Shown here: positions 1-64,000 of the stretch, in pieces
How positions within the stretch are numbered: the stretch's first letter is position 1
Layout of the letters: the number at the start of each line of letters is the position of its first letter
Source: Vulcanimicrobiota bacterium
GTDB lineage: Bacteria; Vulcanimicrobiota; Vulcanimicrobiia; Vulcanimicrobiales; Vulcanimicrobiaceae
NCBI GenBank assembly: GCA_027459645.1
Contig: DAIDHQ010000022.1
Location: 124,001-188,000 of the forward strand
Length of the DNA stretch: 64,000 nucleotides
Reading direction: 5' to 3'
Translations under genes and position numbers: made by a program
The notes under the pieces: model-generated
What the model was told of the DNA's origin: nothing
Databases searched by the model: none
The model's input: only the letters and a program-made list of their open reading frames with translations

Positions 1-873
1 CGTGACCGGCGTGCCGCCGGCGTCGAGCTGCAGTGGACGGTCGAGCGCCATCACGATCAGGGGGCGCCCCTCGGTCGCAAGCGACCCGGGATCGGAACCC
101 GCAACGAGTTTTGAGACGCTGAAGCGGCGGTCGGCGATGATAGCCGTGCACTCCATGCCGTCGTCGCGGTACGTCACTTGTTCGACGGCGCCGCGCGTGC
201 CGCGCGCGTAATCCAACACGTCGGCCGCCTTTTGCACGTGGAGTTCGCGCGGCTTGCCGTCGGAGCCGGTGCGATTCCAATCGAAAATGCGGTAGGTGAG
301 ATCGCTTGCCTGTTGCGTTTCGAAGAGGATGATGCCCGCACCGATGGCGTGAAGGCTTCCGGCGGGAAGATAATAAGCTTCTCCCGCGTGCACGGGAACG
401 CGCCGCAGAATCTCGCCGAGCGTTCCGTCCCCTACGCGCCGCTCGTATTCCGCGCGCGACGTGTCGCGGTTCCATCCCAGGACCAATTCGGCACCGGGAT
501 CGGCGTGCAGGATGTACCAGCATTCCGTCTTGCCGTTCTGTTGGTGCTCGACGCGTTCGGCGTAGGCGTCGTCCGGATGCACCTGCACGGAGAGCCAGTC
601 GCGCGCGTCGATGATCTTCGTGAGGATTGGAAAGATGCGCGTTGCATCCAGATTGCCCATGAGATCGGCGCCCAGAATGCCGCGCACATCCGCAAGCGTC
701 TTTCCGGCGTATGCGCCGTTTGCGATGCGGTTTTCATCCCAGCATTCCCACGATTCCCCGATCTTCGCCGATGGATCTCCCGGTTTGCCGAAGCGGGTCA
801 CGAGCGCGTCGCCTCCCCAAATAGCAGGCGTTTCTTTCGGTTCGATGACGAGCGGGTAGAGCTGGCTGTCCAC
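1..873 (-). CDS. manA: Mannose-6-phosphate isomerase, class I (3' end cut by window edge)
   Basis: The reverse strand is open from a GTG at 873 to position 1, giving 291 codons with no stop. The start is supported by GGAG about 8 nt upstream. The translation begins MDSQLYPLVIEPKETPAIWG and continues with a GESWECW-like stretch, QVHPDD and an HAIGAG segment, as in type I phosphomannose isomerases, which interconvert mannose-6-P and fructose-6-P using a zinc site built from such His/Gln/Glu residues. It follows the pabBC fusion by 16 bp on the same strand, so the two are probably co-transcribed. Family members are about 300-390 aa, so only a short C-terminal part should be missing. The long plus-strand reading frame here is its in-frame antisense shadow. 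Confidence 0.85.
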   Translation of the reverse strand, partial: MDSQLYPLVIEPKETPAIWGGDALVTRFGKPGDPSAKIGESWECWDENRIANGAYAGKTLADVRGILGADLMGNLDATRIFPILTKIIDARDWLSVQVHPDDAYAERVEHQQNGKTECWYILHADPGAELVLGWNRDTSRAEYERRVGDGTLGEILRRVPVHAGEAYYLPAGSLHAIGAGIILFETQQASDLTYRIFDWNRTGSDGKPRELHVQKAADVLDYARGTRGAVEQVTYRDDGMECTAIIADRRFSVSKLVAGSDPGSLATEGRPLIVMALDRPLQLDAGGTPVT

Positions 874-889
874 GATGTTTCTCCGGATT

Positions 890-2506
890 CTATCGATGAA
901 GGCGCGCGCGCAGCAGCCCGCGAGCCGAATTGCCTACGTAGAGTGCGTCGATTCGTTCGAGGTCGGCTGCGTATATCACTCGTTCCCGCACGCGGCCTTC
1001 GGCGATCAGTTCGCCGCGTAAGACGCCCGGCAGAACGCCGCACGAGAGCGGGGGCGTGATGAGCTGGCCGTCGATCTGCGCGAAGACGTTCGTGCGCGAG
1101 CCCTCGGTGATTTCGCCGCGTTCGTTTTGCAGCATCGCATCGAAGGCCGAGCGCTCGGATGCGTGTGCCCACGCTCGGCTGTGGTGCGGGCGCCAGGAAC
1201 TCTTGATGCCGAGCCAAGGATCGCGGCTATTGACGGTTTCATTGGAGAGAACGACGTCGACCTCGCGCTCGCCGGATTCCACGAGCGCCTCGTCGAGGAT
1301 GCGCAGCCTGCCGTCGTGCGCGAGGCGAACGCGCAACAGCCGCGCCGCGCGCCGTCGCTCCAGCTCTTCGCGCAGCATCGTTTCATCGAAGGGAATCTGC
1401 AAGCGCGCGGCGCTCGAACGCAGACGCGCTATATGCGCTTCGAGCACGTGCGCGGATGCGTCCCCGCGCAGGGTTTCCCACAATTCGAACGGCTGCTGCA
1501 AGAACGCCGTTTTCAAGAAGGCCTCGTGCCATTCGTCCTCGGCGTTCGAGTCGGCGACGATCCCTCCGCCCGCGTGATAGGTTCCGTCGGAACCGTCGAG
1601 CTGCGCCGTGCGAATCGCGATGTTCCACCACCCGCGCCGCTGCGGAGAAAGAAAGCCGATCGTGCCGCAGTAGGCGCCGCGCGAGTACTTCTCCGTCGCG
1701 GCGATTGTCGCCACGGCCGCGCGTTTTGGCGCGCCGGTCACGCTTCCGCACGGAAACGTCGCTTCGAACACGCTTGCCAGGCCCGCGCCGGGGAGCACGC
1801 GCCCTTCGATGCGTGACGTCATCGTCGAAAAGCTTGGATATCGCTCGATCGTTTCGAGCGCGATCACCCGAACGCCGTCACAGATGCGTTGAAGATCGTT
1901 GCGCAGCAGATCCACGATCATCACGTGCTCCGCCCGATTCTTCTCGCTCGAGAGTGCGTCGCTCCGGTCGTTCGGCGCCGTCCCCTTCATCGGTCGCGTC
2001 TCGAGGAGCGGCCAATCGAAACGCAAGAAAAGTTCGGGCGACCAGGACAGAATGCGCGCGTTACCGTCTTGCACGTAGGCTTGATATCGCGCTCCGGTCC
2101 GACGCGCAACGTTCGCCCAACATGCCTGCGCATCGCCTTCGATAGAAAACGCGAAGGGCATCGTGTAATTGACTTGATAGACGTCACCGTCGTAGATGCG
2201 ACGAGCGATTCGTGCAATCGCGTCGTTATACTCGGCGCGCGTGACGAGTGGAAGCAGCGGAGAACACCGGGCGTGACCTTCGGGCGGTGGTTCGGTCGAA
2301 GGCGGTTCGAAAATGCCGATGGCGAGCGCGTCCCCCGCGCCGGGCTCATAGCGGATATAGCCGGCGATCCAGTAGCCCGACGCGAGCGCCTCTTGGGCAC
2401 GGGCCAGCTCCGCCCCCGAATCTTGGGCGCAGGCGGCGCGAAGCACGGTAAGCGGCTGCGAAAAGCCTAGCCATCCGGCGCCGTCGTAGAAGCGTACTGT
2501 CAGCAT
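890..2506 (-). CDS. pabB: Aminodeoxychorismate synthase component I fused to aminodeoxychorismate lyase (PabB-PabC)
   Basis: A 538-aa bifunctional enzyme for p-aminobenzoate synthesis. Residues 1 to about 335 form the chorismate-binding domain, with DGDVYQVNYT at 107-116, RPMKGTAP at 171-178 and the CGSVTGAPK motif near 253-261. Lys174 in the PMKGT motif is the residue that marks PabB rather than TrpE, which has Ala there. Residues about 345-538 are a fold-type IV PLP domain of the PabC family, with candidate PLP lysine K435 in LGIKSS and an EGSRTNVF motif at 468-475. The fusion makes one polypeptide for chorismate to PABA. A PabA glutaminase is not in the window. It is divergent from the folK-folE2 fusion across 224 bp and probably in an operon with manA. 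Confidence 0.93.
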   Translation of the reverse strand: MLTVRFYDGAGWLGFSQPLTVLRAACAQDSGAELARAQEALASGYWIAGYIRYEPGAGDALAIGIFEPPSTEPPPEGHARCSPLLPLVTRAEYNDAIARIARRIYDGDVYQVNYTMPFAFSIEGDAQACWANVARRTGARYQAYVQDGNARILSWSPELFLRFDWPLLETRPMKGTAPNDRSDALSSEKNRAEHVMIVDLLRNDLQRICDGVRVIALETIERYPSFSTMTSRIEGRVLPGAGLASVFEATFPCGSVTGAPKRAAVATIAATEKYSRGAYCGTIGFLSPQRRGWWNIAIRTAQLDGSDGTYHAGGGIVADSNAEDEWHEAFLKTAFLQQPFELWETLRGDASAHVLEAHIARLRSSAARLQIPFDETMLREELERRRAARLLRVRLAHDGRLRILDEALVESGEREVDVVLSNETVNSRDPWLGIKSSWRPHHSRAWAHASERSAFDAMLQNERGEITEGSRTNVFAQIDGQLITPPLSCGVLPGVLRGELIAEGRVRERVIYAADLERIDALYVGNSARGLLRARLHR

Positions 2507-2690
2507 AAACGCACTCGTGCTCGCGCTTTTGGTGACGCTCTAGCCGGTCCTCCATGCAAGCGGCTGCATCAATTGTCGCACCGTGCTCCCGACGCGCTCG
2601 CTCTACGCCGCGAACCGCTCGCGCGGCCTGCAGATTATCGGAATTCGCTCGCCCGAGACGCGGATCGAGAAGCAACGAGGCTACGTGATG

Positions 2691-2715
2691 GAGAAGCCTC
2701 GCGGAGGCGCTTCTC
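2691..2715 (+). promoter_or_regulatory. Hairpin just upstream of the folK-folE2 start
   Basis: GAGAAG (2691-2696) pairs with CTTCTC (2710-2715), and CCTC (2697-2700) pairs with GAGG (2704-2707), leaving a 3-nt loop and a 2-nt bulge. It ends 15 nt before the ATG at 2731 and just before the AAGTAAGGA that must serve as ribosome site. It could modulate translation of the fusion or be the tail of a leader. The remaining bases of the 224-bp divergent intergenic region show no clear promoter to me. Confidence 0.4.
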
Positions 2716-2730
2716 TCGGAAAAGTAAGGA

Positions 2731-4155
2731 ATGCATCGAGCATACATCGGCATCGGATCGAATCTCGGCGATCGGCAGGCGAACATTCTCGCGGCCCTGC
2801 AGCGCCTGCGCATGCGCGCGCGCATCGCCCGCGTCTCGTCGTTCTACGAAAGCGCGGCTGCCGATGGCGCAACGGGACCGGCGTTTCTCAACGTTGCGGC
2901 GGAAGTTGAAACCGCAGCCGACTCGTCGTCGTTCGAACGAATGCTCGCCGACCTTCAAGTCTCGCTCGGGCGCGTCGGCGTCACGCGGCTGGAAGCGCGC
3001 CACATCGACATCGACCTGCTCGCGTTCGACGACTACGTACATCCCGATCTCGCTCGCCGTCCTTACAATGCCGTTCCCCTTGCCGAAATTGCGCCGCAAT
3101 TCAAAAGCTTTGCTTCGGTCAACGGGAACGCGCCGCGAAAGCGCGAGCGCACGTTGCGCTTCGACGCCAATCGCCAGGAAGAAGAACCGGAGGTACGCCT
3201 CTCGCTCAATCGCGTCGGCGTGTCGCGGGTGCGGCGCATCGTGCACCTCGAGGTCGACGGTTCGCCTCGCGTCTTTAACGGCGAATTCACGATGGTTGCC
3301 GATCTTGCGCCAGACAAGGCCGGCGTCCACATGTCGCGCTTCTCGGAGATTCTGGAAGAAGCGACGCTCGACGTCCTCGCCGCTACGTCTGAACCGGCGC
3401 GCATCGAGCATCTCGTCGCGGCGGTCGCAAGAGAGATCGTCGGCAGCCAGCGTGCCATTCGCGCCGACGTGCGGTTACGCGCGGATTTCGGCTTAGAACG
3501 CTGGACGCCGGTCAGCGGCAAGCGGGGCGAAGAGATGTATACGCTCGTCGGCATCGCGCATGCCGACGAACGTGAGGTGCGTCATCTAATCGGCGTCGAA
3601 GCCGAAGGCATGACGGCGTGCCCGTGCGCGCAATTGATGGTGCGCGAGCACTCGATGCACGAACTGGTCGAAGCCGGGTTTTCGGAGGCCGAGGCGTCGC
3701 GCGCACTCGATGCGCTTCCTGTCGCCACCCACAATCAGCGCGGCCGCGGTTCGGTGCTGATCGGCGTCGACGAAGCGCGCATGCCGGCGATTCGTGCCGA
3801 AGACCTCGTCGAAATCGTCGAAAGTTCGATGTCCAGCGAAACCTACGATCTGCTCAAGCGACCCGATGAGTTCTTCATCGTCAATAAAGCGCATCACAAT
3901 CCGAAGTTCGTCGAAGACGTCGTGCGCGGAATACTCGCGCGGTCGCTGGAGATGTATGCCGATTTGAACGACGACACGTTCGTCTTCGCGAGCCAAGTCA
4001 ATTACGAATCGATCCACAAACACGATGCGTTCGCGGAGGCCTTTGGCACGTTCGGAGAATTTCGCGAGGAATTGCGCACGGGCGCGTACGTCACGGAAAA
4101 GACCGACGTTGCGTCGTGGCTGCGTACCCGACATTCGGCGGTTCTTTTGTCCTAA
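2731..4155 (+). CDS. folE2: Fused HPPK (FolK) and GTP cyclohydrolase IB (FolE2)
   Basis: A 474-aa protein joining two folate-pathway enzymes. Residues 1 to about 131 are 6-hydroxymethyl-7,8-dihydropterin pyrophosphokinase: YIGIGSNLGDR at the N terminus, the HIDIDLL motif at 91-97 (magnesium-binding Asp93 and Asp95) and VPLAEIAP at 115-122. Residues about 135-474 match GTP cyclohydrolase IB (FolE2, related to archaeal MptA), with GVHMSRF at 198-204, the GMTACPCAQ motif at 293-301 (metal-site Cys297) and HNQRG at 334-338. FolE2 makes dihydroneopterin triphosphate and FolK activates the pterin three steps later, so the fusion joins non-consecutive steps. The start is chosen by the HPPK N terminus; AGGA abuts the ATG unusually closely. 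The HPPK domain is shorter than the usual 160 aa or so. Confidence 0.9.
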   Translation: MHRAYIGIGSNLGDRQANILAALQRLRMRARIARVSSFYESAAADGATGPAFLNVAAEVETAADSSSFERMLADLQVSLGRVGVTRLEARHIDIDLLAFDDYVHPDLARRPYNAVPLAEIAPQFKSFASVNGNAPRKRERTLRFDANRQEEEPEVRLSLNRVGVSRVRRIVHLEVDGSPRVFNGEFTMVADLAPDKAGVHMSRFSEILEEATLDVLAATSEPARIEHLVAAVAREIVGSQRAIRADVRLRADFGLERWTPVSGKRGEEMYTLVGIAHADEREVRHLIGVEAEGMTACPCAQLMVREHSMHELVEAGFSEAEASRALDALPVATHNQRGRGSVLIGVDEARMPAIRAEDLVEIVESSMSSETYDLLKRPDEFFIVNKAHHNPKFVEDVVRGILARSLEMYADLNDDTFVFASQVNYESIHKHDAFAEAFGTFGEFREELRTGAYVTEKTDVASWLRTRHSAVLLS

Positions 4156-4261
4156 GTCGACCGACCACGCCTGCATGCATGGGCGAAAGACGCCACCGTC
4201 GCGGTCCCTGCAACGCGGAGGCCGTCTCGGCTGTTAGAACTTACGAGGGGATTTTTGAATC

Positions 4262-4471
4262 ATGAGCACTTCAACGATGGATATTCACGTCGAAGGAATG
4301 ACCTGCGACGGCTGCGCCCGATCGGTGCGAGCGGCGTTGCTCGCCATCGACGGCGTAACCGATGCAAAGGCCGATCCGGAAACGGGCGCCACGCAGCTTC
4401 ACGTGACGCACGAGATCGAACGCGCGCAACTCGCCTCCGCGCTGGAAGAAGCGGGCTTTAGTTTGCGATGA
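4262..4471 (+). CDS. copZ: Heavy-metal-associated (CopZ-like) copper chaperone
   Basis: A 69-aa protein made of one HMA domain. VEGMTCDGC near residues 10-18 contains the CxxC that binds a single Cu(I) ion in this family. GAGGGG lies upstream of the ATG. The stop overlaps the start of the following P-type ATPase by 4 bp (ATGA), indicating translational coupling. It probably carries Cu(I) in the cytoplasm and hands it to CopA. No CueR, CsoR or CopY box is obvious to me in the 106-bp gap upstream (4156-4261). An alternative metal such as Zn cannot be excluded from the motif alone. Confidence 0.88.
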   Translation: MSTSTMDIHVEGMTCDGCARSVRAALLAIDGVTDAKADPETGATQLHVTHEIERAQLASALEEAGFSLR

Positions 4472-6588
4472 GCGCGACCCGGCACGCAGAGCTCGTCATC
4501 GAGGGTATGACGTGCGCTTCGTGCGTTGCCCGCGTATCGCGGGCGCTGGAGCGCGTTCCCGGCGTGGAGCGCGCGCAAGTGAATCTTGCTACCGAACGCG
4601 CGTCGATCGATGCCGGGCCGGACGTGGGCGATGACGCGCTCATTGCTGCGGTCGAACGTGCTGGCTACGGCGCGGCGCTTCCCGCCGCGGATGAAGTTGC
4701 GGAAGATGCCGATGCGGCACGACGCGATCGCGAACTCGCGCGCAAACGCAACCTGCTCCTCTTCGCGCTCGCGTTATTCGTTCCGACGCTCGTGCTCGGC
4801 ATGTTCGTGCCGCCCTTCGGGTTGAAGCAATGGCTGCTCTTCGCACTCACGCTTCCGGTTTGGGCGGTGGTCGGCTGGGAATTTCATCGAGGGGCCCTCG
4901 CGCAACTGCGGCACGGCAGCGCAAACATGGATACCCTCGTCTCGCTCGGATCGACGGCGGCGTTCCTGTACTCGATCTACGCGATGCTCGAAGGCCGGCC
5001 GACGTACTTCGAAACGGCATCCGCCATCGTGACGCTGATTTTCGTCGGGAAATACCTGGAGACGGTCGCCAAGGGCCGCACGAACTCGGCGATTCGCGCG
5101 CTCTTGCATCTGCAACCCGACGTTGCACGCGTTCGCCGTGACGGAACCGAAGCGATCGTGCCGGTCGAAAGCGTCCGCATCGGCGATCAGATCGTCGTGC
5201 CGGCCGGCGAACGCATCCCCGTCGACGGCGATGTCATCGAAGGCGCGAGCGCGGTCGACGTATCGATGCTCACCGGCGAGCCGATGCCGCAAGAGGTGTC
5301 GATCGGCGATCTGGTCCGCGCCGGCACGGTAAACGGGACCGGCACGCTGATCGTGCGCGCCCGCGCCGTGGGCGCGGGAACGACACTTGCCCGCATCGTG
5401 GATATCGTACGCCGCGCGCAAGGTTCCACGCCACCGGTTCAACGGTTGGCGGATCGCATTGCCGCAATTTTCGTGCCCGCGATTCTAGCGATCGCCGCGT
5501 TGACGTTCGTCGCGTGGCTCTTCCACGGAACGTGGGTGCATGCGCTCGTCACCGCCGTCGCCGTCATTGTCGTGGCATGCCCGTGCGCGCTCGGACTTGC
5601 TACGCCGACCGCCGTGATGGTTGCCGCCGGGACGGGCGCCAAACGCGGCGTGCTCTTCAAAGACGCAAGCGCCCTCGAACGGCTCGCCGCGGCCGACACC
5701 GTGGTTTTCGATAAGACGGGAACGTTGACGAACGGAAAGCCGCGCGTCCTCGCCGTTCGCGGCGACGAGGGTTCGACGTTGACGCTTGCGGCCGCACTCG
5801 AACGCTCGTCTTCGCATCCGCTCGCCGCAGCGATCGTGGAATACGCGAACGCGCACGGCGCCGGCGTTGCTGCGGCCACCGGCGTGGAGACCGCGGCCGG
5901 CGGAGGCGTGCGCGGAAACGTCGACGGACGCGCGGTGTTGGCGGGGAATGCCGCCTACCTTCGTGCGAACGGCATCGATCCGGGTGCCCCTTCGCGTGAC
6001 GGAACGACGACCGTCTATGTCGCTCGCGATGGTGCGTTCGCAGGCGCGATCGATCTCGCGGACCAGCCCCGCCCGCAGGCGAAGTCGACGATCGAAGACC
6101 TGCACGCGCGGGGGAAGAGCGTGTGGATCGTCAGCGGAGACGTTGCATCTGCCGTCGAGGCTCTCGCGGCCGATCTTGGCATCGAAAACGTTGCACCTGA
6201 AACGATGCCCGAACAGAAAGCCCAGTTGGTGCAGCGTCTACAACGCGAGGGACGGATCGTTGCATTCGTGGGTGACGGCATCAATGATGCCCCGGCGCTT
6301 GCCGTTGCGGACGTAGGCATCGCGATGGGAGGCGGCACCCAGATCGCCCTCGAGGCCGCGAAGGCGGCGATCGTTTCGAACGACCCGCACGCGGTCGTGA
6401 CCGCGATCGACCTCTCGCGCGCAACGCTTCGTACGATCGCGCAGAATCTCTTTTGGGCGTTCGGCTACAACGTCGTGCTCGTACCGCTTGCTGCATTCGG
6501 CATCGTGCAGCCCATGTTCGCGGCCGCGGCGATGGGAGCGTCGAGCCTTTTCGTCGTTACGAATTCGCTGCTGCTGCGCCGGCGTTAA
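4468..6588 (+). CDS. copA: Copper-exporting P1B-type ATPase CopA
   Basis: A 706-aa Cu(I)-exporting ATPase with one N-terminal HMA domain (GMTCASC near residues 13-19), eight predicted membrane segments, the CPC metal site at 371-373, the phosphorylated Asp415 in DKTGTLT, an SSHPLAAA nucleotide-binding motif and GDGINDAPAL. The last membrane region has FGYNVV and MGASSL, the Tyr-Asn and Met-x-x-Ser-Ser signature of Cu(I) (IB-1) pumps. It moves Cu(I) from cytoplasm to periplasm. It overlaps copZ by 4 bp. Its 3' end overlaps the convergent M48 protease gene by 32 bp. Confidence 0.95.
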   Translation: MSATRHAELVIEGMTCASCVARVSRALERVPGVERAQVNLATERASIDAGPDVGDDALIAAVERAGYGAALPAADEVAEDADAARRDRELARKRNLLLFALALFVPTLVLGMFVPPFGLKQWLLFALTLPVWAVVGWEFHRGALAQLRHGSANMDTLVSLGSTAAFLYSIYAMLEGRPTYFETASAIVTLIFVGKYLETVAKGRTNSAIRALLHLQPDVARVRRDGTEAIVPVESVRIGDQIVVPAGERIPVDGDVIEGASAVDVSMLTGEPMPQEVSIGDLVRAGTVNGTGTLIVRARAVGAGTTLARIVDIVRRAQGSTPPVQRLADRIAAIFVPAILAIAALTFVAWLFHGTWVHALVTAVAVIVVACPCALGLATPTAVMVAAGTGAKRGVLFKDASALERLAAADTVVFDKTGTLTNGKPRVLAVRGDEGSTLTLAAALERSSSHPLAAAIVEYANAHGAGVAAATGVETAAGGGVRGNVDGRAVLAGNAAYLRANGIDPGAPSRDGTTTVYVARDGAFAGAIDLADQPRPQAKSTIEDLHARGKSVWIVSGDVASAVEALAADLGIENVAPETMPEQKAQLVQRLQREGRIVAFVGDGINDAPALAVADVGIAMGGGTQIALEAAKAAIVSNDPHAVVTAIDLSRATLRTIAQNLFWAFGYNVVLVPLAAFGIVQPMFAAAAMGASSLFVVTNSLLLRRR

Positions 6589-7747
6589 CGGCGCTCGCGT
6601 CGAGCGCCGCGATGCGCTTGCCCAAACTGGGATGCGTTCCGAAGACGAACTCGTACCACTCGGGCACTTCGTCTTCGGCCAGGTTCTGATCGCGCAACCT
6701 GCGGAAAGCCGCGGCACCCGCTTTGGGATCGTTGGTGGACTGCAGCGCAAAGCGGTCGGCTGCCCATTCGCGCGAACGGGAGAATGCGGCAAGCGCGGGC
6801 CGCACGATCTGAACGCCCGCGCCGAGCAATGCGGCGATGCGGGCCAAGCGAACGCCGTCACTGCTGCGGTCGTCACGCGTTAGCGTCGAGGCCGCCAGCA
6901 AGAGCAGCGCGGTTGCGGCTTCGGCAATGCCGATCGATCGCCACGTATCGCCCGAGACATAATGCCCCAACTCGTGCGCGACCACGAATTCGACTTCGTC
7001 GGGTTCGAAGTTTTCGACGAGGGTATCGCCCAGGACGATACGATGCGTGTTGCCGATCCCGGTGACAAATGCATTGGCTTTTTTCGTCTGGCGGCTCATA
7101 TCCATGTACAAAATCTCCGCATCGCCAACGCCGTGATCCGTTGCAAGCGCGCGCAACTGCGCCTCGAGCGGCCCCTGGAGCGGTTCGAATTTGTTGAAGA
7201 GCGGCATGATATAGACCGGCACGACCAGGTTTGCCAGGACGTAGAGCGGGAATGCTCCGAGCGCCGCGACGATCGGCCAGGTGCGTGGGAATCTCCGCAG
7301 CGCTGCCGCGCCGAGCGTTGCCAGCACGCCGACGACCGCCGCTTCGATTCCGGCCGACTTGAGCGCATCGGCGATAAAACCGGCGCGCGGCTGTTCCGTG
7401 AGCCCGTAGCGGCGTTCGAGTTCGTGATCCTCGGCGATTGCAACCGGAAGATCGAGCAGTGCCGATGCCAGGGCCGCCGTTGACGCGAAGGCGCCCGCTC
7501 GCGCCCAAACCGGCAGAAATCGATATGCACGCTCGATCGCGGGCGCCGTCGGTCCGTAGGCAAACGCAAGCGATCCGGCACTCGAGCGAACGACGCCCGC
7601 AATCGCGAGCGCGCGGCGCGTCCGTCCGTATGCGGCCGCGTCGGGCTTCGCCGGCTGCGACGGCAACGTGAGCTCGAAGGCGCGAATTGCCAGATATCCG
7701 GCCGCGAGGCCCGTCGCAGCCCCGATCAACACGTTGCTAAATCTCAT
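6557..7747 (-). CDS. M48 family (Ste24-like) integral membrane metallopeptidase
   Basis: A 396-aa protein with several hydrophobic segments and the zinc motif HELGH at 258-262, followed by Glu327 in the SREWAAD motif typical of Ste24/CAAX prenyl protease 1. The preceding NAFVTGIG stretch is also characteristic. Family members cleave membrane or misfolded proteins at the cytoplasmic membrane; bacterial substrates are mostly unknown. The predicted start at 7747 lies only 23 bp from the divergent monooxygenase start. Either the promoter region is extremely compact or a slightly downstream start is used. The 3' end overlaps copA. Confidence 0.88.
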   Translation of the reverse strand: MRFSNVLIGAATGLAAGYLAIRAFELTLPSQPAKPDAAAYGRTRRALAIAGVVRSSAGSLAFAYGPTAPAIERAYRFLPVWARAGAFASTAALASALLDLPVAIAEDHELERRYGLTEQPRAGFIADALKSAGIEAAVVGVLATLGAAALRRFPRTWPIVAALGAFPLYVLANLVVPVYIMPLFNKFEPLQGPLEAQLRALATDHGVGDAEILYMDMSRQTKKANAFVTGIGNTHRIVLGDTLVENFEPDEVEFVVAHELGHYVSGDTWRSIGIAEAATALLLLAASTLTRDDRSSDGVRLARIAALLGAGVQIVRPALAAFSRSREWAADRFALQSTNDPKAGAAAFRRLRDQNLAEDEVPEWYEFVFGTHPSLGKRIAALDASAVNAGAAAANS

Positions 7748-7770
7748 TTGTTCTTGTTAACCTCGTTGAA

Positions 7771-9219
7771 ATGAACGGCGACCGCGTCGACGTGTTGGTG
7801 GTCGGTGCGGGTCTTTCCGGCATCGCGGCCGGCTATTACCTGCAATCCCGCCTCGGTTCGAAGAGCTATCTGATTCTCGAGGCCCGCGAGGCGCTCGGCG
7901 GGACGTGGGACCTCTTTCGATACCCGGGAATCCGCTCGGACTCCGACATGCATACCCTCGGATATTCGTTTTATCCCTGGGGAGGCGACGTTTCGCTTGC
8001 CGCGGGGCCGGCGATCAAGAACTACGTCGAACGAACTGCGCAAGCATTCAAGATCGATCGCAACATTCGTTTCGGCGAGCGCGTCGTGCGCGCGTCCTGG
8101 TCCAGCGCGGACGCGGCGTGGACGGTCGACGTAGACCGAGGCGGCACGAGCGTGCGCTATACGTGTTCGTTCCTCTATTTCTGTTCCGGCTATTATGAAT
8201 ACGAGCGGGGATATCAGCCGCAATGGGAAGGGATGGAAACGTATCGCGGGACGTTCGTCCACCCTCAGGCGTGGCCCGCAGACCTCGATCTTCACGATCG
8301 CAACGTGCTGGTGATCGGCAGCGGCGCGACGGCGGTCACGCTCGTTCCCGCGATCGCGCGAACGGCGCGGCACGTCACGATGCTCCAGCGTTCGCCGTCG
8401 TATGTCGTCTCGTTGCCCGCGCACGATCCCCTTGCGCGCGCGCTCTATCGTCTGCTTCCGGCGCGCGCCGCTCACGCAACCGTGCGCTGGAAGAACATCG
8501 CCTTACAAATGCTGATCTACGCATGGATGCGCGCGTTCCCGCACCAGGCGAAAGGTGCCATCAAAAAGATGGCGCGGCGCGCGGTCGGATCGCAGATCGA
8601 CGTCGAGCGGCATTTTTCTCCGAGCTATAATCCCTGGGATCAGCGGCTTTGCCTCGTTCCCGACGACGATCTCTTCGAGGCCCTGCGCGACGGCCGCGCT
8701 TCGATCGTGACCGATGCGATCGAGCGCTTCACCGAAACCGGCGTACGACTGCGTTCGGGCGCCGTGCTCGACGCAGACGTCGTCGTTAGCGCGACGGGTC
8801 TGAACGTTCGGCTTTTCGGAGGGGTGAAGATCGACATCGACGGCGTACCGCTGCGACTCGGTGACTCGACGGCCTACAAAGGCATGATGCTTTGCGGCGT
8901 ACCGAATCTCGCGATGGCGCTCGGATACACGAATGCCTCGTGGACGCTCAAGTGTGAACTGACCGCACGATACGTCTGCCGCCTCATCGCGTACATGGAT
9001 CGCCACGGCTATCGCACGTGCGTGCCCCACGAGCCTAGGGCGGGCGTCGACCGGGAACCGGCAATCGGCCTGCGCTCGGGATATATCAGGCGCGCGTTGA
9101 ACGATCTACCAAAACAAGGTACCCGCACGCCGTGGCGCTTGCATCAAAATTATGCATTGGATCTGGCGTCGCTGCGTTTCGGCCCTGTCGACGACGGCGT
9201 CATGGAGTTTGCACGTTGA
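7771..9219 (+). CDS. Flavin-containing (Baeyer-Villiger-type) monooxygenase
   Basis: A 482-aa two-dinucleotide-binding flavoprotein. VVGAGLSG at 10-17 binds FAD, GGTWDLFRYPG at 43-53 is a typical BVMO/FMO segment, GSGATA at 183-188 binds NADPH, and YRGTFVHPQAWP at 158-169 matches the BVMO/FMO fingerprint FxGxxxHxxxWP with Tyr in place of the first Phe. Such enzymes insert oxygen next to a ketone or oxygenate heteroatoms, using NADPH and O2. It heads a coupled row of SDR, alpha/beta hydrolase and amidohydrolase, the set expected for alcohol-ketone-ester degradation. Its stop overlaps a possible TTG start of the SDR. The substrate cannot be read from sequence. Confidence 0.85.
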   Translation: MNGDRVDVLVVGAGLSGIAAGYYLQSRLGSKSYLILEAREALGGTWDLFRYPGIRSDSDMHTLGYSFYPWGGDVSLAAGPAIKNYVERTAQAFKIDRNIRFGERVVRASWSSADAAWTVDVDRGGTSVRYTCSFLYFCSGYYEYERGYQPQWEGMETYRGTFVHPQAWPADLDLHDRNVLVIGSGATAVTLVPAIARTARHVTMLQRSPSYVVSLPAHDPLARALYRLLPARAAHATVRWKNIALQMLIYAWMRAFPHQAKGAIKKMARRAVGSQIDVERHFSPSYNPWDQRLCLVPDDDLFEALRDGRASIVTDAIERFTETGVRLRSGAVLDADVVVSATGLNVRLFGGVKIDIDGVPLRLGDSTAYKGMMLCGVPNLAMALGYTNASWTLKCELTARYVCRLIAYMDRHGYRTCVPHEPRAGVDREPAIGLRSGYIRRALNDLPKQGTRTPWRLHQNYALDLASLRFGPVDDGVMEFAR

Positions 9220-9224
9220 AAACG

Positions 9225-10013
9225 ATGAAGTTATCCGGGAAAACTGCCGTCATCACCGGCGCCGCGAGCGGCATCGGACGCGCGCTTTCTTCGGAACTCG
9301 CCGGCCGGGGAATGCACCTCGCACTCGCCGACGTCAACGACGAAGGGCTACGCGAAACGCGCGCATCGTTGCCGGCGGACTCAACGAAGATATCGCTTCA
9401 CCGGCTGGACGTCGCCGACGCGGCGGCGGTTGCCGCATTTCCGCAGAGCGTGCTGGCCGCGCATTCCGGGGTTGACGTCGTAATAAACAATGCCGGCGTC
9501 GCCCTCGCCGGGACGTTCGAACAGATTGCTCCCGAGGATTTCGAATGGCTCTTCTCCGTGAATTTTTGGGGTGTCGTTCGTATGACGCGCGCCTTTTTGC
9601 CCGCGTTGCATCGCAGCGAGGATGCCCGTATCGTCAACGTTTCGAGCATTTTCGGCATCGTTGCGCCGGCCGGTCAAAGCGCTTACTCTGCGAGTAAATT
9701 TGCGGTACGCGGTTTTAGCGAAGCGCTCCGGCGCGAATTCGCCCGCAGCAGTATCGGCGTGACGACGGTCCATCCGGGCGGCGTCGCGACGTCGATTGCG
9801 AAAAACGCGCGCACGGCAAGCACCATTCCGCCACACGTGCTGGAGCGGCAGAAGCGGGGATGGGAACGCGCGCTGCGCATGCCGCCGGAGGAAGCGGCGC
9901 GCATCATCGCGCGCGGCATCGAACGCCGGCGCGCGCGCATTATCGTCGGACGGGATGCGGCGCTCGCGGCGCTGATCGAGCGCCTTTTCCCGGTTTCGTA
10001 CAACATCGGATGA
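9225..10013 (+). CDS. Short-chain dehydrogenase/reductase
   Basis: A 262-aa classical SDR: TGAASGIGRA near the N terminus binds NAD(P), NNAGVA follows, and the catalytic triad appears as the Ser of VNVSS and YSASK. The open frame continues upstream into the monooxygenase gene, but the family N terminus (KLSGKTAVITG) fits ATG 9225. A TTG at 9216, overlapping the previous stop as TTGA and preceded by GGAG at 9204-9207 with good spacing, would add three residues and is an attractive alternative. It ends in an ATGA overlap with the next gene. In this context it may oxidise an alcohol to the ketone used by the monooxygenase. Confidence 0.88.
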   Translation: MKLSGKTAVITGAASGIGRALSSELAGRGMHLALADVNDEGLRETRASLPADSTKISLHRLDVADAAAVAAFPQSVLAAHSGVDVVINNAGVALAGTFEQIAPEDFEWLFSVNFWGVVRMTRAFLPALHRSEDARIVNVSSIFGIVAPAGQSAYSASKFAVRGFSEALRREFARSSIGVTTVHPGGVATSIAKNARTASTIPPHVLERQKRGWERALRMPPEEAARIIARGIERRRARIIVGRDAALAALIERLFPVSYNIG

Positions 10014-10837
10014 ACGTCGAGATCGACGGCGCGCGGCTCCACTACGTCGATCGCGGAAGCGGTCCACCGGTGGTGCTCGTGCACGGGTTGGCCGGGGTGC
10101 TTCAGAATTTCACCCATTCGCTTACCGGCGCGCTCGAAGGCTCGTTCCGCGTCATCGGTCTCGACCGGCCCGGCGCGGGCTTCTCGGTGCGCCGCCGCGG
10201 CGCGTCCGCGCATTTGCCGGCGCAAGCCGGCGTGATCGCGCGTTTCATCGAGCGGCTTGGTATAGAACGGCCGATCGTCGTCGGCCATTCACTCGGTGGT
10301 GCGATCGCGCTTGCGCTCGCGCTCGATCACCCGCAGCTTGCGCGAGCGCTCGCTCTTATTGCGCCGCTGACGCAACCGCAACGCGAGGTTCCGCCGGCGT
10401 TTGCGGGCTTGAAGATTCCTTCGGCGCGCGAGCGCGCTCTGGTCGCATGGACGATCGCCGTTCCACTCTCGCTGCTTGGAGCGCGGGCGGCGCTAAAGCA
10501 GATCTTCGCGCCCGAGGATGTTCCCAAGGACTTCCTGACCGCAGGCGGTGCTTGGACGGGACTGCGTCCGTGGCAGTTTTACAGCGCTTCGACCGACATG
10601 ATGGCGAGCCTCGAAGACATGCCGAATCTCGTTGCGCGGTATCACGAACTCGAGGTGCCGGTACACGTGTTGTACGGAAGCGACGACCGCGTGCTCGATG
10701 CGCAGCTGCACGGAGAAGGCTTACGCGCGCAAATTCCGGCGGCGGACGTAGAGATCGTTTCGGGCGGCCATATGCTTCCCGTTACCCAACCGAGCCTCGT
10801 TGCGAAGTGGATTGAACGCATTGCGGCTACTGCATAA
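10010..10837 (+). CDS. Alpha/beta hydrolase
   Basis: A 275-aa alpha/beta-hydrolase-fold protein with oxyanion-hole segment VLVHGLAG, nucleophile Ser94 in GHSLGG, probable acid Asp225 or Asp226 in YGSDDRV and His254 in GGHMLP. The reading frame is open upstream, but the ATG at 10010 gives a 4-bp ATGA overlap with the SDR and the typical N terminus. As the partner of a BVMO-like enzyme and an SDR it could hydrolyse the ester product. That role is inferred from context, since the fold covers esterases, lyases and dehalogenases. Its 3' end overlaps the start region of the amidohydrolase. Confidence 0.85.
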   Translation: MNVEIDGARLHYVDRGSGPPVVLVHGLAGVLQNFTHSLTGALEGSFRVIGLDRPGAGFSVRRRGASAHLPAQAGVIARFIERLGIERPIVVGHSLGGAIALALALDHPQLARALALIAPLTQPQREVPPAFAGLKIPSARERALVAWTIAVPLSLLGARAALKQIFAPEDVPKDFLTAGGAWTGLRPWQFYSASTDMMASLEDMPNLVARYHELEVPVHVLYGSDDRVLDAQLHGEGLRAQIPAADVEIVSGGHMLPVTQPSLVAKWIERIAATA

Positions 10838-12314
10838 TCTTCGCGCCTATGCCTTTGATCCGGCACGCCGCCGCTTCATAGCGCACGATTCGTTGCTGAT
10901 CGACGGCGAGCGCATCGTCGCGATCGGTCAACAGCCGCACGGCATCGAGGTCGAGCGCATCGACCTGGAAGGCGCGACGATCGTCCCGGCCTTTACCGAC
11001 TGTCACGTTCATCTCGCCGAGGCGGGCTATTATGCCGGGCCGCGTTCGCTTGCGAATCTTCGCGATTATGACGAATTCGCGCGAGCCGTGGCGCGGATTC
11101 CGCGTGACGGCGAGATCGTGTATGCGGGGCAGTACGACGACGCGACGTGGGAGGACGGGCGGCACGCCGACGCTGCGGCGCTCGATCGCTACCACGCGGA
11201 GTCGTTTGCGATGCTCGTTCGCGTCGACAGTCATTCGTCGATCGTCAATCGCAAAACGCTCGCCTGGTTGAACCTCCCGGCCGGCACCCAAGGCATCGAA
11301 CGCGACAACGACGGCGTGCCGACGGGACGGCTGTTTTTGGACGCAAACTGGCGCGCGATCGCGGCATTCGTTGCGCGCATTCCGACCGAGGTGCGCCGCG
11401 CGAGCGAACGGCGTGCTGCCGAAATGTCGCTGCGAAAGGGCATCGTCGCCGTTCACGCGCAATTGCTCGGCCGAACCGCCGACGGCTATGCGGAAGACCT
11501 TGCCTTCTTGCGGACGCTTCCGGTCACCGTGCATCCGAAGATCTGCGAACCCGACGCTTCGCTTGCCGTGCGCTTCGGGCTGCCCGCAATCGGCGGCGAT
11601 GTGTTTCTCGACGGATCGATCGGCAGTTGCACCGCCGCGCTCGACGCACCTTACGAAGGAAGCGACGATCGGGGCGCGCTTCGTTTCAGCGACGACGAAT
11701 TGCTCGCGTATTTCGCCGGTGCCGAAGGACTTGGCGTCGCCGCGGGCGTGCACGCGATCGGCGATGCCGCGATCGAACAGTGCGTGCGCACGTGGGAACG
11801 CGTCCTGGGAGGCAAACCCTCACCACGAGGGACGCGTCACTTCATCGAACACTTCGAGATGGCCGACGCTTCGCACATCGAGGCGTGCGCGGTGATGAAC
11901 CTGCATCTTTCGATGCAGCCGCAATTCCAGGCGACGTGGGGCGGCGAGCGCGGAATGTACGAGCGGCGCTTGGGTAAGCGCTATAGCGCGATGAACCGTT
12001 TGCGTTCGATCGTTGCGAGCGGTGCAACGCTCTGCGGTGGCTCCGATGCGCCCGTGTGTGCGCTCGACGCGCTCGAGGGAATGCGCGCCGCCTGCGACGG
12101 GCAAGAGCCGCACGAGCGACTGACGGTGCACGAGGCGCTCGCGGCGTATACGGTCAACGCCGCGCACCTCGGCTACGTCGAAGAGCGGCGCGGCAACATC
12201 GCGCCGGGCTTTGAAGCAGACTTTGCGGTGCTGGATGCCGATCCGTTCGAACGAGACTCGTTCCAGGGCGTCGGCGTTATGGCAACCTGGCAGAGCGGCG
12301 CCTTAACCGGCTAA
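10821..12314 (+). CDS. Amidohydrolase family protein (YtcJ-like)
   Basis: About 497 aa of the metal-dependent amidohydrolase superfamily. FTDCHVHL near the N terminus gives the first metal-binding His pair, HAIGDAAIE supplies a later His/Asp segment, and GGSDAPVCALD matches the C-terminal Asp site of the YtcJ/Amidohydrolase_3 group. Only non-ATG starts are available: TTG at 10800, 10812 or 10821, or CTG at 10830. TTG 10821, placed 9 nt after AGTGGA, yields the usual LRLLHNLRAY opening. It overlaps the previous gene by about 17 bp, so the four genes form one unit. The substrate is unknown. It overlaps the convergent serine hydrolase by 12 bp. Confidence 0.82.
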   Translation: MRLLHNLRAYAFDPARRRFIAHDSLLIDGERIVAIGQQPHGIEVERIDLEGATIVPAFTDCHVHLAEAGYYAGPRSLANLRDYDEFARAVARIPRDGEIVYAGQYDDATWEDGRHADAAALDRYHAESFAMLVRVDSHSSIVNRKTLAWLNLPAGTQGIERDNDGVPTGRLFLDANWRAIAAFVARIPTEVRRASERRAAEMSLRKGIVAVHAQLLGRTADGYAEDLAFLRTLPVTVHPKICEPDASLAVRFGLPAIGGDVFLDGSIGSCTAALDAPYEGSDDRGALRFSDDELLAYFAGAEGLGVAAGVHAIGDAAIEQCVRTWERVLGGKPSPRGTRHFIEHFEMADASHIEACAVMNLHLSMQPQFQATWGGERGMYERRLGKRYSAMNRLRSIVASGATLCGGSDAPVCALDALEGMRAACDGQEPHERLTVHEALAAYTVNAAHLGYVEERRGNIAPGFEADFAVLDADPFERDSFQGVGVMATWQSGALTG

Positions 12315-13586
12315 CGTCAGCGACGCAATCTTTCCGGACGGATCGAGTACGAAATGCCACATCGAGCTGGAGCCGTTCGTGAACGTCGCGCGCACCAGGT
12401 AGAGGGTCCCTTGCGGCGTCCTTTGTACTCCGCGCAGGCTTGCGTGCTTCACGCTGCCTAACGCTTGTAATTGCATGGACGCGCCGGCTATGACGGCCGG
12501 TGTCAGCATCGATGCGGCGGCGGGCACGTACTGCGTCGTATCGACCTTGCCTTCGATGAGACCATCGAGCGCGGCGGTAAAACGGGAGAGGACGGCGCGG
12601 CCGTTTGCATCGACGTGCATTTTTGGCGAAAACTCCCTGTCGAGTGCAACGTTCAACGCCTTGCTCGTCGAGAAAGTAAAGGCGTCGCTCAAAACCACGA
12701 CGGCCGATGTCGTCGCGGGAATCATCTCGTTGTCCGACAGATATCCGGGGACGCCGCCGTGGTGGCCGACGAGCGTAAGGGAGCGATAGGGATTGCTGAA
12801 AAGTCCTAACCCATCGCCGCCGAGCGCCGTTCCCGTTTCGATGCGTTGCATCTCGGCGAACGTCTGCTTCGAAACCAGCTTGCCGTTCATCAGCGCGAGA
12901 TCGAAGCGAGCGAGATCTGCTGCCGTCGATACGATGTCCCCGCAGGCGTAAAACCACGATGCATGCCAAGGCGACGCAAGCGCGCCGCCGGCCGCCATAT
13001 ATCCTTTCGCCACCGCTGCGCGTGCGGGAAATCCCATCGTCGTCGCAGTCATGCCTGCCGGGGCATAGATGCGTTCTCGTTCGTAGCGCGCGAGCGGTTC
13101 GCCGGTCACGCGTTCCACGATCTGCCCGAGCACCACGTAACCGCTGTTGCTGTAGGCCCAATTCGTCCCGGGCGCAAACGTCAGCGGATGCTTGGCGACG
13201 AGCGCCAGAATTGCCGCCGGCGTCGTCGGTTTTGAGATCCACCCCTTCTCGAAGGCTTCGTCGCCGTAATTCCAAAGGCCGGAACGATGCGCAAGCAATT
13301 CGCGAACCGTAATTTGCGACGCGTAGGGCGCATCCGGAAGATACGTAGCGACCTTGGCGTCGAGATCGACTTTTTTTGCTTCGACCAATTGCATGATCGA
13401 AACGGCCGTGAACATCTTCGTAACCGAGCCGATGGGGAAGCGCGTATCCGGCGCCACACCATAGGTTCGATCGAAGGCAACCGCACCGTTTTTAACGACG
13501 GCCACTTGGAGCGCGGGCGTTTGGCCCGGGTGCGTCCCGGCCAGTGCCGAGAGCGCGCCGCTAAGGGCGAGAGCAGTAGCAAGCAT
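12303..13586 (-). CDS. Secreted serine hydrolase, beta-lactamase class C / DD-peptidase-like
   Basis: A 427-aa protein with a short hydrophobic N terminus that looks like a signal peptide, then the class C-type SxxK motif (Ser54-Val-Thr-Lys57) and the YSN motif at 145-147, with GHHGG in the KTG position. The C-terminal 100 residues or so form an additional domain after the catalytic fold. These enzymes act outside the cytoplasm on peptidoglycan peptides, beta-lactams or esters, and sequence alone does not separate these options. The gene stands alone, converging on the amidohydrolase. A second class C relative lies at 43843-45252. Confidence 0.85.
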   Translation of the reverse strand: MLATALALSGALSALAGTHPGQTPALQVAVVKNGAVAFDRTYGVAPDTRFPIGSVTKMFTAVSIMQLVEAKKVDLDAKVATYLPDAPYASQITVRELLAHRSGLWNYGDEAFEKGWISKPTTPAAILALVAKHPLTFAPGTNWAYSNSGYVVLGQIVERVTGEPLARYERERIYAPAGMTATTMGFPARAAVAKGYMAAGGALASPWHASWFYACGDIVSTAADLARFDLALMNGKLVSKQTFAEMQRIETGTALGGDGLGLFSNPYRSLTLVGHHGGVPGYLSDNEMIPATTSAVVVLSDAFTFSTSKALNVALDREFSPKMHVDANGRAVLSRFTAALDGLIEGKVDTTQYVPAAASMLTPAVIAGASMQLQALGSVKHASLRGVQRTPQGTLYLVRATFTNGSSSMWHFVLDPSGKIASLTLAG

Positions 13587-13623
13587 GCCCTACCCTATCG
13601 CCCGACCGCGCTAAAAGTTACGG

Positions 13624-14718
13624 CTAAATGATCGAAATGGTCTCTTTGGGCTTGGGGTGCGCTTGCAGCGCGGCGAGGAGCGCATCCGCCAACTGGTCGA
13701 CGACGGGATCGTCGATTTCTTCCACGCGGCCTTCATCCGCGAGCGCGGCCTTGCGCGGGTCGATCGGCAACTGCGCAAAGACCGGCGCGTTAGCAAGTTC
13801 CGCAACGCGTTGCGCGTAGGATGGCCCGAAGACGTCGTATCGTACGCCCGTGTCGGGCGCAACGAAGTACGACATGTTCTCAACGACGCCGAGAATCGGT
13901 TTCTTCAACTGGTGCACCAGGTTCGCCGCTTTGCGCACGATCATCGTCGCCAGCGCCTGCGGCATCGTCACCAGCACCACGCCGTCGACGCTCAGCGACT
14001 GCAGCACGGTCAACGGCGCGTCGGAGGTTCCCGGCGGAAGATCGATCAGCAGCACGTCGAGATCGCTCCACAGCACCTGTTCGTAGAACTGACGGATCAC
14101 GCCGGAGAGAATCGGTCCGCGCCAGATCATCGCGGTATCTTCTTTGTCGGTCAGCAGGTTTGCGCTGACGACTTCGATCGCGCTGCGCGAAAGCGCGGGC
14201 ACCATCAGCGGCTGCGGATTTCCTTGCGGCGTCTTGGGCGCATTGGGATCGGCTTCGATCGCAAGCGGCGTGTGCAGTCCGAAGAGCTTCGGAATCGACG
14301 GGCCGGTGATGTCGCCGTCCAGGATGCCGACGGAGAGATGTTTACGCCGTAGTCCGAGCGCGAGCAGCGCCGTTACCAGCGATTTTCCGACGCCGCCTTT
14401 GCCCGACATGATGGGCACGACGTGCTTGATCTTCGCGCGGCCGCTGAATTCACCGGGCGCCCGGCGCACGGCCATGCGATCCTCGTTCGAAATCAACGGA
14501 ACGAATCCGGAAAGACGGGCTTGCGCGAGCGCAGCCACGATGGGTTCGACGCGCAGACCGTGGGCTTTGGCGCCCTGTTCGATCGTCTCGTACTTGCTGA
14601 CGCCGCAACCCGAACAGCCGAGGCCGAATTGGGTAAGGACGTCGGCGGCAATCGGCAGGGCGGCGACGAGCTCGCTGATGTTGCTTTGCGGGGAAATCTC
14701 GATCTCTACATGCGGCAT
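13624..14718 (-). CDS. Mrp/ApbC-family P-loop ATPase with N-terminal DUF1858-like domain
   Basis: A 364-aa protein. Residues about 1-70 resemble DUF1858 (ScdA/hybrid-cluster-associated domain) with CSGC at 35-38. Residues about 95-364 are the Mrp/Nbp35 ATPase with deviant Walker A GKGGVGKS at 106-113 and LLIDLPPGTSD. The family inserts or carries Fe-S clusters, and usual members have a CPxC pair after ENMSYF that bridges a 4Fe-4S cluster in the dimer. Here those positions read A287-P-D-T290, so both cysteines are missing and the only CxxC is in the N-terminal domain. A Fe-S carrier role is therefore uncertain. Confidence 0.88.
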   Translation of the reverse strand: MPHVEIEISPQSNISELVAALPIAADVLTQFGLGCSGCGVSKYETIEQGAKAHGLRVEPIVAALAQARLSGFVPLISNEDRMAVRRAPGEFSGRAKIKHVVPIMSGKGGVGKSLVTALLALGLRRKHLSVGILDGDITGPSIPKLFGLHTPLAIEADPNAPKTPQGNPQPLMVPALSRSAIEVVSANLLTDKEDTAMIWRGPILSGVIRQFYEQVLWSDLDVLLIDLPPGTSDAPLTVLQSLSVDGVVLVTMPQALATMIVRKAANLVHQLKKPILGVVENMSYFVAPDTGVRYDVFGPSYAQRVAELANAPVFAQLPIDPRKAALADEGRVEEIDDPVVDQLADALLAALQAHPKPKETISII

Positions 14719-14739
14719 ATGCCGCTATTAAACAGCGAA

Positions 14740-14781
14740 ATCGGCCCGCCGTCGCCTACCCAGGTGTCAGGCGCGGCCGAT
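14740..14781. promoter_or_regulatory. Nested inverted repeats between mrp and the dehydrogenase gene
   Basis: ATCGGCC (14740-14746) pairs with GGCCGAT (14775-14781), and inside it CGCCT (14753-14757) pairs with AGGCG (14769-14773). The structure is in the short divergent gap, 31 nt upstream of the ATG at 14813 and 21 nt upstream of the mrp start on the other strand. It could be a leader hairpin or an operator. I cannot match it to a known riboswitch. Confidence 0.35.
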
Positions 14782-14812
14782 GGATGGGTATCGACGGGCG
14801 TAAGGAGACGGC

Positions 14813-15703
14813 ATGAAGATCGGAATAGCGGGCTTGGGCGAGATGGGCGGCGCGATGATGGACCGCCTGCTGCTCGCGAAATGCGATGCCTACGGATATA
14901 ACCGGACGCCCGAGAAGGCGCGAACGTACGTGGAAAAAGGCATGCAACTCGTGCCCACGCCGCGGGAACTCGCGCAAACGTGCGACGTGGTCGTCACGAT
15001 GGTCACGGACGGAAAGGCCGTAGAGGCCCTCGCCGAAGGAACCGACGGAATTCTCGCCGGGCTGCATGCTGGAACGATCTGGGTCGAGATGAGCACGATT
15101 TCGCCCGATGAGATTCGCGCGATGGACGAGCGCGTCCAACGGACGGGAGCCGCCCTGCTTGATTCGGCGGCCCTCGGCAGTCCGCTCACGGTGCAGCAGG
15201 GAAACCTGTTGATCATGCTCGGCGGTGCGGAATCCGCGTGCGAACGCGTGCGGCCGGTACTCGAGTCCATCGGGAAGACCGTGCGCCGCATCGGCGACGT
15301 GGGTCACGCGAAAGTGATGAAGATCGCGTTGAATCTGAATCTCGCCGCGCAAATGATCGCTGCGAGCGAGGGCATTCTTTTAGCAGAGCGCAACGGCATC
15401 GATCGCCAAACGGCGCTCGATATGCTCCTCGGCGGTGCGCTCGGTTCCGGGATGTTGAAATACCGCGCGCCGTTTATCGTAAAGATGCCGGAGAAGGCGT
15501 GGTTCGACGTGGGTCTGATGCAGAAGGACGTCAATCTGGCCTTAGGGCTCGGACGCGAATCGAAGGTGCCGCTGCCGATAACCTCAGCTGCCGATGAACT
15601 GCTGACCGTTACGCGCGCGATGGGTTTGGGCGAGTACGACTTCGCGGTGGTGTTTTACGCGCTCGCCCGGATGGCCGGCTGCGATTGGCCGGTGCGAACG
15701 TAG
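14813..15703 (+). CDS. NAD(P)-dependent 3-hydroxyisobutyrate dehydrogenase-like oxidoreductase
   Basis: A 296-aa beta-hydroxyacid dehydrogenase. GIAGLGEMGG at 4-13 binds the cofactor, followed by the NRTPEK region, an NAD-binding-11 C-terminal domain and the probable catalytic Lys in VGHAKVMKIALNLN. A strong AAGGAG lies before the ATG. Family members oxidise or reduce small beta-hydroxyacids (3-hydroxyisobutyrate, tartronate semialdehyde, succinic semialdehyde), and the substrate here is undetermined. The usual substrate-loop sequence is replaced by SAALGSPLTVQQG. The 3' end overlaps the convergent DUF1232 gene by 49 bp. Confidence 0.85.
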   Translation: MKIGIAGLGEMGGAMMDRLLLAKCDAYGYNRTPEKARTYVEKGMQLVPTPRELAQTCDVVVTMVTDGKAVEALAEGTDGILAGLHAGTIWVEMSTISPDEIRAMDERVQRTGAALLDSAALGSPLTVQQGNLLIMLGGAESACERVRPVLESIGKTVRRIGDVGHAKVMKIALNLNLAAQMIAASEGILLAERNGIDRQTALDMLLGGALGSGMLKYRAPFIVKMPEKAWFDVGLMQKDVNLALGLGRESKVPLPITSAADELLTVTRAMGLGEYDFAVVFYALARMAGCDWPVRT

Positions 15704-15930
15704 GGCGATGCGAAGCGTACGAAGAGTACGCATACGAGTGAAAGCAGCGCGGCATCGTCGAGCAATCCGAGGACCGGCACGTCGCTGAAAAGATCGATCG
15801 GCGAAACCACCAGAACGCCGGCGCCCACGGCTGCAGCCTTTATAACGGCGGGCACGCGTGCATCGCGCAACAGCGGGATCGCGCGGAAGACCGCGGTTTT
15901 GGCAGAGACGACGAGACGAAGAAGCTTCAT
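15655..15930 (-). CDS. DUF1232 (YkvA-like) small membrane protein
   Basis: A 91-aa protein with the DUF1232 signature SPIDLFSDVPVLGLLDDAAL in its second half and two hydrophobic stretches, suggesting a small membrane-associated protein. The function of the family is unknown. It overlaps the dehydrogenase 3' end and lies divergent from the HemL-like gene, whose GTG start at 15989 leaves 58 bp between them. Confidence 0.8.
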   Translation of the reverse strand: MKLLRLVVSAKTAVFRAIPLLRDARVPAVIKAAAVGAGVLVVSPIDLFSDVPVLGLLDDAALLSLVCVLFVRFASPYVRTGQSQPAIRASA

Positions 15931-15988
15931 GCCGGGTAGTACTGCCGCTACCGCGAGAAGTTACGGGCCTTGCGTCGAAGGAGCGCGC

Positions 15989-17257
15989 GTGGAAACGAAA
16001 ACGACGCTCGATCGCGCCTTGGGCGTGCTGGCAGGCGGTTGCGATTCGCCGGTGCGCAGCGGCTGGGGCGTGAGTGCGCCGATGTTCGTGCAGTCCGGGG
16101 CGAACGGCGCCTATGCTTTCGACGAACACGGCAAGCGCTACATCGATTACATCATGGCGTACGGCCCGCTGCTCTTCGGACATACCCATCCCGCGCTCGT
16201 GCGAGGACTCGACGAACTTGTCGCCGGCGGATTCGTCTGGGGATGCACGCATCCCGAGGAGATTCGGCTGGCCGAACGCATCCGCGCCTATCTGCCCTCG
16301 ATGGAACGCATGCGTTTCGTTTCCACCGGGACCGAAGCGGTGATGAGCGCCATCCGCGTTGCACGTGCGTTCACGCGACGCAATCTGATCCTGAAATTTG
16401 CGGGGAACTACCACGGGCACTTCGATCTCGCGCTCTTAAATGCCGGCGCGTCTGCGCATACGAGCGACGCGAAGGCGAGCGGTATTCCCGAGGGCGTCAT
16501 GCGCGACGTCGTCGTTGCGCGGTACAACGATCTGTCGAGCGTGGATGCGTTTCTGGCGGACCGCGAAGCGGAGTTAGCGGCGATCATCGTCGAGCCCATC
16601 GTCGGCAACATGGGCTACGTGCCGCCGGAACCGGGGTTTTTAGAAGGCTTGCGCGAGCGGACGAAACGGTGCGGCGCGCTCTTGATCTTCGATGAGGTCA
16701 TTACGTGGCTGCGCTTCGGTTTGCACGGTGCTCAGGCGCGCGTCGGGATCGTACCCGACATAACGACGATCGGAAAGATCATGGGCGGCGGCGCGCCGAT
16801 CGCCGCATTCGGCGGCCGTGAAGAGGTGATGCGGGTGCTCGCGCCTGCGGGCAGCACGTTTACGGGCGGCACGCACGGCGGTAATCCGTTCAGCATCGGC
16901 ATGGCGCATCGCGTGATCGATCTGCTCGAAGCTCACCCGGAATACTACGCGCAGATGCGTTCGCTCGCCGAGCGCCTTGCCGCCGGCATTCGCGAGATCT
17001 TTCGCGAGCGAGATCTGCCGTACGCCGTCGTGCAGACCGAATCGATCGTGGACTTCAAGTTTCGTCCGGGCCATCCAAATCGCAACTACGACGACGCCGT
17101 CGCCGCCGACAAGTCGCGGTATGCGGAGTACTACAAAAAGATGCTCGCACGGGCCATTTTGCTGCCGCCGTCCCAGAATGAAGTGATGTTCGTTTCGACC
17201 GCTCATACCGCGCGGGACATCGACGAAACGCTCGAGGCGATTCGCGCGTCGCTGTAA
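15989..17257 (+). CDS. Glutamate-1-semialdehyde aminomutase-like class III aminotransferase
   Basis: A 422-aa PLP enzyme resembling HemL: AGGCDSPVRS and YIDYIMAYGP near the N terminus, STGTEAVMSAIR at 112-123, GNYHGH, LIFDEV and PLP lysine K263 in IGKIMGGGAP, close to the E. coli HemL numbering. The frame is open back to 15899, but GTG 15989, with GAAGGAG 5 nt upstream, gives the HemL-like start. HemL converts glutamate-1-semialdehyde to 5-aminolevulinate for tetrapyrroles. The divergent GSTFTGGTHGGNP segment, where HemL has AGTLSGNP, suggests it may be a paralogue with another substrate. No other heme gene is nearby. Confidence 0.75.
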   Translation: METKTTLDRALGVLAGGCDSPVRSGWGVSAPMFVQSGANGAYAFDEHGKRYIDYIMAYGPLLFGHTHPALVRGLDELVAGGFVWGCTHPEEIRLAERIRAYLPSMERMRFVSTGTEAVMSAIRVARAFTRRNLILKFAGNYHGHFDLALLNAGASAHTSDAKASGIPEGVMRDVVVARYNDLSSVDAFLADREAELAAIIVEPIVGNMGYVPPEPGFLEGLRERTKRCGALLIFDEVITWLRFGLHGAQARVGIVPDITTIGKIMGGGAPIAAFGGREEVMRVLAPAGSTFTGGTHGGNPFSIGMAHRVIDLLEAHPEYYAQMRSLAERLAAGIREIFRERDLPYAVVQTESIVDFKFRPGHPNRNYDDAVAADKSRYAEYYKKMLARAILLPPSQNEVMFVSTAHTARDIDETLEAIRASL

Positions 17258-17319
17258 CCGGCCGGCATAGGTCGGTACGCTTGGCAGCACAAGCGGATGA
17301 ACGTCAAGTATATGCAACC

Positions 17320-17371
17320 GGGGTCACCAATCGGCGCCAGAATCGAACGACAGATAGGTTTTGGCGACCCC
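17320..17371 (+). promoter_or_regulatory. Long inverted repeat in the leader of the Crp-family gene
   Basis: GGGGTCACCAA (17320-17330) pairs with TTGGCGACCCC (17361-17371) with a single mismatch. The 30-nt loop contains the self-complementary GGCGCC. The structure ends 41 nt before the ATG at 17413, followed by CCCCGG..GGG and a GGAGG at 17394-17398 that is 14 nt from that ATG. It could be a structured 5' leader or a large operator. It does not fit a riboswitch class that I can recognise. Confidence 0.4.
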
Positions 17372-17412
17372 ATCCCCGGAAAAGGGACGTTCGGAGGTAG
17401 CTTTTTATTTCG

Positions 17413-18144
17413 ATGCTGGGATCGTCTACTCGCGAGGAATCTGCTGAGGATCGCCTCCTGGCCGTCTTAAAGCAGACGGCATTCAAACATTGCACGGAGG
17501 AGGAGATCGTTCGGATCCGCTCCGCAATGCTCATAAAATCGGGCCGGCGGCGCGACATTCTGGTCGAGCAGGACGAGGCGTTTCCGTATTTCGGTATCGT
17601 CCTCGACGGCGTCATCGCGATGTCGGTCAGCGGCGTGGTTTCTTCTCAGCGCCAGAATCGTTCCATGCGGCTCTACGAGGCGTTTCCCGGCGATATGTTC
17701 GGCGTCGTGGCGGTTCTCGATGACGCGAGGACGCTCGGACGAGCGACCGTCATTACGCGTACGGCGCGCTATGCGTTGCTGCCGCGCGAGGTCATGCTGG
17801 ACTTATGCAACGAGAACCGGGAGCTCTTTGCAGCGTTGGCCCGTGCCGCGGCGTTGCGTTCGCGCGAACTCGTTCGGCGATTGACCGCGCAGGCGACCGA
17901 ACCGATCATATCCCGCGTCGCCGCCGCGCTGCTTCCCTATGCCGACGAAGACGACGCGATGGCGCCCGCAAAAAGCTATCTTGCAGAGCTGACGCAAGCA
18001 GAACTGGCCGCGACCGCCGGAACGGTAAAGGAAGTCGCGGCGCGCACGATCGCGCAACTGGAACGAGCCGGGGCGCTCAAGCGCGAGCGCGGACACATTC
18101 GGTATTTGTGCCGCGCCAAACTACACGAATTTACCTCGATGTAA
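17413..18144 (+). CDS. Crp/Fnr-family transcriptional regulator
   Basis: A 243-aa protein with an N-terminal cyclic-nucleotide-binding-type beta barrel (residues about 15-135, containing a GDMFGVVAVLDD-like segment) and a C-terminal helix-turn-helix (about 165-230: LTQAELAATAGTVKEVAART). It lacks the N-terminal cysteine cluster of FNR (only isolated Cys residues), so it is not an obvious oxygen sensor. The effector is unknown. The GGAGG is 14 nt from the ATG, a long spacing. It lies downstream of the HemL-like gene and converges on the M28 peptidase gene, leaving a single base between stops. Confidence 0.88.
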   Translation: MLGSSTREESAEDRLLAVLKQTAFKHCTEEEIVRIRSAMLIKSGRRRDILVEQDEAFPYFGIVLDGVIAMSVSGVVSSQRQNRSMRLYEAFPGDMFGVVAVLDDARTLGRATVITRTARYALLPREVMLDLCNENRELFAALARAAALRSRELVRRLTAQATEPIISRVAAALLPYADEDDAMAPAKSYLAELTQAELAATAGTVKEVAARTIAQLERAGALKRERGHIRYLCRAKLHEFTSM

Positions 18145-18145
18145 G

Positions 18146-19465
18146 CTACGTGCGAACCGGGAGCGGATAGCTCACGACGCTTCGCAAGCCGTGTGCGTCG
18201 ACCGCACGCACGCCCAGGATGTAGTCGTCTTTGCTGACCGGGACCGTGGCGGTCGTTACGTTGCCGACGTTCTTGCTGTGCTGCCATTCGGGGGCATCGC
18301 TCGCGCGCCACACGATCTCGTACGACGTAGCCCCCGCCGCGCGGTCCCACCGCAAGGTCGAATCGTAGCCGAGGTGGTGCATCACCAGTTGCGCGTGCGC
18401 GGGCCGTGCCGGCCCGAGCGCGAGCGATGCCAGGACCGCAACGTTCGCTTGGGTCGCGCGCGCTAGGTAGTTCCAATCCATGAATTGCGGAAGATCGCCG
18501 TATTGCACGCCGTTTTTAATGCGCACGTTTTGGTGCTGATGCGTGAAGTTTTCGTTGGGTTCGACGAACCGAATTGCCGGGAATCCGTCGGCCTGAAACG
18601 ATTCCTGATCGCCGCCGCGAAGGAATCGATCCGCGCGAAAGATCTGCCGTACGCGAAATCCGGAAACGTACGCCGGGATCGTTTCACCGGCGAAGCGCGC
18701 GAGTTCGCGCGAGGGCGAATCGCTTTCGGAGCCGAGAAGATTGACGAGCCGAAGCTTGGCGCCGGCGGGAAGCGCCTCGCTGAAGACGCGGATCACGTGC
18801 GTTTCGTGAGCGCCGCTTCCCCCGTGGGTGTTTCCGATGATGTCGTCGTTGACGTCGCCCGCGACCTGAACGTGAGCCGCTTTGAGCTCGTCCGCAAAAT
18901 GTTGCGACCCCCACAGCCCGAGCTCTTCGCCGTCGAACGTGGCGAAGATGATCGTGCCGCGAAAGTGCTGCGGCGCCATGACGCGCGCCGCTTCGAGAAC
19001 CGCGCTCGTGCCCGAACCGTTATCGTCGGCGCCGGGAGCTCGTCGCGTGCCGTTGGTGCAATCGCCGTTGCAGTCGTCGTAGTGGCTGGACATGACGTAG
19101 ATCGGGCCGGGCTCGTCGCCCTTGAGCGTCGCGATGACGCTCGATTCGGTCACCGCTCGCGGCGTGCGCGCGGTTTTCGGTTGCACGTACGTATCGAGGC
19201 GCACGGTCATCCGGCCGCCGCTCGTCTTGGCTATCGATTCGAATTGCGAACGAATCCAATCGCGTGCCGCGAAGACGCCGCGCGTCTTCGTCGACGTCGT
19301 TTCCGAAAAATCGTTGCGCGTGAAGAAGCCGACTAACGTTTCGTCGTCGGCCCGTAGTCGCGCAGCGCTCACGCGCGCGACCATGGCTGCGATCCGCGGA
19401 TCGGCTGCGGTCGGGGCATTCGCTCCGACAAGCAAGAGAGCGAGCAGTGCTACGGCGGGTTTCAT
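18146..19465 (-). CDS. Secreted M28 family zinc aminopeptidase
   Basis: A 439-aa protein with an N-terminal signal peptide (hydrophobic residues 3-16, ANAPTA region) and an M28 catalytic domain. Visible zinc-site residues are His128 in SSHYDD, Asp147 in GADDNGSG and the Glu180-Glu181 pair in DGEELG. The C-terminal 90 residues or so resemble a fibronectin type III-like beta domain (SYEIVWRASD, GVRAVDAHG). Family enzymes release N-terminal amino acids from peptides outside the cytoplasm. It is a single-gene unit convergent with the Crp-family regulator. The domain order is normal for secreted bacterial members. Confidence 0.87.
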   Translation of the reverse strand: MKPAVALLALLLVGANAPTAADPRIAAMVARVSAARLRADDETLVGFFTRNDFSETTSTKTRGVFAARDWIRSQFESIAKTSGGRMTVRLDTYVQPKTARTPRAVTESSVIATLKGDEPGPIYVMSSHYDDCNGDCTNGTRRAPGADDNGSGTSAVLEAARVMAPQHFRGTIIFATFDGEELGLWGSQHFADELKAAHVQVAGDVNDDIIGNTHGGSGAHETHVIRVFSEALPAGAKLRLVNLLGSESDSPSRELARFAGETIPAYVSGFRVRQIFRADRFLRGGDQESFQADGFPAIRFVEPNENFTHQHQNVRIKNGVQYGDLPQFMDWNYLARATQANVAVLASLALGPARPAHAQLVMHHLGYDSTLRWDRAAGATSYEIVWRASDAPEWQHSKNVGNVTTATVPVSKDDYILGVRAVDAHGLRSVVSYPLPVRT

Positions 19466-19477
19466 TCCGCCTTAGTT

Positions 19478-19945
19478 TTACGAAGCGGTCTGCCGTTCCG
19501 CGTTTTCTCGCCGCCGCCGCCCTAAAACGACCGCCGTCCCGTCGCCCGGTTCGCTGCGCACGTCAAAAAAATCGGTGCAGCGCTGCATGATCGGGATGCC
19601 GCGGCCGCGTTCGGAAAGGACGTCGGGCAGCTGCGTGATTTCCCGCGGGATCGCCGTTAAGCCCCGGCCGTAGTCGATCACCGTGGCCACGAACTGCTGG
19701 TCGTCGACCTCGGCGAGAACCTCGATATCTTTTCCGCTGGACGAATGCTCGATCGCGTTCGCTAGCGCCTCACCGACCGCGAAAAGCAAGGGCTCGAGGT
19801 CGCCCTCGGGGATATCGTGCAGCAAGCCGAAGCCAATGATGGCGTCTCGGACGGTCCGCGCGAAACGGGGGTCCGGGGGAATCCGTAGATGGAGGCTGCG
19901 CTTGGGCAACCGGCCGTTCTCCCGGCCTGAGCTCGACGTAGTCAT
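19478..19945 (-). CDS. RsbW/SpoIIAB-like anti-sigma factor serine kinase (HATPase domain)
   Basis: A 155-aa protein from ATG 19945; a TTG at 19969 would add eight residues. It carries the GHKL ATP-binding fold: N-box GEALANAIEHS (Glu59, Asn63), G1-like DYGRGL and G2-like GRGIPIM. Stand-alone domains of this type phosphorylate anti-anti-sigma factors and hold sigma factors in partner-switching pathways. No sigma factor or STAS-domain partner is adjacent, so the target is unknown. It lies between the M28 peptidase and the divergent cyclophilin. Confidence 0.82.
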   Translation of the reverse strand: MTTSSSGRENGRLPKRSLHLRIPPDPRFARTVRDAIIGFGLLHDIPEGDLEPLLFAVGEALANAIEHSSSGKDIEVLAEVDDQQFVATVIDYGRGLTAIPREITQLPDVLSERGRGIPIMQRCTDFFDVRSEPGDGTAVVLGRRRRENAERQTAS

Positions 19946-20028
19946 GGCGCCGTCTTTGATTTTAACCAAGCGCGTACGGGCCTAAACCGCGGCAGGCTCC
20001 CCGGCCCGGGCGTACAACACCCCGGCGC

Positions 20029-20517
20029 ATGGCACGAACCCCTCCGCAGCCGGACGAGCTTCCGGCCTATATCGACCGCGCTCGCAACGCTCAGGTGCGC
20101 ATCTCCACGGACAAGGGCGACATGGTCTTCACGTTCTATCCCGATGATGCGCCGATGCATACGGCGGCGTTCATGAAGCTTGCCGAAGCGGGCTTTTACG
20201 ACGGTCTGGCCTTTCACCGCGTCGAGCCGGGTTTCGTGGTCCAAGGCGGCGACCCCGACGGCGACGGTACCGGCGGCCCGGGCTATCGCCTCAAAGCCGA
20301 ATTCAACGACCGGCCGCACGTGCGGGGCGCGGTCGCGATGGCACGTTCGTCCAGCCCCGATTCCGCCGGTTCGCAGTTCTACATCTGCCTGGACGACGCG
20401 CGCTTTCTCGACAAACAGTATACGGTCTTCGGACAATTGCAGGACGGATACGAAACGCTCGATCAGATCCGTCGCGGCGACACCATGAACAAGGTGAGCG
20501 TCGAACCGAAGGGCTAA
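20029..20517 (+). CDS. Cyclophilin-type peptidyl-prolyl cis-trans isomerase
   Basis: A 162-aa cyclophilin without a signal peptide, so probably cytoplasmic. It shows FHRVEPGFVVQGGDP (catalytic Arg in FHRV), the AMARSSSPDSAGSQFYI segment and TVFGQL. It catalyses prolyl isomerisation during protein folding. The Trp that binds cyclosporin in eukaryotic members is not evident. It is a single gene between the anti-sigma kinase and the convergent class A hydrolase. Confidence 0.93.
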   Translation: MARTPPQPDELPAYIDRARNAQVRISTDKGDMVFTFYPDDAPMHTAAFMKLAEAGFYDGLAFHRVEPGFVVQGGDPDGDGTGGPGYRLKAEFNDRPHVRGAVAMARSSSPDSAGSQFYICLDDARFLDKQYTVFGQLQDGYETLDQIRRGDTMNKVSVEPKG

Positions 20518-20554
20518 CGGCCACGCGCGAGCGCGCCGATTGTGCACGTTGCGT

Positions 20555-21418
20555 TCATTCCTCCAGGACGTCAAACGAGAGGCGCGCGGCTTTGCGCATG
20601 GCTTCGTATGCCGGCGTAGCGTGCGTGAGCCATTTGGTATAGACGGTTAGTACGTACGGATCGCTGCCGAACGGGTCGACGACCGCGACGTCGTCGCGTA
20701 CCCCGACGAGCACGCCGGTTTTATTAGCGACCGGGGTGCCGGGCGGCAACCCCGCCGGGATACCCTCGCGATCGGTTTGGCGCAACATGATGCCGAGCAT
20801 GTTGCGGCAATGTTTTTGCGTCGCGATCGGATGTGGACCGCCCCGCGCTCCGCGCGCGATTTCGGCCAGCAATTTTGCCATGTCCCGGGGAGTCGTCACA
20901 TTGTCGTTGTGGCGCACGATTGCGGAAAAATCCATGAAGTGACGCTCGAGATGCGTCGCCGTCAAGCCGGCCCGCCGCCCCATCGCAGCGATGGTCGTGA
21001 AGTCGAAGAACGAGATGAGATAGTTTGCGGCGGTGTTATCGCTCAGCGTGATCATCGGAACGATCAACTCGCGGACGGAAAAGCGGGCTCCGTCGGGTTG
21101 TTGCGACAGAAAATCCGATCCGCTCACCAAATCCCTTCGATGCGTGACGATCGTTTTGTCTAGGGTTCCGGGATAGCGCTCATCCATCGCATACGCGGTG
21201 GCCATGATCAACACTTTGATCGTCGACGCGGTCGGGAACGTCACGTCGGAATTGTAGGAAAAAACCGGATCCGGCGAATCGATCCGGCGGCAATCGATGC
21301 CGATGACCCCCGGAACCGTGCGCGCGATCGCATGGACGCGGTCGTAGATCGTTGCCGCCCGAACGCGAAACGGGAAGGCCGCGGCCCCGAGGCCGGTGAG
21401 AAAGGCGGAACGTTTCAC
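20555..21418 (-). CDS. Class A beta-lactamase-fold serine hydrolase
   Basis: A 287-aa protein from GTG 21418, which overlaps the permease stop as GTGA; the longer open frame upstream is an antisense-free shadow of the permease gene. It has a hydrophobic N-terminal segment (signal peptide, residues about 4-21), SxxK at Ser65-Lys68, SDN at 126-128 and KTG at 233-235, all class A marks. Where class A enzymes have Glu166-x-x-Leu-Asn I see LERHFMD, without a convincing ExxLN. It may be a DD-peptidase-like or weak hydrolase rather than an efficient beta-lactamase. Translational coupling to an exporter permease is notable. Confidence 0.85.
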   Translation of the reverse strand: MKRSAFLTGLGAAAFPFRVRAATIYDRVHAIARTVPGVIGIDCRRIDSPDPVFSYNSDVTFPTASTIKVLIMATAYAMDERYPGTLDKTIVTHRRDLVSGSDFLSQQPDGARFSVRELIVPMITLSDNTAANYLISFFDFTTIAAMGRRAGLTATHLERHFMDFSAIVRHNDNVTTPRDMAKLLAEIARGARGGPHPIATQKHCRNMLGIMLRQTDREGIPAGLPPGTPVANKTGVLVGVRDDVAVVDPFGSDPYVLTVYTKWLTHATPAYEAMRKAARLSFDVLEE

Positions 21419-22209
21419 GAACCCGTCCCTTGGTAATGACGCAATCCGATCCTCCAAAACGCATACGCTGCGAGAAACCACGCGAGTCCGACGGCGGGCG
21501 TGAGCAGTCCGACGGCCGGATTGAGATGCAATCCGGTTTCGGCTTTTTGCAGAAAATACGTTGCCGGAAAATAGTTCATGAACGCGAAGGGAAAGACGAA
21601 TGCAAGCACGATGCGCACGCCGCGCGTGTAGATGCTGATGGGATAACGCGTGAAATCTTGTTCCAGCGACATGACGACCCAGCGCAACGTATCGACCCGA
21701 ATGAACCAAAACGATAGCGTGGCGACGACGAGCGAGATGCCGAGGTCGATCAGCGCGCCGCCTACGACGATCAGCGGTACGAAGCAGATCAAAAATGCGT
21801 CGACGCGCACGCCCGCGACCGCAATAGAAACAACCAACGTGGCGGCTGCCAGCACGATGCCGTCGGGTGAAACCTGCTGTGGCACGGTAAGCACTTGAAA
21901 GAGCGTGTCGAGGGGGCGTACCAAAAAGCGGTCGAAGCGGCCTTCGCGCACGAATTCGGGAACGGTTACGACGTTGAAGAAGAGCACGTTGTGAATCTCG
22001 TGCCCGGCCATCCAGAGCGCGTACAGGAAGAACATCTCGCGGAAATCCCAGCCGTTCATCGACGGAAATTGCCGCATCGTCACATACAACGCCGCGAGCG
22101 CGACGCCATGGTAGACGATCGTGAACGCCGCCCACATGAAGAAGTTCGCCCGGTATTCGAGCATCGTGAGCAGGTTGATGCGCCAGTACTGGGCGTAGGC
22201 TGCAAGCAT
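21415..22209 (-). CDS. ABC-2 type transporter permease (DUF990/COG3694-like)
   Basis: A 264-aa protein with about six hydrophobic segments and the cytoplasmic REGRFDRFLVRPLD motif found in this permease family. Together with a second permease (24786-25577) and the ATPase (26435-27442) it would form a complete ABC-2 exporter; in many genomes these three genes are adjacent in this order. Here four other genes (alkA, pirin, a HExxH protein and a carbonic-anhydrase-like gene) split them. The start at 22209 is only 2 bp from the divergent alkA start, so its promoter must lie within alkA. It overlaps the class A hydrolase gene at its 3' end. Confidence 0.87.
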   Translation of the reverse strand: MLAAYAQYWRINLLTMLEYRANFFMWAAFTIVYHGVALAALYVTMRQFPSMNGWDFREMFFLYALWMAGHEIHNVLFFNVVTVPEFVREGRFDRFLVRPLDTLFQVLTVPQQVSPDGIVLAAATLVVSIAVAGVRVDAFLICFVPLIVVGGALIDLGISLVVATLSFWFIRVDTLRWVVMSLEQDFTRYPISIYTRGVRIVLAFVFPFAFMNYFPATYFLQKAETGLHLNPAVGLLTPAVGLAWFLAAYAFWRIGLRHYQGTGS

Positions 22210-22211
22210 CG

Positions 22212-23084
22212 ATGATTCGATTCACCAGCCGCGACATTGTCCCCGTCGTTCCGCCGTATCGATTGGACCTCGTTTCCGACGCGTTACGCCGCCTCGCCGC
22301 AAACGTCGTCGACGTGGTCGAAGAGGACGGCGCGTACTATCGCGCGTTGCCCTCGGGCAACGGCTACGCGCTCGTGCGCGTACGGCAGGTTGCCGCCGAC
22401 GCGCTCGAGGTCAGCACGACGTCGCGCGCGCCGAAAGCACTCCTCGAACGAGTTTCGACGATGCTCGGAACGGGAGCGAACCTAAAGGAGTGGTACGAGC
22501 GCGTTGCCGGCGTCTCGTGGCTCGCCGCGCTCGCGGAGCGTTTCATCGGCATCCGTCCGCCGCGCTACCCCTCGCTTTTCGAGGCGTGCGCGCACGCGAT
22601 CGTCTTCCAGCAGATCAGCATTCATGCCGCAGGCGCGATCATGCGGCGCTTTGCCGAGTCGCTTGGCACGCGTAACGCCGTGACGGTCGCTTTCCCTTCC
22701 CCGCAAGCGGTGCTCGATGCCCCGCCGAGTGCCTTCGCCGGCGTCGGGCTCTCGGCGAATAAGCTTGCGCATCTGCGTTCGGTGGCGGAAGCCGTCGTGA
22801 CGGGAGCGATCCGCGGTGAAGACATCGAGCGATTACCGACGGCCGGCGCCGTCGAGCGCCTCGTAAGCGTTCGCGGCATAGGTCCCTGGAGCGCGGCGGT
22901 CGTGATGCTGCGCGGTTTCGGACGGCTCGACATCTTCCCGATGCGCGACTCCGGCGTCGCCCGCACGATCGTAGCACTCTCGGGAGATCCGCAGATTGAC
23001 TTGGATGCGTTGCTTGGGCGGCTAGGCCCCGTGCGCGGGATGCTCTACTACCATCTGTTGCTCGGGCGGATACGAGCCGAATGA
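22212..23084 (+). CDS. alkA: AlkA-like DNA-3-methyladenine glycosylase (HhH-GPD)
   Basis: A 290-aa base-excision glycosylase. A helix-hairpin-helix lies at about 217-232 (LVSVRGIGPWSAAVVM) and the catalytic Asp is Asp246 in FPMRDSGV, corresponding to Asp238 of E. coli AlkA. The N-terminal 100 residues or so are the AlkA-type beta domain. It removes alkylated bases such as 3-methyladenine. The start lies 2 bp from the divergent permease start. No Ada regulator is nearby. Confidence 0.88.
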   Translation: MIRFTSRDIVPVVPPYRLDLVSDALRRLAANVVDVVEEDGAYYRALPSGNGYALVRVRQVAADALEVSTTSRAPKALLERVSTMLGTGANLKEWYERVAGVSWLAALAERFIGIRPPRYPSLFEACAHAIVFQQISIHAAGAIMRRFAESLGTRNAVTVAFPSPQAVLDAPPSAFAGVGLSANKLAHLRSVAEAVVTGAIRGEDIERLPTAGAVERLVSVRGIGPWSAAVVMLRGFGRLDIFPMRDSGVARTIVALSGDPQIDLDALLGRLGPVRGMLYYHLLLGRIRAE

Positions 23085-23147
23085 ATCACCGGGCTGGAGG
23101 GGCTCTCGCGCAACCGTTTTCCGCCGCGGCCCATTCTTAGCCCTACC

Positions 23148-23870
23148 ATGGCTTCCACCACAACCCCCGTCTTTACCATCCAGCGCGCGAGCGATCGCGC
23201 CTTCTTCGATCACGGATGGCTTCGCACGTACCATTCCTTCAGTTTTGCGGAGTATCACGATCCGAAAAACCTGCATTGGGGGGCGCTGCGCGTATTCAAC
23301 GACGATACGATCGCCGGTGGAACCGGATTTCCCGCGCATCCTCACCGCGACATGGAGATCGTGACGTACGTTCTCGACGGCCGCCTTGCGCACGAGGACA
23401 GCATGGGGAATCGCGGCGTCGTTTCACCAGGCGGCGTTCAGTTTATGAGCGCGGGAACGGGCGTGCGGCACAGTGAGTTCAACGGCGACGAAAACGAACC
23501 GTTGCGTCTCGTGCAAATGTGGGTGATTCCCGGACGTATGGGCGAGGCGCCCTCGTACGGGCAACTGGAGACCGAGCCGCAGCAGCGCCACAACGCGTGG
23601 CTGCGTTTGGTGAGCGGTCAGGCGGAAATCGAAGCGCCGATTCGAATTACGCAAGATGCTACGTTTGCCGTCGCGCGCGTCGAAGGCGCACTTCCTGCCT
23701 ACACGTTCGCACCGAAGCGCTTTGGTTTCATATTCGTCGCGAAAGGTAACGCACACATCAACGGCGAGCGTCTGCACGAGGGCGATGCGGTGCGCCTCTT
23801 CGACGTTGCGGCACTTGATATCGCGGGCGACGCGGAACTCGTTCTTTGGGATCTTCCGAACGTGGCGTAA
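23148..23870 (+). CDS. Pirin family bicupin
   Basis: A 240-aa protein with the pirin signature PAHPHRDMEIVTYVL in the N-terminal cupin and VRHSEFN downstream, giving the His/His/His/Glu metal site of the family. The C-terminal cupin (residues about 150-235) is shorter, as in YhaK-type pirins. Reported activities of relatives include quercetinase and transcriptional cofactor roles; none can be assigned here. The next gene probably starts inside its 3' end. Confidence 0.87.
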   Translation: MASTTTPVFTIQRASDRAFFDHGWLRTYHSFSFAEYHDPKNLHWGALRVFNDDTIAGGTGFPAHPHRDMEIVTYVLDGRLAHEDSMGNRGVVSPGGVQFMSAGTGVRHSEFNGDENEPLRLVQMWVIPGRMGEAPSYGQLETEPQQRHNAWLRLVSGQAEIEAPIRITQDATFAVARVEGALPAYTFAPKRFGFIFVAKGNAHINGERLHEGDAVRLFDVAALDIAGDAELVLWDLPNVA

Positions 23871-24789
23871 TCCAGTCATCTTCGCAGCCGGGCTCGCGAT
23901 TGCGCTGGTAGGGGCCGCGCCTGCGCCCATCAAGGTCGTCGATGCGATGCCCGCATTTTGGAAGGTGTACGACGCTGCCTATCCATCGTCGTATGCCCGT
24001 GCGGAGGCTTTTAAACGTGATGTCGTGCTGCCGAATCTCGAAGCGTTCATCAATGGCGAGTTCTCGTCGAATCTCCTCGACGATGCGACGATCGGGAGCT
24101 ATTTCGACGACCTTCGCCCCGACGCAGGCGCCGCGCGTGCGGTGAGCGCGCGGCTGAGCAAAGAGCTTCCCGCCGATATTGCGCGTTTTCAGGGAGCGCT
24201 TCCCGATTTTGATTCGTCGTCCATCTACGCGATCTACGTGATGCCGACGTTCTATCATTTTGCCGGGCAAACGCGCGATATGGGCGACAAGATTGGCGTC
24301 TTCTTCGGACCCGACGTTATCGCGAACGTCTATGGTGCCAACGCGAATGTCGGGGTCATCGTCGCTCACGAGCTCTTCCACATCTATCAGTACGAGACAT
24401 ACACGGGCTCACGAAATCGTTCGCGCCCCCTTTGGCTCCAGGTTTGGATCGAGGGATCGGCGGCATACGCAAGCGAGCATCTCACTCCCGGCGCCACGGC
24501 GTCCGACGCCCTCAATGCGACACTCGTTGCGTCGAACGCCGCAACACGCAAGCAATTCGCCTGCATTGTCGATCGCTCGTGGGATGCGACGAACGGCAGC
24601 GCTTCTTATCGACTTCTCGACGTATCGGCGCATCCGCAGGGACTGCCCTCAGAGGGCGGCTACCTGATCGGATATCTAGCGGCGCAGCAGCTTTCCAAGA
24701 CGATGTCGCTCGCGCAGATCGGAAAAGCGGACAACGACCCCCGCTTCGATGCGAAGTTGCATAGGATTATTTCCGGCATGTGCGGTTAG
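23815..24789 (+). CDS. Putative secreted zinc-protease-like protein with HExxH
   Basis: About 324 aa. The open frame begins far upstream, but coding character and a signal-peptide-like region (ISRATRNSFFGIFRTWRNP followed by the hydrophobic VIFAAGLAIALVGAAPAP) point to a start near TTG 23815, overlapping pirin by about 55 bp. No ATG or GTG is available nearby, so the start is uncertain. The core has VAHELFHIYQ with HELFH at 185-189, a zinc-metallopeptidase motif, and a later WIEGSAAY resembling a third-ligand Glu segment. I do not recognise a named family; it is similar in plan to DUF2268-type predicted proteases. Its 3' end overlaps the convergent permease by 4 bp. Confidence 0.65.
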   Translation: MISRATRNSFFGIFRTWRNPVIFAAGLAIALVGAAPAPIKVVDAMPAFWKVYDAAYPSSYARAEAFKRDVVLPNLEAFINGEFSSNLLDDATIGSYFDDLRPDAGAARAVSARLSKELPADIARFQGALPDFDSSSIYAIYVMPTFYHFAGQTRDMGDKIGVFFGPDVIANVYGANANVGVIVAHELFHIYQYETYTGSRNRSRPLWLQVWIEGSAAYASEHLTPGATASDALNATLVASNAATRKQFACIVDRSWDATNGSASYRLLDVSAHPQGLPSEGGYLIGYLAAQQLSKTMSLAQIGKADNDPRFDAKLHRIISGMCG

Positions 24790-25577
24790 CCGCCTTGAAT
24801 GACGACGCGGCGTGACGCCGCGCGCCACACGAACGTCGAGAGGGCTCCGAAGAGCGCGAGCCACAGAATCTGAACGGCAAAGTACGTCATCCACTGAGAC
24901 GCCGGTATGACGCCGACGTAGATCAGCAGCGGCGTCGAGTAGATCGCGGCAAAGGGAAGGCCGAAGACCAGTCGCCCGAAGATGCCGGGAAAGAAGGTCA
25001 GCGGGATGATCTGCCCGGAGAGCAAGTCCGAAACCCAGCGCACGATCAATTGCACGGCAAAGGTTTCGAGCGTCCAGAAGGCGATCGAGTTCATCAAGAA
25101 GTTCAAGAAGAAATTGACGCAGTAGCCGAGCAAAAACGAAAATGCAAAGGCTGCGAGCGTTGCGGGCGGCGGCACGTCGACGTGCACCATGAGCAGCGCA
25201 AACGCAAGCGACGGAACGACCAGCACCGCGTGCAGGAGCGTCTGTCCGACGCCGTCGGAAAAGAAGTACAGCGGAACGCTGATGGGTTTCATCAGGTCGG
25301 TGGCAATCGTTCCCTCACGTATCTTTTCCCGAATTAGCCGCGTGCCGTCGACTTCGAGGATGAGCGACATCAGGAGCGCTACCGTTGCATACGTGATCAT
25401 CGAATGCAGCGGCAGGTTCATCGGGGCCGCGTTTTGCGCGTAGAGCGCCGTCCATAACGCGCGCAAAAGATAGACGCGCAAGACGAGCGAGCCTACTTCG
25501 GTAAGGACCTCCATCCGGTAAGTTGCCTCGCGCGCAAACGCCTTCTTTGCAAACTCGAGATATGGTTCTGCTATCAA
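24786..25577 (-). CDS. ABC-2 type transporter permease (COG4587-like)
   Basis: A 263-aa membrane protein with about six hydrophobic segments and the internal motif REGTIATDLMKPIS, equivalent to the RPL motif of the paired permease. It is the natural partner of the ATPase at 26435-27442 and the other permease at 21415-22209. It lies downstream of the carbonic-anhydrase-like gene on the same strand but is separated from it by the 160-bp palindromic element, which the transcript would have to cross. The substrate is unknown; related systems export antibiotics or lipids. Confidence 0.87.
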   Translation of the reverse strand: MIAEPYLEFAKKAFAREATYRMEVLTEVGSLVLRVYLLRALWTALYAQNAAPMNLPLHSMITYATVALLMSLILEVDGTRLIREKIREGTIATDLMKPISVPLYFFSDGVGQTLLHAVLVVPSLAFALLMVHVDVPPPATLAAFAFSFLLGYCVNFFLNFLMNSIAFWTLETFAVQLIVRWVSDLLSGQIIPLTFFPGIFGRLVFGLPFAAIYSTPLLIYVGVIPASQWMTYFAVQILWLALFGALSTFVWRAASRRVVIQGG

Positions 25578-25623
25578 ACGTGCCCGGTCTTCCTCAGCGA
25601 GGGAATGAAGCCAACTTCAAAGC

Positions 25624-25783
25624 TGGTTATCATAGGGGCCTTCCGGCGGGAAGGCTCGAAGGTTTGCGCCATTCGCAGGAGGCGAACTTCCGTTGGTCGT
25701 GGCGCAAAACTCGCGCAGCAGGAGCGGCACACGATGTGCCGCGAGGAGCGTCTTCACGCCGGGAGGCCCCTATGATAACCAGC
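25624..25783. repeat. 160-bp palindromic multi-hairpin element (copy 1, intergenic)
   Basis: The ends 25624-25649 and 25758-25783 are inverted repeats matching at 25 of 26 positions. Inside, on the plus strand, I see CCTTCC..GGAAGG (25640-25655, able to compete with the outer stem), TTTGCGCCA (25664-25672) with TGGCGCAAA (25701-25709), TTCGC-AGGAG-GCGAA (25673-25687) and a perfect 8-bp stem GCGGCACA-CGA-TGTGCCGC (25725-25743). It fills most of the 207-bp gap between the carbonic-anhydrase-like gene and the permease. It shares motif order (AGGGGC, CAGGA-x-GGCGA, GCAGYAGGAGC-hairpin-GCGA, GGCCC) with the element in metH. It may be a palindromic mobile repeat or a structured RNA. Confidence 0.8.
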
Positions 25784-25784
25784 C

Positions 25785-26438
25785 CTAGCGTTTGGGTTTG
25801 TTCTTGAGCGCCTCACGCCGTCGCGCTTCCATCTCTTGTAACTCCAGCATCATGACGTCGACGACGGTATCGGCTTCCACCGGCGCTTTCAGTTCGTCGG
25901 TCTCGCGGCGGCGCGCTCCGGGCGCGACGTTTTCGTGCGCGTCGAGCTGCGCGTCGCGCGCGTGGGTTTTCCGCAAGAATGCGGCGTAATTTTGCGTCGC
26001 CTTCGAAACGGCGTCCGGGGCTTGCTCGACGTTATAGACGGCTTCGAAGAAGTCACCGGCGGGTTCTTTTACGGCGTTGGCCGGAACGCGCGCGTTGGAT
26101 TGGACCGTGACGCCGTTGTAGATGCGGGCGCCGCTGCCGACCGCGCAGCCCTTCTGCAGGGTGGCGCCCAGGACCAAGGCGCCCGGCCCGATCATGCACG
26201 CGTCGCCGACCTTCACGGGAAACTGCAGAGCGTTGCCGCCGCTCGCTTTAACGACGGCATGCTCCATCACGATGCAATTGCTGCCGATCGAAACGGGCGC
26301 GCCTTCCGCGGTAACGATCGCTCCGTGCAGGATCGCCGAACCGGCGCCGATCGTCACGTCGCCGCTGATGGTTGCCGTCGGGGCCACATACGCGGTGGAA
26401 TGAATTTTCGGCTTCTTGCCGCCGCTGCTAAGAATCAT
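25785..26438 (-). CDS. Gamma-carbonic-anhydrase-like left-handed beta-helix protein
   Basis: A 217-aa protein. Residues about 10-125 form hexapeptide repeats of a left-handed beta helix (VAPTATISGDVTIGAGSAILHG), as in gamma-class carbonic anhydrases. The three zinc His residues are not evident: only the His in MEHAVV stands at a plausible place, and the usual GHGA segment reads MIGPGA. Catalysis of CO2 hydration is therefore doubtful. The C-terminal 70 residues or so are charged and probably helical. It overlaps the ABC ATPase gene by 4 bp (ATGA), so the two are translationally coupled. Confidence 0.75.
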   Translation of the reverse strand: MILSSGGKKPKIHSTAYVAPTATISGDVTIGAGSAILHGAIVTAEGAPVSIGSNCIVMEHAVVKASGGNALQFPVKVGDACMIGPGALVLGATLQKGCAVGSGARIYNGVTVQSNARVPANAVKEPAGDFFEAVYNVEQAPDAVSKATQNYAAFLRKTHARDAQLDAHENVAPGARRRETDELKAPVEADTVVDVMMLELQEMEARRREALKNKPKR

Positions 26439-27442
26439 GACACGGTCTCCTCCGTCCGGCTCTCGTATCCTTCGACGTAGATGCGCCGGATGATCGCTTC
26501 GAGGTCGGGTTCCTCGAGCGTGACGTCTTCGAGCTTGTAGCGTTCGCTCGCCTCGCGGATGAGCAGATCGGCGCGCTCGCGGTTTCGGTCGAAACGAAAG
26601 CGCGCGCGGACGCCTGCCGATTCTTCCAATTCGGCGCCCGGAAGCTGGGGCCGTTCGACCGGCTCCTCAAAGCGCAACACCAGGTGACGAAAGCGGCCGT
26701 ATTCGTTCTTGATGCGCTCCACGTCGCCGTCGTAGATGATCGTGCCGCGGTCGATCAAAACGATGCGCCGGCATAGCCGCTCGACGTCGGCCAAATCGTG
26801 GGTGGTCAAGATAATCGTCGTGCCGCGTTCTGCGTTGATGCGCGCGATGAATTCGCGAATCGCTTCTTTTGCGACGACGTCCAGGCCGATCGTCGGTTCG
26901 TCGAGATAGACGATCTTCGGATCGTGCAGAAGGGCCGCGGCGAAATCGCCGCGCATGCGCTGGCCGAGCGAAAGCTGGCGCACCGGCGTTCGCAAGAAAT
27001 CGTCCATCTGCAGCAGCGAGACGAATTCGGCCAGGTTGCGCTTGTAGGTACTCTGCGGTATTCCGTAGATCGCGCGCAGCAGTTCGAACGATTCGACCAG
27101 CGGCAGGTCCCAATAGAGCTGACTGCGCTGGCCGAAAACGACGCCGATGTTCCGAGCGTTGTCTTTGCGGTGCTCGTAGGGAACGATCCCGGCGACGTCC
27201 ACGCTTCCCGACGTCGGTACCAAGATTCCGGTGAGCATCTTGATGGTCGTCGACTTGCCGGCACCGTTGGGGCCGATATAGCCGACCAGCTCGCCTGCTT
27301 CGAGCGACATCGTGACGCCGTCGACGGCGACGCGCTCTTCGTAGTCCCGCGAAAACAGCGTGCGAAGCGCGCCAAGTGCGCCCGGCCGGCGCCTGACGCT
27401 GCGAAAGACCTTGCGAAGGTCGCGGGTCTGGATGATCGGCAT
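26435..27442 (-). CDS. ABC-2 exporter ATP-binding protein (COG4586-like)
   Basis: A 335-aa ATPase with Walker A GPNGAGKST, signature LSLGQRMR, Walker B IVYLDEPT and switch His in TTHDLAD. The C-terminal 100 residues or so match the extension of COG4586-type ATPases. ATG 27442 is chosen because GAGGT lies 5 nt upstream; an in-frame ATG at 27454 lacks such a site. It should energise the two permeases encoded at 24786-25577 and 21415-22209. It is divergent from the cytidylate-kinase-like gene with a gap of 17 bp. Confidence 0.92.
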   Translation of the reverse strand: MPIIQTRDLRKVFRSVRRRPGALGALRTLFSRDYEERVAVDGVTMSLEAGELVGYIGPNGAGKSTTIKMLTGILVPTSGSVDVAGIVPYEHRKDNARNIGVVFGQRSQLYWDLPLVESFELLRAIYGIPQSTYKRNLAEFVSLLQMDDFLRTPVRQLSLGQRMRGDFAAALLHDPKIVYLDEPTIGLDVVAKEAIREFIARINAERGTTIILTTHDLADVERLCRRIVLIDRGTIIYDGDVERIKNEYGRFRHLVLRFEEPVERPQLPGAELEESAGVRARFRFDRNRERADLLIREASERYKLEDVTLEEPDLEAIIRRIYVEGYESRTEETVS

Positions 27443-27459
27443 CGCGTACCTCATTCGGC

Positions 27460-28065
27460 GTGATCGTCACCATTTCCAACCAGTACGGCGCCGGCGCGGT
27501 CGCGGTCGCGACGCGTACGGCTGCTGCCCTGGGCTATACGCTGGTGGACCGGCAACTGCCGGTGGTGGTTGCCAAGCGCCTGCGCATCAGCCGTGAGGCG
27601 GCGCGCGAATCCGAGGAGAAGGGCCGATCGCTGGGTGCGCGGTTACTTTCCAGCTTGGAACTTGCAACGCCCGAGGTCATGACGCGAGACTACGGTGAGA
27701 CGTTCGACGAAGTCTTTCTTCGCGAGGTTCGGCGTGCCGTGAACGACTATGCATCGCGAGGCAACGTCGTGATCGTGGGGCGCGCCGGCGGCGCCATTCT
27801 CGGACGGCGCCCGGACGTCGTGCGCGTGTTCATGTATGCGCCGCGCGACTGGCGTATCGAGCGCATCGCAGCGGAACTCGGGCTCGATCGTAAAGCTGCC
27901 GCAAGCGAAGTTGATCGCATCGATCGCGAGCGGCGCGCCCATTTACGCGACTGGTATGACGTCGAGATCGGTTCGCCGGAAATCGTGGATCTGGCGATCG
28001 ATACGTCCACCTTCGGCGAAGACGGGGCGGCCGCGCTCATCGTTTCGGCGGTGGATGCGCGCTAG
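27460..28065 (+). CDS. Cytidylate kinase-like family protein
   Basis: A 201-aa P-loop-fold protein beginning at GTG 27460. It matches the cytidylate-kinase-like family by ITISNQYGAG at the N terminus, the VIVGRAGGAILGRRPDVVRVFMYAP segment and the DRERRAHLRDWY lid region. The P-loop is degenerate (YGAGAVAVA in place of YGSGGxxIA) and has no lysine. True CMP kinase activity is not assured; members of this family are common and uncharacterised. Its stop overlaps the MFS gene start. Confidence 0.78.
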   Translation: MIVTISNQYGAGAVAVATRTAAALGYTLVDRQLPVVVAKRLRISREAARESEEKGRSLGARLLSSLELATPEVMTRDYGETFDEVFLREVRRAVNDYASRGNVVIVGRAGGAILGRRPDVVRVFMYAPRDWRIERIAAELGLDRKAAASEVDRIDRERRAHLRDWYDVEIGSPEIVDLAIDTSTFGEDGAAALIVSAVDAR

Positions 28066-29272
28066 CGTTTTCGCGCCGCTGCGCTTTCGCGACTTTCGCC
28101 TGCTGTGGCTCGGCTTGATGGTTTCGAATCTCGGCACGTGGATCCAATTCACGGCGAACGGCTTCTACGTGTCGCAACTCGCGGGCTCGCCCGCGCGCGC
28201 CGCTCTCTATTTGGGGATACTCGGCGGCGCACGCGCCGTTCCGGTGATTCTGCTCTCCCCCGTTGCGGGCGTCGTCGCCGATACGTTTCCGCGCCGGCGG
28301 GTGCTGTTCGCAACGAACGTCGCCATGTCGCTCGCGGCACTCGCCCTTGCGGTTCTGGCTGCGGTTCATCATCTTACGCTCTTGGCGCTCATCCTGATCT
28401 CGGCGTTTAACGCGGCGGCCAACGCGTTCGATTCTCCGGTGCGCCAGAGCTGGACGCCGTTCTTGGTCGAGCGGCCGTTTCTGGGCAACGCGATCGGTTT
28501 GACGTCGGTCGCCTTTAACGCGCCCGCGGTCATCGGCCCGGCGATCGCGGGTTTGCTGATCGTCTGGCTCGGCGTAGCGCCGGCGTTTCTGCTCAACGCT
28601 ATTCTGACGCTGGCAGTCGTCGTCGCCATCCTCATGATGTCGCCGTCGCCGCCACCCGTCGCCGCGCGCGTGCCGATGTACGAGTCCATTCGCGCGGGAC
28701 TGGCCTTTTTGCGCGGACACGCCATCCTGCGCTGGATCATGTTGACGTTCACGCTCACCGCCGTGCTCGTGCGTCCCTACAGCCAATTGATCCCCGCCTT
28801 TGTGGTGAACACGCTGCACGGGAATGCGCAAACGCTGGGGTGGGCGGTCGCCGCCGCAGGCGTCGGCGGCTTTGCCGGCGCGCTCATCACGGCGGCATTT
28901 GCCGGGCGAGAGCGTCGCTCGACGCAGTGGGTGTGGGCGGGCGCGTGCATGTCGGCCGGCGTATGCGCGCTCGGATTCATTTGGAACGTCCATGCGACGA
29001 TTCCCGTGTTTTTTACGATCGGTCTAGGGACGCTCGCGTATCTCGGCGCGTCAAATACGCTGATTCAGACGCTCTCACCCGACGACGTGCGGGGCCGCGC
29101 CGTTTCCGTGTACACGATGATCGCCGTGGGCGTCGTTCCGGCTGGGTCGCTCTTTCTCGGGGCGATCGCGTCGCTGATCGGTCTGCACTTGACCTTCGCT
29201 ATTGCCGGCGGCGTCAGCTTGATCGCCGTGCTCGCCGTATACGTCTTTCACGGCGTCATCAGAACGGTATAA
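28055..29272 (+). CDS. MFS transporter (EntS-like exporter)
   Basis: A 405-aa protein with about 12 hydrophobic segments. The MFS_3-type opening RFRDFRLLWLG and the loop 2-3 region DTFPRRRVLF are typical of the enterobactin-exporter EntS group. ATG 28055 overlaps the previous stop by 11 bp; the open frame upstream is the kinase shadow. Such proteins export siderophores or drugs with a proton gradient. No siderophore genes are nearby, so the substrate is unknown. Confidence 0.87.
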   Translation: MRASVFAPLRFRDFRLLWLGLMVSNLGTWIQFTANGFYVSQLAGSPARAALYLGILGGARAVPVILLSPVAGVVADTFPRRRVLFATNVAMSLAALALAVLAAVHHLTLLALILISAFNAAANAFDSPVRQSWTPFLVERPFLGNAIGLTSVAFNAPAVIGPAIAGLLIVWLGVAPAFLLNAILTLAVVVAILMMSPSPPPVAARVPMYESIRAGLAFLRGHAILRWIMLTFTLTAVLVRPYSQLIPAFVVNTLHGNAQTLGWAVAAAGVGGFAGALITAAFAGRERRSTQWVWAGACMSAGVCALGFIWNVHATIPVFFTIGLGTLAYLGASNTLIQTLSPDDVRGRAVSVYTMIAVGVVPAGSLFLGAIASLIGLHLTFAIAGGVSLIAVLAVYVFHGVIRTV

Positions 29273-29299
29273 AAAAAAGCGAGCCGCGTTGCGACTCGC
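29271..29299 (-). terminator. Intrinsic terminator of the H1-like gene
   Basis: Reading the minus strand, GCGAGTCGC - AAC - GCGGCTCGC (29299-29279, one mismatch) is followed directly by eight T residues (29278-29271). This is a textbook Rho-independent terminator 27 nt after the H1-like stop. The T-run overlaps the stop codon of the convergent MFS gene by two bases. Confidence 0.85.
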
Positions 29300-29325
29300 T
29301 AAAGGACATAAAAAACGCCGGTATC

Positions 29326-29637
29326 TTAAGCGGCTGCTTTCTTCCGGCGGCTGGTCTTGCGACGGGTCGTCTTGCGCGCAGACGCCTTGCGGGTCGTCTT
29401 GCGAGCTGCGGCCTTACGCGTGCTCTTGCGACGCGACGTCGCCTTCTTGCGGGTGGCCTTCTTGCGAGTCGCCTTCTTGCGTCCCGTGGCCTTCTTGCGT
29501 CCCGACGCTTTACGCGTAGCCTTCTTGCGACGCGTCGTCGCTTTACGGGTGGTCTTGCGGGCCGTTGCTTTACGCTTCGGGGCCGCTTTGCGAGCGGTGC
29601 GTTTCGCCGCCGCTTTCTTTGCACGTTTGACTGCCAT
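29326..29637 (-). CDS. Histone H1-like Lys/Arg/Ala-rich DNA-binding protein
   Basis: A 103-aa protein from ATG 29637, composed almost entirely of Lys, Arg, Ala, Thr and Ser in tandem KKATRKKA/RKTTRK-type repeats, with no acidic residues that I can see. It resembles the C-terminal tail of eukaryotic H1 and bacterial Hc1/Hc2/AlgP-type proteins, which bind DNA non-specifically and compact the nucleoid. The upstream open frame to 29781 is not protein-like. It has its own promoter, a palindromic leader and a strong terminator, suggesting a well-expressed single gene. Confidence 0.85.
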   Translation of the reverse strand: MAVKRAKKAAAKRTARKAAPKRKATARKTTRKATTRRKKATRKASGRKKATGRKKATRKKATRKKATSRRKSTRKAAARKTTRKASARKTTRRKTSRRKKAAA

Positions 29638-29658
29638 GTGCGTGGAGTCGTCCTTTCT

Positions 29659-29678
29659 CTGGTCACCGATGTGACCAG
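29659..29678 (-). promoter_or_regulatory. Perfect palindrome in the leader of the H1-like gene
   Basis: CTGGTCAC - CGAT - GTGACCAG gives 8-bp perfect arms around a 4-bp centre. It lies between the predicted promoter (29692-29720) and the start codon at 29637, so it could be a 5' UTR hairpin or an operator. The divergent hydrolase gene starts 36 bp away at 29715. Confidence 0.6.
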
Positions 29679-29691
29679 GGTTGTTGCCTCC

Positions 29692-29720
29692 CTTATACAG
29701 TATTACGAGCATCAATGCAA
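29692..29720 (-). promoter_or_regulatory. Predicted sigma-70-like promoter for the H1-like gene
   Basis: On the minus strand TTGCAT (29720-29715) and TATAAG (29697-29692) are separated by exactly 17 bp. The -10 box matches the consensus at 5 of 6 positions and the -35 at only 3 of 6. Transcription would begin near 29685, giving a leader of roughly 48 nt that includes the palindrome. Confidence 0.5.
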
Positions 29721-30518
29721 GTTTTGGTACACGACGACGTGCGCATCGACACGCGCATCGATGGTTCCGGTGACGATGCAATCGTCCTCATTCACGGTTT
29801 TCCGCTCGCGAAAGAGATATGGAGCGAGCAGATGCCGGCGCTCGCGAGATCGCATCGCGCGATCGCAATCGACTTGCGCGGCATGGGCGGTTCGAGCGTC
29901 GTCGACGGCCCGTACTTGATGGAAACGCTCGCCGGCGACGTCGCCGCGGTGATGGATCAGCTCAACGTGGAACGCGCGACGCTCGTCGGTCACTCGCTCG
30001 GCGGATATGTCGCGCTCGCGTTCGCGCGCATGTACGCCGAACGCGTCGCGCGACTCGCGCTCGTGTGCAGTCGCATCGCAGCCGACTCACCGGAGCGCGC
30101 GGCGCAACGCCGAGCGGCGGCGGACCGATTCGAACGCGACGATTCGCTCGGCGATATCGATGCAACGATAATAGCGATGGTTTCGGAAAAAACGCGACGC
30201 GGCGATCGAAAAACCCTTGAAAACATTGAAAAAATCGCTCGGCGTAACACGCCGCGCGGCCTGGCTTCGATGTTGCGCGGAATGGCGTTACGCGACGGTG
30301 CCGAGGATATCGCACCGGAGCTGGAGATGCCGGTTCTGGTCGTGGCGGGGGCGGCCGATCCGGTGGTCCCGGTGGCCGAGGCCGACGCGACGGCCGCCGC
30401 CTTTGCGCGGGGCCGGCTCGAGGTTTTGGAGGGGAGCGGTCACATCCCAATGGCCGAGACGCCCGCCTCCCTCACGGCTGTCTTGGTAAGCTTTACGAGC
30501 GGCCCCAGAGGCGCGTGA
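29715..30518 (+). CDS. Alpha/beta hydrolase
   Basis: A 267-aa protein with IHGFPLAKEIW (oxyanion region), DLRGMGGSS, nucleophile Ser94 in GHSLGG, probable acid Asp in GAADPVVPVAEA and catalytic His in GSGHIPMAE. It resembles the 3-oxoadipate enol-lactonase/haloperoxidase-like branch, but assignment to PcaD would be over-precise. It is divergent from the H1-like gene and overlaps the small membrane-protein gene by 26 bp at the 3' end. Confidence 0.83.
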   Translation: MQVLVHDDVRIDTRIDGSGDDAIVLIHGFPLAKEIWSEQMPALARSHRAIAIDLRGMGGSSVVDGPYLMETLAGDVAAVMDQLNVERATLVGHSLGGYVALAFARMYAERVARLALVCSRIAADSPERAAQRRAAADRFERDDSLGDIDATIIAMVSEKTRRGDRKTLENIEKIARRNTPRGLASMLRGMALRDGAEDIAPELEMPVLVVAGAADPVVPVAEADATAAAFARGRLEVLEGSGHIPMAETPASLTAVLVSFTSGPRGA

Positions 30519-30735
30519 TCGGGTTCAGCACCTCCCACATCGGGCGGCGGCGGATCGCACTATAGAGGAAGAGCCCGGCCAAGACGATCGCGGCGACGAT
30601 GGCCGCGATAATCACGGCATGAATGACCACGCCGACGACGATCGAGAGCAGCCAGATCAGGACCAGGGCGATCGCGATGACCGCCGTCAATTTTATAAAG
30701 GCGCCCAGGAGCGGGTTGGCCGTTTGGAGCTTCAT
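30493..30735 (-). CDS. Small membrane protein of unknown function
   Basis: An 80-aa protein from ATG 30735, which has GAGG 8 nt upstream; the frame is open back to 30801. It has two long hydrophobic segments (residues about 12-30 and 31-55) and then a basic tail (SAIRRRPMWEVLNPITRLWGRS). No family is recognised. It overlaps the convergent hydrolase gene by 26 bp. Confidence 0.65.
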   Translation of the reverse strand: MKLQTANPLLGAFIKLTAVIAIALVLIWLLSIVVGVVIHAVIIAAIVAAIVLAGLFLYSAIRRRPMWEVLNPITRLWGRS

Positions 30736-30789
30736 CTTTAATACCTCATCCCGATCTACCGATAGAGAAATAGGAGGTTTCAATCGCAG

Positions 30790-30948
30790 ATGGATTTGCA
30801 AGGCATCGCATCCGGGCTCGCCGCGAGCAGCGTCTCGAACGGCATCGCCGTGGGCGTGCTCAAGGCGCTCGACAACCTCCAGTCAGCCCAGGCGGCGGAA
30901 TTGTTTTCGTCGATCGGCTTGGGCGCCAACGTCAACACCCTCGCCTAG
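30790..30948 (+). CDS. Short YjfB-like protein (putative motility family)
   Basis: A 52-aa reading frame starting MDLQGIASGLAAS and containing VGVLKALDNLQSAQAAELF. Its layout matches the small YjfB/putative-motility-protein family (MD..ALS..LSQ....VGIAVLKKALD...QG..L). AGGAGG at 30772-30777 lies 12 nt upstream of the ATG. There are no flagellar genes in the window. It sits divergent from the small membrane protein and about 50 bp upstream of a secreted-protein gene. The family function is not established. Confidence 0.65.
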   Translation: MDLQGIASGLAASSVSNGIAVGVLKALDNLQSAQAAELFSSIGLGANVNTLA

Positions 30949-30999
30949 TACCGACACTGCTCGGAGGAGGCGTCTCCGAAATCCCGTAGGACCACGTTC

Positions 31000-31758
31000 A
31001 TGAAAGCAACAGTGTCTTTGTGCGCTGCGGCCGTTTTAGCGTTTTCCGCCGGCAGCATAGCGTTCGCACAGTCTCCCGCGCCTGCGGCCCCAGCGGGCCC
31101 CCTCCGCCATCTTGTGTATTCCTATACTTTCGGCGTCGAGACCGATCTCGAAACGCATGCATCTGGCATCGGTACGGGCGGTTCCGGTATCGCCAATAGC
31201 GAAGCCTCGCATCAAGACCAGGGCACGATCACCGTCGACGTGCTTAAAGAGGATGCGAGCAAAGGTCTCGTCGTGAAGATCAGCGAGAACTCGCAAACAA
31301 ATCGCACGGCAAAGCCTGCGACGTGCGTGGTCTACGGCACGACCGCAACGATCTGCGATCCCAACGCCGTCGTTCATCCCGAAGAGGTCGCGATTCTGCG
31401 GCTCCTCGGCGAGAACTTCGTCGATCCGGCGAAGATCGATGCGAAACAGCAATGGTCGCAAGAATCGACCAGTGCCAACGGCGACACGAAGTCCGTCTTT
31501 ACGATCGCGAAAAACGATAACGGCGTCATGACGATCAACGAAAGCCGCACCGATAGCGACAAGGTGGGTGGCCGCGATGAGACGTTCCGTACGACCGCGA
31601 CGATCGGTTACGATTATCCCAAACAGGTCATGACGTCGCTCAAGCAGTTCGGTCAGTCGCGCCAAATCCGCGGATCGAATCAGTATATGACGATGACCAC
31701 CGAGATCACGGCGCAATTGCAGACCGACTCGATGAACAAGGTCGCGCACACGCCCTAA
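31000..31758 (+). CDS. Secreted protein of unknown function
   Basis: A 252-aa protein with a clear signal peptide (MKATVSLCAAAVLAFSAGS, likely cleavage after AFAQ or AQS) and then a beta-rich polar domain with Gly/Ser-rich GIGTGGSGIANSEA at about 57-70. One Cys pair (TCVVYGTTATIC) might form a disulfide. AGGA lies 8 nt before the ATG. No recognised family. A hairpin (TCGGAG..CTCCGA, 30961-30979) lies in its short leader. Confidence 0.75.
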   Translation: MKATVSLCAAAVLAFSAGSIAFAQSPAPAAPAGPLRHLVYSYTFGVETDLETHASGIGTGGSGIANSEASHQDQGTITVDVLKEDASKGLVVKISENSQTNRTAKPATCVVYGTTATICDPNAVVHPEEVAILRLLGENFVDPAKIDAKQQWSQESTSANGDTKSVFTIAKNDNGVMTINESRTDSDKVGGRDETFRTTATIGYDYPKQVMTSLKQFGQSRQIRGSNQYMTMTTEITAQLQTDSMNKVAHTP

Positions 31759-31792
31759 GCCGCGACAACGCGAGCAAGCGGAGAGGTCATTT

Positions 31793-31820
31793 CATAGGGC
31801 GAACGTTCGTTCGCCCTATG
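31793..31820 (+). promoter_or_regulatory. Palindrome with LexA-type core covering the lhr start codon
   Basis: Two perfect 12-bp arms (CATAGGGCGAAC at 31793-31804 and GTTCGCCCTATG at 31809-31820) flank GTTC. The last three bases are the proposed lhr ATG. The core GAAC-GTTC-GTTC (31801-31812) matches GAACN4GTTC, the LexA box of Gram-positive bacteria. GGAGAGG at 31780-31786 lies 5' of the structure. As DNA it could be an SOS-type operator; as RNA it would hide the start codon. Confidence 0.6.
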
Positions 31821-34466
31821 TCTATTTTCGACGCGCTGCATCCCGAGGTCGCGCGTTGGTGCTACGAGCATCTCGCCGCGCCGACGCCGCCGCAGTGCGA
31901 CGCGCTCGTGCCCGGCTGCGAGCGCCGCAACCTGTTGATCTGCTCGCCGACCGGCACGGGGAAGACGCTTGCCGCGTTTCTCCCCATCATCTCGCGTCTC
32001 GCGGAGGCACGCGATCGCGACGCACTCTTTGCGCGAACGTTCGCGCTCTACATCTCCCCGCTGCGCGCGCTCGGTTACGACGTCGAGCACAACCTCCGCA
32101 GGCCGCTGCGCGACATGGGTCTGCTCGAGCGCCCGAATACCGAGCGTGGAAAACTCCGGCGCGGTTGCATTCGCGAACGTTTCGTACGCACCGGCGTGCG
32201 GACGAGCGACACGCCGAAAGAAGAGCGGCGCCTGATGCTTTCGCGGCCGCCGCATATTCTGGTGACGACGCCCGAGTCGCTTGCGGTCATGCTCGCGATG
32301 GACAGTTACCGGCGCACGCTGCGAGCCGTCGAGACGGTCGTGATCGACGAGGTTCACGCCCTTGCCGGCAATAAGCGGGGGTCGCAGCTCGCGCTCGCAC
32401 TCGAGTCGCTGGAAGAGCTCGTCGCCGCGCCGTTCAATCGCGTCGGCCTCTCCGCGACGGTCGAACCGCTCGAGCGGGTCGCACGGTTCGTGGCCGGCAC
32501 CGAGCGCCCGTGCGAGATCGTTGATCACCGCGGACTGCGCAGCATCCGCATCGAGATCGACGCACCTTTCGGCGGCGCGATGGCACCGCTCGAAACCGTC
32601 GCCCGGGAGGCCGTAAAGCTTTCGCGCGACGTGCGAACCTCGCTGGTCTTTACGAACGTGCGCAGCCAAGCGGAGCGCGTCGCGCATCTTATGGCGGAAG
32701 CGTCGCAAGACGAGGGCACGATCGAAGAGATCGAAGGCGAAGCGCCGCGCCGGGACATCGATCTCTCGAAAATCGGCGTACATCACAGCGCGCTCGAACG
32801 TAGCGTGCGCCATCGAGTCGAAGCGGCCTTGCGCGCGGGAACGCTCAGAACGGTCGTCTGCAGTTCGAGTTTGGAACTCGGCGTCGACATCGGTTTCATC
32901 GATCGCGTGCTGATCGTCGGCGGCGCGCGCGGCATGACGCCGGCCTTGCAGCGCATCGGCCGCGCCGGCCACCGCCCCGATGCGATTGCTTGCGGCACGA
33001 TCGTCGCGCAGGATCGCGACGACATCGTCGAAGCCGCCGCGACCAAACGCTGCATCGCCGATGGAATCATCGACGAGATCGCCGTGCCCGAAGCTCCGCT
33101 CGACGTGCTCGCGCAATGGATGACCGGCAGCGTTTGCTACGACAAGCGGATGTCGATCGACGATGTGCTGCGGATCGCCCGGCGCGCCTATCCGTACCGC
33201 GATCTCGAACGCGAAGACGCCGTTGCTTGCGCGCAGTACCTCTCGGGCGGCGGCGTCGGGCCCGACGAGGCGCACGTGCGCCGGCTCGGTTTCGAAGGCG
33301 GCGAAATCTTCGGTCTGGGCCGCGACGTGTGTGCGGCGTTCTTCGAAAACGTCGGCACCATTCCGGACGAACAGCATGTGATGGTGCGCGTACACGGAGC
33401 CGACGTGGGGCGCGTCGAGGAAGGCTTTCTCAACGAACTGCGCGTCGGAGACGTGTTCGTTCTCAACGGAAAGACGCTGCGCGTCAAAGATCTAAGCGCA
33501 ACAGGCATTACCGCCGAGCCCTTCACGGGGCGCCCCACCGTTCCGCAATGGAGCTCGCACATGAAAGGCGTGCCGCTCGCGCTCGCTCGCGAAATCACGC
33601 ACCTGCGCGTGGAAGTTGCGCGTCGTTTGCGCCGGCGCGATGCGGCGGGTGCGCTCGAGTTTTTACGTGCGCGCTACGCGCTCGAGGGAGCGGAAGCGGC
33701 GCACGTGGTGCGCTATATCGCGCAGCAACAGGCGCTCTCGGCCGTGCCGGAAGAAGGCCGTCCGGTGATCGAGATCTATCGCATGGATTCGCGCCAGACG
33801 GCGGTCTTTCACACCTGCGCGGGGCGTCGGGTGAACGAAACGTTGGCGCGTATCGTCGGCGCGCGCGTCTTTAGGAGTGCAAAAGCAAACTCGCAGATCA
33901 CGACCGACGACAACGGCTTTCTCGTGACGCTTCCACCCGGCAAACATTTACCCGACGCGGCGTGGGCGCAGATGCTCGACGCGCGCCGTTTCGATGAAGA
34001 TCTCTTGGATGGACTGCGCAGTTCGCGGCTTCTGCGCGCGTACTTCCGTTACGTCGCCAATACGGGATTACTCGTGCTCCGGCGGGCCGGCGGCCGCACG
34101 CTGCGACGCGGAACGCAAAGTTGGAATAGCGGCAAGATCTTCGATCGCGTCTTTACCCGAGACCGGCGCTTCCCGCTCTTGCGCGAAACGATTCGCACGG
34201 TGACGCGCGATCTGCTCGATGCGCCCGCGGCGCGCGCGTATCTGGAATCGATCGCCGAAGAACCGCGCGTCTTGCACCCGGCCGCGGCGTCGCCGTTTAC
34301 CTTCGGCATTATCACGTCGTCGTTCGGCGACTCGGTCGTGCTGGACGACCGCGCGAGCATGGTCGAAGCGCTTCACGATCGCGTGCTGCAACTGCTCGGC
34401 GAGCGCGCCGCCGAAGGCGAAGACCTCTCCTCCGAACCCTCGCTGCAGTTGACGTGGGGCGCGTGA
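31818..34466 (+). CDS. lhr: Lhr-type (LHR-Core) superfamily 2 DNA helicase
   Basis: An 882-aa ATP-dependent helicase. Walker A SPTGTGKT at 43-50, DEVH box at 177-180, GLSATVEPL, then the second RecA domain with GVDIGF and QRIGRAGHR, a winged-helix and an Lhr-core domain to about 850. The size equals LHR-Core proteins associated with DNA ligase, metallophosphoesterase and exonuclease genes. Such helicases translocate 3' to 5' on single-stranded DNA and unwind RNA:DNA hybrids. Its stop overlaps the metallophosphoesterase start as GTGA. The start codon lies in a perfect palindrome with a LexA-like core, suggesting damage-inducible control. Confidence 0.92.
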   Translation: MSIFDALHPEVARWCYEHLAAPTPPQCDALVPGCERRNLLICSPTGTGKTLAAFLPIISRLAEARDRDALFARTFALYISPLRALGYDVEHNLRRPLRDMGLLERPNTERGKLRRGCIRERFVRTGVRTSDTPKEERRLMLSRPPHILVTTPESLAVMLAMDSYRRTLRAVETVVIDEVHALAGNKRGSQLALALESLEELVAAPFNRVGLSATVEPLERVARFVAGTERPCEIVDHRGLRSIRIEIDAPFGGAMAPLETVAREAVKLSRDVRTSLVFTNVRSQAERVAHLMAEASQDEGTIEEIEGEAPRRDIDLSKIGVHHSALERSVRHRVEAALRAGTLRTVVCSSSLELGVDIGFIDRVLIVGGARGMTPALQRIGRAGHRPDAIACGTIVAQDRDDIVEAAATKRCIADGIIDEIAVPEAPLDVLAQWMTGSVCYDKRMSIDDVLRIARRAYPYRDLEREDAVACAQYLSGGGVGPDEAHVRRLGFEGGEIFGLGRDVCAAFFENVGTIPDEQHVMVRVHGADVGRVEEGFLNELRVGDVFVLNGKTLRVKDLSATGITAEPFTGRPTVPQWSSHMKGVPLALAREITHLRVEVARRLRRRDAAGALEFLRARYALEGAEAAHVVRYIAQQQALSAVPEEGRPVIEIYRMDSRQTAVFHTCAGRRVNETLARIVGARVFRSAKANSQITTDDNGFLVTLPPGKHLPDAAWAQMLDARRFDEDLLDGLRSSRLLRAYFRYVANTGLLVLRRAGGRTLRRGTQSWNSGKIFDRVFTRDRRFPLLRETIRTVTRDLLDAPAARAYLESIAEEPRVLHPAAASPFTFGIITSSFGDSVVLDDRASMVEALHDRVLQLLGERAAEGEDLSSEPSLQLTWGA

Positions 34467-35230
34467 GACCGCCCCGCGCATCCGCCGACGCCGTCTCGCT
34501 TTTCGAAGGCGTCGCCGCGCTGCCGGGAGGGTTGCTGTGGCTGGAGCGCACGCAAACCTTGGTTGCTGCCGACGCGCATTTGGCGTACGAAGACGTGATC
34601 GGCGGCGCGCTTCCGTTGTGGAGTACGGCCGAAAGCACGCACGCGCTGCTGCTGCTGATTCGGCGCATGCACGCGCGCGAGCTCGTGCTGCTCGGCGACG
34701 TGATCCACGGCAGCCGCATGAGCGACGGCGCCGCGTCGGCGGTGAAAGCGGCGCTCGAACTGCTGCGCGCGCAGTGCGTGGTGACGCTGGTTGCAGGCAA
34801 TCACGAAGGGCGTTCGCGCGGCAGCGCCGTGCTGGGCGATACCGAAGAAGCGATCGAACGCGATGGCTGGATCCTGCTGCACGGCGACGAACCGGTGGGC
34901 GCGCCGCGGTGTATCGTCGGACATCTGCATCCGAGTCTGCCGCTGGGCGGCGGTGCGAGCGTTCCCGTGTTTCTCGCCGCGCCGCATCTGATCGTGGTGC
35001 CCGCGCTGACCCCGTATTCAAGCGGTCTCAACGTACTCTCGTCCGATTGCACGGCGGCGCTTCGTGCGTTTGGTGAGGGGCACGGATTCGAGGTCGTCGC
35101 GTCGACGGAAGAGCGCGTCTTTCCCTTCGGTTCGCTCGCTACATTGCGCGGTGCGCTTCGAGGCGCGAATCCGGGCCGTTTGCCGCCGCACCTTCGGCGG
35201 CGGCGCCTGCGCGGTGACGATTCAGCTTAG
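34463..35230 (+). CDS. pdeM: Ligase-associated metallophosphoesterase (PdeM/MPE-like)
   Basis: A 255-aa calcineurin-like phosphoesterase from GTG 34463, overlapping the lhr stop as GTGA; a GTG at 34454 is an alternative. Metal-site motifs are in order: DAHL at 37-40, GDVIH at 78-82, GNHE at 112-115 and GHLHP at 153-157. This matches the DNA-ligase-associated MPE family, manganese-dependent DNA nucleases linked with LHR-Core helicase, Exo and Lig. The C terminus is very basic (RRRRLR), which could help DNA binding. Its 3' end overlaps the convergent NUDIX gene by 9 bp. Confidence 0.9.
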   Translation: MRPPRASADAVSLFEGVAALPGGLLWLERTQTLVAADAHLAYEDVIGGALPLWSTAESTHALLLLIRRMHARELVLLGDVIHGSRMSDGAASAVKAALELLRAQCVVTLVAGNHEGRSRGSAVLGDTEEAIERDGWILLHGDEPVGAPRCIVGHLHPSLPLGGGASVPVFLAAPHLIVVPALTPYSSGLNVLSSDCTAALRAFGEGHGFEVVASTEERVFPFGSLATLRGALRGANPGRLPPHLRRRRLRGDDSA

Positions 35231-35770
35231 GCGTCCGAGGCGTTCGAGCGCAGCGTACGTTGCGGCGACGGACGGAACGGAACCGAGTTCGCCGCGGCGC
35301 GTTCGCTCCAGCCAATCGCTCAGCGGAACGAGTGCCGTCTCGACGACCTCGCCGTCGTCGGGATGCGGGTCTTCGACTTGACGCGCGTCGTAGGCGATGT
35401 ACGCATGCATGATCGAAGGCGAACGGACCGGGTCGGAAGGCGCTGAGATCAACGCTTCCCAGCGCTCGGCCGCATAACCGGTCTCTTCGGCGAGTTCCCG
35501 TTTCGCGCAGCGCAGCGGGTCTTCGGACGACTCGATGGTGCCGGCGGGAAGTTCGAGCGTGATGCGGTCGATGCCGTAGCGGTACTGATGCACGGCGACG
35601 ACGCGTTCGTCCGGCGTCAGCGCGAAGACGATGATGAACCCGTCCGATTCGCGCACGTAGAAATCGGATCGTCCGGTGCCCGGAATCTCGACCGCATCCT
35701 TTCGCAGCCGCAGGTATTTCGATTCCACCACGTACTCACGCGCGAGCACCGGCCACTGAGGCTTTTCCAT
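35222..35770 (-). CDS. NUDIX hydrolase (ADP-ribose pyrophosphatase-like)
   Basis: A 182-aa protein from ATG 35770. The NUDIX box is complete at 77-99: Gly77, Glu83, Arg91-Glu92, Glu95-Glu96, Gly98. An upstream VHQYRYGIDRITLELPAG stretch is typical of ADP-ribose/nucleoside-diphosphate-sugar pyrophosphatases. The long N-terminal extension of the open frame is shadow sequence from the divergent gene. It starts 55 bp from the GTG of the 3-hydroxyacyl-CoA dehydrogenase on the other strand. Confidence 0.88.
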   Translation of the reverse strand: MEKPQWPVLAREYVVESKYLRLRKDAVEIPGTGRSDFYVRESDGFIIVFALTPDERVVAVHQYRYGIDRITLELPAGTIESSEDPLRCAKRELAEETGYAAERWEALISAPSDPVRSPSIMHAYIAYDARQVEDPHPDDGEVVETALVPLSDWLERTRRGELGSVPSVAATYAALERLGRLS

Positions 35771-35825
35771 GCAGCAGCTTCTACCCCGTGAAGCGTTTTC
35801 GGCCTTCCCCTCCGAAGAGGCCACC

Positions 35826-37418
35826 GTGCAGGAAAAGGTCTTGGTCGTCGGCGGCGGCACCATGGGTGCCGGCATCGCCTTCGTCGCCGCGCGCGGCGGG
35901 TACAGCGTCGAGGTGGTCGAGCCGCAGGAAGCGGCGCGCGAGCGAGCGCGGGCGCGCATCGCCAAAGATGCCGAACGTGCGCGCGATGCGGCCATCGCCG
36001 ATCGCGTTACCTTCCTCGACCGGATTCCCGAACGTCACGACGCCGTCGTCGCCATCGAAGCGGCCCCCGAACGCATGGACGTCAAGCGCGACATCGTCGC
36101 GCAACTGGAGAAGGCGCTCGGCGCGTCGGCGCTCGTTGCGACCAACACGTCGTCGCTTTCGGTTCGCGAGCTGGCCGAAGTGGCCGAACATCCGCAACGC
36201 GTCGTCGGCTTGCATTTCTTCAACCCGCCCGCGGCGATGAAATTGGTCGAGATCGTCGCCACAGAGCAGACGAGCGATGCGGCGCTCGATGCGGCGCATG
36301 CGTTCGTCGAGCGCATCGGAAAGACGGCGGTCGATGCGGCGGACACGCCCGGTTTCATCGTCAACCGCGTCGCGCGTCCGTTTTATCTGCAGTCGATGCG
36401 TGCGCTCGATTTCGATATCGCGAGCGCTCCGGAACTCGACGCGCTCGCGCGTGCGGCCGGCTTTCGCATGGGGCCGTTCGAACTGATGGATCTGATCGGG
36501 ATCGACATCAATTATGCGACGAGCGTCTCGGTCTACGAGCGGCTTGGGGCCGAACGCTTGACGCCGATGGAGATGCAGCGCCGCATGGTCGGCGAAGGCT
36601 TTCTGGGGCGAAAGACCGGCGCCGGATTCTACGACTACCGTGACGGCGAACCGGAGAAGCTCGACGCGAGCGTTCCCGAGATGCCGGAAGACGAGGTCAA
36701 TGTCGAAGAGGTCATCGCGGTGATCGGCTTTGCCGACGCGGCGTTCGATCTCTTCGAGCGGCTGCAGCAGCATTTCGCGAACGTCGTCCACGTTGCGAAC
36801 GACGAGATGCTCGACGAGATTCCCGAAGATGTGACGATCGTGATCGATACCGGCGACGGTATGAGCGATCGCGGCGCGGTCATCGCGCAGCTCGATGCGC
36901 GTCTCGACCCCCAAACGATGCTCTTCGTCGACGCCTATGCAACCGACGTCGCCGCACTCGGCGCACGCATGCGTCATCCCGAACGTCTGGTCGGATACGG
37001 CATCCTCGGCTCGCTCGACGCGCAAAGTGCGGTGGAAATCGTCGACGGCGAGCATCTCTCCGACGACGCGCTCGCAATCGCCGAGGAAGTCTTCGAGGCG
37101 CTCGGCAAGGGCGTCGTCGTCGTGGCAGACGAGCCCGGTCTCTTCTTGGGGCGCGTCGTCGGGTCGATCGTGAACGAGGCGGTGATCGCGGTCCAGGAAG
37201 GCGTCGCCAGTGCCGAGGACGTCGATACCGCGATGCAGCTTGGCGTGAATTATCCGCGCGGGCCGATCGAATGGGGACGCGAGATCGGCGGCCGCCGTCT
37301 GACGCGTATCCTCAAGCGCATCGCGGATTCCGAAGGCGAAGCGTACGCTCCGCATCGCTCGTTATGGGTCCTGGACATGCAAGAGCAAGAAGAGGAGATG
37401 CTCGATGCTCGGCCGTGA
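35826..37418 (+). CDS. 3-hydroxyacyl-CoA dehydrogenase, two C-terminal domains (PaaH-like)
   Basis: A 530-aa NAD-dependent dehydrogenase. GTG 35826, 5 nt after GAAGAGG, is preferred over the ATG at 35769, which would overlap the NUDIX gene. [10 protein letters not shown] at 9-18 binds NAD. The catalytic GLHFFNPP segment, [18 protein letters not shown] and a first C-terminal helical domain follow. A second dehydrogenase C-terminal repeat near 430-510 contains [18 protein letters not shown]. PaaH-type enzymes with this layout oxidise 3-hydroxyadipyl-CoA. It overlaps the thiolase gene by 14 bp. Confidence 0.9.
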
Positions 37419-38580
37419 CGTCTGGGTGATCGAGGCGGTGCGCACGCCGATCGGGCGTGTGGGCGGCGCGCTCGCGCAGGTTCGTCCCGACGATCTTGCG
37501 GCTGCGGCAATTCGCGCCGTCGTCGATCGCGCCGGCGTGCCGTACGACCGCATCGACGACGTGTTTTTCGGAGCGGCGAATCAAAGCGGTGAAGACAACC
37601 GCAATGTCGCGCGCATGGCCGCCCTGCTCGCGGGCCTTCCCGTCGAAGTCCCCGGCGTTACCTTGAATCGCCTGTGCGGTTCGAGCTTGCAAGCGATCAA
37701 TTCCGCGGCGCATGCGATTGCCGCCGGCGAAGCCGACGTGATTATCGCCGGAGGCGTCGAATCAATGACGCGCGCACCGTACGTGCTGCCCAAGAGCGAC
37801 AAACCGTTTGCGCGCGGCATGCAGCTCTTCGATACGGTTCTCGGCTGGCGAATGGTCAACCCGAAGATGCCTAAGGAATGGACGATTTCGCTCGGTGAAA
37901 CCGCTGAAAAGGTAGCCCACGAATACGGCATTACCCGCGAGGAGCAAGACGCGTTCGCCTACGAATCGCAGATGAAAGCCAAGGCGGCGATCGAAGCCGG
38001 ACGCTTCGACGCGGAGATCGTTTCGGTGGAAGGCGTGGCGGCAGACGAACATCCGCGTTTCGACACGACGCCCGAAGCGCTCGCGAAATTGAAGCCCGCG
38101 TTTGCCGCGCACGGCACGGTCACCGCCGGAAACTCTTCGGGAATCAATGACGGAGCTGCGGCGCTGGTGCTCGCGGGTGCAGACGCCGCGCGTGAGCTCG
38201 GGCTCGAGCCCATGGCGCGCGTGATTGCGACGGCAAGCGCGGGGGTTCCGCCCGACGTCATGGGGCTTGGACCGATTCCGGCAACGCGCAAGGCGCTCGA
38301 ACGCGCCGGCATCGGGGTCGAGGAACTGGACCTGGCCGAGATCAACGAGGCGTTCGCATCGCAATCGATCGCGTGCATGCGGGACCTCGGATTACCTACC
38401 GCGATCACGAACGTCAACGGCGGCGCGATCGCGCTCGGGCACCCGCTGGGTGCGAGCGGCGCGCGCATCGCTGCAACGCTCGTACACGAACTGCACCGCC
38501 GCGAAGGACGCTACGCGCTCGCCACGATGTGCGTCGGCGTCGGCCAAGGCATTGCGACTATTTTCGAACGGACGGAGTAA
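37405..38580 (+). CDS. Acetyl-CoA acyltransferase (PaaJ/PcaF-like thiolase)
   Basis: A 391-aa degradative thiolase with catalytic Cys91 in [23 protein letters not shown] (His of GHPLG) and the C-terminal CVGVGQG cysteine. Strong resemblance to 3-oxoadipyl-CoA thiolases (PaaJ/PcaF): [17 protein letters not shown] and [11 protein letters not shown] are typical of that branch. It cleaves 3-oxoacyl-CoA to acetyl-CoA and a shortened acyl-CoA. It follows the dehydrogenase with a 14-bp overlap, so the last two beta-oxidation steps are coded in tandem. Confidence 0.93.
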
Positions 38581-38585
38581 CAACG

Positions 38586-40034
38586 GTGAGTACAACCCTG
38601 GAAGCATCGGACACGACCTACCAAGACCGCAACCCGGCCACGGGCGCGGTGATCGCCGACGTGCACGAAACCACGCGCGAGGAACTCGACGCGGCGGTGC
38701 GTGCGGCGCGCAAGGCGTTCGACGGCGGTAAATGGTCGTCGATGGCGGCGTCGCGGCGCGCGAAGATCGTGTACAAGATGGCGCAGCTCATCGGCGAGCG
38801 CGCGAACGAGTTGATGATGCTCGAAGTGCGCGACAACGGCAAAGCGGTTTCGACGGCCAAGGGCGAGATGGGCGCGATCGTCGATTGCTTCGAATTCTAC
38901 GCCGGCGCCGCGACCAAGAATTTCGGCGAGACGATGCCGCCGCCGCTGCCGACGTATCTTGCGAATACCGTGCGCGAACCGGTGGGGGTAGTAGGCGCGA
39001 TCATTCCGTGGAATTTCCCCCTGCTGCTCGCATCGTGGAAGGTGGCGCCCGCGCTCGCGGCAGGATGTACGGTGGTGCTCAAGCCCGCGCCGTCGACGCC
39101 GCTGACGGCGATCGAACTCGGGAAGATCGCGCTCGAAGCGGGCGTGCCCGAAGGCGTGCTCAACGTGGTAACGGGCTCCGGCCGCGAACTGGGCCAATGG
39201 CTCGTCGAACATCCGCTCGTCGATAAGATCGCGTTTACCGGCAGCACCGCGACGGGCAAACTCGTGGCAAAGACGGCGGCCGATACGGTTAAACGCGTGA
39301 CGCTGGAACTCGGTGGAAAATCGCCGTCGCTCGTCTTCGACGACGCCGATATCGACGCTGCCGTCGCCGGCGCCATCTACGGCATTTTCTATAACGCCGG
39401 TCAAGCGTGCGAGGCGCGCTCGCGCGTGCTGCTGCAGAAATCGATCTACGACCGCTTCGTCGCCGCGTTCGTCGAGAAAGCCAAGCACGTGCGCGTCGGC
39501 AATCCCGAAGATCCGCAGACGCACGTCGGTGCGATCACGTTGCGCGAACAACTGGAAAAGATCGAAAGCTACTGCGCGGTCGGTTCGGCGGAAGGCGCAA
39601 AGGCGCTGCTCGGCGGCAGCGCGCCGTCGCTCGAAGGCGACCTCGCCGGCGGCATGTTTTGGAACGTGACCGCGTTCGAAGCGCGTCCCGAACACCGCAT
39701 CTCGCGCGAAGAGATCTTCGGGCCGGTCGTGACGTTCGTGCCTTTCGAAACCGAGGCCGAAGCAATCGCCCTTGCCAACGACAGCGAATACGGCCTCTCG
39801 GCAAGCGTCTGGTCGCAGAACATCGGCCGCGCGAATCGGGTCGCGCGCGCGCTGCGCAGCGGAACCGTCGCCATAAACACGCCGTATGCGGTCTTTCCCG
39901 GCGTGCCGTTCGGGGGATATAAACAATCGGGATACGGACGCGAGCTCGGCATGGAGACGATGCGTCTCTATACCGAAACCAAGAGCGTCCTTACCTACAT
40001 CGGCGAGAAGCCGATGAACCCGTGGAGCCTATGA
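38586..40034 (+). CDS. NAD(P)-dependent aldehyde dehydrogenase
   Basis: A 482-aa enzyme from GTG 38586, which has GGAG 8 nt upstream and follows the thiolase stop by 5 bp. Catalytic residues are clear: Asn143 in PWNFP, Glu241 in ELGGKS and Cys275 in GQACEA; EEIFGPV is near 370. It belongs to the betaine/phenylacetaldehyde-type ALDH group and shows no fused hydratase domain, unlike PaaZ. In this operon it may oxidise an aromatic or semialdehyde intermediate to the acid. Its stop overlaps the next start as ATGA. Confidence 0.92.
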   Translation: MSTTLEASDTTYQDRNPATGAVIADVHETTREELDAAVRAARKAFDGGKWSSMAASRRAKIVYKMAQLIGERANELMMLEVRDNGKAVSTAKGEMGAIVDCFEFYAGAATKNFGETMPPPLPTYLANTVREPVGVVGAIIPWNFPLLLASWKVAPALAAGCTVVLKPAPSTPLTAIELGKIALEAGVPEGVLNVVTGSGRELGQWLVEHPLVDKIAFTGSTATGKLVAKTAADTVKRVTLELGGKSPSLVFDDADIDAAVAGAIYGIFYNAGQACEARSRVLLQKSIYDRFVAAFVEKAKHVRVGNPEDPQTHVGAITLREQLEKIESYCAVGSAEGAKALLGGSAPSLEGDLAGGMFWNVTAFEARPEHRISREEIFGPVVTFVPFETEAEAIALANDSEYGLSASVWSQNIGRANRVARALRSGTVAINTPYAVFPGVPFGGYKQSGYGRELGMETMRLYTETKSVLTYIGEKPMNPWSL

Positions 40035-40348
40035 TCAAGATCGGAACCTATTACGACACCACCTATGGCACGCTGTGGAAAGACGGAACGTATTTTCCAC
40101 GCGGAACGCGCGTGTTCGTAACGGGCGTGCACATCGATCAAGGCTTTTGCGTGCGCTTTCCAGCCGAGGTCGACGGTGAGCCGCTGGAGACATGGGAAGA
40201 TTGGAGCGAGGCGGCATTCCTGGCGGAAGAAGGCAGCATCACGCCGCCCGAACAGCCGCTCTCTCGCGCGGTTTTGAGCGAAGCGCGCGCCGTGTTATCC
40301 GACGCGGAGGATGGCTCGCACTTACATCTTCACGAAGAAGACGACTAA
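40031..40348 (+). CDS. Conserved-looking hypothetical protein, last gene of the acyl-CoA operon
   Basis: A 105-aa acidic protein from ATG 40031 (ATGA overlap with the aldehyde dehydrogenase); a GTG at 40022 is an alternative. It begins MIKIGTYYDTTYGTLWKDGTYFPRGTRVFV, a beta-rich pattern, and ends in a His/Glu/Asp-rich tail (HLHLHEEDD) that might bind metal. No family is recognised. Translational coupling implies a role with the operon enzymes. A strong hairpin terminator follows. Confidence 0.65.
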   Translation: MIKIGTYYDTTYGTLWKDGTYFPRGTRVFVTGVHIDQGFCVRFPAEVDGEPLETWEDWSEAAFLAEEGSITPPEQPLSRAVLSEARAVLSDAEDGSHLHLHEEDD

Positions 40349-40359
40349 CGACACGAAGA

Positions 40360-40385
40360 AGTCCTCGGCGTAAACGCCGAGGACT
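40360..40385. terminator. Bidirectional-type hairpin terminator
   Basis: AGTCCTCGGCG (40360-40370) and CGCCGAGGACT (40375-40385) form a perfect 11-bp stem with a TAAA loop. On the plus strand it is followed by CGTCATTTT, and on the minus strand by CTTCTTCG. It separates the 35.8-40.3 kb operon from the convergent lipoprotein gene and can serve both. Confidence 0.8.
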
Positions 40386-40406
40386 CGTCATTTTCGGCGG
40401 GCCGAA

Positions 40407-40823
40407 TCAGAACCCGATTTGGGTCGTGTACGTTCCCCAAAGCGGCGGGCATTGCGAATTCTTTTCCGTCAGTCCGCCCGGCGGCGTATACGTCGACGAG
40501 AAGCAGTAGTTCCCGCCCGGCGTGAGATTGCTGAATATCGTCGTACCCGTCGGATCGGTCGTCTGCGTCGCGATCGGCGTGCCGGCGTGTCCCGTTGCAT
40601 CGGCGGTCGACAGTGCGACCGGCTGATTCGGAAGAGGCGCACTCGAGTAAAACACCTGAACCGTCGCGGTGCTTGCCTGCGGGTTGGGCGTGGTGGAAGG
40701 CGTCGTCGTCGGAGCCGGCGTCGCGCTTCCGTACAGGTTGTTGATGTTACCGTTATTGCAGGCGGCGAGCGCCAGAGCGGCCGCCGCGAAGGCGAACGCG
40801 ATAATCCGTTTGGGCGTGGGCAT
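40407..40823 (-). CDS. Putative lipoprotein with Ala/Thr/Pro-rich linker
   Basis: A 138-aa protein from ATG 40823 with a lipoprotein signal peptide ending in ALALAAC (lipid-carrying Cys, followed by Asn-Asn). A low-complexity APTTTPSTTPNP linker follows, and then a beta-sandwich-like domain of about 85 residues (VQVFYSSAPLPNQPVALST, GNYCFSSTYTPP) reminiscent of carboxypeptidase-regulatory/Cna-B-like folds. It is probably anchored at the outer face of a membrane. It lies downstream of paaX on the same strand, 19 bp after that stop. Function unknown. Confidence 0.72.
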   Translation of the reverse strand: MPTPKRIIAFAFAAAALALAACNNGNINNLYGSATPAPTTTPSTTPNPQASTATVQVFYSSAPLPNQPVALSTADATGHAGTPIATQTTDPTGTTIFSNLTPGGNYCFSSTYTPPGGLTEKNSQCPPLWGTYTTQIGF

Positions 40824-40842
40824 GGCGCGCTGGCTTCGCCGC

Positions 40843-41676
40843 CTATGCCGGTGCCGCCTGTCCTGTCGCCTCACAGAAAAATCTCAGCGATTTACGGTCG
40901 ATGGCGGCGTAATATTCGCGGAAGAGCGCCGCCGCCGTCGTGCCCGGCCAGTGCGCGGGCAACAGGGTGCTGGGCAGGCCCGGATCGACGTAGGTGAACT
41001 TCCGGTAATCGTGGACCAGCCACAGCCGCTCCACGAAGGCCCCTTCGCCGCTGAGAGCATTGCGCTCGTGCTCCCGCACCAGCCTCGGCTCGTAGGTGTG
41101 GATGAACTCGCGGTAGGACGTCGCGATCGACTCGAGATCCCAGCACTTCTCGAGCAGCTCCCGGTCCGAGTCCGGTCCAGCATACTCGCCGACAAAGAGG
41201 TCGATGTTTTCGAGACCGCCAGCTGCCCGGGCCGTTTCTCGGACCTCGGCCAAAGCGTCCCTGGGCGATAGCCAGGTCGATGCCGAGAGCGGGGCCCAGC
41301 CCAGCACGGCGAGTTCCTTGCGCAGCCGGTCACGCTTTTCGCGCTCCCCCTCGGCCACGCTATAGGTGAGCATGCGCCAGCGCCCGTCCCATTCGACGAC
41401 CGGTCCGTAGATGCGCGGGCTCAGCTCCTCGATGCGCCGGCGGCCGCGCTCGGTCACGGCGTAATAGGCTCTGCTCCCGACCTTGTGTGCGACCAGCCAT
41501 CCTTGGCGCGACATCCGGGAGACGGCTTGGCGCACGGCGGCTTCGGAGAGGCCGAAGGGCGCCATCAGCCGGACGAGGCTGCCGATCCAGAGCGACCCGT
41601 CGGTCACATGGCGGTGCACCAAGTCGCCGTAGAGCGAAAAAATGAACGAATTCGGTCTTGTTACTTGGCGTTCCAC
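40843..41676 (-). CDS. paaX: PaaX family transcriptional regulator
   Basis: A 277-aa protein with N-terminal winged helix (SFIFSLYGDLVHRHVTDGSLWIGSLVRLM, then VRQAVSRMSRQGWL), a central GRWRMLTYSV domain and the PaaX C-terminal region (SYREFIHTYEPRLVREHER, LWLVHDYRKFTYVDPGLP). PaaX represses phenylacetate genes and is released by phenylacetyl-CoA. It is divergent from the BoxB-like gene (77-bp gap). The start is GTG 41676, with no ribosome site but a TATATT -10-like box at 41687-41682, so the mRNA may be leaderless. Confidence 0.9.
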   Translation of the reverse strand: MERQVTRPNSFIFSLYGDLVHRHVTDGSLWIGSLVRLMAPFGLSEAAVRQAVSRMSRQGWLVAHKVGSRAYYAVTERGRRRIEELSPRIYGPVVEWDGRWRMLTYSVAEGEREKRDRLRKELAVLGWAPLSASTWLSPRDALAEVRETARAAGGLENIDLFVGEYAGPDSDRELLEKCWDLESIATSYREFIHTYEPRLVREHERNALSGEGAFVERLWLVHDYRKFTYVDPGLPSTLLPAHWPGTTAAALFREYYAAIDRKSLRFFCEATGQAAPA

Positions 41677-41753
41677 GCGCTAATATATCACTTGTCTCAC
41701 GGATACCATTAAATTTGTCATAACGGGCGAAATCCCCGGAAAGGCCTTGCACC
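41677..41753. promoter_or_regulatory. Divergent paaX / boxB-like control region
   Basis: A 77-bp AT-richer gap. It contains TATATT on the minus strand (41687-41682), TTGTC twice in direct repeat (41692-41696 and 41715-41719) and ATTAAAT between them. On the plus strand AAAGG lies about 9 nt before the ATG at 41754. This is where PaaX would be expected to bind and control both directions. I cannot assign a definite PaaX box. Confidence 0.55.
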
Positions 41754-42881
41754 ATGGCGCGTATCAGCACCTTCGACGACTGGATCGACCTCCTGAAGGA
41801 TTGGCAGACCGACATCGGCCTCGATCAGGAGCTGATCGAGCGCTTCATGCCGGGCTATACCTTCGATGCCAAATACGGCGAACTGCCCACGCCCGAGATT
41901 TTCTTCGGAGACTTCAGCGGCGAACGGCGCTGGGAAAAGGTGCGGGAGATTCCCGATCAGCGCATGCGCGACGCGGTGCTGAATATGATCGTCTTTCAGG
42001 GCGACACCGAGTTCGCTTCGAACGAGCAGCAGCGTTTTCTCGTCAATAACGCGCCGTCCGAATACGATCTCGCTTCGCTCGTGCGCATCATGGTCGAAGA
42101 GACCCGCCACGGTTACCAAATGTGCCACCTGCTCGTGAACCATTTTGGCAGCGAGGGCAAGATCGAAGCGCAGAAGATGCTCGAACGCCGCGCGTTCGGG
42201 AAGAAGAACCGCTTGCTCAACGCGTTCAACGACGACGTGACGCATTGGCTCGACTTCTTTGCTTATACGAACTTCATGGATCGCGACGGCAAGTTCCAGC
42301 TGACGATGCTCTCGCATTCGAGCTTCGCGCCGCTCGCGCAGTCGATGGGACCGATGCTTCGGGAAGAGTCGTTCCACATGGGCACCGGCATCACGGGGTT
42401 GCGCCGCATCGCAAAGGCGGGCGTCATTCCCGTCGATATGCAGCAGAAGTACTACAACAAGTGGATCTCGGGCTCGCTCGATCTATTCGGGACCGATCAT
42501 TCGGGTTCCGCACAGTGGGCGTACACGTGGGGCATCAAAGGGCGCGTCGACGAGGACAAAACCGGCGACGCCGTGGATAAGGAACACTTGAACGAGCGCG
42601 CGCGCGAGCAGTTTTACGTCGAGGTTCAGGGAACGGTCGATCGCGTGAACGAAGTCAACCAGAGCGAGACGAAGCTCTACGTTCCGGACATGCGCTTCAA
42701 CCGCAAGATCGGCGATTTCGCCGGCAAATACTTCACGGTCGACGGCCGCGAACTCACCAAGGCCGAATGGGACGCCTACATGCCGAGCGTGCTGCCGACC
42801 GCCGCCGACGACGCCGTACTCGCGGCCTATTTCAAGAACCCCGACTGGATCGCCCCGAAGGGCAACCTGAGCTCGAACTAA
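41754..42881 (+). CDS. BoxB-like di-iron oxygenase (benzoyl-CoA epoxidase / PaaA superfamily), short form
   Basis: A 375-aa ferritin-like di-iron protein. FQGDTEFASNEQQRFL, VEETRH, FMDRDGKFQL and REESFH match BoxB of benzoyl-CoA 2,3-epoxidase. Probable iron ligands are Glu86, Glu116, His119, Asp176 or Asp178, Glu205 and His208, with spacing as in BoxB. It lacks about 100 residues present in BoxB (around 470 aa). BoxB epoxidises benzoyl-CoA with O2 and the reductase BoxA. Here the substrate is probably another CoA thioester. It is divergent from paaX and 39 bp upstream of an enoyl-CoA hydratase gene. Confidence 0.82.
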   Translation: MARISTFDDWIDLLKDWQTDIGLDQELIERFMPGYTFDAKYGELPTPEIFFGDFSGERRWEKVREIPDQRMRDAVLNMIVFQGDTEFASNEQQRFLVNNAPSEYDLASLVRIMVEETRHGYQMCHLLVNHFGSEGKIEAQKMLERRAFGKKNRLLNAFNDDVTHWLDFFAYTNFMDRDGKFQLTMLSHSSFAPLAQSMGPMLREESFHMGTGITGLRRIAKAGVIPVDMQQKYYNKWISGSLDLFGTDHSGSAQWAYTWGIKGRVDEDKTGDAVDKEHLNERAREQFYVEVQGTVDRVNEVNQSETKLYVPDMRFNRKIGDFAGKYFTVDGRELTKAEWDAYMPSVLPTAADDAVLAAYFKNPDWIAPKGNLSSN

Positions 42882-42920
42882 CGCGTCATCAACGAAACGA
42901 AAGTAAGGTTAGGAACAAGC

Positions 42921-43781
42921 ATGAGCACGACCGTAAACGGAACCGCCGCAGCGCAAACGCCTTTCGGGCGCGTCGAAAAGCCCTACGACGGCAAGCGCGT
43001 CGTTAATTATTGGAAAGACGGACACATCGCGTTCGTCGAGATGAACGACCCGCCCGCCAACACCTACACGCACGAAATGATGCGGCAGCTCGACGAAGCG
43101 TTCTTGGATGCGCGCTTCGACGGCGACGTCGAGGTCATCGTGATTACCGGAGCGGGAGAGAAGTTCTTTTCGGCCGGCGCCAATATCGCGATGCTCAATT
43201 CCGTGACGCCGGAGTTCAAATATATGTTCTGCCTGCACGCGAACGAGACGCTCTCGCGTTTGGAGCAGACGCCGAAGCTCGTGATCGCCGCGCTCAACGG
43301 CCATTGCGTCGGCGGCGGCATGGAGATCGCGATGGCGGCGGACATCCGCATCGCGCGCCAGGACAGCGGCAAGATGGGCCTTCCCGAAGTCGCGCTCGGC
43401 GTGCTCCCGGGAACCGGCGGCACGCAGCGCCTCGCACGTCTGGTCGGAAAGTCACGTGCGATCGAACTGATGGTTAGCGGTAAGACGTTCAGTTACGAAC
43501 AAGCGCTGGACTGGGGCTTGGTCAGCGACATCTTCGAAGGCAACGCGCAAGAGTTCCGCGCGCAGGTTACCGACTACGCGCGTCAATTCTGCAGCCCGAA
43601 TAAGGCGCCGATGGCCGTCGGCCATATCAAACGCAGCGTTCAGACCGGCGCCGAATTGCCGCTCAACGACGCGCTCGCGCTCGAACGCGAACTGCAGTCG
43701 CTGCTCTTTAAGAGCGAAGATGCCAAAGAGGGCATCGCCGCCTATAACGAAAAGCGCGTCGCAAAATTCAAGAACAAGTAA
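42921..43781 (+). CDS. Enoyl-CoA hydratase/isomerase family protein
   Basis: A 286-aa crotonase-fold protein. SAGANI forms the first oxyanion segment, GHCVGGGMEIAMAADI carries Glu135 and GLPEVALGVLPGTGGTQRL carries Glu156. The two glutamates have the spacing of the catalytic pair of enoyl-CoA hydratase. An extra N-terminal region of about 30 residues precedes the fold. Its place after the BoxB-like gene suggests it hydrates, isomerises or opens the CoA product of that oxygenase. It is smaller than the ring-opening BoxC (about 550 aa). Confidence 0.9.
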   Translation: MSTTVNGTAAAQTPFGRVEKPYDGKRVVNYWKDGHIAFVEMNDPPANTYTHEMMRQLDEAFLDARFDGDVEVIVITGAGEKFFSAGANIAMLNSVTPEFKYMFCLHANETLSRLEQTPKLVIAALNGHCVGGGMEIAMAADIRIARQDSGKMGLPEVALGVLPGTGGTQRLARLVGKSRAIELMVSGKTFSYEQALDWGLVSDIFEGNAQEFRAQVTDYARQFCSPNKAPMAVGHIKRSVQTGAELPLNDALALERELQSLLFKSEDAKEGIAAYNEKRVAKFKNK

Positions 43782-43803
43782 GATACGCGCTGCCAAATGC
43801 AAC

Positions 43804-43829
43804 AAGGGCCGCTCGTTCGAGCGGCCCTT
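43804..43829 (+). terminator. Intrinsic terminator after the enoyl-CoA hydratase gene
   Basis: AAGGGCCGCTCG (43804-43815) and CGAGCGGCCCTT (43818-43829) are perfect inverted repeats. On the plus strand they are followed by TGTGTTT. The structure lies 22 nt after the hydratase stop and 14 nt before the convergent serine hydrolase stop at 43843, so it probably serves both. Confidence 0.8.
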
Positions 43830-43842
43830 TGTGTTTATGGGC

Positions 43843-45252
43843 TTAGTCGGCCGGAGCCAAGCCGATGCCGTCGACGACTTTCGTTTTGGGATTATAGCCG
43901 AGCACGAACCGGACCGCGCCCTTTGCGAACTCGACGCGATAGCGATACATCACGACGTCGCCGCGCGTTGTTTTGCCGCGGAAGATGACGCTGCGAACCG
44001 GCCCTAGCGGCGCGAAATGTTGCGCGATTTGCTTCTGCATCTGCGGCGTCGCGACTTTCGCGAACGCGGGGGACATCTCGCTCGGTGGCATGGTCCCTTT
44101 CATCGTCTCGTCGAGATAGTGCAGGATCTGCGGCCGGAACGCGAGGTCTTCGCCGGGTGCGGGACGTTTGCTCGCGGCGATGCTTGCGGCTAGATCTTTC
44201 GGAAAGATCGCGCCGAGGGCGGCCCTTTCTACCACGGCCGGATCGCCGTCGACGCTGTTTTCGAAGACGACGATGTCCAGGCCGTCGTTCGGATAGGTGC
44301 CGTTCATCGTAAACGATCCAAGCGTGCCGCCGTTGTGCCAGATGCGCTTGTGCCCGAGCAGCGGATTGATGCCCAGGCCCATGCCGTAATCCGTCTTCGT
44401 GCCGTCCTTGAGCGTACCGCGCGACGACATCAGCGCGTAATCGGCGGGCGTGACGATCTTGCCCAATTCGAGCGCGTTGTCCCATCGGACGAGATCGGCG
44501 ACCGTCGAAACGATCGCGCCGGCTCCGCCTGCCCACGACTCCGGAATCTCGGGCGCGAGCGCGAGCGGGCCGTTGCCGTCGTTTCCACGCCAATACGCGC
44601 GGGCGAGATCGTGATAGCCGGATTCGTCGGCGACGAAGCCCGAGCGCGTCATGCCTGCACGCGCGAACAGGTGCTGCCGAACGTAGCGTTCGTACGATTC
44701 GCCGGAGACCTTCGCCACGATCTGCCCGAGCAGCCAGTAGTTGGTGTTGCTATACCTCCACTGCGTTCCCGGCGCGAACAGCAGCTTCTTCGCGCGCAAA
44801 GCGACGTGCGCGAACGTCACGGGAGTAGCGAACGCCTTCGCCGGATCGGTTCTCGGTAAATAATCGGGGAGGCCGGAGATTTGGTTCAGCAGTTCGCGCA
44901 GCGTGATCTCCGACGCGTGTGGAAACGCCGGAAAATATTTGGCGAGCGGATCGTCGACGTTGAGTTTTCCGGCTTCTTGCAGCTGCAAGATTGCGGCGGC
45001 GGTGAACTGTTTGGTGACCGAGCCGATCTCGAATCGCGTCTTGGTATCGACGGGAGCGTGCGTCGCAAGGTCGCGCAGGCCAAAGGTCTTCACGAAGATC
45101 AGCTTGCCGTCTTTCGCGACGCCGATCGCCGCGCCGACGGGATGCTGTGCGGCGACGGTGCGGGTGACGGCCGTGGCGATACTCGTATCGAGGGCGGCCG
45201 TGGTGGAGGGCGGCGCGGTAGCGGCCGCGAGCAAGAATGCGGAAAGCAACAT
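43843..45252 (-). CDS. Secreted serine hydrolase, beta-lactamase class C-like
   Basis: A 469-aa protein with a signal peptide (MLLSAFLLAAATAPP), SxxK at Ser78-Lys81 (GSVTKQF), YSN in QWRYSNTNY and HNGG in the KTG position. A C-terminal extension of about 120 residues follows the catalytic fold. Like the protein at 12303-13586 it belongs to the broad class C/DD-peptidase/esterase group and acts outside the cytoplasm; the actual substrate is unknown. It starts 3 bp after the end of the class V aminotransferase gene on the same strand, so the two are likely co-transcribed. Confidence 0.86.
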   Translation of the reverse strand: MLLSAFLLAAATAPPSTTAALDTSIATAVTRTVAAQHPVGAAIGVAKDGKLIFVKTFGLRDLATHAPVDTKTRFEIGSVTKQFTAAAILQLQEAGKLNVDDPLAKYFPAFPHASEITLRELLNQISGLPDYLPRTDPAKAFATPVTFAHVALRAKKLLFAPGTQWRYSNTNYWLLGQIVAKVSGESYERYVRQHLFARAGMTRSGFVADESGYHDLARAYWRGNDGNGPLALAPEIPESWAGGAGAIVSTVADLVRWDNALELGKIVTPADYALMSSRGTLKDGTKTDYGMGLGINPLLGHKRIWHNGGTLGSFTMNGTYPNDGLDIVVFENSVDGDPAVVERAALGAIFPKDLAASIAASKRPAPGEDLAFRPQILHYLDETMKGTMPPSEMSPAFAKVATPQMQKQIAQHFAPLGPVRSVIFRGKTTRGDVVMYRYRVEFAKGAVRFVLGYNPKTKVVDGIGLAPAD

Positions 45253-45255
45253 ACG

Positions 45256-46521
45256 CTATAGAGCGCTCGAGTGGGCCGTTTTGTTTGCTGCGGCCAAATA
45301 TTCGAGCGCCGCGTCGATCTCTGCGGGCGTGTTATAGTGCGCGGCCCCGATGCGGACCACGCCGGTCTCCACCGGTATCCCGAGCGTTCTGACCAACTCG
45401 AGGGCGTAGTTGTTCCCGCTCCACACAAAGACGCCGCGCCGGCCGAGATCGGTGGCGATCTCCTCGGGGCTACGGGCGGAGTGGAGAAACGAAACGGTCG
45501 GCACGCGCGAAGAAAACGCGCGAGCGTCGGTTATGCCGAGGATCCGGATCTGGCCCTGGCGGCGCAGCCCTTCGATCAATCGTTCGGAGAGCTCGCGCTC
45601 GTAGGCGGACGCGGCTTCGAAGGCGCGTTCGATGCGTGCCCGCGCATCGTCACGCGCGCCCAGTTGGCCGCCGAGCCATTCGAAATATCCGACCGCTGAG
45701 TCGAGCGCAGCGAACAGTTCGATCTGCGGCGTTCCCAGTTCGAAACGCCACGGCAGATCGTTGGTCGAGGGACGAACTTTGTCCGGCTGCAGAGCTTCGA
45801 GCAGGGATTCGCGGCCGTAGACGATCCCCAAATGCGGGCCGAAAAATTTATACGAAGAACAGGCGAGAAAATCGCAATCGAGGCGTTGCACGTCGATGCA
45901 TCCGTGCGGTGCAAACTGCACGGCGTCGACGTAGGCAAGAGCGCCCGCCTCGTGAATGCGTTTCACGAGCGCCGCGATGTCGTTGACGGAACCGGTGAGG
46001 TTGCTCGCGTAGGTGATAGCGACCAGCCTCGTGCGCCCGTTCAGCGCGTCGTCGAGCGCGGAGGGTTCGATACGCCACGTTTCGAGATCGAAATCGACCC
46101 AGCGTACTTTCAGCCCGCGCTCCTGCGCGACGGTTAGCCAGGGGGCGATATTCCCGTCGTGATCCATGCGCGTGACGACGATTTCGTCGCCTGCGTTCCA
46201 GGTGCGCGCAAGAGCGCGGGCCATCCGAAAGGTCAACGCGGTCATCGACGGGCCGACGACGACCTCGCGCGCAGATTGCGCGTTCAAGAAGACGCGCATG
46301 CGTTCGCGGGCTCGATCGATCGTCGTTTCGGCGCGTTCGCTCGTAACGAAGAATCCGCCGAGGTTTGCGTTGCTTTCGATCAAGCAGCGCGCGGTCGCGT
46401 CGGCGACGGTTTGCGGAACTTGCGTTCCGGCCGGGTTGTCGAGATAGATGCGGCGCATGCCGCCATCGGTGATGGCGAGCGACGGGAACGCTGCGCGGAC
46501 GTCGTCGATGGGAAAGGTCAT
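45256..46521 (-). CDS. Class V aminotransferase, cysteine-desulfurase-like without catalytic Cys
   Basis: A 421-aa PLP enzyme from ATG 46521; the open frame runs on to 47463 but is not protein-like. DNPAGTQVP, VVGPSMTALTF, Asp199 in YVDAVQ and PLP lysine K225 in SSYKFFGPHLG are visible. The N-terminal plan is that of SufS-like proteins of the VC1184 group. Where SufS/IscS have the catalytic Cys in GHHC, this protein has SGNNYA, so it should not act as a desulfurase. Its substrate is unknown. The leader contains two tandem hairpins. Confidence 0.85.
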   Translation of the reverse strand: MTFPIDDVRAAFPSLAITDGGMRRIYLDNPAGTQVPQTVADATARCLIESNANLGGFFVTSERAETTIDRARERMRVFLNAQSAREVVVGPSMTALTFRMARALARTWNAGDEIVVTRMDHDGNIAPWLTVAQERGLKVRWVDFDLETWRIEPSALDDALNGRTRLVAITYASNLTGSVNDIAALVKRIHEAGALAYVDAVQFAPHGCIDVQRLDCDFLACSSYKFFGPHLGIVYGRESLLEALQPDKVRPSTNDLPWRFELGTPQIELFAALDSAVGYFEWLGGQLGARDDARARIERAFEAASAYERELSERLIEGLRRQGQIRILGITDARAFSSRVPTVSFLHSARSPEEIATDLGRRGVFVWSGNNYALELVRTLGIPVETGVVRIGAAHYNTPAEIDAALEYLAAANKTAHSSAL

Positions 46522-46565
46522 GCGCGCAGCTTCGCCGCCGCACAAAGCGGAGCCCACAAAAGAAT

Positions 46566-46624
46566 GCGAGATCCGGCTGGTGGGGTCCGGACCTCGCGTG
46601 AGCCGGCTGGGCCGCAGCCGGCTC
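46566..46624. promoter_or_regulatory. Two back-to-back hairpins between divergent genes
   Basis: Hairpin A: GCGAGATCCGG (46566-46576) with CCGGACCTCGC (46587-46597), an 11-bp stem with one mismatch that becomes G-U in minus-strand RNA. Hairpin B: GAGCCGGCT (46600-46608) with AGCCGGCTC (46616-46624), 9 bp perfect. On the minus strand A is followed by ATTCTTTT; on the plus strand B is followed by GGTTTT. Each is thus positioned as a terminator or attenuator for transcripts leaving in its own direction, toward the aminotransferase and the DUF4239 gene respectively. Confidence 0.6.
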
Positions 46625-46677
46625 GGTTTTAGCGTACGGTCAAGGGGCGAGCGGCTGACATACCCAATTTCGGGTAG

Positions 46678-47415
46678 ATGTCTCCAGCCTACAGCAGCCT
46701 TCCCGATGTGGTTTCCTTGGTGGTCGCGCTCGTCGTTTGGAACGGCTTTGCGCTGGCCGTGACGTTCGTTACGCGTCGTCTCGCGCTTCGCGTGCCGTTT
46801 AAGGGCATCGCCTATTCGGGCGTGTGGCCTCGGGCAGTCGGGGCGGCCGTGTTTATCTTGCTCGGTTTTATGATCATCAATCTGTGGAATTCGATGCAAG
46901 CGACGCAGACGAACGTGGACAAAGAAGCGGCGATCGTACGCGAACTGACGCGCGATGTTACGCCGGCCGGCCGCCCGGCGATCGCGGCCTATCTCAAACG
47001 CTCGATCGGGTCGTGGCCGAAGCTCTGCGCCTCCAACGTCAGCTTCGTCGAGCCGGAAGCATTGCGTGCGCTGGAGCGCGCCGTGCATCCCCGCACCCCG
47101 GCCGTCATGGACGATCTCGACCGGCAATTCACCGCGCTCGAAACGCTGCGTTACGAACGCATTCGACTGGCACGCGGAACGATGCCGCGCGAACTTTGGG
47201 CGGCAGCGATCGTGCTGAGCGCGCTCCTCGTGCTGCTGCTCGCAATTACCGTCGTCGATCCCGCGATCTACCACGTGCTCTTGATGATTCTGCTCGCCAC
47301 GAGCATCGCAATGACGTTCTGGATCGCGGCGCTGCTCGATTTTCCATTCTGCGGATCGCACGCGGTGACGCCGGTGCCGCTTCAGGATACCTTGAGCTCG
47401 CTGCGGTCGCCGTAA
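46678..47415 (+). CDS. DUF4239 (bestrophin-like) membrane protein
   Basis: A 245-aa protein with hydrophobic segments at about 8-32, 50-68, 175-195 and 198-222 and a soluble middle part. The middle helix LWNSMQATQTNVDKEAAIVREL matches DUF4239 proteins, which are related to bestrophin-like channels. Function unknown. It is followed with a TAATG overlap by a short membrane protein gene. Confidence 0.72.
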   Translation: MSPAYSSLPDVVSLVVALVVWNGFALAVTFVTRRLALRVPFKGIAYSGVWPRAVGAAVFILLGFMIINLWNSMQATQTNVDKEAAIVRELTRDVTPAGRPAIAAYLKRSIGSWPKLCASNVSFVEPEALRALERAVHPRTPAVMDDLDRQFTALETLRYERIRLARGTMPRELWAAAIVLSALLVLLLAITVVDPAIYHVLLMILLATSIAMTFWIAALLDFPFCGSHAVTPVPLQDTLSSLRSP

Positions 47416-47648
47416 TGCGGCGTTGGGAGACGTTGACCGCCCTCGCAGCCGTCGTGCTTGCAAGCATCGGAAGCATTCCGGCTGTCCCGTTTCGCTACGC
47501 TCTTACCGGAGCGGCGGTCGTCTCGATCCTGCTCGTCGGCGGCTCCCGGTTGTACGTCGCGCTGCGTAGCGGGCCGAAGACCCCTGCGGCGTTCGATGCC
47601 GCGCAGCGCGCGCGTGAAATTCGCGCAAAGCGCGATCGCCGAAACTAA
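47415..47648 (+). CDS. Small two-helix membrane protein
   Basis: A 77-aa protein from ATG 47415, overlapping the DUF4239 stop (TAATG). Two hydrophobic segments (residues about 7-22 and 30-43) are followed by a basic, charged tail (RAREIRAKRDRRN). No family is recognised. Coupling suggests a partner of the DUF4239 protein. Its 3' end overlaps the convergent DNA ligase gene by 4 bp. Confidence 0.6.
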   Translation: MRRWETLTALAAVVLASIGSIPAVPFRYALTGAAVVSILLVGGSRLYVALRSGPKTPAAFDAAQRAREIRAKRDRRN

Positions 47649-49324
47649 AGGCCTTCCCGTTCGAGCATCGCGGCGTAAATCGCGTCGACGTCGGCGACGG
47701 TGTCGATCTGCGACACCGGCTTGTCGTCGCGTACCCGCACGATGCGAGGAAACCGCAAGGCATACCCGCTCTGATGCAGATCGCTGCGTTGAACGATATC
47801 GAACGCAACCTCCAGCACGATTGCCGGCTCCACCTCGAACCGGCGCCGTGTCGCATCTTCCGGCCGCAACGGATGGGCGAGAAACCACGTGGTGAGTTCG
47901 CCGATCTCGGCGTCCGTCAACCCGGTGTAGGCCTTGCCGATGGTCAGCAGATTTCCTTCGCCGTCCTGCACCGCGAACGTGTAATCGGAGAGCATCTTCG
48001 CGCGTTTTCCATGCCCCCATTCGACCGCCACAACCACCACGTCGAGGGTGCTCAACTCTTTCTTGAGCTTGAGCCACCATTTGCCGCGACGACCGGGAAC
48101 GTAGGGCGCATCGACGCGCTTGAGCATCAACCCTTCGTTGCCGCGCTCGCGAGCGGCGCCGAACCGCTCGTTGATCGCCGTTCCTTCGGCCCCCGCGTCG
48201 AGCGTGTCGAACGGTGCGGTCACGATGCGTTCGTTTGGCAGCAGCACGCCGGCCAAGCGCCGGCGGCGTTCTGCGAGCGGTTCGTCGATCAAGAACTCGT
48301 CGTCGATCGCGATCGCGTCAAAGACCACATACTGCAGCGGGACGCCTTCGAGCAACGACGGATCGATTTCTTTGCGTTGCAGGCGTGCTTGCAGGATACG
48401 AAACGGCAACGCTTTGCCGTCGCGCGAGGCGATGATCTCACCGTCGAGGATCAGCCGGTGCCGTTGCGAGCGGAGTGCCTCGGCGATCTCGGGATACGAG
48501 TGGGTGACCTCGTTGAAGTTTCGCGAATACAGCGTGACGATGCCGCCGTCCACGTGGGCTTGCGCGCGTATGCCGTCGTACTTGTCTTCGACGAACCAGG
48601 CTTCGCCGTCCAATTCGCGATAGGATTCGCCGAACGGAATCGGCGATGCGAGCATGAAGCCGATGGGCGAGCCGTACGCGACGTGGATTTCGTCGAGCCG
48701 GTGGTGTTTTGCCGCGACGGCCACTTCACCGGCGTCGCCGGATGCCATGATCGCGCGATGGATCTCGCGATGCGTACGCTCGAATGCGGCCGCAATGGCG
48801 TCGTGGATCAATCCCTCGCGTAACCCGATGCGAAGATCGCCCGTGACGATCTTGATCACGTACGTCGCCTCCAGCGGGTCGCTGCACGCCCGCAAGATGC
48901 GCTCCAAAATCGCTTCGCGCGTCTTTCCCGCGTTTTTTCCGGACGCGCCGGCAATCTGCATGAAGAGTCCGTCGAGGAGCGCCGGCGTGAGCGTCTCTGC
49001 ACCGAACAGCGAAAGATCGGTTCCCGGTCGCGCGAGCGGACCCAGTGCCGCGCCCAGATCGCCCGTCTCGCGATAGCGGCCCGAGAGCGCTGCGTCGGTG
49101 AAGCCCCACGCGCGTTTCGCGGCCGAGACGATCGCACGGGCGCCGATATTGAGGCTGCGCTGGTCGCGAGCGGCGAACGGATTCCCGGTGAAGAAGCGCG
49201 CGGCCGCCTGCAGATCGGGGTCGTCGAGTTCGCGCAGGTACTCGGCGATCAGCGCGACTTTTTCGAGTTTTCCGCTGCGTGCCGCGACGGCGTTCGCGAC
49301 ATAGGCGAAGCGGCGCATCCCCAT
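47645..49324 (-). CDS. lig: ATP-dependent DNA ligase (ligase of the LHR/MPE/Exo/Lig set)
   Basis: A 559-aa ligase: N-terminal DNA-binding domain (residues 1 to about 210), nucleotidyltransferase domain with adenylated Lys248 in EDKYDGIRAQ, ILDGEI, the EGLMLKR motif and WLKLK, then an OB-fold to the C terminus. The length and layout match the bacterial ligases found with LHR-Core, MPE and Exo. It seals DNA nicks with ATP and works beside the NAD-dependent replicative LigA. Here it is separated from lhr-pdeM by 12 kb and from exo by 2 kb. The ATG at 49324 may be replaced by that at 49318. Confidence 0.94.
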   Translation of the reverse strand: MGMRRFAYVANAVAARSGKLEKVALIAEYLRELDDPDLQAAARFFTGNPFAARDQRSLNIGARAIVSAAKRAWGFTDAALSGRYRETGDLGAALGPLARPGTDLSLFGAETLTPALLDGLFMQIAGASGKNAGKTREAILERILRACSDPLEATYVIKIVTGDLRIGLREGLIHDAIAAAFERTHREIHRAIMASGDAGEVAVAAKHHRLDEIHVAYGSPIGFMLASPIPFGESYRELDGEAWFVEDKYDGIRAQAHVDGGIVTLYSRNFNEVTHSYPEIAEALRSQRHRLILDGEIIASRDGKALPFRILQARLQRKEIDPSLLEGVPLQYVVFDAIAIDDEFLIDEPLAERRRRLAGVLLPNERIVTAPFDTLDAGAEGTAINERFGAARERGNEGLMLKRVDAPYVPGRRGKWWLKLKKELSTLDVVVVAVEWGHGKRAKMLSDYTFAVQDGEGNLLTIGKAYTGLTDAEIGELTTWFLAHPLRPEDATRRRFEVEPAIVLEVAFDIVQRSDLHQSGYALRFPRIVRVRDDKPVSQIDTVADVDAIYAAMLEREGL

Positions 49325-49363
49325 CGGCAGGGCGTTCTTCAGCTTCTGCGCGAAGGCCTCGGC

Positions 49364-49642
49364 ATGGTTACGGCCTTTATCCTCATGAACGTGTCGCGCT
49401 CTCGCCTCAAATCGATTGCGGACGATCTGCTGGCAATCGACGGCATTGCGGAGGTCTACTCCGTCGCCGGACCTTTTGATTTAGTGGCGATCGCGCGCGT
49501 CAAAGAACACGAGCAGCTCAACGATCTCGTGACCGAACGCGTCGCCGAGCTCGACGGTATCGAAAGCACCGAAACGCTCATCGCGTTCAAGACGTTCTCG
49601 AAAAAGGACCTCGGCATGTTGTGGGACATCGGCGTCGACTAA
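49364..49642 (+). CDS. Stand-alone Lrp/AsnC effector (RAM) domain protein
   Basis: A 92-aa protein consisting only of the Lrp/AsnC ligand-binding domain: a VTAFILMNVSRSRLKSIADDLL opening, VAGPFDLVAIARV and TETLIAFKTF. No helix-turn-helix is present, so it cannot bind DNA itself. SARs of this kind may bind amino acids or partner with full-length Lrp proteins. GAAGG precedes the ATG by 7 nt. It is divergent from the DNA ligase gene with a 39-bp gap. Confidence 0.83.
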   Translation: MVTAFILMNVSRSRLKSIADDLLAIDGIAEVYSVAGPFDLVAIARVKEHEQLNDLVTERVAELDGIESTETLIAFKTFSKKDLGMLWDIGVD

Positions 49643-49716
49643 ATGGCGTCGATCAAACAGGTCGAGGGCTTCGAATACGTGGAAGCTGACCGACGTCTTT
49701 CGCAGCGACTAAACCC

Positions 49717-50184
49717 TTACGGGTTGGTCGGCAGCACGTCGACGTAGGGCGTGCGGGGCATCTCGCCGGGTGCAACGTCGTCGGGCGCCGGTTTTCCGGC
49801 GGGCCCGAGACTGCGAATGAATCGGTAGATCGCGCGCCGATCGGTGCCGTCGAGTTGCCGCAGATCCTGCCATACCATCGGCCATCTTCCCGCGCGCGTC
49901 TTGATCATGAAGAGCCACTGGGCTTCGCTGATCGATTGAAATTCCAGGCGCACGTTTGCCGGATAGGTCGTTCCCCACGGGCCGCGATAGCCGATCGACG
50001 TTCCGGTCATCCACGCCGAGACGGGAATGGCGCCGTCGCTCGCGCGCCAGCCGGCGGTGTGACAGTCGTTGCAACTGCCGAAGGCAACCAGGTACTTCCC
50101 GCGAGCGATGAGCGGATCGGGACCCTGCGGCGTGGCCGCCGCCATTAAGGCGAGCGCGACCATGACGAACGCCGCAAACTTCAC
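49717..50184 (-). CDS. Monoheme c-type cytochrome
   Basis: A 155-aa protein from GTG 50184, which overlaps the previous stop as GTGA. It has a signal peptide (FAAFVMVALALMAAATP), heme motif CNDCH near residues 38-42 and a candidate axial Met in the C-terminal half (MVWQDL or GEMPRTP). It is probably a periplasmic electron carrier or a subunit of a dehydrogenase. It is the last gene of a three-gene coupled unit with two poorly known proteins. Confidence 0.82.
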   Translation of the reverse strand: MKFAAFVMVALALMAAATPQGPDPLIARGKYLVAFGSCNDCHTAGWRASDGAIPVSAWMTGTSIGYRGPWGTTYPANVRLEFQSISEAQWLFMIKTRAGRWPMVWQDLRQLDGTDRRAIYRFIRSLGPAGKPAPDDVAPGEMPRTPYVDVLPTNP

Positions 50185-50912
50185 GGACGTTCTTCTGCGT
50201 GCTTGCGAACCAGACGCAGTCCTTCCCAACGCACGAGCCAGATGCCGGGGCTGAAGACGGCCCAATACCGCCGGAACCGGCGGCGTGCCGCTTCGTCGGT
50301 AGCGGCCGCGCGCGTGAGCGTGCGCAACAGCGTTCCCGTCCCGTGCGGTAAGGCTTCGATGCTGACGGCGATCTTCACGTAGTTCGGTTCGTCGAAAGAC
50401 TGCCACGAGGCGGCGTCGAGCGGCCGAAACGTGACATCGGCCTCCCACGGACGCGTCGCACAGCCTAAGACGATCCGTCTTCCCGGAACTTCGTCCAGAA
50501 CGGCCCATCCGAAAGCCTTCATCTCGTTGACGAATCCTTCGAGCGCCAGTTCCTGGCCGTTCTTTGCCCCGAGGATGGCCGCGCGCGCGTGCATCAATCC
50601 CGAGATCAGCGGCGATTGAAAGAAACTAAAGCGGCGCATTGCGGCAAAGACGGCCGACGGCGCGGCGTCGACGATCGTTTCTTGGTTGCTCGAGACGTCG
50701 TAGCGCGGCACGAACGCGTCGAGGACGCTGGGAGAATCGTCGCTGCGCGTTCGCCCGAACGCGTTTCTGCCGAGCATTGCATAGGCGAGCCAACCCGCCG
50801 CGGCAAGAGCGGCTGCCGCTCCGCCCACCGTAAGGGTTTTGCGTAGCGGTCCCATTGCGCGGTTAAAAGGCGCCTTCGCATCGTGTTCCATCGAGTCGCC
50901 GCGGTCGTTCAT
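50181..50912 (-). CDS. Membrane-anchored SRPBCC-like protein
   Basis: A 243-aa protein from ATG 50912 (ATGA overlap with the gene before). A hydrophobic helix at about residues 27-45 (VGGAAAALAAAGWLAYAML) could anchor it. The C-terminal 180 residues (SSNQETIVDAAPSAVFAAMRRF, AFGWAVLDEVPGRRIVLG) resemble the START/SRPBCC ligand-binding fold. No enzymatic motif is visible. It may bind a hydrophobic ligand at the membrane. Both ends are translationally coupled to neighbours. Confidence 0.68.
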   Translation of the reverse strand: MNDRGDSMEHDAKAPFNRAMGPLRKTLTVGGAAAALAAAGWLAYAMLGRNAFGRTRSDDSPSVLDAFVPRYDVSSNQETIVDAAPSAVFAAMRRFSFFQSPLISGLMHARAAILGAKNGQELALEGFVNEMKAFGWAVLDEVPGRRIVLGCATRPWEADVTFRPLDAASWQSFDEPNYVKIAVSIEALPHGTGTLLRTLTRAAATDEAARRRFRRYWAVFSPGIWLVRWEGLRLVRKHAEERP

Positions 50913-51283
50913 GCGGTGCACGCGTGCGAGATCGATCGCGCCAGGTAGCCGACCGACCGGCGTGCCAAGGTGTCGGCGACGCTCTCGATGAGCAACCGTC
51001 CGGATGCCCCGCCCGCGACGATGAAGTGGACGTCGAGCGTGTAGATGCGGAGGGGGCCCAAGCGACGGATCTCCAGCGTACCGCGCAGCGGCGGGAGCGG
51101 CGCGCCCCGCGTCTGGCGCCAGGTGAATTCGAATGCACCCTGGTGCTTTCCGACGATCCGCAGTTCGAAATTGTAGCCGTCGCAGCTATAGCGGATGTCG
51201 CGCGGCGCGCCCGCGCCGCGATCGAAGCGGAGAAACTTCATCTGCATGCGCAGAATGGAGCCGCCGATACCTCGTTCGACCAT
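50909..51283 (-). CDS. Hypothetical protein, first gene of the cytochrome c operon
   Basis: A 124-aa protein, probably cytoplasmic or peripheral, beta-rich in its first half (FLRFDRGAGAPRDIRYSCDGYNFELRIV) and helical at the end. No clear ribosome site precedes the ATG at 51283; ATG 51247 or 51241 are alternatives. It is coupled to the SRPBCC-like gene by ATGA. No family is recognised. Confidence 0.55.
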   Translation of the reverse strand: MVERGIGGSILRMQMKFLRFDRGAGAPRDIRYSCDGYNFELRIVGKHQGAFEFTWRQTRGAPLPPLRGTLEIRRLGPLRIYTLDVHFIVAGGASGRLLIESVADTLARRSVGYLARSISHACTA

Positions 51284-51365
51284 ATCTCGAGCCTATCGCG
51301 AGGGGGTTGCCGAAGCGAAGAACGAGCGGTGAAGAGCCCGCGAAGGCCGCTCGCGCAAAGGCCGC

Positions 51366-52388
51366 TCAGAAGAGGGTGAGCTGGGCGTTCTCTTCGAGGT
51401 ATTCGGCGTCGATGCCGAGCGCGCGAAGGCGGTAGACGAAGTCGCGCCACCCGTGGTTCAGCAGCACTTTCTTCGGCGCGGCCAGTTCGATGTAGCGCAG
51501 CAGCGAGGGATAGTCGGCGTGGTCCGAGAGGGCGAAGCCGCGCTGCGTTCCGTAGCGAAAGAGCGCGCCGCGGTCGAGCGACCACCCCGTGAGCACGGCC
51601 GTTCGAACCTCCCGGTCGCGCAGCGCTTTCGGGAGCGCCTTACCGCCCGGCGGCCACACCAGCGCGCTCGTGACGTCGAAATCGTCGGCGTGATAGCGCT
51701 TGTACGGCGGCATCGAAACGCCGCACGCTTCGTAGACTGCCGTGATCGTGTCGACGGCGCCGTGCACCGTGATCGGGATGCTGGCATTGCCGAGGATCGC
51801 GATCGCTTCTTGTGCCTTGCCGAGCGAATAGGCGAAGAAGACCGGAACGGCGCCGGCCTCCAGCGTCTCGCGAGCGAAGGCGACCATCGATGCCGCAACC
51901 TCCTCGCGCGGCGGGAACGCGTACTGCGGCCTTCCGTACGTGCACTCCATCAGCAACACGTCGCAGCGTTTGACTTCCGGCGGCTCCGCGGTGTACGACG
52001 GCGCGAGCTTGAAGTCGCCCGTGTAGACGAACGCGCCGCTCTCGCCTTCGATCAAGAGTTGCGAACTGCCCAGCACGTGACCGGCCGAAAAGAGCGTCAA
52101 GCGGTGTTCGCCTTCCGACCACGGTTCGTTGAAACGATGTTCTTCGAACGAGACGTCGACGCGCGGCTTCTCTTGGCGCGGAAGCAGCGAGAGCTGCGGC
52201 GCCGATTCCCGGCGGCGCGAGAAGCGCGCGCGACAGATCGCGGCGGTGTTCGGCGTCGTGACGACGACGCGGTGCTCGCGTGCGTGGTCGCTGTGCCCGT
52301 GTGAGACATAGCAGCGCTCGCGCGTGCGCATGCTGTCAATCCAAAGATCGAGCGCGTCGACGTAGAGCGACTTTCCGGCCAGGCTGAA
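51366..52388 (-). CDS. Ligase-associated MBL/beta-CASP DNA exonuclease (Exo)
   Basis: About 340 aa from GTG 52388, which has AAGGGAG 8 nt upstream. An ATG at 52496 would add 36 residues, overlapping cysK. The metallo-beta-lactamase HSHGHSDHA-type motif reads SHGHSDHA, followed by [22 protein letters not shown], a beta-CASP insertion and a late LSDHADYP. This matches the SNM1-like exonuclease of the LHR/MPE/Exo/Lig set, which trims DNA ends. The last five residues are QLTLF, matching the bacterial sliding-clamp-binding consensus. A weak hairpin lies downstream (51323-51353). Confidence 0.87.
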
Positions 52389-52494
52389 CACGGCACCGCT
52401 CCCTTCGTCGCCCTCGGGTGGCTGCCTGGCAGGGCAAGCCGCGTCCCAAGAGGGCGCAACGCGCCGGCTGCTGGAAAGGGTTATGTCATCCATC

Positions 52495-53460
52495 ATGGCA
52501 CGGATTTACGAAAATTTGGCCGACACGTTCGGCAACACGCCGCTGGTGAAAATCCCGCGGCTCAACCACGGCTTGCCGGGCACGGTGCTCGTCAAAATGG
52601 AGTCGTTCAATCCCGCGGGTTCGGTGAAGGACCGCATCGGCGTCGCGATGATCGAAGCGGCCGAACGCGACGGCCGCCTGCTTCCCGGGATGACGATTCT
52701 CGAACCGACCAGCGGCAATACGGGCATCGCGCTCTCGTTTGTCGCGGCGGCAAAAGGCTATGCGTGTATCTTGGTGATGCCGGACACGATGACCGTCGAA
52801 CGCCGAAATCTGCTCAAAGCCTACGGCGCACAGGTCGTATTGACGCCGGGCGCCGAGGGCATGAAGGGCGCGATCGCGCGAGCGCACGAGATTGCGGCCT
52901 CGGCTCCGAACCGGTACTTCATTCCGCAGCAGTTCGAGAATCCGGCGAACCCGGAGATCCACTATCGCACGACCGGCGAAGAGATTTGGCGCGATACCGA
53001 CGGCAGGGTCGACGTCTTTGTCGCGATGGTCGGCACCGGCGGCACGATTACCGGCGCGGGGCGTCTGTTGAAAGAACGTAATCCGCACGTAAAGATCGTT
53101 GCGGGGGAACCGGATGCGTCGCCGGTGCTTTCCGGCGGCACTGCCGGGCCGCACAAGATTCAAGGAACCGGGACCGGTTTCGTACCGAAGGTGCTCGACA
53201 CGCATCTTTACGATGAAGTGATTCGCGTAACCGACGCCGATGCAGTTGCGACCGCGCGGCGCGCCGCGCGGGAAGAAGGCATGCTCGTCGGCATTTCGGC
53301 GGGTGCGAATATTTGGGCCGCGCTGCGCTTGGCTGCAAGGCCGGAAAACGCGGGCAAGACGATCGTAACCATCGGATGCGACACCGGCGAACGGTACTTG
53401 AGCAACCCCGTCTTCGCGGAGCAAGAAGCGGTCGTGGTCGAACCGCAGCTGGTTTCATGA
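52495..53460 (+). CDS. cysK: Cysteine synthase A (O-acetylserine sulfhydrylase)
   Basis: A 321-aa PLP enzyme. Lys45 in NPAGSVKDR is the PLP lysine. PTSGNTG, the QFENPANP segment, VGTGGTITG and GISAGAN follow. It makes cysteine from O-acetylserine and sulfide. ATG 52495 gives the standard [11 protein letters not shown] start; ATG 52483 would add four residues. Its stop overlaps the asparaginase start as ATGA. A TSUP permease and MetH downstream fit a broader sulfur-amino-acid theme. Confidence 0.94.
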
Positions 53461-54470
53461 AGGTTGAGGTAACGCGGGCCGATCTCGTCGAGTCGGTGCA
53501 CGACGTTGCGGGGGCGGCGTGCACTCCGCGTGGAGAGGTGGTCTTTTCGACCGGCGATATCGAATCGCCGGTCTTTCTGCGTTCGTCCGCCAAGCCGTTT
53601 ATCGCGGCCGCGGTGATTGAAGCGGGCGCCCGCGAGCGCTTCGGCTTGGAGATGCACGAGATCGCCGTGATGGCGGCGTCGCACACGGGCGAGCCCTATC
53701 ACGTCGAAGCGGTCGAATCGATCTTGCGCAAGATCGGATTGGATGCATCCGCGCTGCGATGCGGAGCGCATCTTCCGTACAACGAACAAGCCGCGCGGCA
53801 ATTGCTCGAGCGGGGCGTTGCGCCGTCGGCGCTGCACAACAATTGTTCCGGCAAGCATGCGGGCATTCTCGCGCTCTGCCTGCTGCGCGGTGCCGATGTC
53901 GCGACCTATCTCGATCGAGACAATCCCGCGCAGCAAGAGATCTTGGCCTTCTGCGCGCGCATGTCCGACGACGATCCGGATGCATGGCCGCTCGGCGTCG
54001 ACGGCTGCGGCATTCCGGTGTATGCGACGTCGCTGCGCAAAGCCGGGATGGCCTTCGCGCGCTTTGCGTCGCTGACCGACGTGGATCCGCGCGATGCGAT
54101 GGCGCTCTTGACCGTCCGCGACGCGATGGTGTCGTTCCCGGCCTATGTCTCGGGCACCGCAACCTTCGATACGGACCTGATGGCCGCGGCCGGAGGCGCG
54201 GTGGCGTGTAAGGCCGGCGCCGAGGGCGTCCATGCCGTCTCGCTGATTCCGGAGGGCATCGGCTTTGCCAGCAAGGTCGCCGACGGAGCCTCGAGGGCCC
54301 GCTCTCCCGTAACCATGGCCGCACTGCGGGAGCTTGGTTCGCCGGTCGCCGATGCGGGAAATCTCCAAGCATACGCGCGTCCCGGCGTGTATAATCGAGC
54401 TGGACGCCTCGTCGGGGAGATCCGCGTCGCGTCCCACTTCGCCGTCGAACAAGCGAGTAGTAGAACCTAA
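53457..54470 (+). CDS. L-asparaginase II, Rhizobium etli ReAV type
   Basis: A 337-aa protein of the COG4448 family. The SxxK pair Ser43-Lys46 (RSSAKPF), NNCSGKH at 128-134 with Cys130 and Lys133, and Cys185 in GVDGCGIPV reproduce the spacing of the zinc site (two Cys and a Lys) and the catalytic Ser/Lys of ReAV. It hydrolyses asparagine to aspartate and ammonia. It is coupled to cysK by ATGA. Its stop is followed immediately by the TTG start of metH. Confidence 0.9.
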
Positions 54471-57400
54471 TTGAGTAACTATTTGCACCTGCTGCAAGAG
54501 CGGGTTTTGATTTATGACGGCGCCATGGGCACACAGCTCATGGCGCTCGACTTATCTGCCGCCGATTTCGGCGGCGAGCGCTACCTGGGCTGCAACGAAG
54601 CCTTGGTCCTCACTCGTCCGGACGTCATCCGCGACATCCACGTCGCCTATTTACAAGCCGGCGCAGACGTCGTCGAAACCGATTCATTTACCGCATCGCG
54701 GCTGAAACTCGACGAATACGATCTGGGCGAAAAGACCTACGAGATCAATCGCCGTGCTGCGGAACTCGCGCGCGAAGCCTGCGACGCGCTCGCGACGCCG
54801 GATTGGCCTCGCTTCGTCGCCGGTTCGATGGGACCGACCGGCATGCTCGTCTCGTCTTCGGATCCGTCGCTCTCGAAGATCACCTTCGCGGAACTCGCCG
54901 ATATCTACGGCGAGCAGGCGCGCGCGCTCGTCGACGGCGGCGTCGACGTGCTGTTGCTCGAGACGATGCAAGATCTGCTCGAACTCAAGGCCGCGATTGC
55001 GGGGATCGTGCGCGAATTCGATCGCGGCATGCGCCGCGTACCGATTCAAGCGCAGCCGACCCTGATCACCGAAGGCCGCATGCTGCTCGGCACCGATATT
55101 CGCGCGATCGTCGCAACGCTCGATGCGCTGCCGGTCGACGTCATCGGCCTGAACTGCTCGACGGGCCCCTCGCAGATGCGCGACTCGGTGCGCTACCTCG
55201 GCGAAACCTCGCGCTGCTTCGTTAGCGTCATCCCGAACGCGGGGCTCCCGCTGATGGGGCCCAAAGGCGAAACGATCTATCCCGAAACGCCGGAAGAGCT
55301 CGCGCGCGAACTCGCCGATTTCGTCAAAGAATTTCGCGTCAACGTCGTGGGCGGCTGCTGCGGCTCGACGCCGGAACACATCTCGGCTCTCCGCGAATCC
55401 ATCGCGAAAGTTGCGCCAGAAAGCGGTGCGACTCGTGTGTCGGTTCGAGGGGCTCTGAACGAGCCGGGGAGCCAGGACGGCGAGAACGGCGAGGAAGGCA
55501 GTAGGAGCAATGCCATGGATGGCATTGCGACGAACGGCCCGAGAATCGATACACGAGCGCAACACGTTGCCTCAGCAATGACCGCCGTCGCTCTGGAACA
55601 AGAGCCGCGCCCGTTGCTCGTCGGCGAGCGCATCAACTCACAAGGCTCGCGCAAGATCAAGCGCCTGCTGCTGGCGGACGACTACGACGAGATCATGCTC
55701 GTCGCGCGCGAGCAAGTGGAAGGCGGCGCGCACGTGCTCGACGTGTGCTGCGCGCTTACCGAACGCACCGATGAAGACGTACAGATGCGCGAACTCGTGC
55801 GGCGTCTGGCGCAGTCGATCGAAGCGCCGCTCATGATCGATTCGACCGAGCCGCGCGTCATGCAGGTCGCACTCGAAAACTATCCGGGGCGTGCGATCCT
55901 CAACTCGGTGCACCTGGAAGCCGGGCGCGCCAAGATGGACGTCGTGCTGCCGCTCGCCAAAGAACATGGCGCCGCGGTCGTCGCGCTGACGATCGACGAA
56001 AGCGGCATGGCCAAGACCGCGCAGCGCAAGCTGGAAGTCGCGCGCCGCATCTACGATATCGTCGTCGGCGAATACGGATTGCCGCCGGGCGCGCTGATCT
56101 TCGACGACCTGACCTTCACGCTTGCAACCGGCGACGCCGAGTTTCTCACCTCGGCCGTGGAAACGATCGACGGCATCCGGCTGATCAAGCGCGAGCTTCC
56201 CGGCGTGCTCACGTCGCTCGGCGTCTCGAACGTCTCGTTCGGGTTGAAGCCGGCCGCGCGCGCCGCGCTGAACTCGGTCTTCCTGCATCACTGCGTGGAA
56301 GCGGGTTTGGATTTGGCGCTCGTGCACGCGAAAGAGATCACGCCTTATGCCGAGATCGATCCCGACGTGCGCGCATTGTGCGACGATCTCGTCTTCAATC
56401 GTCGCGCCGACGCGCTCGCGCGGTTCATCGAACATTTCGAAAGCGCGGCGGGAACCGCGCAAACGCAGAGCGACGCGGTCGACGAAGAAGCGGCGCTGCC
56501 GATCGAAGCGCAGATCCACAATGCGATCCTGCGCCGCCGCAAGGACGGAATCGAAGCGAAAATCGACGTCGCGCTGCAGGACCGTACGCCGGTCGCCGTA
56601 TTGAACGAAATCTTGCTTCCCGCGATGAAAGAAGTCGGCGATAAATTCGGCGCCGGCGAATTGATTCTGCCCTTCGTGCTGCAGTCCGCGGAAGTGATGA
56701 AGAAGGCCGTCGCGCACCTGGAGCAGTTTCTCGAACGTAAAGAAGGCGCGACGAAGGGCACGGTCGTGCTGGCGACGGTGTTCGGCGACGTGCACGACAT
56801 CGGCAAGAACCTGGTCAATACGATCTTGACCAATAACGGCTATACGGTTCACGATTTGGGCAAGCAAGTGCCGATGAACACCATCCTCGAGAAGGCCGTC
56901 GAGGTCGGCGCCGATGCGATCGGCCTTTCCGCGCTGTTGGTCTCGACCAGCAAACAAATGCCGATCTGCGTGCAAGAACAGGTTTCGCGCGGTTTGCAGT
57001 TCCCGGTCATCATCGGGGGCGCGGCGATCAATCGTGATTTCGGCCGGCGCATCGCCCTAGTCGACGACGGCGAGCGTTTCTTCGAGCCGGGACTCTTTTA
57101 TGCCAAAGATGCCTTCGAAGGCTTAGATATCATGGATCGCCTCACGTCCGAGCCGCAGGACCGTGAAGCGTTCCTCGAGCGCATCCGCAGCGAAGCCATC
57201 GCGCAGCGCGATCGCGCGCGCAACGCGGTGCCGCGTGCGGTGAGCGAGCCTTCGATCTCGGCGGTCAAGAGCGAGCACGTCGATATCCCGCAGCCGCCGT
57301 TCTGGGGCGCGACGACGCTCGATGCGGTCGACGTCGAGGAACTCTGGCCGTGTTACGACCTGCGCAGTCTCTACCGGTTGTCGTGGGGCGCGAGCAACAC

Positions 57401-58067
57401 CAAAGGCGACGCCTTTGAAGCCCTCGTGCGCGACGAATTCCAGCCGCGTCTGCAGCGCTATCAACGGGAAGCGGCGGCGGGCGGATTGCTCTATCCGAAG
57501 GTCGCGTACGGATACTTTCCGGCGGCCGGTGCCGGTGACGACGTCATCGTGTACGATCCGCAAAACCCGGTGAAGGAGATTGCGCGCTTTCCATTCACGC
57601 GACAGATCGGCGGCGAGCATCTTTGCCTGGCCGATTATCTGCGCGAACCGCAAGACGGCAGAGGCATCGACGTGATCGCCCTGCAGGTGGTGACGATCGG
57701 AACCGCCGCGGCCGAACGAACCGAAGCGCTGCAAGCACAGGGCGATTACAGCGAATCGTATTTCTTGCACGGTTTCACGGTGCAAGCCGCCGAGGCGCTC
57801 GCGGAATGGACGCACCGGCGCATCCGTACCGAATTGCGCTTGGACGCGGAACGCGGGAAGCGGTATTCGTGGGGATACGGCGCCTGCCCCGACCTCTCGC
57901 AACATGCAATCGCGTTCCGATTGCTCGATGCCGAAAAGCGCATCGGCGTGGCGCTGACCGAAGCCTTCCAAATCGTGCCCGAGCAATCGACGGCCGCGAT
58001 CGTCATGCATCATCCTCGCGCGTCCTACTTTAATGCCGCCGCCGTGCGGGAATTGGTGTCTTCCTAG
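54471..58067 (+). CDS. metH: Cobalamin-dependent methionine synthase MetH
   Basis: A 1198-aa protein starting at TTG 54471, directly after the asparaginase stop. Domain order is complete. Homocysteine domain (1 to about 320; zinc Cys in GLNCSTG and GGCCGS). Pterin domain (about 375-640; GERINSQG). Cobalamin domain (about 670-890; His775 in GDVHDIGK coordinates B12). AdoMet reactivation domain (about 920-1198). It methylates homocysteine using methyl-tetrahydrofolate. The linker after the first domain (residues about 321-363, NEPGSQDGENGEE) is encoded by an in-frame palindromic insertion. No B12 riboswitch is seen. Confidence 0.96.
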   Translation: MSNYLHLLQERVLIYDGAMGTQLMALDLSAADFGGERYLGCNEALVLTRPDVIRDIHVAYLQAGADVVETDSFTASRLKLDEYDLGEKTYEINRRAAELAREACDALATPDWPRFVAGSMGPTGMLVSSSDPSLSKITFAELADIYGEQARALVDGGVDVLLLETMQDLLELKAAIAGIVREFDRGMRRVPIQAQPTLITEGRMLLGTDIRAIVATLDALPVDVIGLNCSTGPSQMRDSVRYLGETSRCFVSVIPNAGLPLMGPKGETIYPETPEELARELADFVKEFRVNVVGGCCGSTPEHISALRESIAKVAPESGATRVSVRGALNEPGSQDGENGEEGSRSNAMDGIATNGPRIDTRAQHVASAMTAVALEQEPRPLLVGERINSQGSRKIKRLLLADDYDEIMLVAREQVEGGAHVLDVCCALTERTDEDVQMRELVRRLAQSIEAPLMIDSTEPRVMQVALENYPGRAILNSVHLEAGRAKMDVVLPLAKEHGAAVVALTIDESGMAKTAQRKLEVARRIYDIVVGEYGLPPGALIFDDLTFTLATGDAEFLTSAVETIDGIRLIKRELPGVLTSLGVSNVSFGLKPAARAALNSVFLHHCVEAGLDLALVHAKEITPYAEIDPDVRALCDDLVFNRRADALARFIEHFESAAGTAQTQSDAVDEEAALPIEAQIHNAILRRRKDGIEAKIDVALQDRTPVAVLNEILLPAMKEVGDKFGAGELILPFVLQSAEVMKKAVAHLEQFLERKEGATKGTVVLATVFGDVHDIGKNLVNTILTNNGYTVHDLGKQVPMNTILEKAVEVGADAIGLSALLVSTSKQMPICVQEQVSRGLQFPVIIGGAAINRDFGRRIALVDDGERFFEPGLFYAKDAFEGLDIMDRLTSEPQDREAFLERIRSEAIAQRDRARNAVPRAVSEPSISAVKSEHVDIPQPPFWGATTLDAVDVEELWPCYDLRSLYRLSWGASNTKGDAFEALVRDEFQPRLQRYQREAAAGGLLYPKVAYGYFPAAGAGDDVIVYDPQNPVKEIARFPFTRQIGGEHLCLADYLREPQDGRGIDVIALQVVTIGTAAAERTEALQAQGDYSESYFLHGFTVQAAEALAEWTHRRIRTELRLDAERGKRYSWGYGACPDLSQHAIAFRLLDAEKRIGVALTEAFQIVPEQSTAAIVMHHPRASYFNAAAVRELVSS
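55432..55557 (+). repeat. 126-bp palindromic element inserted in frame in metH (copy 2)
   Basis: The ends CTCGTGTGTCGGTTC (55432-55446) and GAATCGATACACGAG (55543-55557) pair over 15 bp, 13 Watson-Crick plus two that are G-U only in plus-strand RNA. Inside are GGCTC-TGAAC-GAGCC, CAGGACGGCGA, GCAGTAGGAGC and a perfect 10-bp stem GCAATGCCAT-GG-ATGGCATTGC (55507-55528). The length is 42 codons exactly and it encodes a polar linker. The motif order equals that of the element at 25624-25783. Confidence 0.78.
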
Positions 58068-58080
58068 CCGCGCCGTCCGC

Positions 58081-58112
58081 GAGCGAAGGCGCGGTAGCGC
58101 CGTAGTCGAAGG
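58081..58112 (+). repeat. Short hairpin repeat-like sequence upstream of the TSUP gene
   Basis: GGCGC (58088-58092), loop GGTA and GCGCC (58097-58101) are flanked by GAGCGAA and GTAGTCGAAGGG, a combination typical of small dispersed intergenic repeats in high-GC bacteria. It fills most of the 53-bp gap between metH and the TSUP permease. GAAGGGACG may double as the ribosome site of the ATG at 58121. Confidence 0.45.
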
Positions 58113-58120
58113 GACGCCCG

Positions 58121-59029
58121 ATGAGCATTACCGCGGTTCTCTGGGGCTTGCTGTGGGTGGTCGGCGTCGTATATGCGGCGATCTGGATCCTCCGGATCGT
58201 TCGGTCCGCCGGATTCCGGTTTCCGTCGTGGATCGAACTTCTCGTCGGATTACTCACCGATTTTCTCGACACGCTGGGCATCGGTTCGTTCGCACCGACG
58301 ACGTCGTTGTTCAAATTCTTCAAGCTCGTTCCGGATGAAAAGATCCCCGGCACGCTCAACGTGGGGCATACCCTTCCTACCGTCGTGGAAGCGCTTGCAT
58401 TTATCGCAATCGTCAAGGTCGACCCGCTGACGCTCGTCGCGCTGATCGTCGCCGCCGTGCTCGGTGCGTGGCTCGGCGCCGGCTTGGTCGCGCGCTGGCC
58501 GCGCCGCTACGTGCAGATCGGTATGGGCGGCGCGCTGGTCGTTGCGGCCGTGCTCTTTGCGATGAAGAATCTCAACATTATGAGCGGGGGCGGCACGGCT
58601 CTCGGTTTGAGCGGGACCTCGCTCGCGCTCGGCATCGTGATCAACTTCTGTCTGGGCGCGCTTATGACGATCGGTATCGGGCTCTATGCGCCCGCCATGA
58701 TTATGATCGGACTGCTCGGGATGGATCCGAAAGCCGCGTTTCCGATCATGATGGGCTCGTGTGCGTTTCTGATGCCGGCGGCAAGCCTGCGCTTCATGAA
58801 GTTCGACGCGTACTCGCTCAAAGCGGCGCTCGGGCTGACGATCGGCGGCATTCCCGGCGTACTGATCGCGGCCTATATCGTAAAATCGTTGCCGATAGCG
58901 GAAGTGCGCTGGCTCGTCATCGTGGTCGTGATCTACGCGGCCTTCACGATGCTGCGTTCGGCGTACGTCGAACGAAACGGTGGTGCGGCCACGGCGACCG
59001 CCGAAACAGCTCCCGAAGTCGTTCACTAG
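58121..59029 (+). CDS. TSUP family permease (TauE/SafE-like)
   Basis: A 302-aa membrane protein with about eight hydrophobic segments in two halves. FLDTLGIGSFAPTTSLFKF and GLYAPAMIMIGLLGMDPKAAFPIMMG are the repeated glycine-rich family motifs. TSUP proteins move sulfur-containing anions or organic acids such as sulfite, sulfoacetate or taurine. Its place after cysK and metH suggests a sulfur link, but the substrate is not readable. Confidence 0.85.
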   Translation: MSITAVLWGLLWVVGVVYAAIWILRIVRSAGFRFPSWIELLVGLLTDFLDTLGIGSFAPTTSLFKFFKLVPDEKIPGTLNVGHTLPTVVEALAFIAIVKVDPLTLVALIVAAVLGAWLGAGLVARWPRRYVQIGMGGALVVAAVLFAMKNLNIMSGGGTALGLSGTSLALGIVINFCLGALMTIGIGLYAPAMIMIGLLGMDPKAAFPIMMGSCAFLMPAASLRFMKFDAYSLKAALGLTIGGIPGVLIAAYIVKSLPIAEVRWLVIVVVIYAAFTMLRSAYVERNGGAATATAETAPEVVH

Positions 59030-59031
59030 CC

Positions 59032-59475
59032 GTGCTGCAGATGCTAGGCCCGCACGCCGGCGGCGTCGTCGCGATCATCTCGCAGATGATCACGCCGGCG
59101 ATCTTTATCTTGGCGTGTGGCAATCTCGTCGGCTCGGGAATCGCGCGGCTGGTCCGCGTCGTCGATCGGGTTCGCGAGATGGCCTCGAAGCTGAGCGTCG
59201 CAGATCTCGCGAGCTTCAAGCGGCGTGCGATCTATTTAGAACGAGCGTTGATCGCCTATTACGGTGCGATCGCGCTCTTCGTCGTGAGCAGCCTGTTAAT
59301 CGCACTAACCGTTGCCTATCCGACGATTCTTTTCGTCCCAACCATCACGACGATTCTCGGCGCGTTCTCAGTGTTGTATGGTGCGATGAATTCATTGCTC
59401 GAGGTGCGCATCGCCGCCGGCATGTTGCGCCAAGAGATCGAACGCTTCGAAACAAAGGATCGTTCGACGACGTAA
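59032..59475 (+). CDS. DUF2721 membrane protein
   Basis: About 147 aa from GTG 59032 (ATG 59041 is an alternative; neither has a clear ribosome site). It matches DUF2721: IISQMITPAIFILACGNLVGSG at the start, VVDRVREMASKL and two hydrophobic hairpin segments around 80-125. Family function unknown. It lies 2 bp after the TSUP stop and 19 bp before the next gene, so it belongs to the same transcript. Confidence 0.75.
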   Translation: MLQMLGPHAGGVVAIISQMITPAIFILACGNLVGSGIARLVRVVDRVREMASKLSVADLASFKRRAIYLERALIAYYGAIALFVVSSLLIALTVAYPTILFVPTITTILGAFSVLYGAMNSLLEVRIAAGMLRQEIERFETKDRSTT

Positions 59476-59494
59476 AGGGGGAGTGATTCTCGCC

Positions 59495-60349
59495 ATGATC
59501 TTCGCGGCCGCTATAGCCGCCGCTCCCGCTCCCAAAGCCCCGTCGGTCCAACAATTCTACGTCCGGGCGATCGACGCGATGAGCGGTTTGCCGCAGCCGC
59601 AGTACGTGCAATACCGCATGGTCGGTACGGGAAGCGGTTTGGACAACGGTCTGCAGGTACAGAACGGTAACTTATGGATGACGATGGGCGGCGGATCCGC
59701 TCACACGTCGTGGTCGGTGCGGCACCGAACGTTCGATTATCGAAGCTTGGTTACCGACGACGCAAACGGCAAAGAGTACGTCACCGCGCGCTCGTTTTTC
59801 GATCCGACGTGGTTTGGAACGGAGCGCGCGCTGCGCAAGGGCATGCTGTTTGCACAAGACCCTGCTCCGCCCCGGACCGTCAATCCGACGCCCGAGCCGA
59901 CGGCGCCGCCCGAGATCAAGACGATCGCGATGACGTCGGTGATGAGCCCGACCCTCTACCACATCGCCGACCGCGGCCCCGCGCAATGCAGCAACGGCGA
60001 CCCGGGCCACGCCTTGCATCTGTGGCCGCGCGACCGCAGTCAAATGCACCAGCTTTCGGACGTCGTTATCGATATGCGTTCGATGCGCTTTTGCATGATG
60101 CGTTACTCGATCTCCGACTTCATCGGATTTCAAGGCGTGGTCGAACAACATTTCGCCGACGTCGGCGGCTACTGGATGCAGACCGACGGCTTTATCGACG
60201 GAACGCTACGCCTCTTCGGCATTTCGGTGCATCACGGCGTCTGGCGCTATCGCCTGGAAGACATGCGCTTCCCGAAGTCGCTCGATATGAGCGCTCGTGG
60301 CGCAGAAAACGCTGCGCGTTGGGAAGGACAATCGAAGCCACGGGCTTAG
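59495..60349 (+). CDS. Secreted protein of unknown function
   Basis: A 284-aa protein. ATG 59495 is preferred because GGGGGAG lies 11 nt upstream; GTG 59483 would overlap that site. It has a short signal peptide (MIFAAAIAAAPAPK), then a beta-rich domain with a Pro/Thr-rich stretch (PRTVNPTPEPTAPPE) near 120-135 and two Cys-containing segments. No family is recognised. It follows the DUF2721 gene closely and overlaps the CFA synthase gene by 4 bp on the opposite strand. Confidence 0.7.
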   Translation: MIFAAAIAAAPAPKAPSVQQFYVRAIDAMSGLPQPQYVQYRMVGTGSGLDNGLQVQNGNLWMTMGGGSAHTSWSVRHRTFDYRSLVTDDANGKEYVTARSFFDPTWFGTERALRKGMLFAQDPAPPRTVNPTPEPTAPPEIKTIAMTSVMSPTLYHIADRGPAQCSNGDPGHALHLWPRDRSQMHQLSDVVIDMRSMRFCMMRYSISDFIGFQGVVEQHFADVGGYWMQTDGFIDGTLRLFGISVHHGVWRYRLEDMRFPKSLDMSARGAENAARWEGQSKPRA

Positions 60350-61620
60350 ACGGCATAGAGGTCGCGGCGCGTCATCGGTAGATCGACGTGGCCGCGCGCG
60401 TCGGGTTTTGCGAGCAGCGATTGAAAGATCGCGATGTTGCCCGCTTCGAAATTGACGGCGCTCGCGGCCATGTATAGGCGCCAGACGCGATACGCGGCGA
60501 CGCCGCCGTATTCGATCGTCGTGTCGCGGTTGCGTTCCAGATTTGCAACCCACGCCCGGAGGGTCCGCGCATAATGTTCGCGCAGGTTCTCGACGTCGCG
60601 CACTTCGAAGCCGTTACGTTCGGCGATGCCCAAGATGTCGCCGATGCATTGCAAGTCGCCGTCGGGAAAGACGTAGCGGTCGATGAAGCCGTTGTGCTCG
60701 ACCTTCCGGCCGGGACTTTGCTCGGTGATGCCGTGGTTCAAAAAGACGCCGCCCGGTCGCAGCGCGGTAAATGCGGCGCGGAAGTATTCCGGAAGCTTCG
60801 CGCGCCCGACGTGTTCGACCATGCCCACGCTCGCGATGCGGTCGAAGACCGCGTCTCCGAGTTCGCGATAGTCGCGCAATTCGACCTTCGCGAGATCGCT
60901 TAAGCCGAGCGCATCGATGCGCCGGTTCGCCTCTTCGCATTGTACGCGGCTGAGCGTGATGCCGAGGGCGCGCGCGCCGCGCTGCGCGGCACGAATGACG
61001 AGCGATCCCCAGCCGCACCCGATATCGAGAAACGTCATGCCCGGCTGCAGGCGAACTTTGTTCAGCACGTGATCGAGCTTCGCGACCTGCGCGTCGTCGA
61101 GCGTCTCCACGCCGTCATCGAAGTAGGCGCACGAATACACCAAGTTCCGGTCGAGAAAGGAGGCATAAAATGCAACGGGATGATCGTAATGGTACGAAAT
61201 CGCCGCGCGGTCGCGTTCGCGTGAATGGCGTTTGCCGTGCAGTTCCGCGCCGGGGACCGTCGCCCGCGGTTCCTTGGGCAGGCGCGTGAGTTGCAGCGCG
61301 ATCTGGGCCGTCTGGAGCGGCGAGCGCGAAGCGTTGGCGGCGTTAAAAGCGGCGATCGCGGCGCATGCATCGCCCTCGATCTCGAGCGAACCGTCGACGA
61401 AGGCGCTTCCCGCATGCAGATCGACCGGGGGGGTAAAGGCGTTGCGCAGCGCTCCCGGTGAGTTGACGACGAAGGTGAAGTCACGGTGAGCGGTTTGGCT
61501 GGGCTTGGTCGTTCCATCCCAGAGGCGCACGTCGAAATTGCGCAAGTAGCTCTCGCCGAAGACGCTTTCGAGGATCGAGAGCGTGCGGGCCGCCGCAGGG
61601 TCGTCGCGTACGATCGTCAT
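60346..61620 (-). CDS. cfa: Cyclopropane-fatty-acyl-phospholipid synthase family methyltransferase
   Basis: A 424-aa SAM-dependent enzyme. The N-terminal lipid-binding part (1 to about 140) is followed by SYHYDHPVAFYASFLD and YSCAYF, the typical CFA entry motifs. The SAM motif LDIGCGWGSL is at 198-207, with VGMVEHVG and GGVFLNHGITEQ after it. It methylates unsaturated phospholipid acyl chains at the membrane, usually in stationary phase or stress. It lies 9 bp downstream of nagA on the same strand, an unusual pairing that may only reflect gene packing. Confidence 0.9.
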   Translation of the reverse strand: MTIVRDDPAAARTLSILESVFGESYLRNFDVRLWDGTTKPSQTAHRDFTFVVNSPGALRNAFTPPVDLHAGSAFVDGSLEIEGDACAAIAAFNAANASRSPLQTAQIALQLTRLPKEPRATVPGAELHGKRHSRERDRAAISYHYDHPVAFYASFLDRNLVYSCAYFDDGVETLDDAQVAKLDHVLNKVRLQPGMTFLDIGCGWGSLVIRAAQRGARALGITLSRVQCEEANRRIDALGLSDLAKVELRDYRELGDAVFDRIASVGMVEHVGRAKLPEYFRAAFTALRPGGVFLNHGITEQSPGRKVEHNGFIDRYVFPDGDLQCIGDILGIAERNGFEVRDVENLREHYARTLRAWVANLERNRDTTIEYGGVAAYRVWRLYMAASAVNFEAGNIAIFQSLLAKPDARGHVDLPMTRRDLYAV

Positions 61621-61629
61621 GCCGATTGG

Positions 61630-62781
61630 CTATGACGCGAGGATGGTGCTTCCTTCGTGAAATCCGTGGACGAACTCGCCGCCCAGCATCGTTCCCGCGA
61701 TCTGGTAATCCTCGTCCCAAAAAGAGAGGTCGGCGCGCATGCCGGGCGCCACGCGCCCCATCTCGGCTTCGGCGCCGATGAGCTTTGCCGGTGCGTGGGT
61801 GGCGCCCATGACGGCTTGGGCGAACGAGATTTCCGCATAGGACATATAGTTGCGCACCGCTTGGTCGATGCGCAGCGCGCTTCCGGCGATCGTCCCATCG
61901 GCGGAGCGCATGACGCCGCCTTCGATGTGATAGGTGGCGTCGGCGGGTGGCATATTGTCGGTGGCAAGGACGACGCGATCGCCGACCGTGCGATACAAAA
62001 TATCGACCATAACGGGTGAAACGTGATATCCGTCGGCGATCAGCTGCACGAGCGTGCGGCGGTCTTGAATGAACGCCGCCAAGATCGACGGATCGCGATG
62101 GATCAACGGCGGCATGCCGTTGAACGCGTGCGTTAGCGAACGAAATCCCAGTCCGATTGCGAGCATTCCTTCGCGGTAGCGCGCTCCGGTATGCCCCGCC
62201 GAACAGACGACGCCGTGATCGAGAAAGACGCGCATGGCATCGGCGGCGCCTTCGATTTCGGGGGCCATCGTCACGAGCAAGCACGCGCCTTTGCAAGCGT
62301 CGATCATATCTTTGGCGCGCGCTGCGTTTGCCGGCAGCAGCCATTCTTGGCGATGGACGCCGCGAAATTTCGGATTGAGAAACGGCCCTTCGAAGTGGAC
62401 GCCGAGGCAACGCGCGCCGCGTGGCCCATCCTCTTCCAAGCCGTGCGCCGCTTCGACGACTTCCGACGCTGCATGCAACATCGACTCGAAGGGTGCCGTC
62501 ATAATGCTTGCGACGAACCCCGTCGCACCCATGCGCGCGTATTCGCTTGCGGCGATCGCTACGGCGTTTCCCTGATCCCGGTTGAACAGCGCGTCGCCGG
62601 CGCCGTTGGTGTGAACGTCGATCAAACCGGGTGCGATGCTATAGCCGGGCGGGAGCGGATGGTCCGTCGGCCCGTCTGCGGGAAGAATTGCGCGAATTCG
62701 GCCGTTGTCGATTTCAACGCGTCCATAGCACGACGTGCCGTCGCCTACCGCGATAGAAGCGGGTCCCAGCTTGATGCTCAT
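61630..62781 (-). CDS. nagA: N-acetylglucosamine-6-phosphate deacetylase
   Basis: A 383-aa amidohydrolase-fold enzyme. Metal and catalytic residues are in place: Glu131 in HFEGPFLNP, His197 in SAGHT, His218 in THAFNGMPPL and Asp275 in ATDNMPP. It removes acetate from GlcNAc-6-P in cell-wall recycling or chitin use. No nagB or transporter is adjacent. It lies 32 bp downstream of the dynamin-like gene and 9 bp upstream of the CFA synthase gene, all on the minus strand. Confidence 0.93.
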   Translation of the reverse strand: MSIKLGPASIAVGDGTSCYGRVEIDNGRIRAILPADGPTDHPLPPGYSIAPGLIDVHTNGAGDALFNRDQGNAVAIAASEYARMGATGFVASIMTAPFESMLHAASEVVEAAHGLEEDGPRGARCLGVHFEGPFLNPKFRGVHRQEWLLPANAARAKDMIDACKGACLLVTMAPEIEGAADAMRVFLDHGVVCSAGHTGARYREGMLAIGLGFRSLTHAFNGMPPLIHRDPSILAAFIQDRRTLVQLIADGYHVSPVMVDILYRTVGDRVVLATDNMPPADATYHIEGGVMRSADGTIAGSALRIDQAVRNYMSYAEISFAQAVMGATHAPAKLIGAEAEMGRVAPGMRADLSFWDEDYQIAGTMLGGEFVHGFHEGSTILAS

Positions 62782-62813
62782 ATGCCGGCCTTTCCGATTC
62801 GACGCGGGCGGCG

Positions 62814-63995
62814 TCAGAGCCCCTTACCGAACAGGCGCGCGAAGATGCCGCCGCGCTCCCGCTGCGGTTCCTGTCGTGGCGCTGTGTGCGCTTGCTCCGT
62901 TGCTGCGCGCGCAAGGCGCTCGAGACGCGCCATATGCGCCTCTGCATGCGCTTCCAGGGTCGATCGAAGCGCTTCCATTTCGTTCCAAGGCGCGCTGGCG
63001 CGCTTCTCGCGCTTGGCTCCATCGTACTCGAGCGCGGAAATGGTAAAGATCCGTTCGCTCGTAATTTTTCGCTCCTGCAAGTACTGCGAGGCGAGTTCTA
63101 CGACGTGACGCCGTTCGTTCGGTGCTTCGTTGTCGGCAATCGTGTGTGCGAAAAGCATCGGTTTGTTGAATTCGGCCACGCGTTCGTATAAGGTCAACTC
63201 GCGTTCGGAGAGCTGGCGCGAGAAGAGGCAGAGAATTTCGCTTGCGTGCGATGCGACGACGACGTTGACGTCTTCGGCCGCTGGATCGCCCGAATCGAAT
63301 GCCGGCGCGTGCACGAGAACGAGTTCGCGCGGCAGCGACCACGGCACCAGCAAAAGCACCGGACCGTGCGCCGCCTGCGCGGTCGCCGTTGCGAACTCGA
63401 TCTCGCGCCACTCGCCGCCGTCTCCCAGCGCGAATGCCGTTTCTTTTTCCCCGTAGCGAACGTGAATCGGAAACCGTACGCTGCCGGCGACGTCGTCGGT
63501 CAAGACGGTGCGTCCGGCGAAGGCGTTGATCAGGCTGCTCTTTCCGCGACGCAGGGCCCCGAGGACGGCGACGCGCCAACGCGATGGGCGCAGTCCGCGA
63601 TCGTAAAGCGCCGCATCGAAATTCGCTTCCGCATCGGTGTGCGCGAGGCGCACGGCGTGGCTGCCCGGATCGGCCGGCGCGATCTCTTCCTCGTGGAGCA
63701 TGAAGTTCGCGACGATTTCCGCCATCGCCGCGCCTTCCGCCGCCAGGCGTTCCCGGCGCGATGCGAGCTCCGCGCGCGTCGATTCCGCGCTCCCGGTTTC
63801 GTGCGCGAGCAACGCGCGCTCGATGCTGCCGACGTCGGCGTCGCGTTTGGCGAGAACCGCTTCCGCCAGCCGCTGCGCGAGGTCGTCGAAGACGCGCTGC
63901 AGCTTTGCGCCGATGCGATCGGCGAAGGCCAACACTTCCGTGCGGAAGCGTGGAAAGATTTCGTCGCGCAGATCGGCGATGAGCTCGCGCTTCAT
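62814..63995 (-). CDS. Dynamin-family GTPase-like protein with degenerate G motifs
   Basis: A 393-aa protein, start ATG 63995 just inside the window, so a longer N terminus upstream is possible. Residues 1-120 are helical and charged (probable coiled coil). The P-loop GALRRGKSS is at 146-154, as in bacterial dynamin-like proteins (RWRVAVLGALRRGKSSLINA). The G3 motif expected as DTPG reads HAPAFDSGDP, and I find no NKxD/TKxD G4. The C-terminal third is helical and ends in a basic-hydrophobic GIFARLFGKGL that could touch membranes. GTP hydrolysis is doubtful. Confidence 0.75.
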   Translation of the reverse strand: MKRELIADLRDEIFPRFRTEVLAFADRIGAKLQRVFDDLAQRLAEAVLAKRDADVGSIERALLAHETGSAESTRAELASRRERLAAEGAAMAEIVANFMLHEEEIAPADPGSHAVRLAHTDAEANFDAALYDRGLRPSRWRVAVLGALRRGKSSLINAFAGRTVLTDDVAGSVRFPIHVRYGEKETAFALGDGGEWREIEFATATAQAAHGPVLLLVPWSLPRELVLVHAPAFDSGDPAAEDVNVVVASHASEILCLFSRQLSERELTLYERVAEFNKPMLFAHTIADNEAPNERRHVVELASQYLQERKITSERIFTISALEYDGAKREKRASAPWNEMEALRSTLEAHAEAHMARLERLARAATEQAHTAPRQEPQRERGGIFARLFGKGL

Positions 63996-64000
63996 GTACG

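Follow-up and report, generated by a model that had tools for sequence, protein, structure and literature searches.

Between the genes of an ABC-2 permease and a hexapeptide-repeat (gamma-carbonic-anhydrase-like) protein, the 64,000-nucleotide stretch of Vulcanimicrobiota DNA analyzed here (the window) carries a palindrome with several internal hairpins. A first-pass annotation likened its plan to that of an element inside metH and took the two for either a structured RNA family or a palindromic mobile repeat. What is this palindrome, how does it spread and change, and which of its strands folds? We consider it probable that both copies belong to a new family of protein-less palindromic mobile elements of about 160–190 bp, RPE- and MITE-like, found in one class of Vulcanimicrobiota (Eremiobacterota).

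The Window Palindrome and the metH Element Are Two Subtypes of One Plan

The outer arms of the window element are 32 nt long, 94% complementary, and 98 nt apart, and the fold of positions 25610–25800 gives z = −8.1 against dinucleotide shuffles; the annotated multi-hairpin palindrome is therefore real. The element is antisense to both flanking genes, and the end of its outer arm adjoins the stop codon of the hexapeptide-repeat gene. The element in metH folds comparably (z = −7.4 versus dinucleotide shuffles). Its parts and those of the window element are given in Table 1.

Across copies the order of parts is the outer stem P1, a linker, P2, the linker GAGGAAGGCAGTAGGA, the P3 hairpin, GACGAACG or GAGGAGCG, and P1'. 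P1 comprises 25–40 bp with a sequence specific to each locus, whereas the purine-rich linkers are conserved; with its arms the unit measures about 160–190 bp and holds no protein gene. The motif order read in the first pass was right: the pattern CAGNAGGAGC-hairpin-GCGANGANCG has 16 matches in the window's own genome and none when reversed as a control. There are two main subtypes. In type A the linker from P1 to P2 is CTCTGA-C, and P2 is short, with a GGA/GAGA internal loop and a GCC-AGGAT-GGC apical hairpin. In type B, P2 is a long T/A-rich stem with a CGAC-AGGAT-GTCG tip and a CUUCC bulge. In most copies the P3 loop is CAGGATG.

Two covariance models were built, R1 from ten type A copies and R2 from three type B copies of the window's own genome. 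The models detect each other's subtype: the window copy is among the hits of R1 (E = 1.5e-4), and R2 recovers type A copies with E-values as low as 1.7e-6. The proposed likeness to the metH element thus holds at the level of the family but not of the subtype; judged by these matches, the window copy (type B) and the metH copy (type A) are different subtypes of one family.

Table 1. Positions of the elements, their parts, and associated features (window coordinates unless a locus is named)
Feature	Position	Strand	Details
Type B palindromic element, whole	25622–25783	+	162 nt; R2 match 25639–25766
ABC-2 permease gene, flanking	24786–25577	−	
Hexapeptide-repeat gene, flanking	25785–26438	−	
P1 outer stem, 5' arm	25622–25653	+	pairs with 25752–25783
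P2 stem, 5' strand TTTGCGCCA	25663–25671	+	pairs with 25700–25708
P2 apical hairpin TTCGC-AGGAG-GCGAA	25672–25686	+	AGGAG loop of A(N)GGAX type
Conserved CUUCC bulge	25687–25691	+	3' side of P2
P2 stem, 3' strand TGGCGCAAA	25700–25708	+	pairs with 25663–25671
Conserved linker GCAGCAGGA	25715–25723	+	GCAGTAGGA in many copies
P3 hairpin GCGGCACA-CGA-TGTGCCGC	25724–25742	+	loop without GGA in this copy
Conserved linker GAGGAGCG	25743–25750	+	
P1 outer stem, 3' arm	25752–25783	+	pairs with 25622–25653
metH ORF	54471–58067	+	1198 aa; continuous in frame through the element
Type A element inside metH	55432–55557	+	R1 match 55439–55550; outer arms 55432–55446 and 55543–55557
Type A P2	55463–55490	+	GCCG/CGGC stem, GGA/GAGA internal loop, GCC-AGGAC-GGC apical hairpin
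Type A linker GCAGTAGGA, P3 hairpin, GACGAACG	55498–55537	+	P3 at 55507–55528, loop TGGA, A-T closing
Inverted pairs, other contigs	L083 252/486; L084 2946/3173; L092 2148/2506; L030 1501/1720; L174 2238/2454; G014:C130 10880/11106		

Elsewhere in the window, the ORF at 29326–29781 on the minus strand encodes a histone H1-like protein very rich in lysine, arginine, and alanine (AAKRTARKAAPKRKATARKTTRK...).

The Family Is Dispersed through One Class of the Phylum

In the window's own genome, R1 gave 36 matches at E ≤ 1, about 30 of them convincing type A copies, and R2 gave 11, of which 8 are clearly type B. Among 60 relatives, 32 have R1 matches. Across the phylum, 81 of 149 genomes do, and 78 of these belong to the window's class (~117 genomes). 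Type B copies were found with R2 in 14 of the 60 relatives, with 27 copies in G007, 10 in G031, and 8 in G014. Exact copies of the 20-mer GGAGCCAGGATGGCGAGAGC were found in 22 stretches among 84,980 species genomes, titled mostly Candidatus Eremiobacterota, some "bacterium," and one a Kuenenia bin. The contig labelled Candidatus Kuenenia (L178), which holds a type A match, is probably misbinned. No Rfam 15 family matched the elements at gathering score or low E-value, and our literature search combining Eremiobacterota with structured RNA or palindromic repeats turned up no account of elements like these. The 20-mer has no occurrence in IMG/VR, and a phage or plasmid origin was rejected, as no phage or plasmid match was found. 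The family is far larger and older than the Rickettsia palindromes and belongs to a barely cultured soil phylum.

At infB-rbfA, L231 (G029) and L227 (G031) hold variants missed by R1, with an equal plan but other stems; their hairpins are tipped by CATGGATG or CAGGATG, and L231 has an AGTAG linker. Since their stems differ, further subtypes must exist. Near-identical copies sit exactly at contig ends in G037 (C6, C21, C50, and C76), a sign of recent spread that broke the assembly. One type A copy (L030, 1501–1656, minus strand) carries an extra hairpin of ~45 nt at the P2 tip.

Stems Change in Pairs while Linkers and Loops Persist

Many copies with compensating stem changes, which the first-pass annotation had named as support for a family, were found with both models. 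In alignments fitted to the models, and hence favoring the structure, 79 distinct type A copies show 347 double-changed cells versus 118 in shuffles, and 43 type B copies show 523 versus 180; the signal disappears in both types when partner columns are shifted by 1–3. In type B, 36 of 45 pairs are double-changed (94.5% paired); in the P2 helix the double-changed pairs number 13 of 15. In the inner stems both bases of a pair change together and G.U intermediates are very rare, and adjacent stems turn over while the unpaired linkers and the loop GGA stay conserved.

An H-type pseudoknot of type A (GGCTC/GAGCC with P2), suggested by ten copies, was dropped: in the wider set its GCC/GGC is a nested apical hairpin. 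In type B, the P2 bulge UUCCU could pair with the linker AGGAA as a candidate pseudoknot; both sides are changed in L345 and L346 (G027), and several copies break the pairing.

Elements Come and Go at Orthologous Sites, between and within Genes

Copies lie between genes, including within essential operons, and in frame inside genes. By heuristic gene calls, the 106 type A copies comprise 25 between convergent genes, 47 in tandem settings (32 antisense and 15 sense), 6 between divergent genes, 12 in long ORFs, and 16 in unclear settings. Several sites recur (gene names infB, rbfA, atpG, atpD, queD, queE, and rho are read from translated sequence rather than from a family search): infB-rbfA and atpG-atpD in several genera, with rho also repeated. 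The infB-rbfA junction is filled in nine genomes, mostly antisense (G000, the window genome, and G034, G105, G036, G007, G088, G009, G011, and G033), and is empty in G104, G001, G026, G075, and G098, where the stop and start codons overlap or the spacer is short. At queD-queE, G070 is filled and G071, G086, G085, and G073 are empty. Over infB-rbfA, atpG-atpD, queD-queE, rho, and metH together, copies have been gained, lost, and inverted. The sites common to distant genera, infB-rbfA and atpG-atpD, could alternatively reflect vertical inheritance with loss.

Such recurrence is what would be expected of cis-acting mRNA elements (terminators, stabilizers, or attenuators) kept at given genes. We regard this as quite unlikely, because the orientation flips at a single site, the element is missing from that site in most relatives, and the contexts of the copies are unrelated.

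Insertions into protein-coding genes that keep the frame were seen in metH, in two genera, and in a DnaE-type polymerase, where the copy lies between the NTPase and finger domains. The metH element falls between the homocysteine-binding (13–310) and pterin-binding (385–619) domains and lengthens the linker by ~31–39 aa. In the window genome it is sense and in frame, in G114 antisense and in frame; the metH of G019, a congener of G114, has no element. The peptide of the sense frame is conserved and hydrophilic (ALNEPxxQDxxxGEEGS).

Comparison of empty and filled sites (metH, infB-rbfA, and queD-queE) revealed neither a clear target-site duplication nor precise ends; the ends are locus-specific. 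The neighborhoods of the copies share no recurring transposase or other partner gene, only syntenic operon neighbors. Both points weigh against a mobile element.

Arms and Cores Are Remodeled, Probably after Insertion

Between near-identical flanks the core is found in opposite orientations (L204/L219 and L051/L054). The outer arms, moreover, can contain inverted host sequence. In G070, the left (far) arm at queD-queE carries CAGCTAGTTGAAGCAT, the exact reverse complement, across the element, of the native queE start ATGCTTCAACTAGCTG, which is present in relatives without the element, with a close match in G071 and G086. The end of rho is likewise mirrored in an outer arm in L283 and L266 (G071 and G074). 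As host-flank copies occur in both polarities, they are most simply explained by replication template switching once the element is in place. The capture is partial: a purely host-derived origin of the arms was rejected, since recent copies in G037–G039 and in the genus of G070 have a common arm sequence. A recX-recA site in G071 was discarded, its apparent palindrome spanning a scaffold gap (NN).

Template switching during replication is known to homogenize arms and invert spacers (PMC8604942). As it also yields paired stem changes, covariation here is by itself no proof of RNA, and is partly confounded. The elements might even be functionless DNA palindromes whose stems match solely through template switching and whose loops are alike by common descent. 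Homogenized arms, their extension into host DNA, and inverted cores all agree with what template switching would produce (PMC8604942), as do inner stems that change pairwise almost without G.U intermediates. Even so, we judge this explanation improbable, because template switching is blind to strand, whereas the G.U:A.C ratio in the outer stem is about 4:1; the conserved unpaired linkers and loop GGA beside stems that turn over also speak against it.

One Strand of the Outer Stem Is Preferred

A G.T mismatch on one strand of a palindrome is an A.C mismatch on the other, and in a neutral palindrome both are equally frequent. In type A outer arms we counted 132 G.U against 33 A.C (p = 3e-15; 66 copies against 7); type B arms gave 34 against 6. 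The asymmetry persists in a recount on the flanks alone, which excludes the conserved G.U pair at the P1 base as its source. Sense (33:3), antisense (55:19), and convergently flanked (31:5) type A copies are biased alike, which makes the bias a property of the element and not of host transcription. We conclude that one strand is the folded, selected strand. This strand-specific selection is seen in the outer stem only: the inner stems have no excess of G.U over A.C (7 versus 10). Both halves of the original proposal, a structured family or a mobile palindrome, thus hold together, with a conserved structure, gain and loss at orthologous sites, and one selected folding strand. The plus strand would fold as RNA or single-stranded DNA, and the near-neutrality of G.U favors RNA.

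For the mobile palindrome that we prefer, a life cycle can be proposed. As single-stranded RNA or DNA, the plus strand would form a long rod that closes off a pair of GGA-capped hairpins, and a trans-acting enzyme may recognize this shape in the course of movement. Once a copy has inserted, its long inverted arms would provoke template switching at replication, which could homogenize the arms, so that each copy's stem is unique but matched, extend the palindrome into the neighboring gene, and flip the core. The products of such reshaping are seen directly in the arms and cores described above, while recognition by an enzyme is inferred. The cycle is open to test, because >100 genomes offer sites with and without the element, inverted copies, and in-frame copies for comparison. 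Arm homogenization, spacer inversion, and capture of neighboring genes are also routes by which a repeat can rewrite gene ends. For RNA discovery there is a warning: DNA-level events can create covariation in bacterial palindromes, and the G.U versus A.C test separates the two.

GGA Loops and CsrA

The first-pass annotation had mentioned CsrA-type sites as a weaker idea, and the loops make it stronger than was thought. The site defined for CsrA/RsmE is an A(N)GGAX loop that directly caps a stem (PMC4005645), and the loops of the elements fit this description. Of 125 type A copies, 99 have GGA in the P2 loop (parser misses included), as do, by inspection, all 43 type B copies; the commonest loops are CAGGATG, CATGGATG, and CACGGATG. 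Each transcribed copy could then be a CsrB/RsmZ-like decoy, a small dispersed RNA that captures a CsrA dimer with its pair of A(N)GGAX hairpins and its GGA linkers. The window's own genome encodes CsrA, as do 101 of the 149 genomes of the phylum, and elements and CsrA co-occur class-wide (p = 0.0015). This co-occurrence is explained in part by phylogeny: within the window's family it does not reach significance (p = 0.12 or 0.78), and G010 and G098 carry copies yet have no CsrA match. P3, moreover, often lacks GGA: its loop is ACGAT in 18 of 125 type A copies, a minimum for that subtype, and GGA is missing from about 11 of 43 type B copies, the window copy included. Copies in tandem settings are more often antisense to the operon than sense (32 versus 15). 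The idea is not proven, and we hold a decoy function to be doubtful, if worth keeping in mind.

CsrB and RsmZ likewise combine stem-loops bearing A(N)GGAX loops with GGA in single-stranded linkers, but they are encoded by one or few genes, whereas tens of copies per genome are dispersed here and often lack GGA in one of the two loops. If the loops function, the family may link mobile DNA to a global regulator. In a further variant, a folded transcript or ssDNA would be spread by a borrowed enzyme as a protein-less, SINE-like mobile RNA whose GGA hairpins bind CsrA, making the copies portable, self-multiplying docking RNAs; we think this unlikely.

Relation to Known Palindromic Repeats

The placement of the elements recalls REP sequences, which in Pseudomonas are moved by the Y1 HUH transposase RAYT: the elements lie downstream of genes, and of 90 classified copies just 6 are at divergent promoters (compare PMC3733652). 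The linker and hairpin of the elements, GTAGGAGC-stem-GCGA, resemble GTAG-tagged REPs. REP/REPIN systems share the dispersed palindromes 3' of genes and, for many of the copies here, a GTAG or CGTC near the P3 hairpin, and CGTC-tagged REPs are also without a dedicated transposase. But GTAG is not constant here and is often GCAG, and the unit is compound and much larger, 160–190 bp instead of 20–40. No Y1_Tnp match (RAYT, PF01797) was found in the window's own genome, almost all carriers in its family and order lack one too, and the Y1 genes that do exist have no element nearby, which excludes RAYT as a resident partner. Movement by RAYT is thereby largely refuted for these elements and seems to us very improbable.

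Back-to-back inverted pairs of elements, ~100–360 bp apart and sometimes combining type A with type B, are frequent (Table 1) and resemble REPIN/BIME dimers.

With MITEs the elements share short, non-coding, inverted-repeat sequences at high copy number that are polymorphic for presence, but they differ in having no conserved terminal inverted repeats and no target duplication that we could see. By their features they appear to work most like Rickettsia palindromic elements, a likeness that implies no membership. Protein-coding palindromes have been reported as a distinctive feature of Rickettsia (PMC10969869). Both are palindromic repeats of ~100–150 bp (here ~160–190 bp with the arms) in many copies, intergenic and in frame in unrelated genes, with a conserved hydrophilic sense-frame peptide and no known transposase. 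The present elements differ in coming from another phylum and in their longer, locus-specific outer stems and two-hairpin junction with A(N)GGAX loops; they also invert, take up flanking host sequence, and can be read in frame whichever way they lie.

Follow-up and report, generated by a model that had tools for sequence, protein, structure and literature searches.

The question raised by this locus is why a perfect palindrome should end on the start codon of lhr, a helicase gene. Within the window, by which we mean the whole stretch of 64,000 nucleotides that was analysed, part of a genome of 3.14 Mb in 47 contigs, direct reading of positions 31793–31820 gives CATAGGGCGAAC-GTTC-GTTCGCCCTATG, two perfectly matched 12-base arms around a GTTC loop. 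The last three bases of the palindrome (31818–31820) are the ATG of lhr, and the earlier note had described both points exactly. We conclude that the palindrome is very probably (about 90%) the LexA operator of an operon formed by lhr and the metallophosphoesterase (MPE) gene behind it, in an uncultured Eremiobacterota bacterium. The LexA-box reading of the core, already proposed in that note, is supported at the level of sequence by the box itself, by its match to the boxes of the lexA, recA and imuA regions and by its conservation at lhr; from these we infer binding, repression and induction. The features at the locus are:

31000–31758, plus strand: upstream open reading frame of 252 amino acids, on the same strand as lhr, ending 34 nt 5′ of the palindrome
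31780–31786, plus strand: purine-rich GGAGAGG, 31 nt before the lhr ATG
31793–31799, plus strand: left outer arm of the palindrome, CATAGGG, outside the box
31800–31813, no strand assigned: predicted SOS (LexA) box CGAACGTTCGTTCG, a 10/10 match to CGAACN4GTTCG with an R..Y centre
31814–31820, plus strand: right outer arm, CCCTATG, which includes the lhr start codon
31818–34466, plus strand: lhr, a DEAD/DEAH helicase of the Lhr-Core type (882 amino acids), assigned by Pfam, NCBIfam and solved-structure matches
34454–35230, plus strand: partner metallophosphoesterase (MPE/PdeM-like, 258 amino acids; TIGR04123), overlapping the end of lhr

In its frame, no earlier start codon lies between the preceding stop and the lhr ATG, and the protein carries the Pfam domains DEAD, Helicase_C, WH_Lhr and DEAD_assoc. 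It resembles the solved helicase 5v9x (E 2.7e-97) as well as 7lhl, and its nearest named records are from Candidatus Eremiobacterota or Eremiobacteria. The helicase domains, the winged helix, domain 4 and an MPE-like next gene are those of Lhr-Core, with both proteins under their NCBIfam cut-offs (465 bits against 850 for lhr and TIGR04121; 86.5 bits against 150 for the MPE-like protein and TIGR04123). The upstream open reading frame has no Pfam match.

In the window, GAACN4GTTC alone is about as frequent as chance predicts, at 2 sites against 1.67 expected. Across the 3.14-Mb genome the 14-mer CGAACN4GTTCG is enriched: it has 27 sites and the reversed pattern 6. Perfect hairpins with arms of at least 12 and a loop of 3–8 number 1 in the window against 0.25 expected from 20 Markov resamples; this one is the longest perfect short-loop hairpin there. 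Two more perfect hairpins, each with 11-base arms and a 4-base loop, lie at 40360–40385 and 43804–43829. Because the palindrome sequence, AGGGCGAAC...TTCGCCC, occurs only once in the genome, a dispersed repeat or mobile element was ruled out. A known RNA family was rejected as well: two Rfam matches, far below their gathering scores, were taken as chance.

The genome encodes a single LexA above the family cut-off (TIGR00498, 227 bits against 110.95), whose PF01726 score of 90.9 bits is by far the best LexA domain score in the genome. Boxes were scored as matches out of 10 to CGAACN4GTTCG. The genome's own lexA promoter holds three CRAACN4GTTYG boxes, each 9/10. The lexA gene was located in 26 of the 27 genomes searched, and all 26 promoters have two to four boxes of at least 9/10 within 300 nt; shuffled stretches, which keep base composition only, contain such a site in at most 2%. 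The recA region is boxed in 12/12 genomes (10/10 in 11 of them, 9/10 in L209), mostly about 1.07 kb upstream of recA and before the preceding gene, which in this genome encodes an FtsY-type SRP GTPase. The lexA and recA regions thus have the same box as lhr, which the earlier note had asked to see. It had also looked to the mutagenesis genes, and imuA is boxed in six of six genomes; the box has TTGACA before it and a −10-like hexamer after it, and the start codon lies 16–17 nt downstream. The expected box at uvrA is absent as a rule (10/10 in one genome of 12, L221, about 335 nt upstream), and the regulon therefore departs from the earlier guess for this gene. Boxes at lexA, the recA region, imuA and other repair genes indicate that the lineage uses a box of the CGAACN4GTTCG type.

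Most sites of this regulon have a purine-N-N-pyrimidine (R..Y) centre. The recA-region box has AGGA/TCCT instead in most genomes, and a few other sites are likewise not R..Y. Of the sites in the genome studied here, 9 of the 11 with an R..Y centre are intergenic, against 4 of the 16 others (p 0.006, a post hoc test with gene calls from a simple codon-usage script and no gene finder).

The methylpurine glycosylase operon and an Rv2578c-like radical SAM gene have their boxes arranged as at imuA, the latter with a weaker −35; in L120 the radical SAM gene starts directly at the box. The boxed glycosylase operon is headed in this genome by a 132-amino-acid open reading frame (L022, 4029–4427) with a near-consensus promoter, an apparently leaderless start and no NCBIfam match, and related open reading frames stand behind the box at the orthologues in L129, L149 and L157. 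A gene for a PAS-domain histidine kinase has an SOS-type box 38–59 nt upstream in four genomes (L020, L145, L151 and L156), which would tie a two-component sensor to the damage response. A boxed class II ribonucleotide reductase gene (L015, 1–3972, minus strand; G000, contig C8) carries an intein-like insert with LAGLIDADG_3 and Intein_splicing Pfam matches, the Intein_splicing match lying just below its cut-off.

Conservation of the box at lhr itself had also been proposed as a check, and it extends to close and more distant orthologues. A perfect CGAACRNNYGTTCG (a 10/10 box) lies at most 100 nt upstream of the projected lhr start in 20 of 33 loci, whereas control stretches of the lhr loci hold a 10/10 site in 5/1480 and a site of at least 9/10 in 35/1480 (32/1553 with a narrower exclusion). 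In the remaining 13 of the 33, these 100 nt contain no box. All 20 boxed loci have the R..Y centre seen in most lexA boxes, and the distance from box to start is 1–6 nt in 15, 17–19 nt in four and 53 nt in one. Since the N4 and the flanks vary among lhr loci, it is the box that is conserved and not its neighbourhood. The count draws on 30 whole-genome loci, the best-scoring of 97 genomes with any match, and includes the near-duplicate pair L067/L075, identical in box and flanks; the named assemblies L074, L075 and L077 may duplicate genomes already in the set. L076, the fourth named locus, whose gene start is missing, and L042–L045, which are paralogues or weak matches, were left out.

Two further members of the same repair set lie downstream in the window:

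48062–48655, minus strand: ATP-dependent DNA ligase domain (PF01068), between lhr and the exonuclease gene
51366–52391, minus strand: exonuclease gene of the ligase-associated type, about 17 kb downstream of lhr; its orthologues are boxed, its own box is lost

Orthologues of the exonuclease gene were examined in 30 of 47 matching genomes. A 10/10 box is present in 18 of the 30, 15 of these 2–8 nt before the start codon, and a box of at least 9/10 in 22; the respective control counts are 0/937 and 11/937. The orthologue in G064 scores 206 bits against TIGR04122, below the cut-off of 325. The exonuclease box is lost in both g1 genomes (the one studied here, and G001, L166) and in the g32 genomes examined. 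In genus g1, then, the start-abutting box of the exonuclease gene is gone and that of lhr is kept, and in the genome studied here enlarged. Among 99 family genomes, a close lhr occurs in 40, the exonuclease in 47 and both in 37, as compiled from two lists. In most of the nine genomes in which it was searched for, a ligase domain shares the contig of the exonuclease gene, and the ligase loci that were read have no 10/10 box.

Boxes at imuA, the glycosylase operon and most of the radical SAM genes take up the spacer of the promoter, with the start codon 13–17 nt beyond, an arrangement that would fit leaderless messages. The lexA mRNA of Mycobacterium tuberculosis is reported to be leaderless (PMC2897130). 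The boxes of lhr and the exonuclease gene lie right against the start codon, with no −35/−10 seen around them. No sigma-70-like promoter was found at 30500–32500 or at a fixed offset in lhr orthologues, and no shared promoter emerged from the sites that had sufficient flanking sequence and a box at most 60 nt away, 18 at lhr and 17 at the exonuclease gene. Flanks without a sigma-70-like −35/−10 show no evident way for LexA to block transcription at lhr. If the lhr promoter lies upstream, as it may, the box would be transcribed into the leader.

The ribosome-site-like GGAGAGG that had been pointed out 5′ of the hairpin is indeed there, at 31780–31786, but relatives do not keep that sequence; several of them have a purine-rich stretch some 30 nt upstream, without one common motif. 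At its distance from the ATG, GGAGAGG could serve as a normal ribosome site only with the hairpin bridging the gap, and a bridged site (GGAGAGG, hairpin, ATG) was set aside because the arms of the palindrome pair the ATG itself.

The outer arms call for an explanation of their own. As RNA, the 28-mer has a predicted folding energy of −20.4 kcal/mol (z −7.6). In the six near lhr loci (g1, g31 and g7) the arms comprise 12, 9, 14, 13, 15 and 14 pairs, the third locus including two U-G pairs, one internal and one terminal, whereas none of 70 other boxes in those genomes exceeds 9; long outer arms occur only at lhr of these groups. In this small set of six related sequences, 95% of cells are paired and both partners vary at 4 of 13 pairs, a value reached by 13 of 500 shuffles that leave relatedness in. 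In five of the six loci, predicted folds pair the start codon with probability 1.0 at z −3.2 to −4.5, and stable fold and covariation together fit a hairpin that could hide the start codon. The exception is G001, the closest relative and of the same genus, whose arms reach 9 and whose start codon is mostly unpaired (fold z −0.03), so that the proposed burial of the start codon in mRNA is consistent with the predicted folds of five near loci and not with that of the sixth. LexA leaves unexplained why outer arms occur at lhr alone, with covariation between them and the start codon paired in five loci of six; they may reflect selection for an mRNA hairpin, symmetric mutation or a combination of the two.

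It is possible, if short of an even bet, that the arms form a functional RNA hairpin hiding the lhr AUG in read-through transcripts or in all lhr mRNA, giving double control; this adds to the LexA operator and does not replace it. The arm lengths, covariation and paired start codons argue for such a hairpin, as does the outer left arm, with 88–100% identity among four g31/g7 loci and only 15–55% in the 20 nt that precede it. G001 argues against it, as do the exonuclease boxes, which abut the start codon without long arms, and the g32 lhr boxes, which also lack them. On balance we think it unlikely that the perfect arms are a by-product without use, made by template switching during replication that copies one arm onto the other. 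Such copying, known from quasipalindrome mutation, leaves symmetric changes, and symmetric changes are what the loci show, including arms one base shorter on both sides in this genome than in g31. It does not, however, predict the constancy of the outer-arm sequence between g31 and g7, nor that the 70 other boxes never exceed arms of 9.

A role for the hairpin as intrinsic terminator, ending transcription of the upstream gene, is highly improbable, even though a loose terminator scan lists it with 12 pairs and the tail TCTATTTTCG. The T-rich tail is lhr coding sequence, so that termination would cut off lhr itself; orthologues without the arms still keep the box; and in those with arms the sequences after the ATG differ (TCGTTCTT, TCCTTTGC, ACAGTTTT and GATAGCCC). 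The terminator was rejected because relatives do not keep the T-rich tail. We give hardly any credence to the dyad as the operator of another regulator with a coincidental LexA match: the outer arms do extend beyond a LexA box, but the genomes concerned also carry the motif in their lexA, recA and imuA regions. Against LexA control itself weigh the lhr loci lacking a box within 100 nt, the loss of this genome's own exonuclease box, and flanks without the promoter elements found at imuA and the glycosylase operon.

On the preferred reading, LexA in undamaged cells would sit on 31800–31813, directly before the lhr start, and keep the lhr–MPE operon low; upon DNA damage, RecA-stimulated self-cleavage of LexA would free the operon. 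In g1, g31 and g7, the operator appears extended outwards, such that a transcript arriving from upstream would fold the lhr start into the hairpin, a possible second, translational brake. Two locks in series, the LexA operator acting as DNA and the outer arms shutting the lhr start as mRNA, are a tentative proposal that we judge somewhat improbable; under it, leaky or read-through transcripts would yield little helicase outside the damage response.

The LexA box of Gram-positive bacteria (Bacillus, mycobacteria) is GAACN4GTTC. The box described here has the same core and spacing and the same placement at lexA, recA and repair genes, and differs in its Eremiobacterota host, in often abutting the start of lhr or the exonuclease gene and in the outer arms at lhr. 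LexA motifs are reported to differ widely between phyla (PMC8565304). In Myxococcus xanthus, lhr is reported to be negatively regulated by LexA (PMC12288472); the likeness, predicted here, is one of LexA control, drawn from that report of regulation and across different phyla. The mycobacterial lhr-nei2 operon is described in PMC11323726 as damage-inducible but LexA-independent and PafBC-driven. It shares with the present locus the Lhr-Core domain set and, if our reading holds, a damage-inducible lhr operon, and differs in its LexA independence, its partner Nei2 and its long-form helicase.

Bacterial Lhr-Core in an MPE neighbourhood has been described (PMC8301817). The present genes resemble the ligase-associated set (TIGR04121–04123) in that the helicase adjoins the MPE, with ligase and exonuclease within about 20 kb, and differ in their NCBIfam scores, below the cut-offs for all three of helicase, MPE and exonuclease, and in being scattered over about 20 kb. 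We found no report on LexA in Eremiobacterota in the open-licence literature, which on an SOS response in this group gave only one paper, on airborne viruses. The analysis yields a computed SOS regulon for an Eremiobacterota lineage, comprising lexA, the recA region, imuAB, the class II ribonucleotide reductase, the methylpurine glycosylase operon, the Rv2578c-like radical SAM gene, the PAS kinase, lhr–MPE and the exonuclease. It would tie a little-understood ligase-associated repair set (Lhr-Core, MPE and exonuclease) to LexA in this lineage, and, if the outer arms act in mRNA, the palindrome would be a compact operator doubling as a translational lock.
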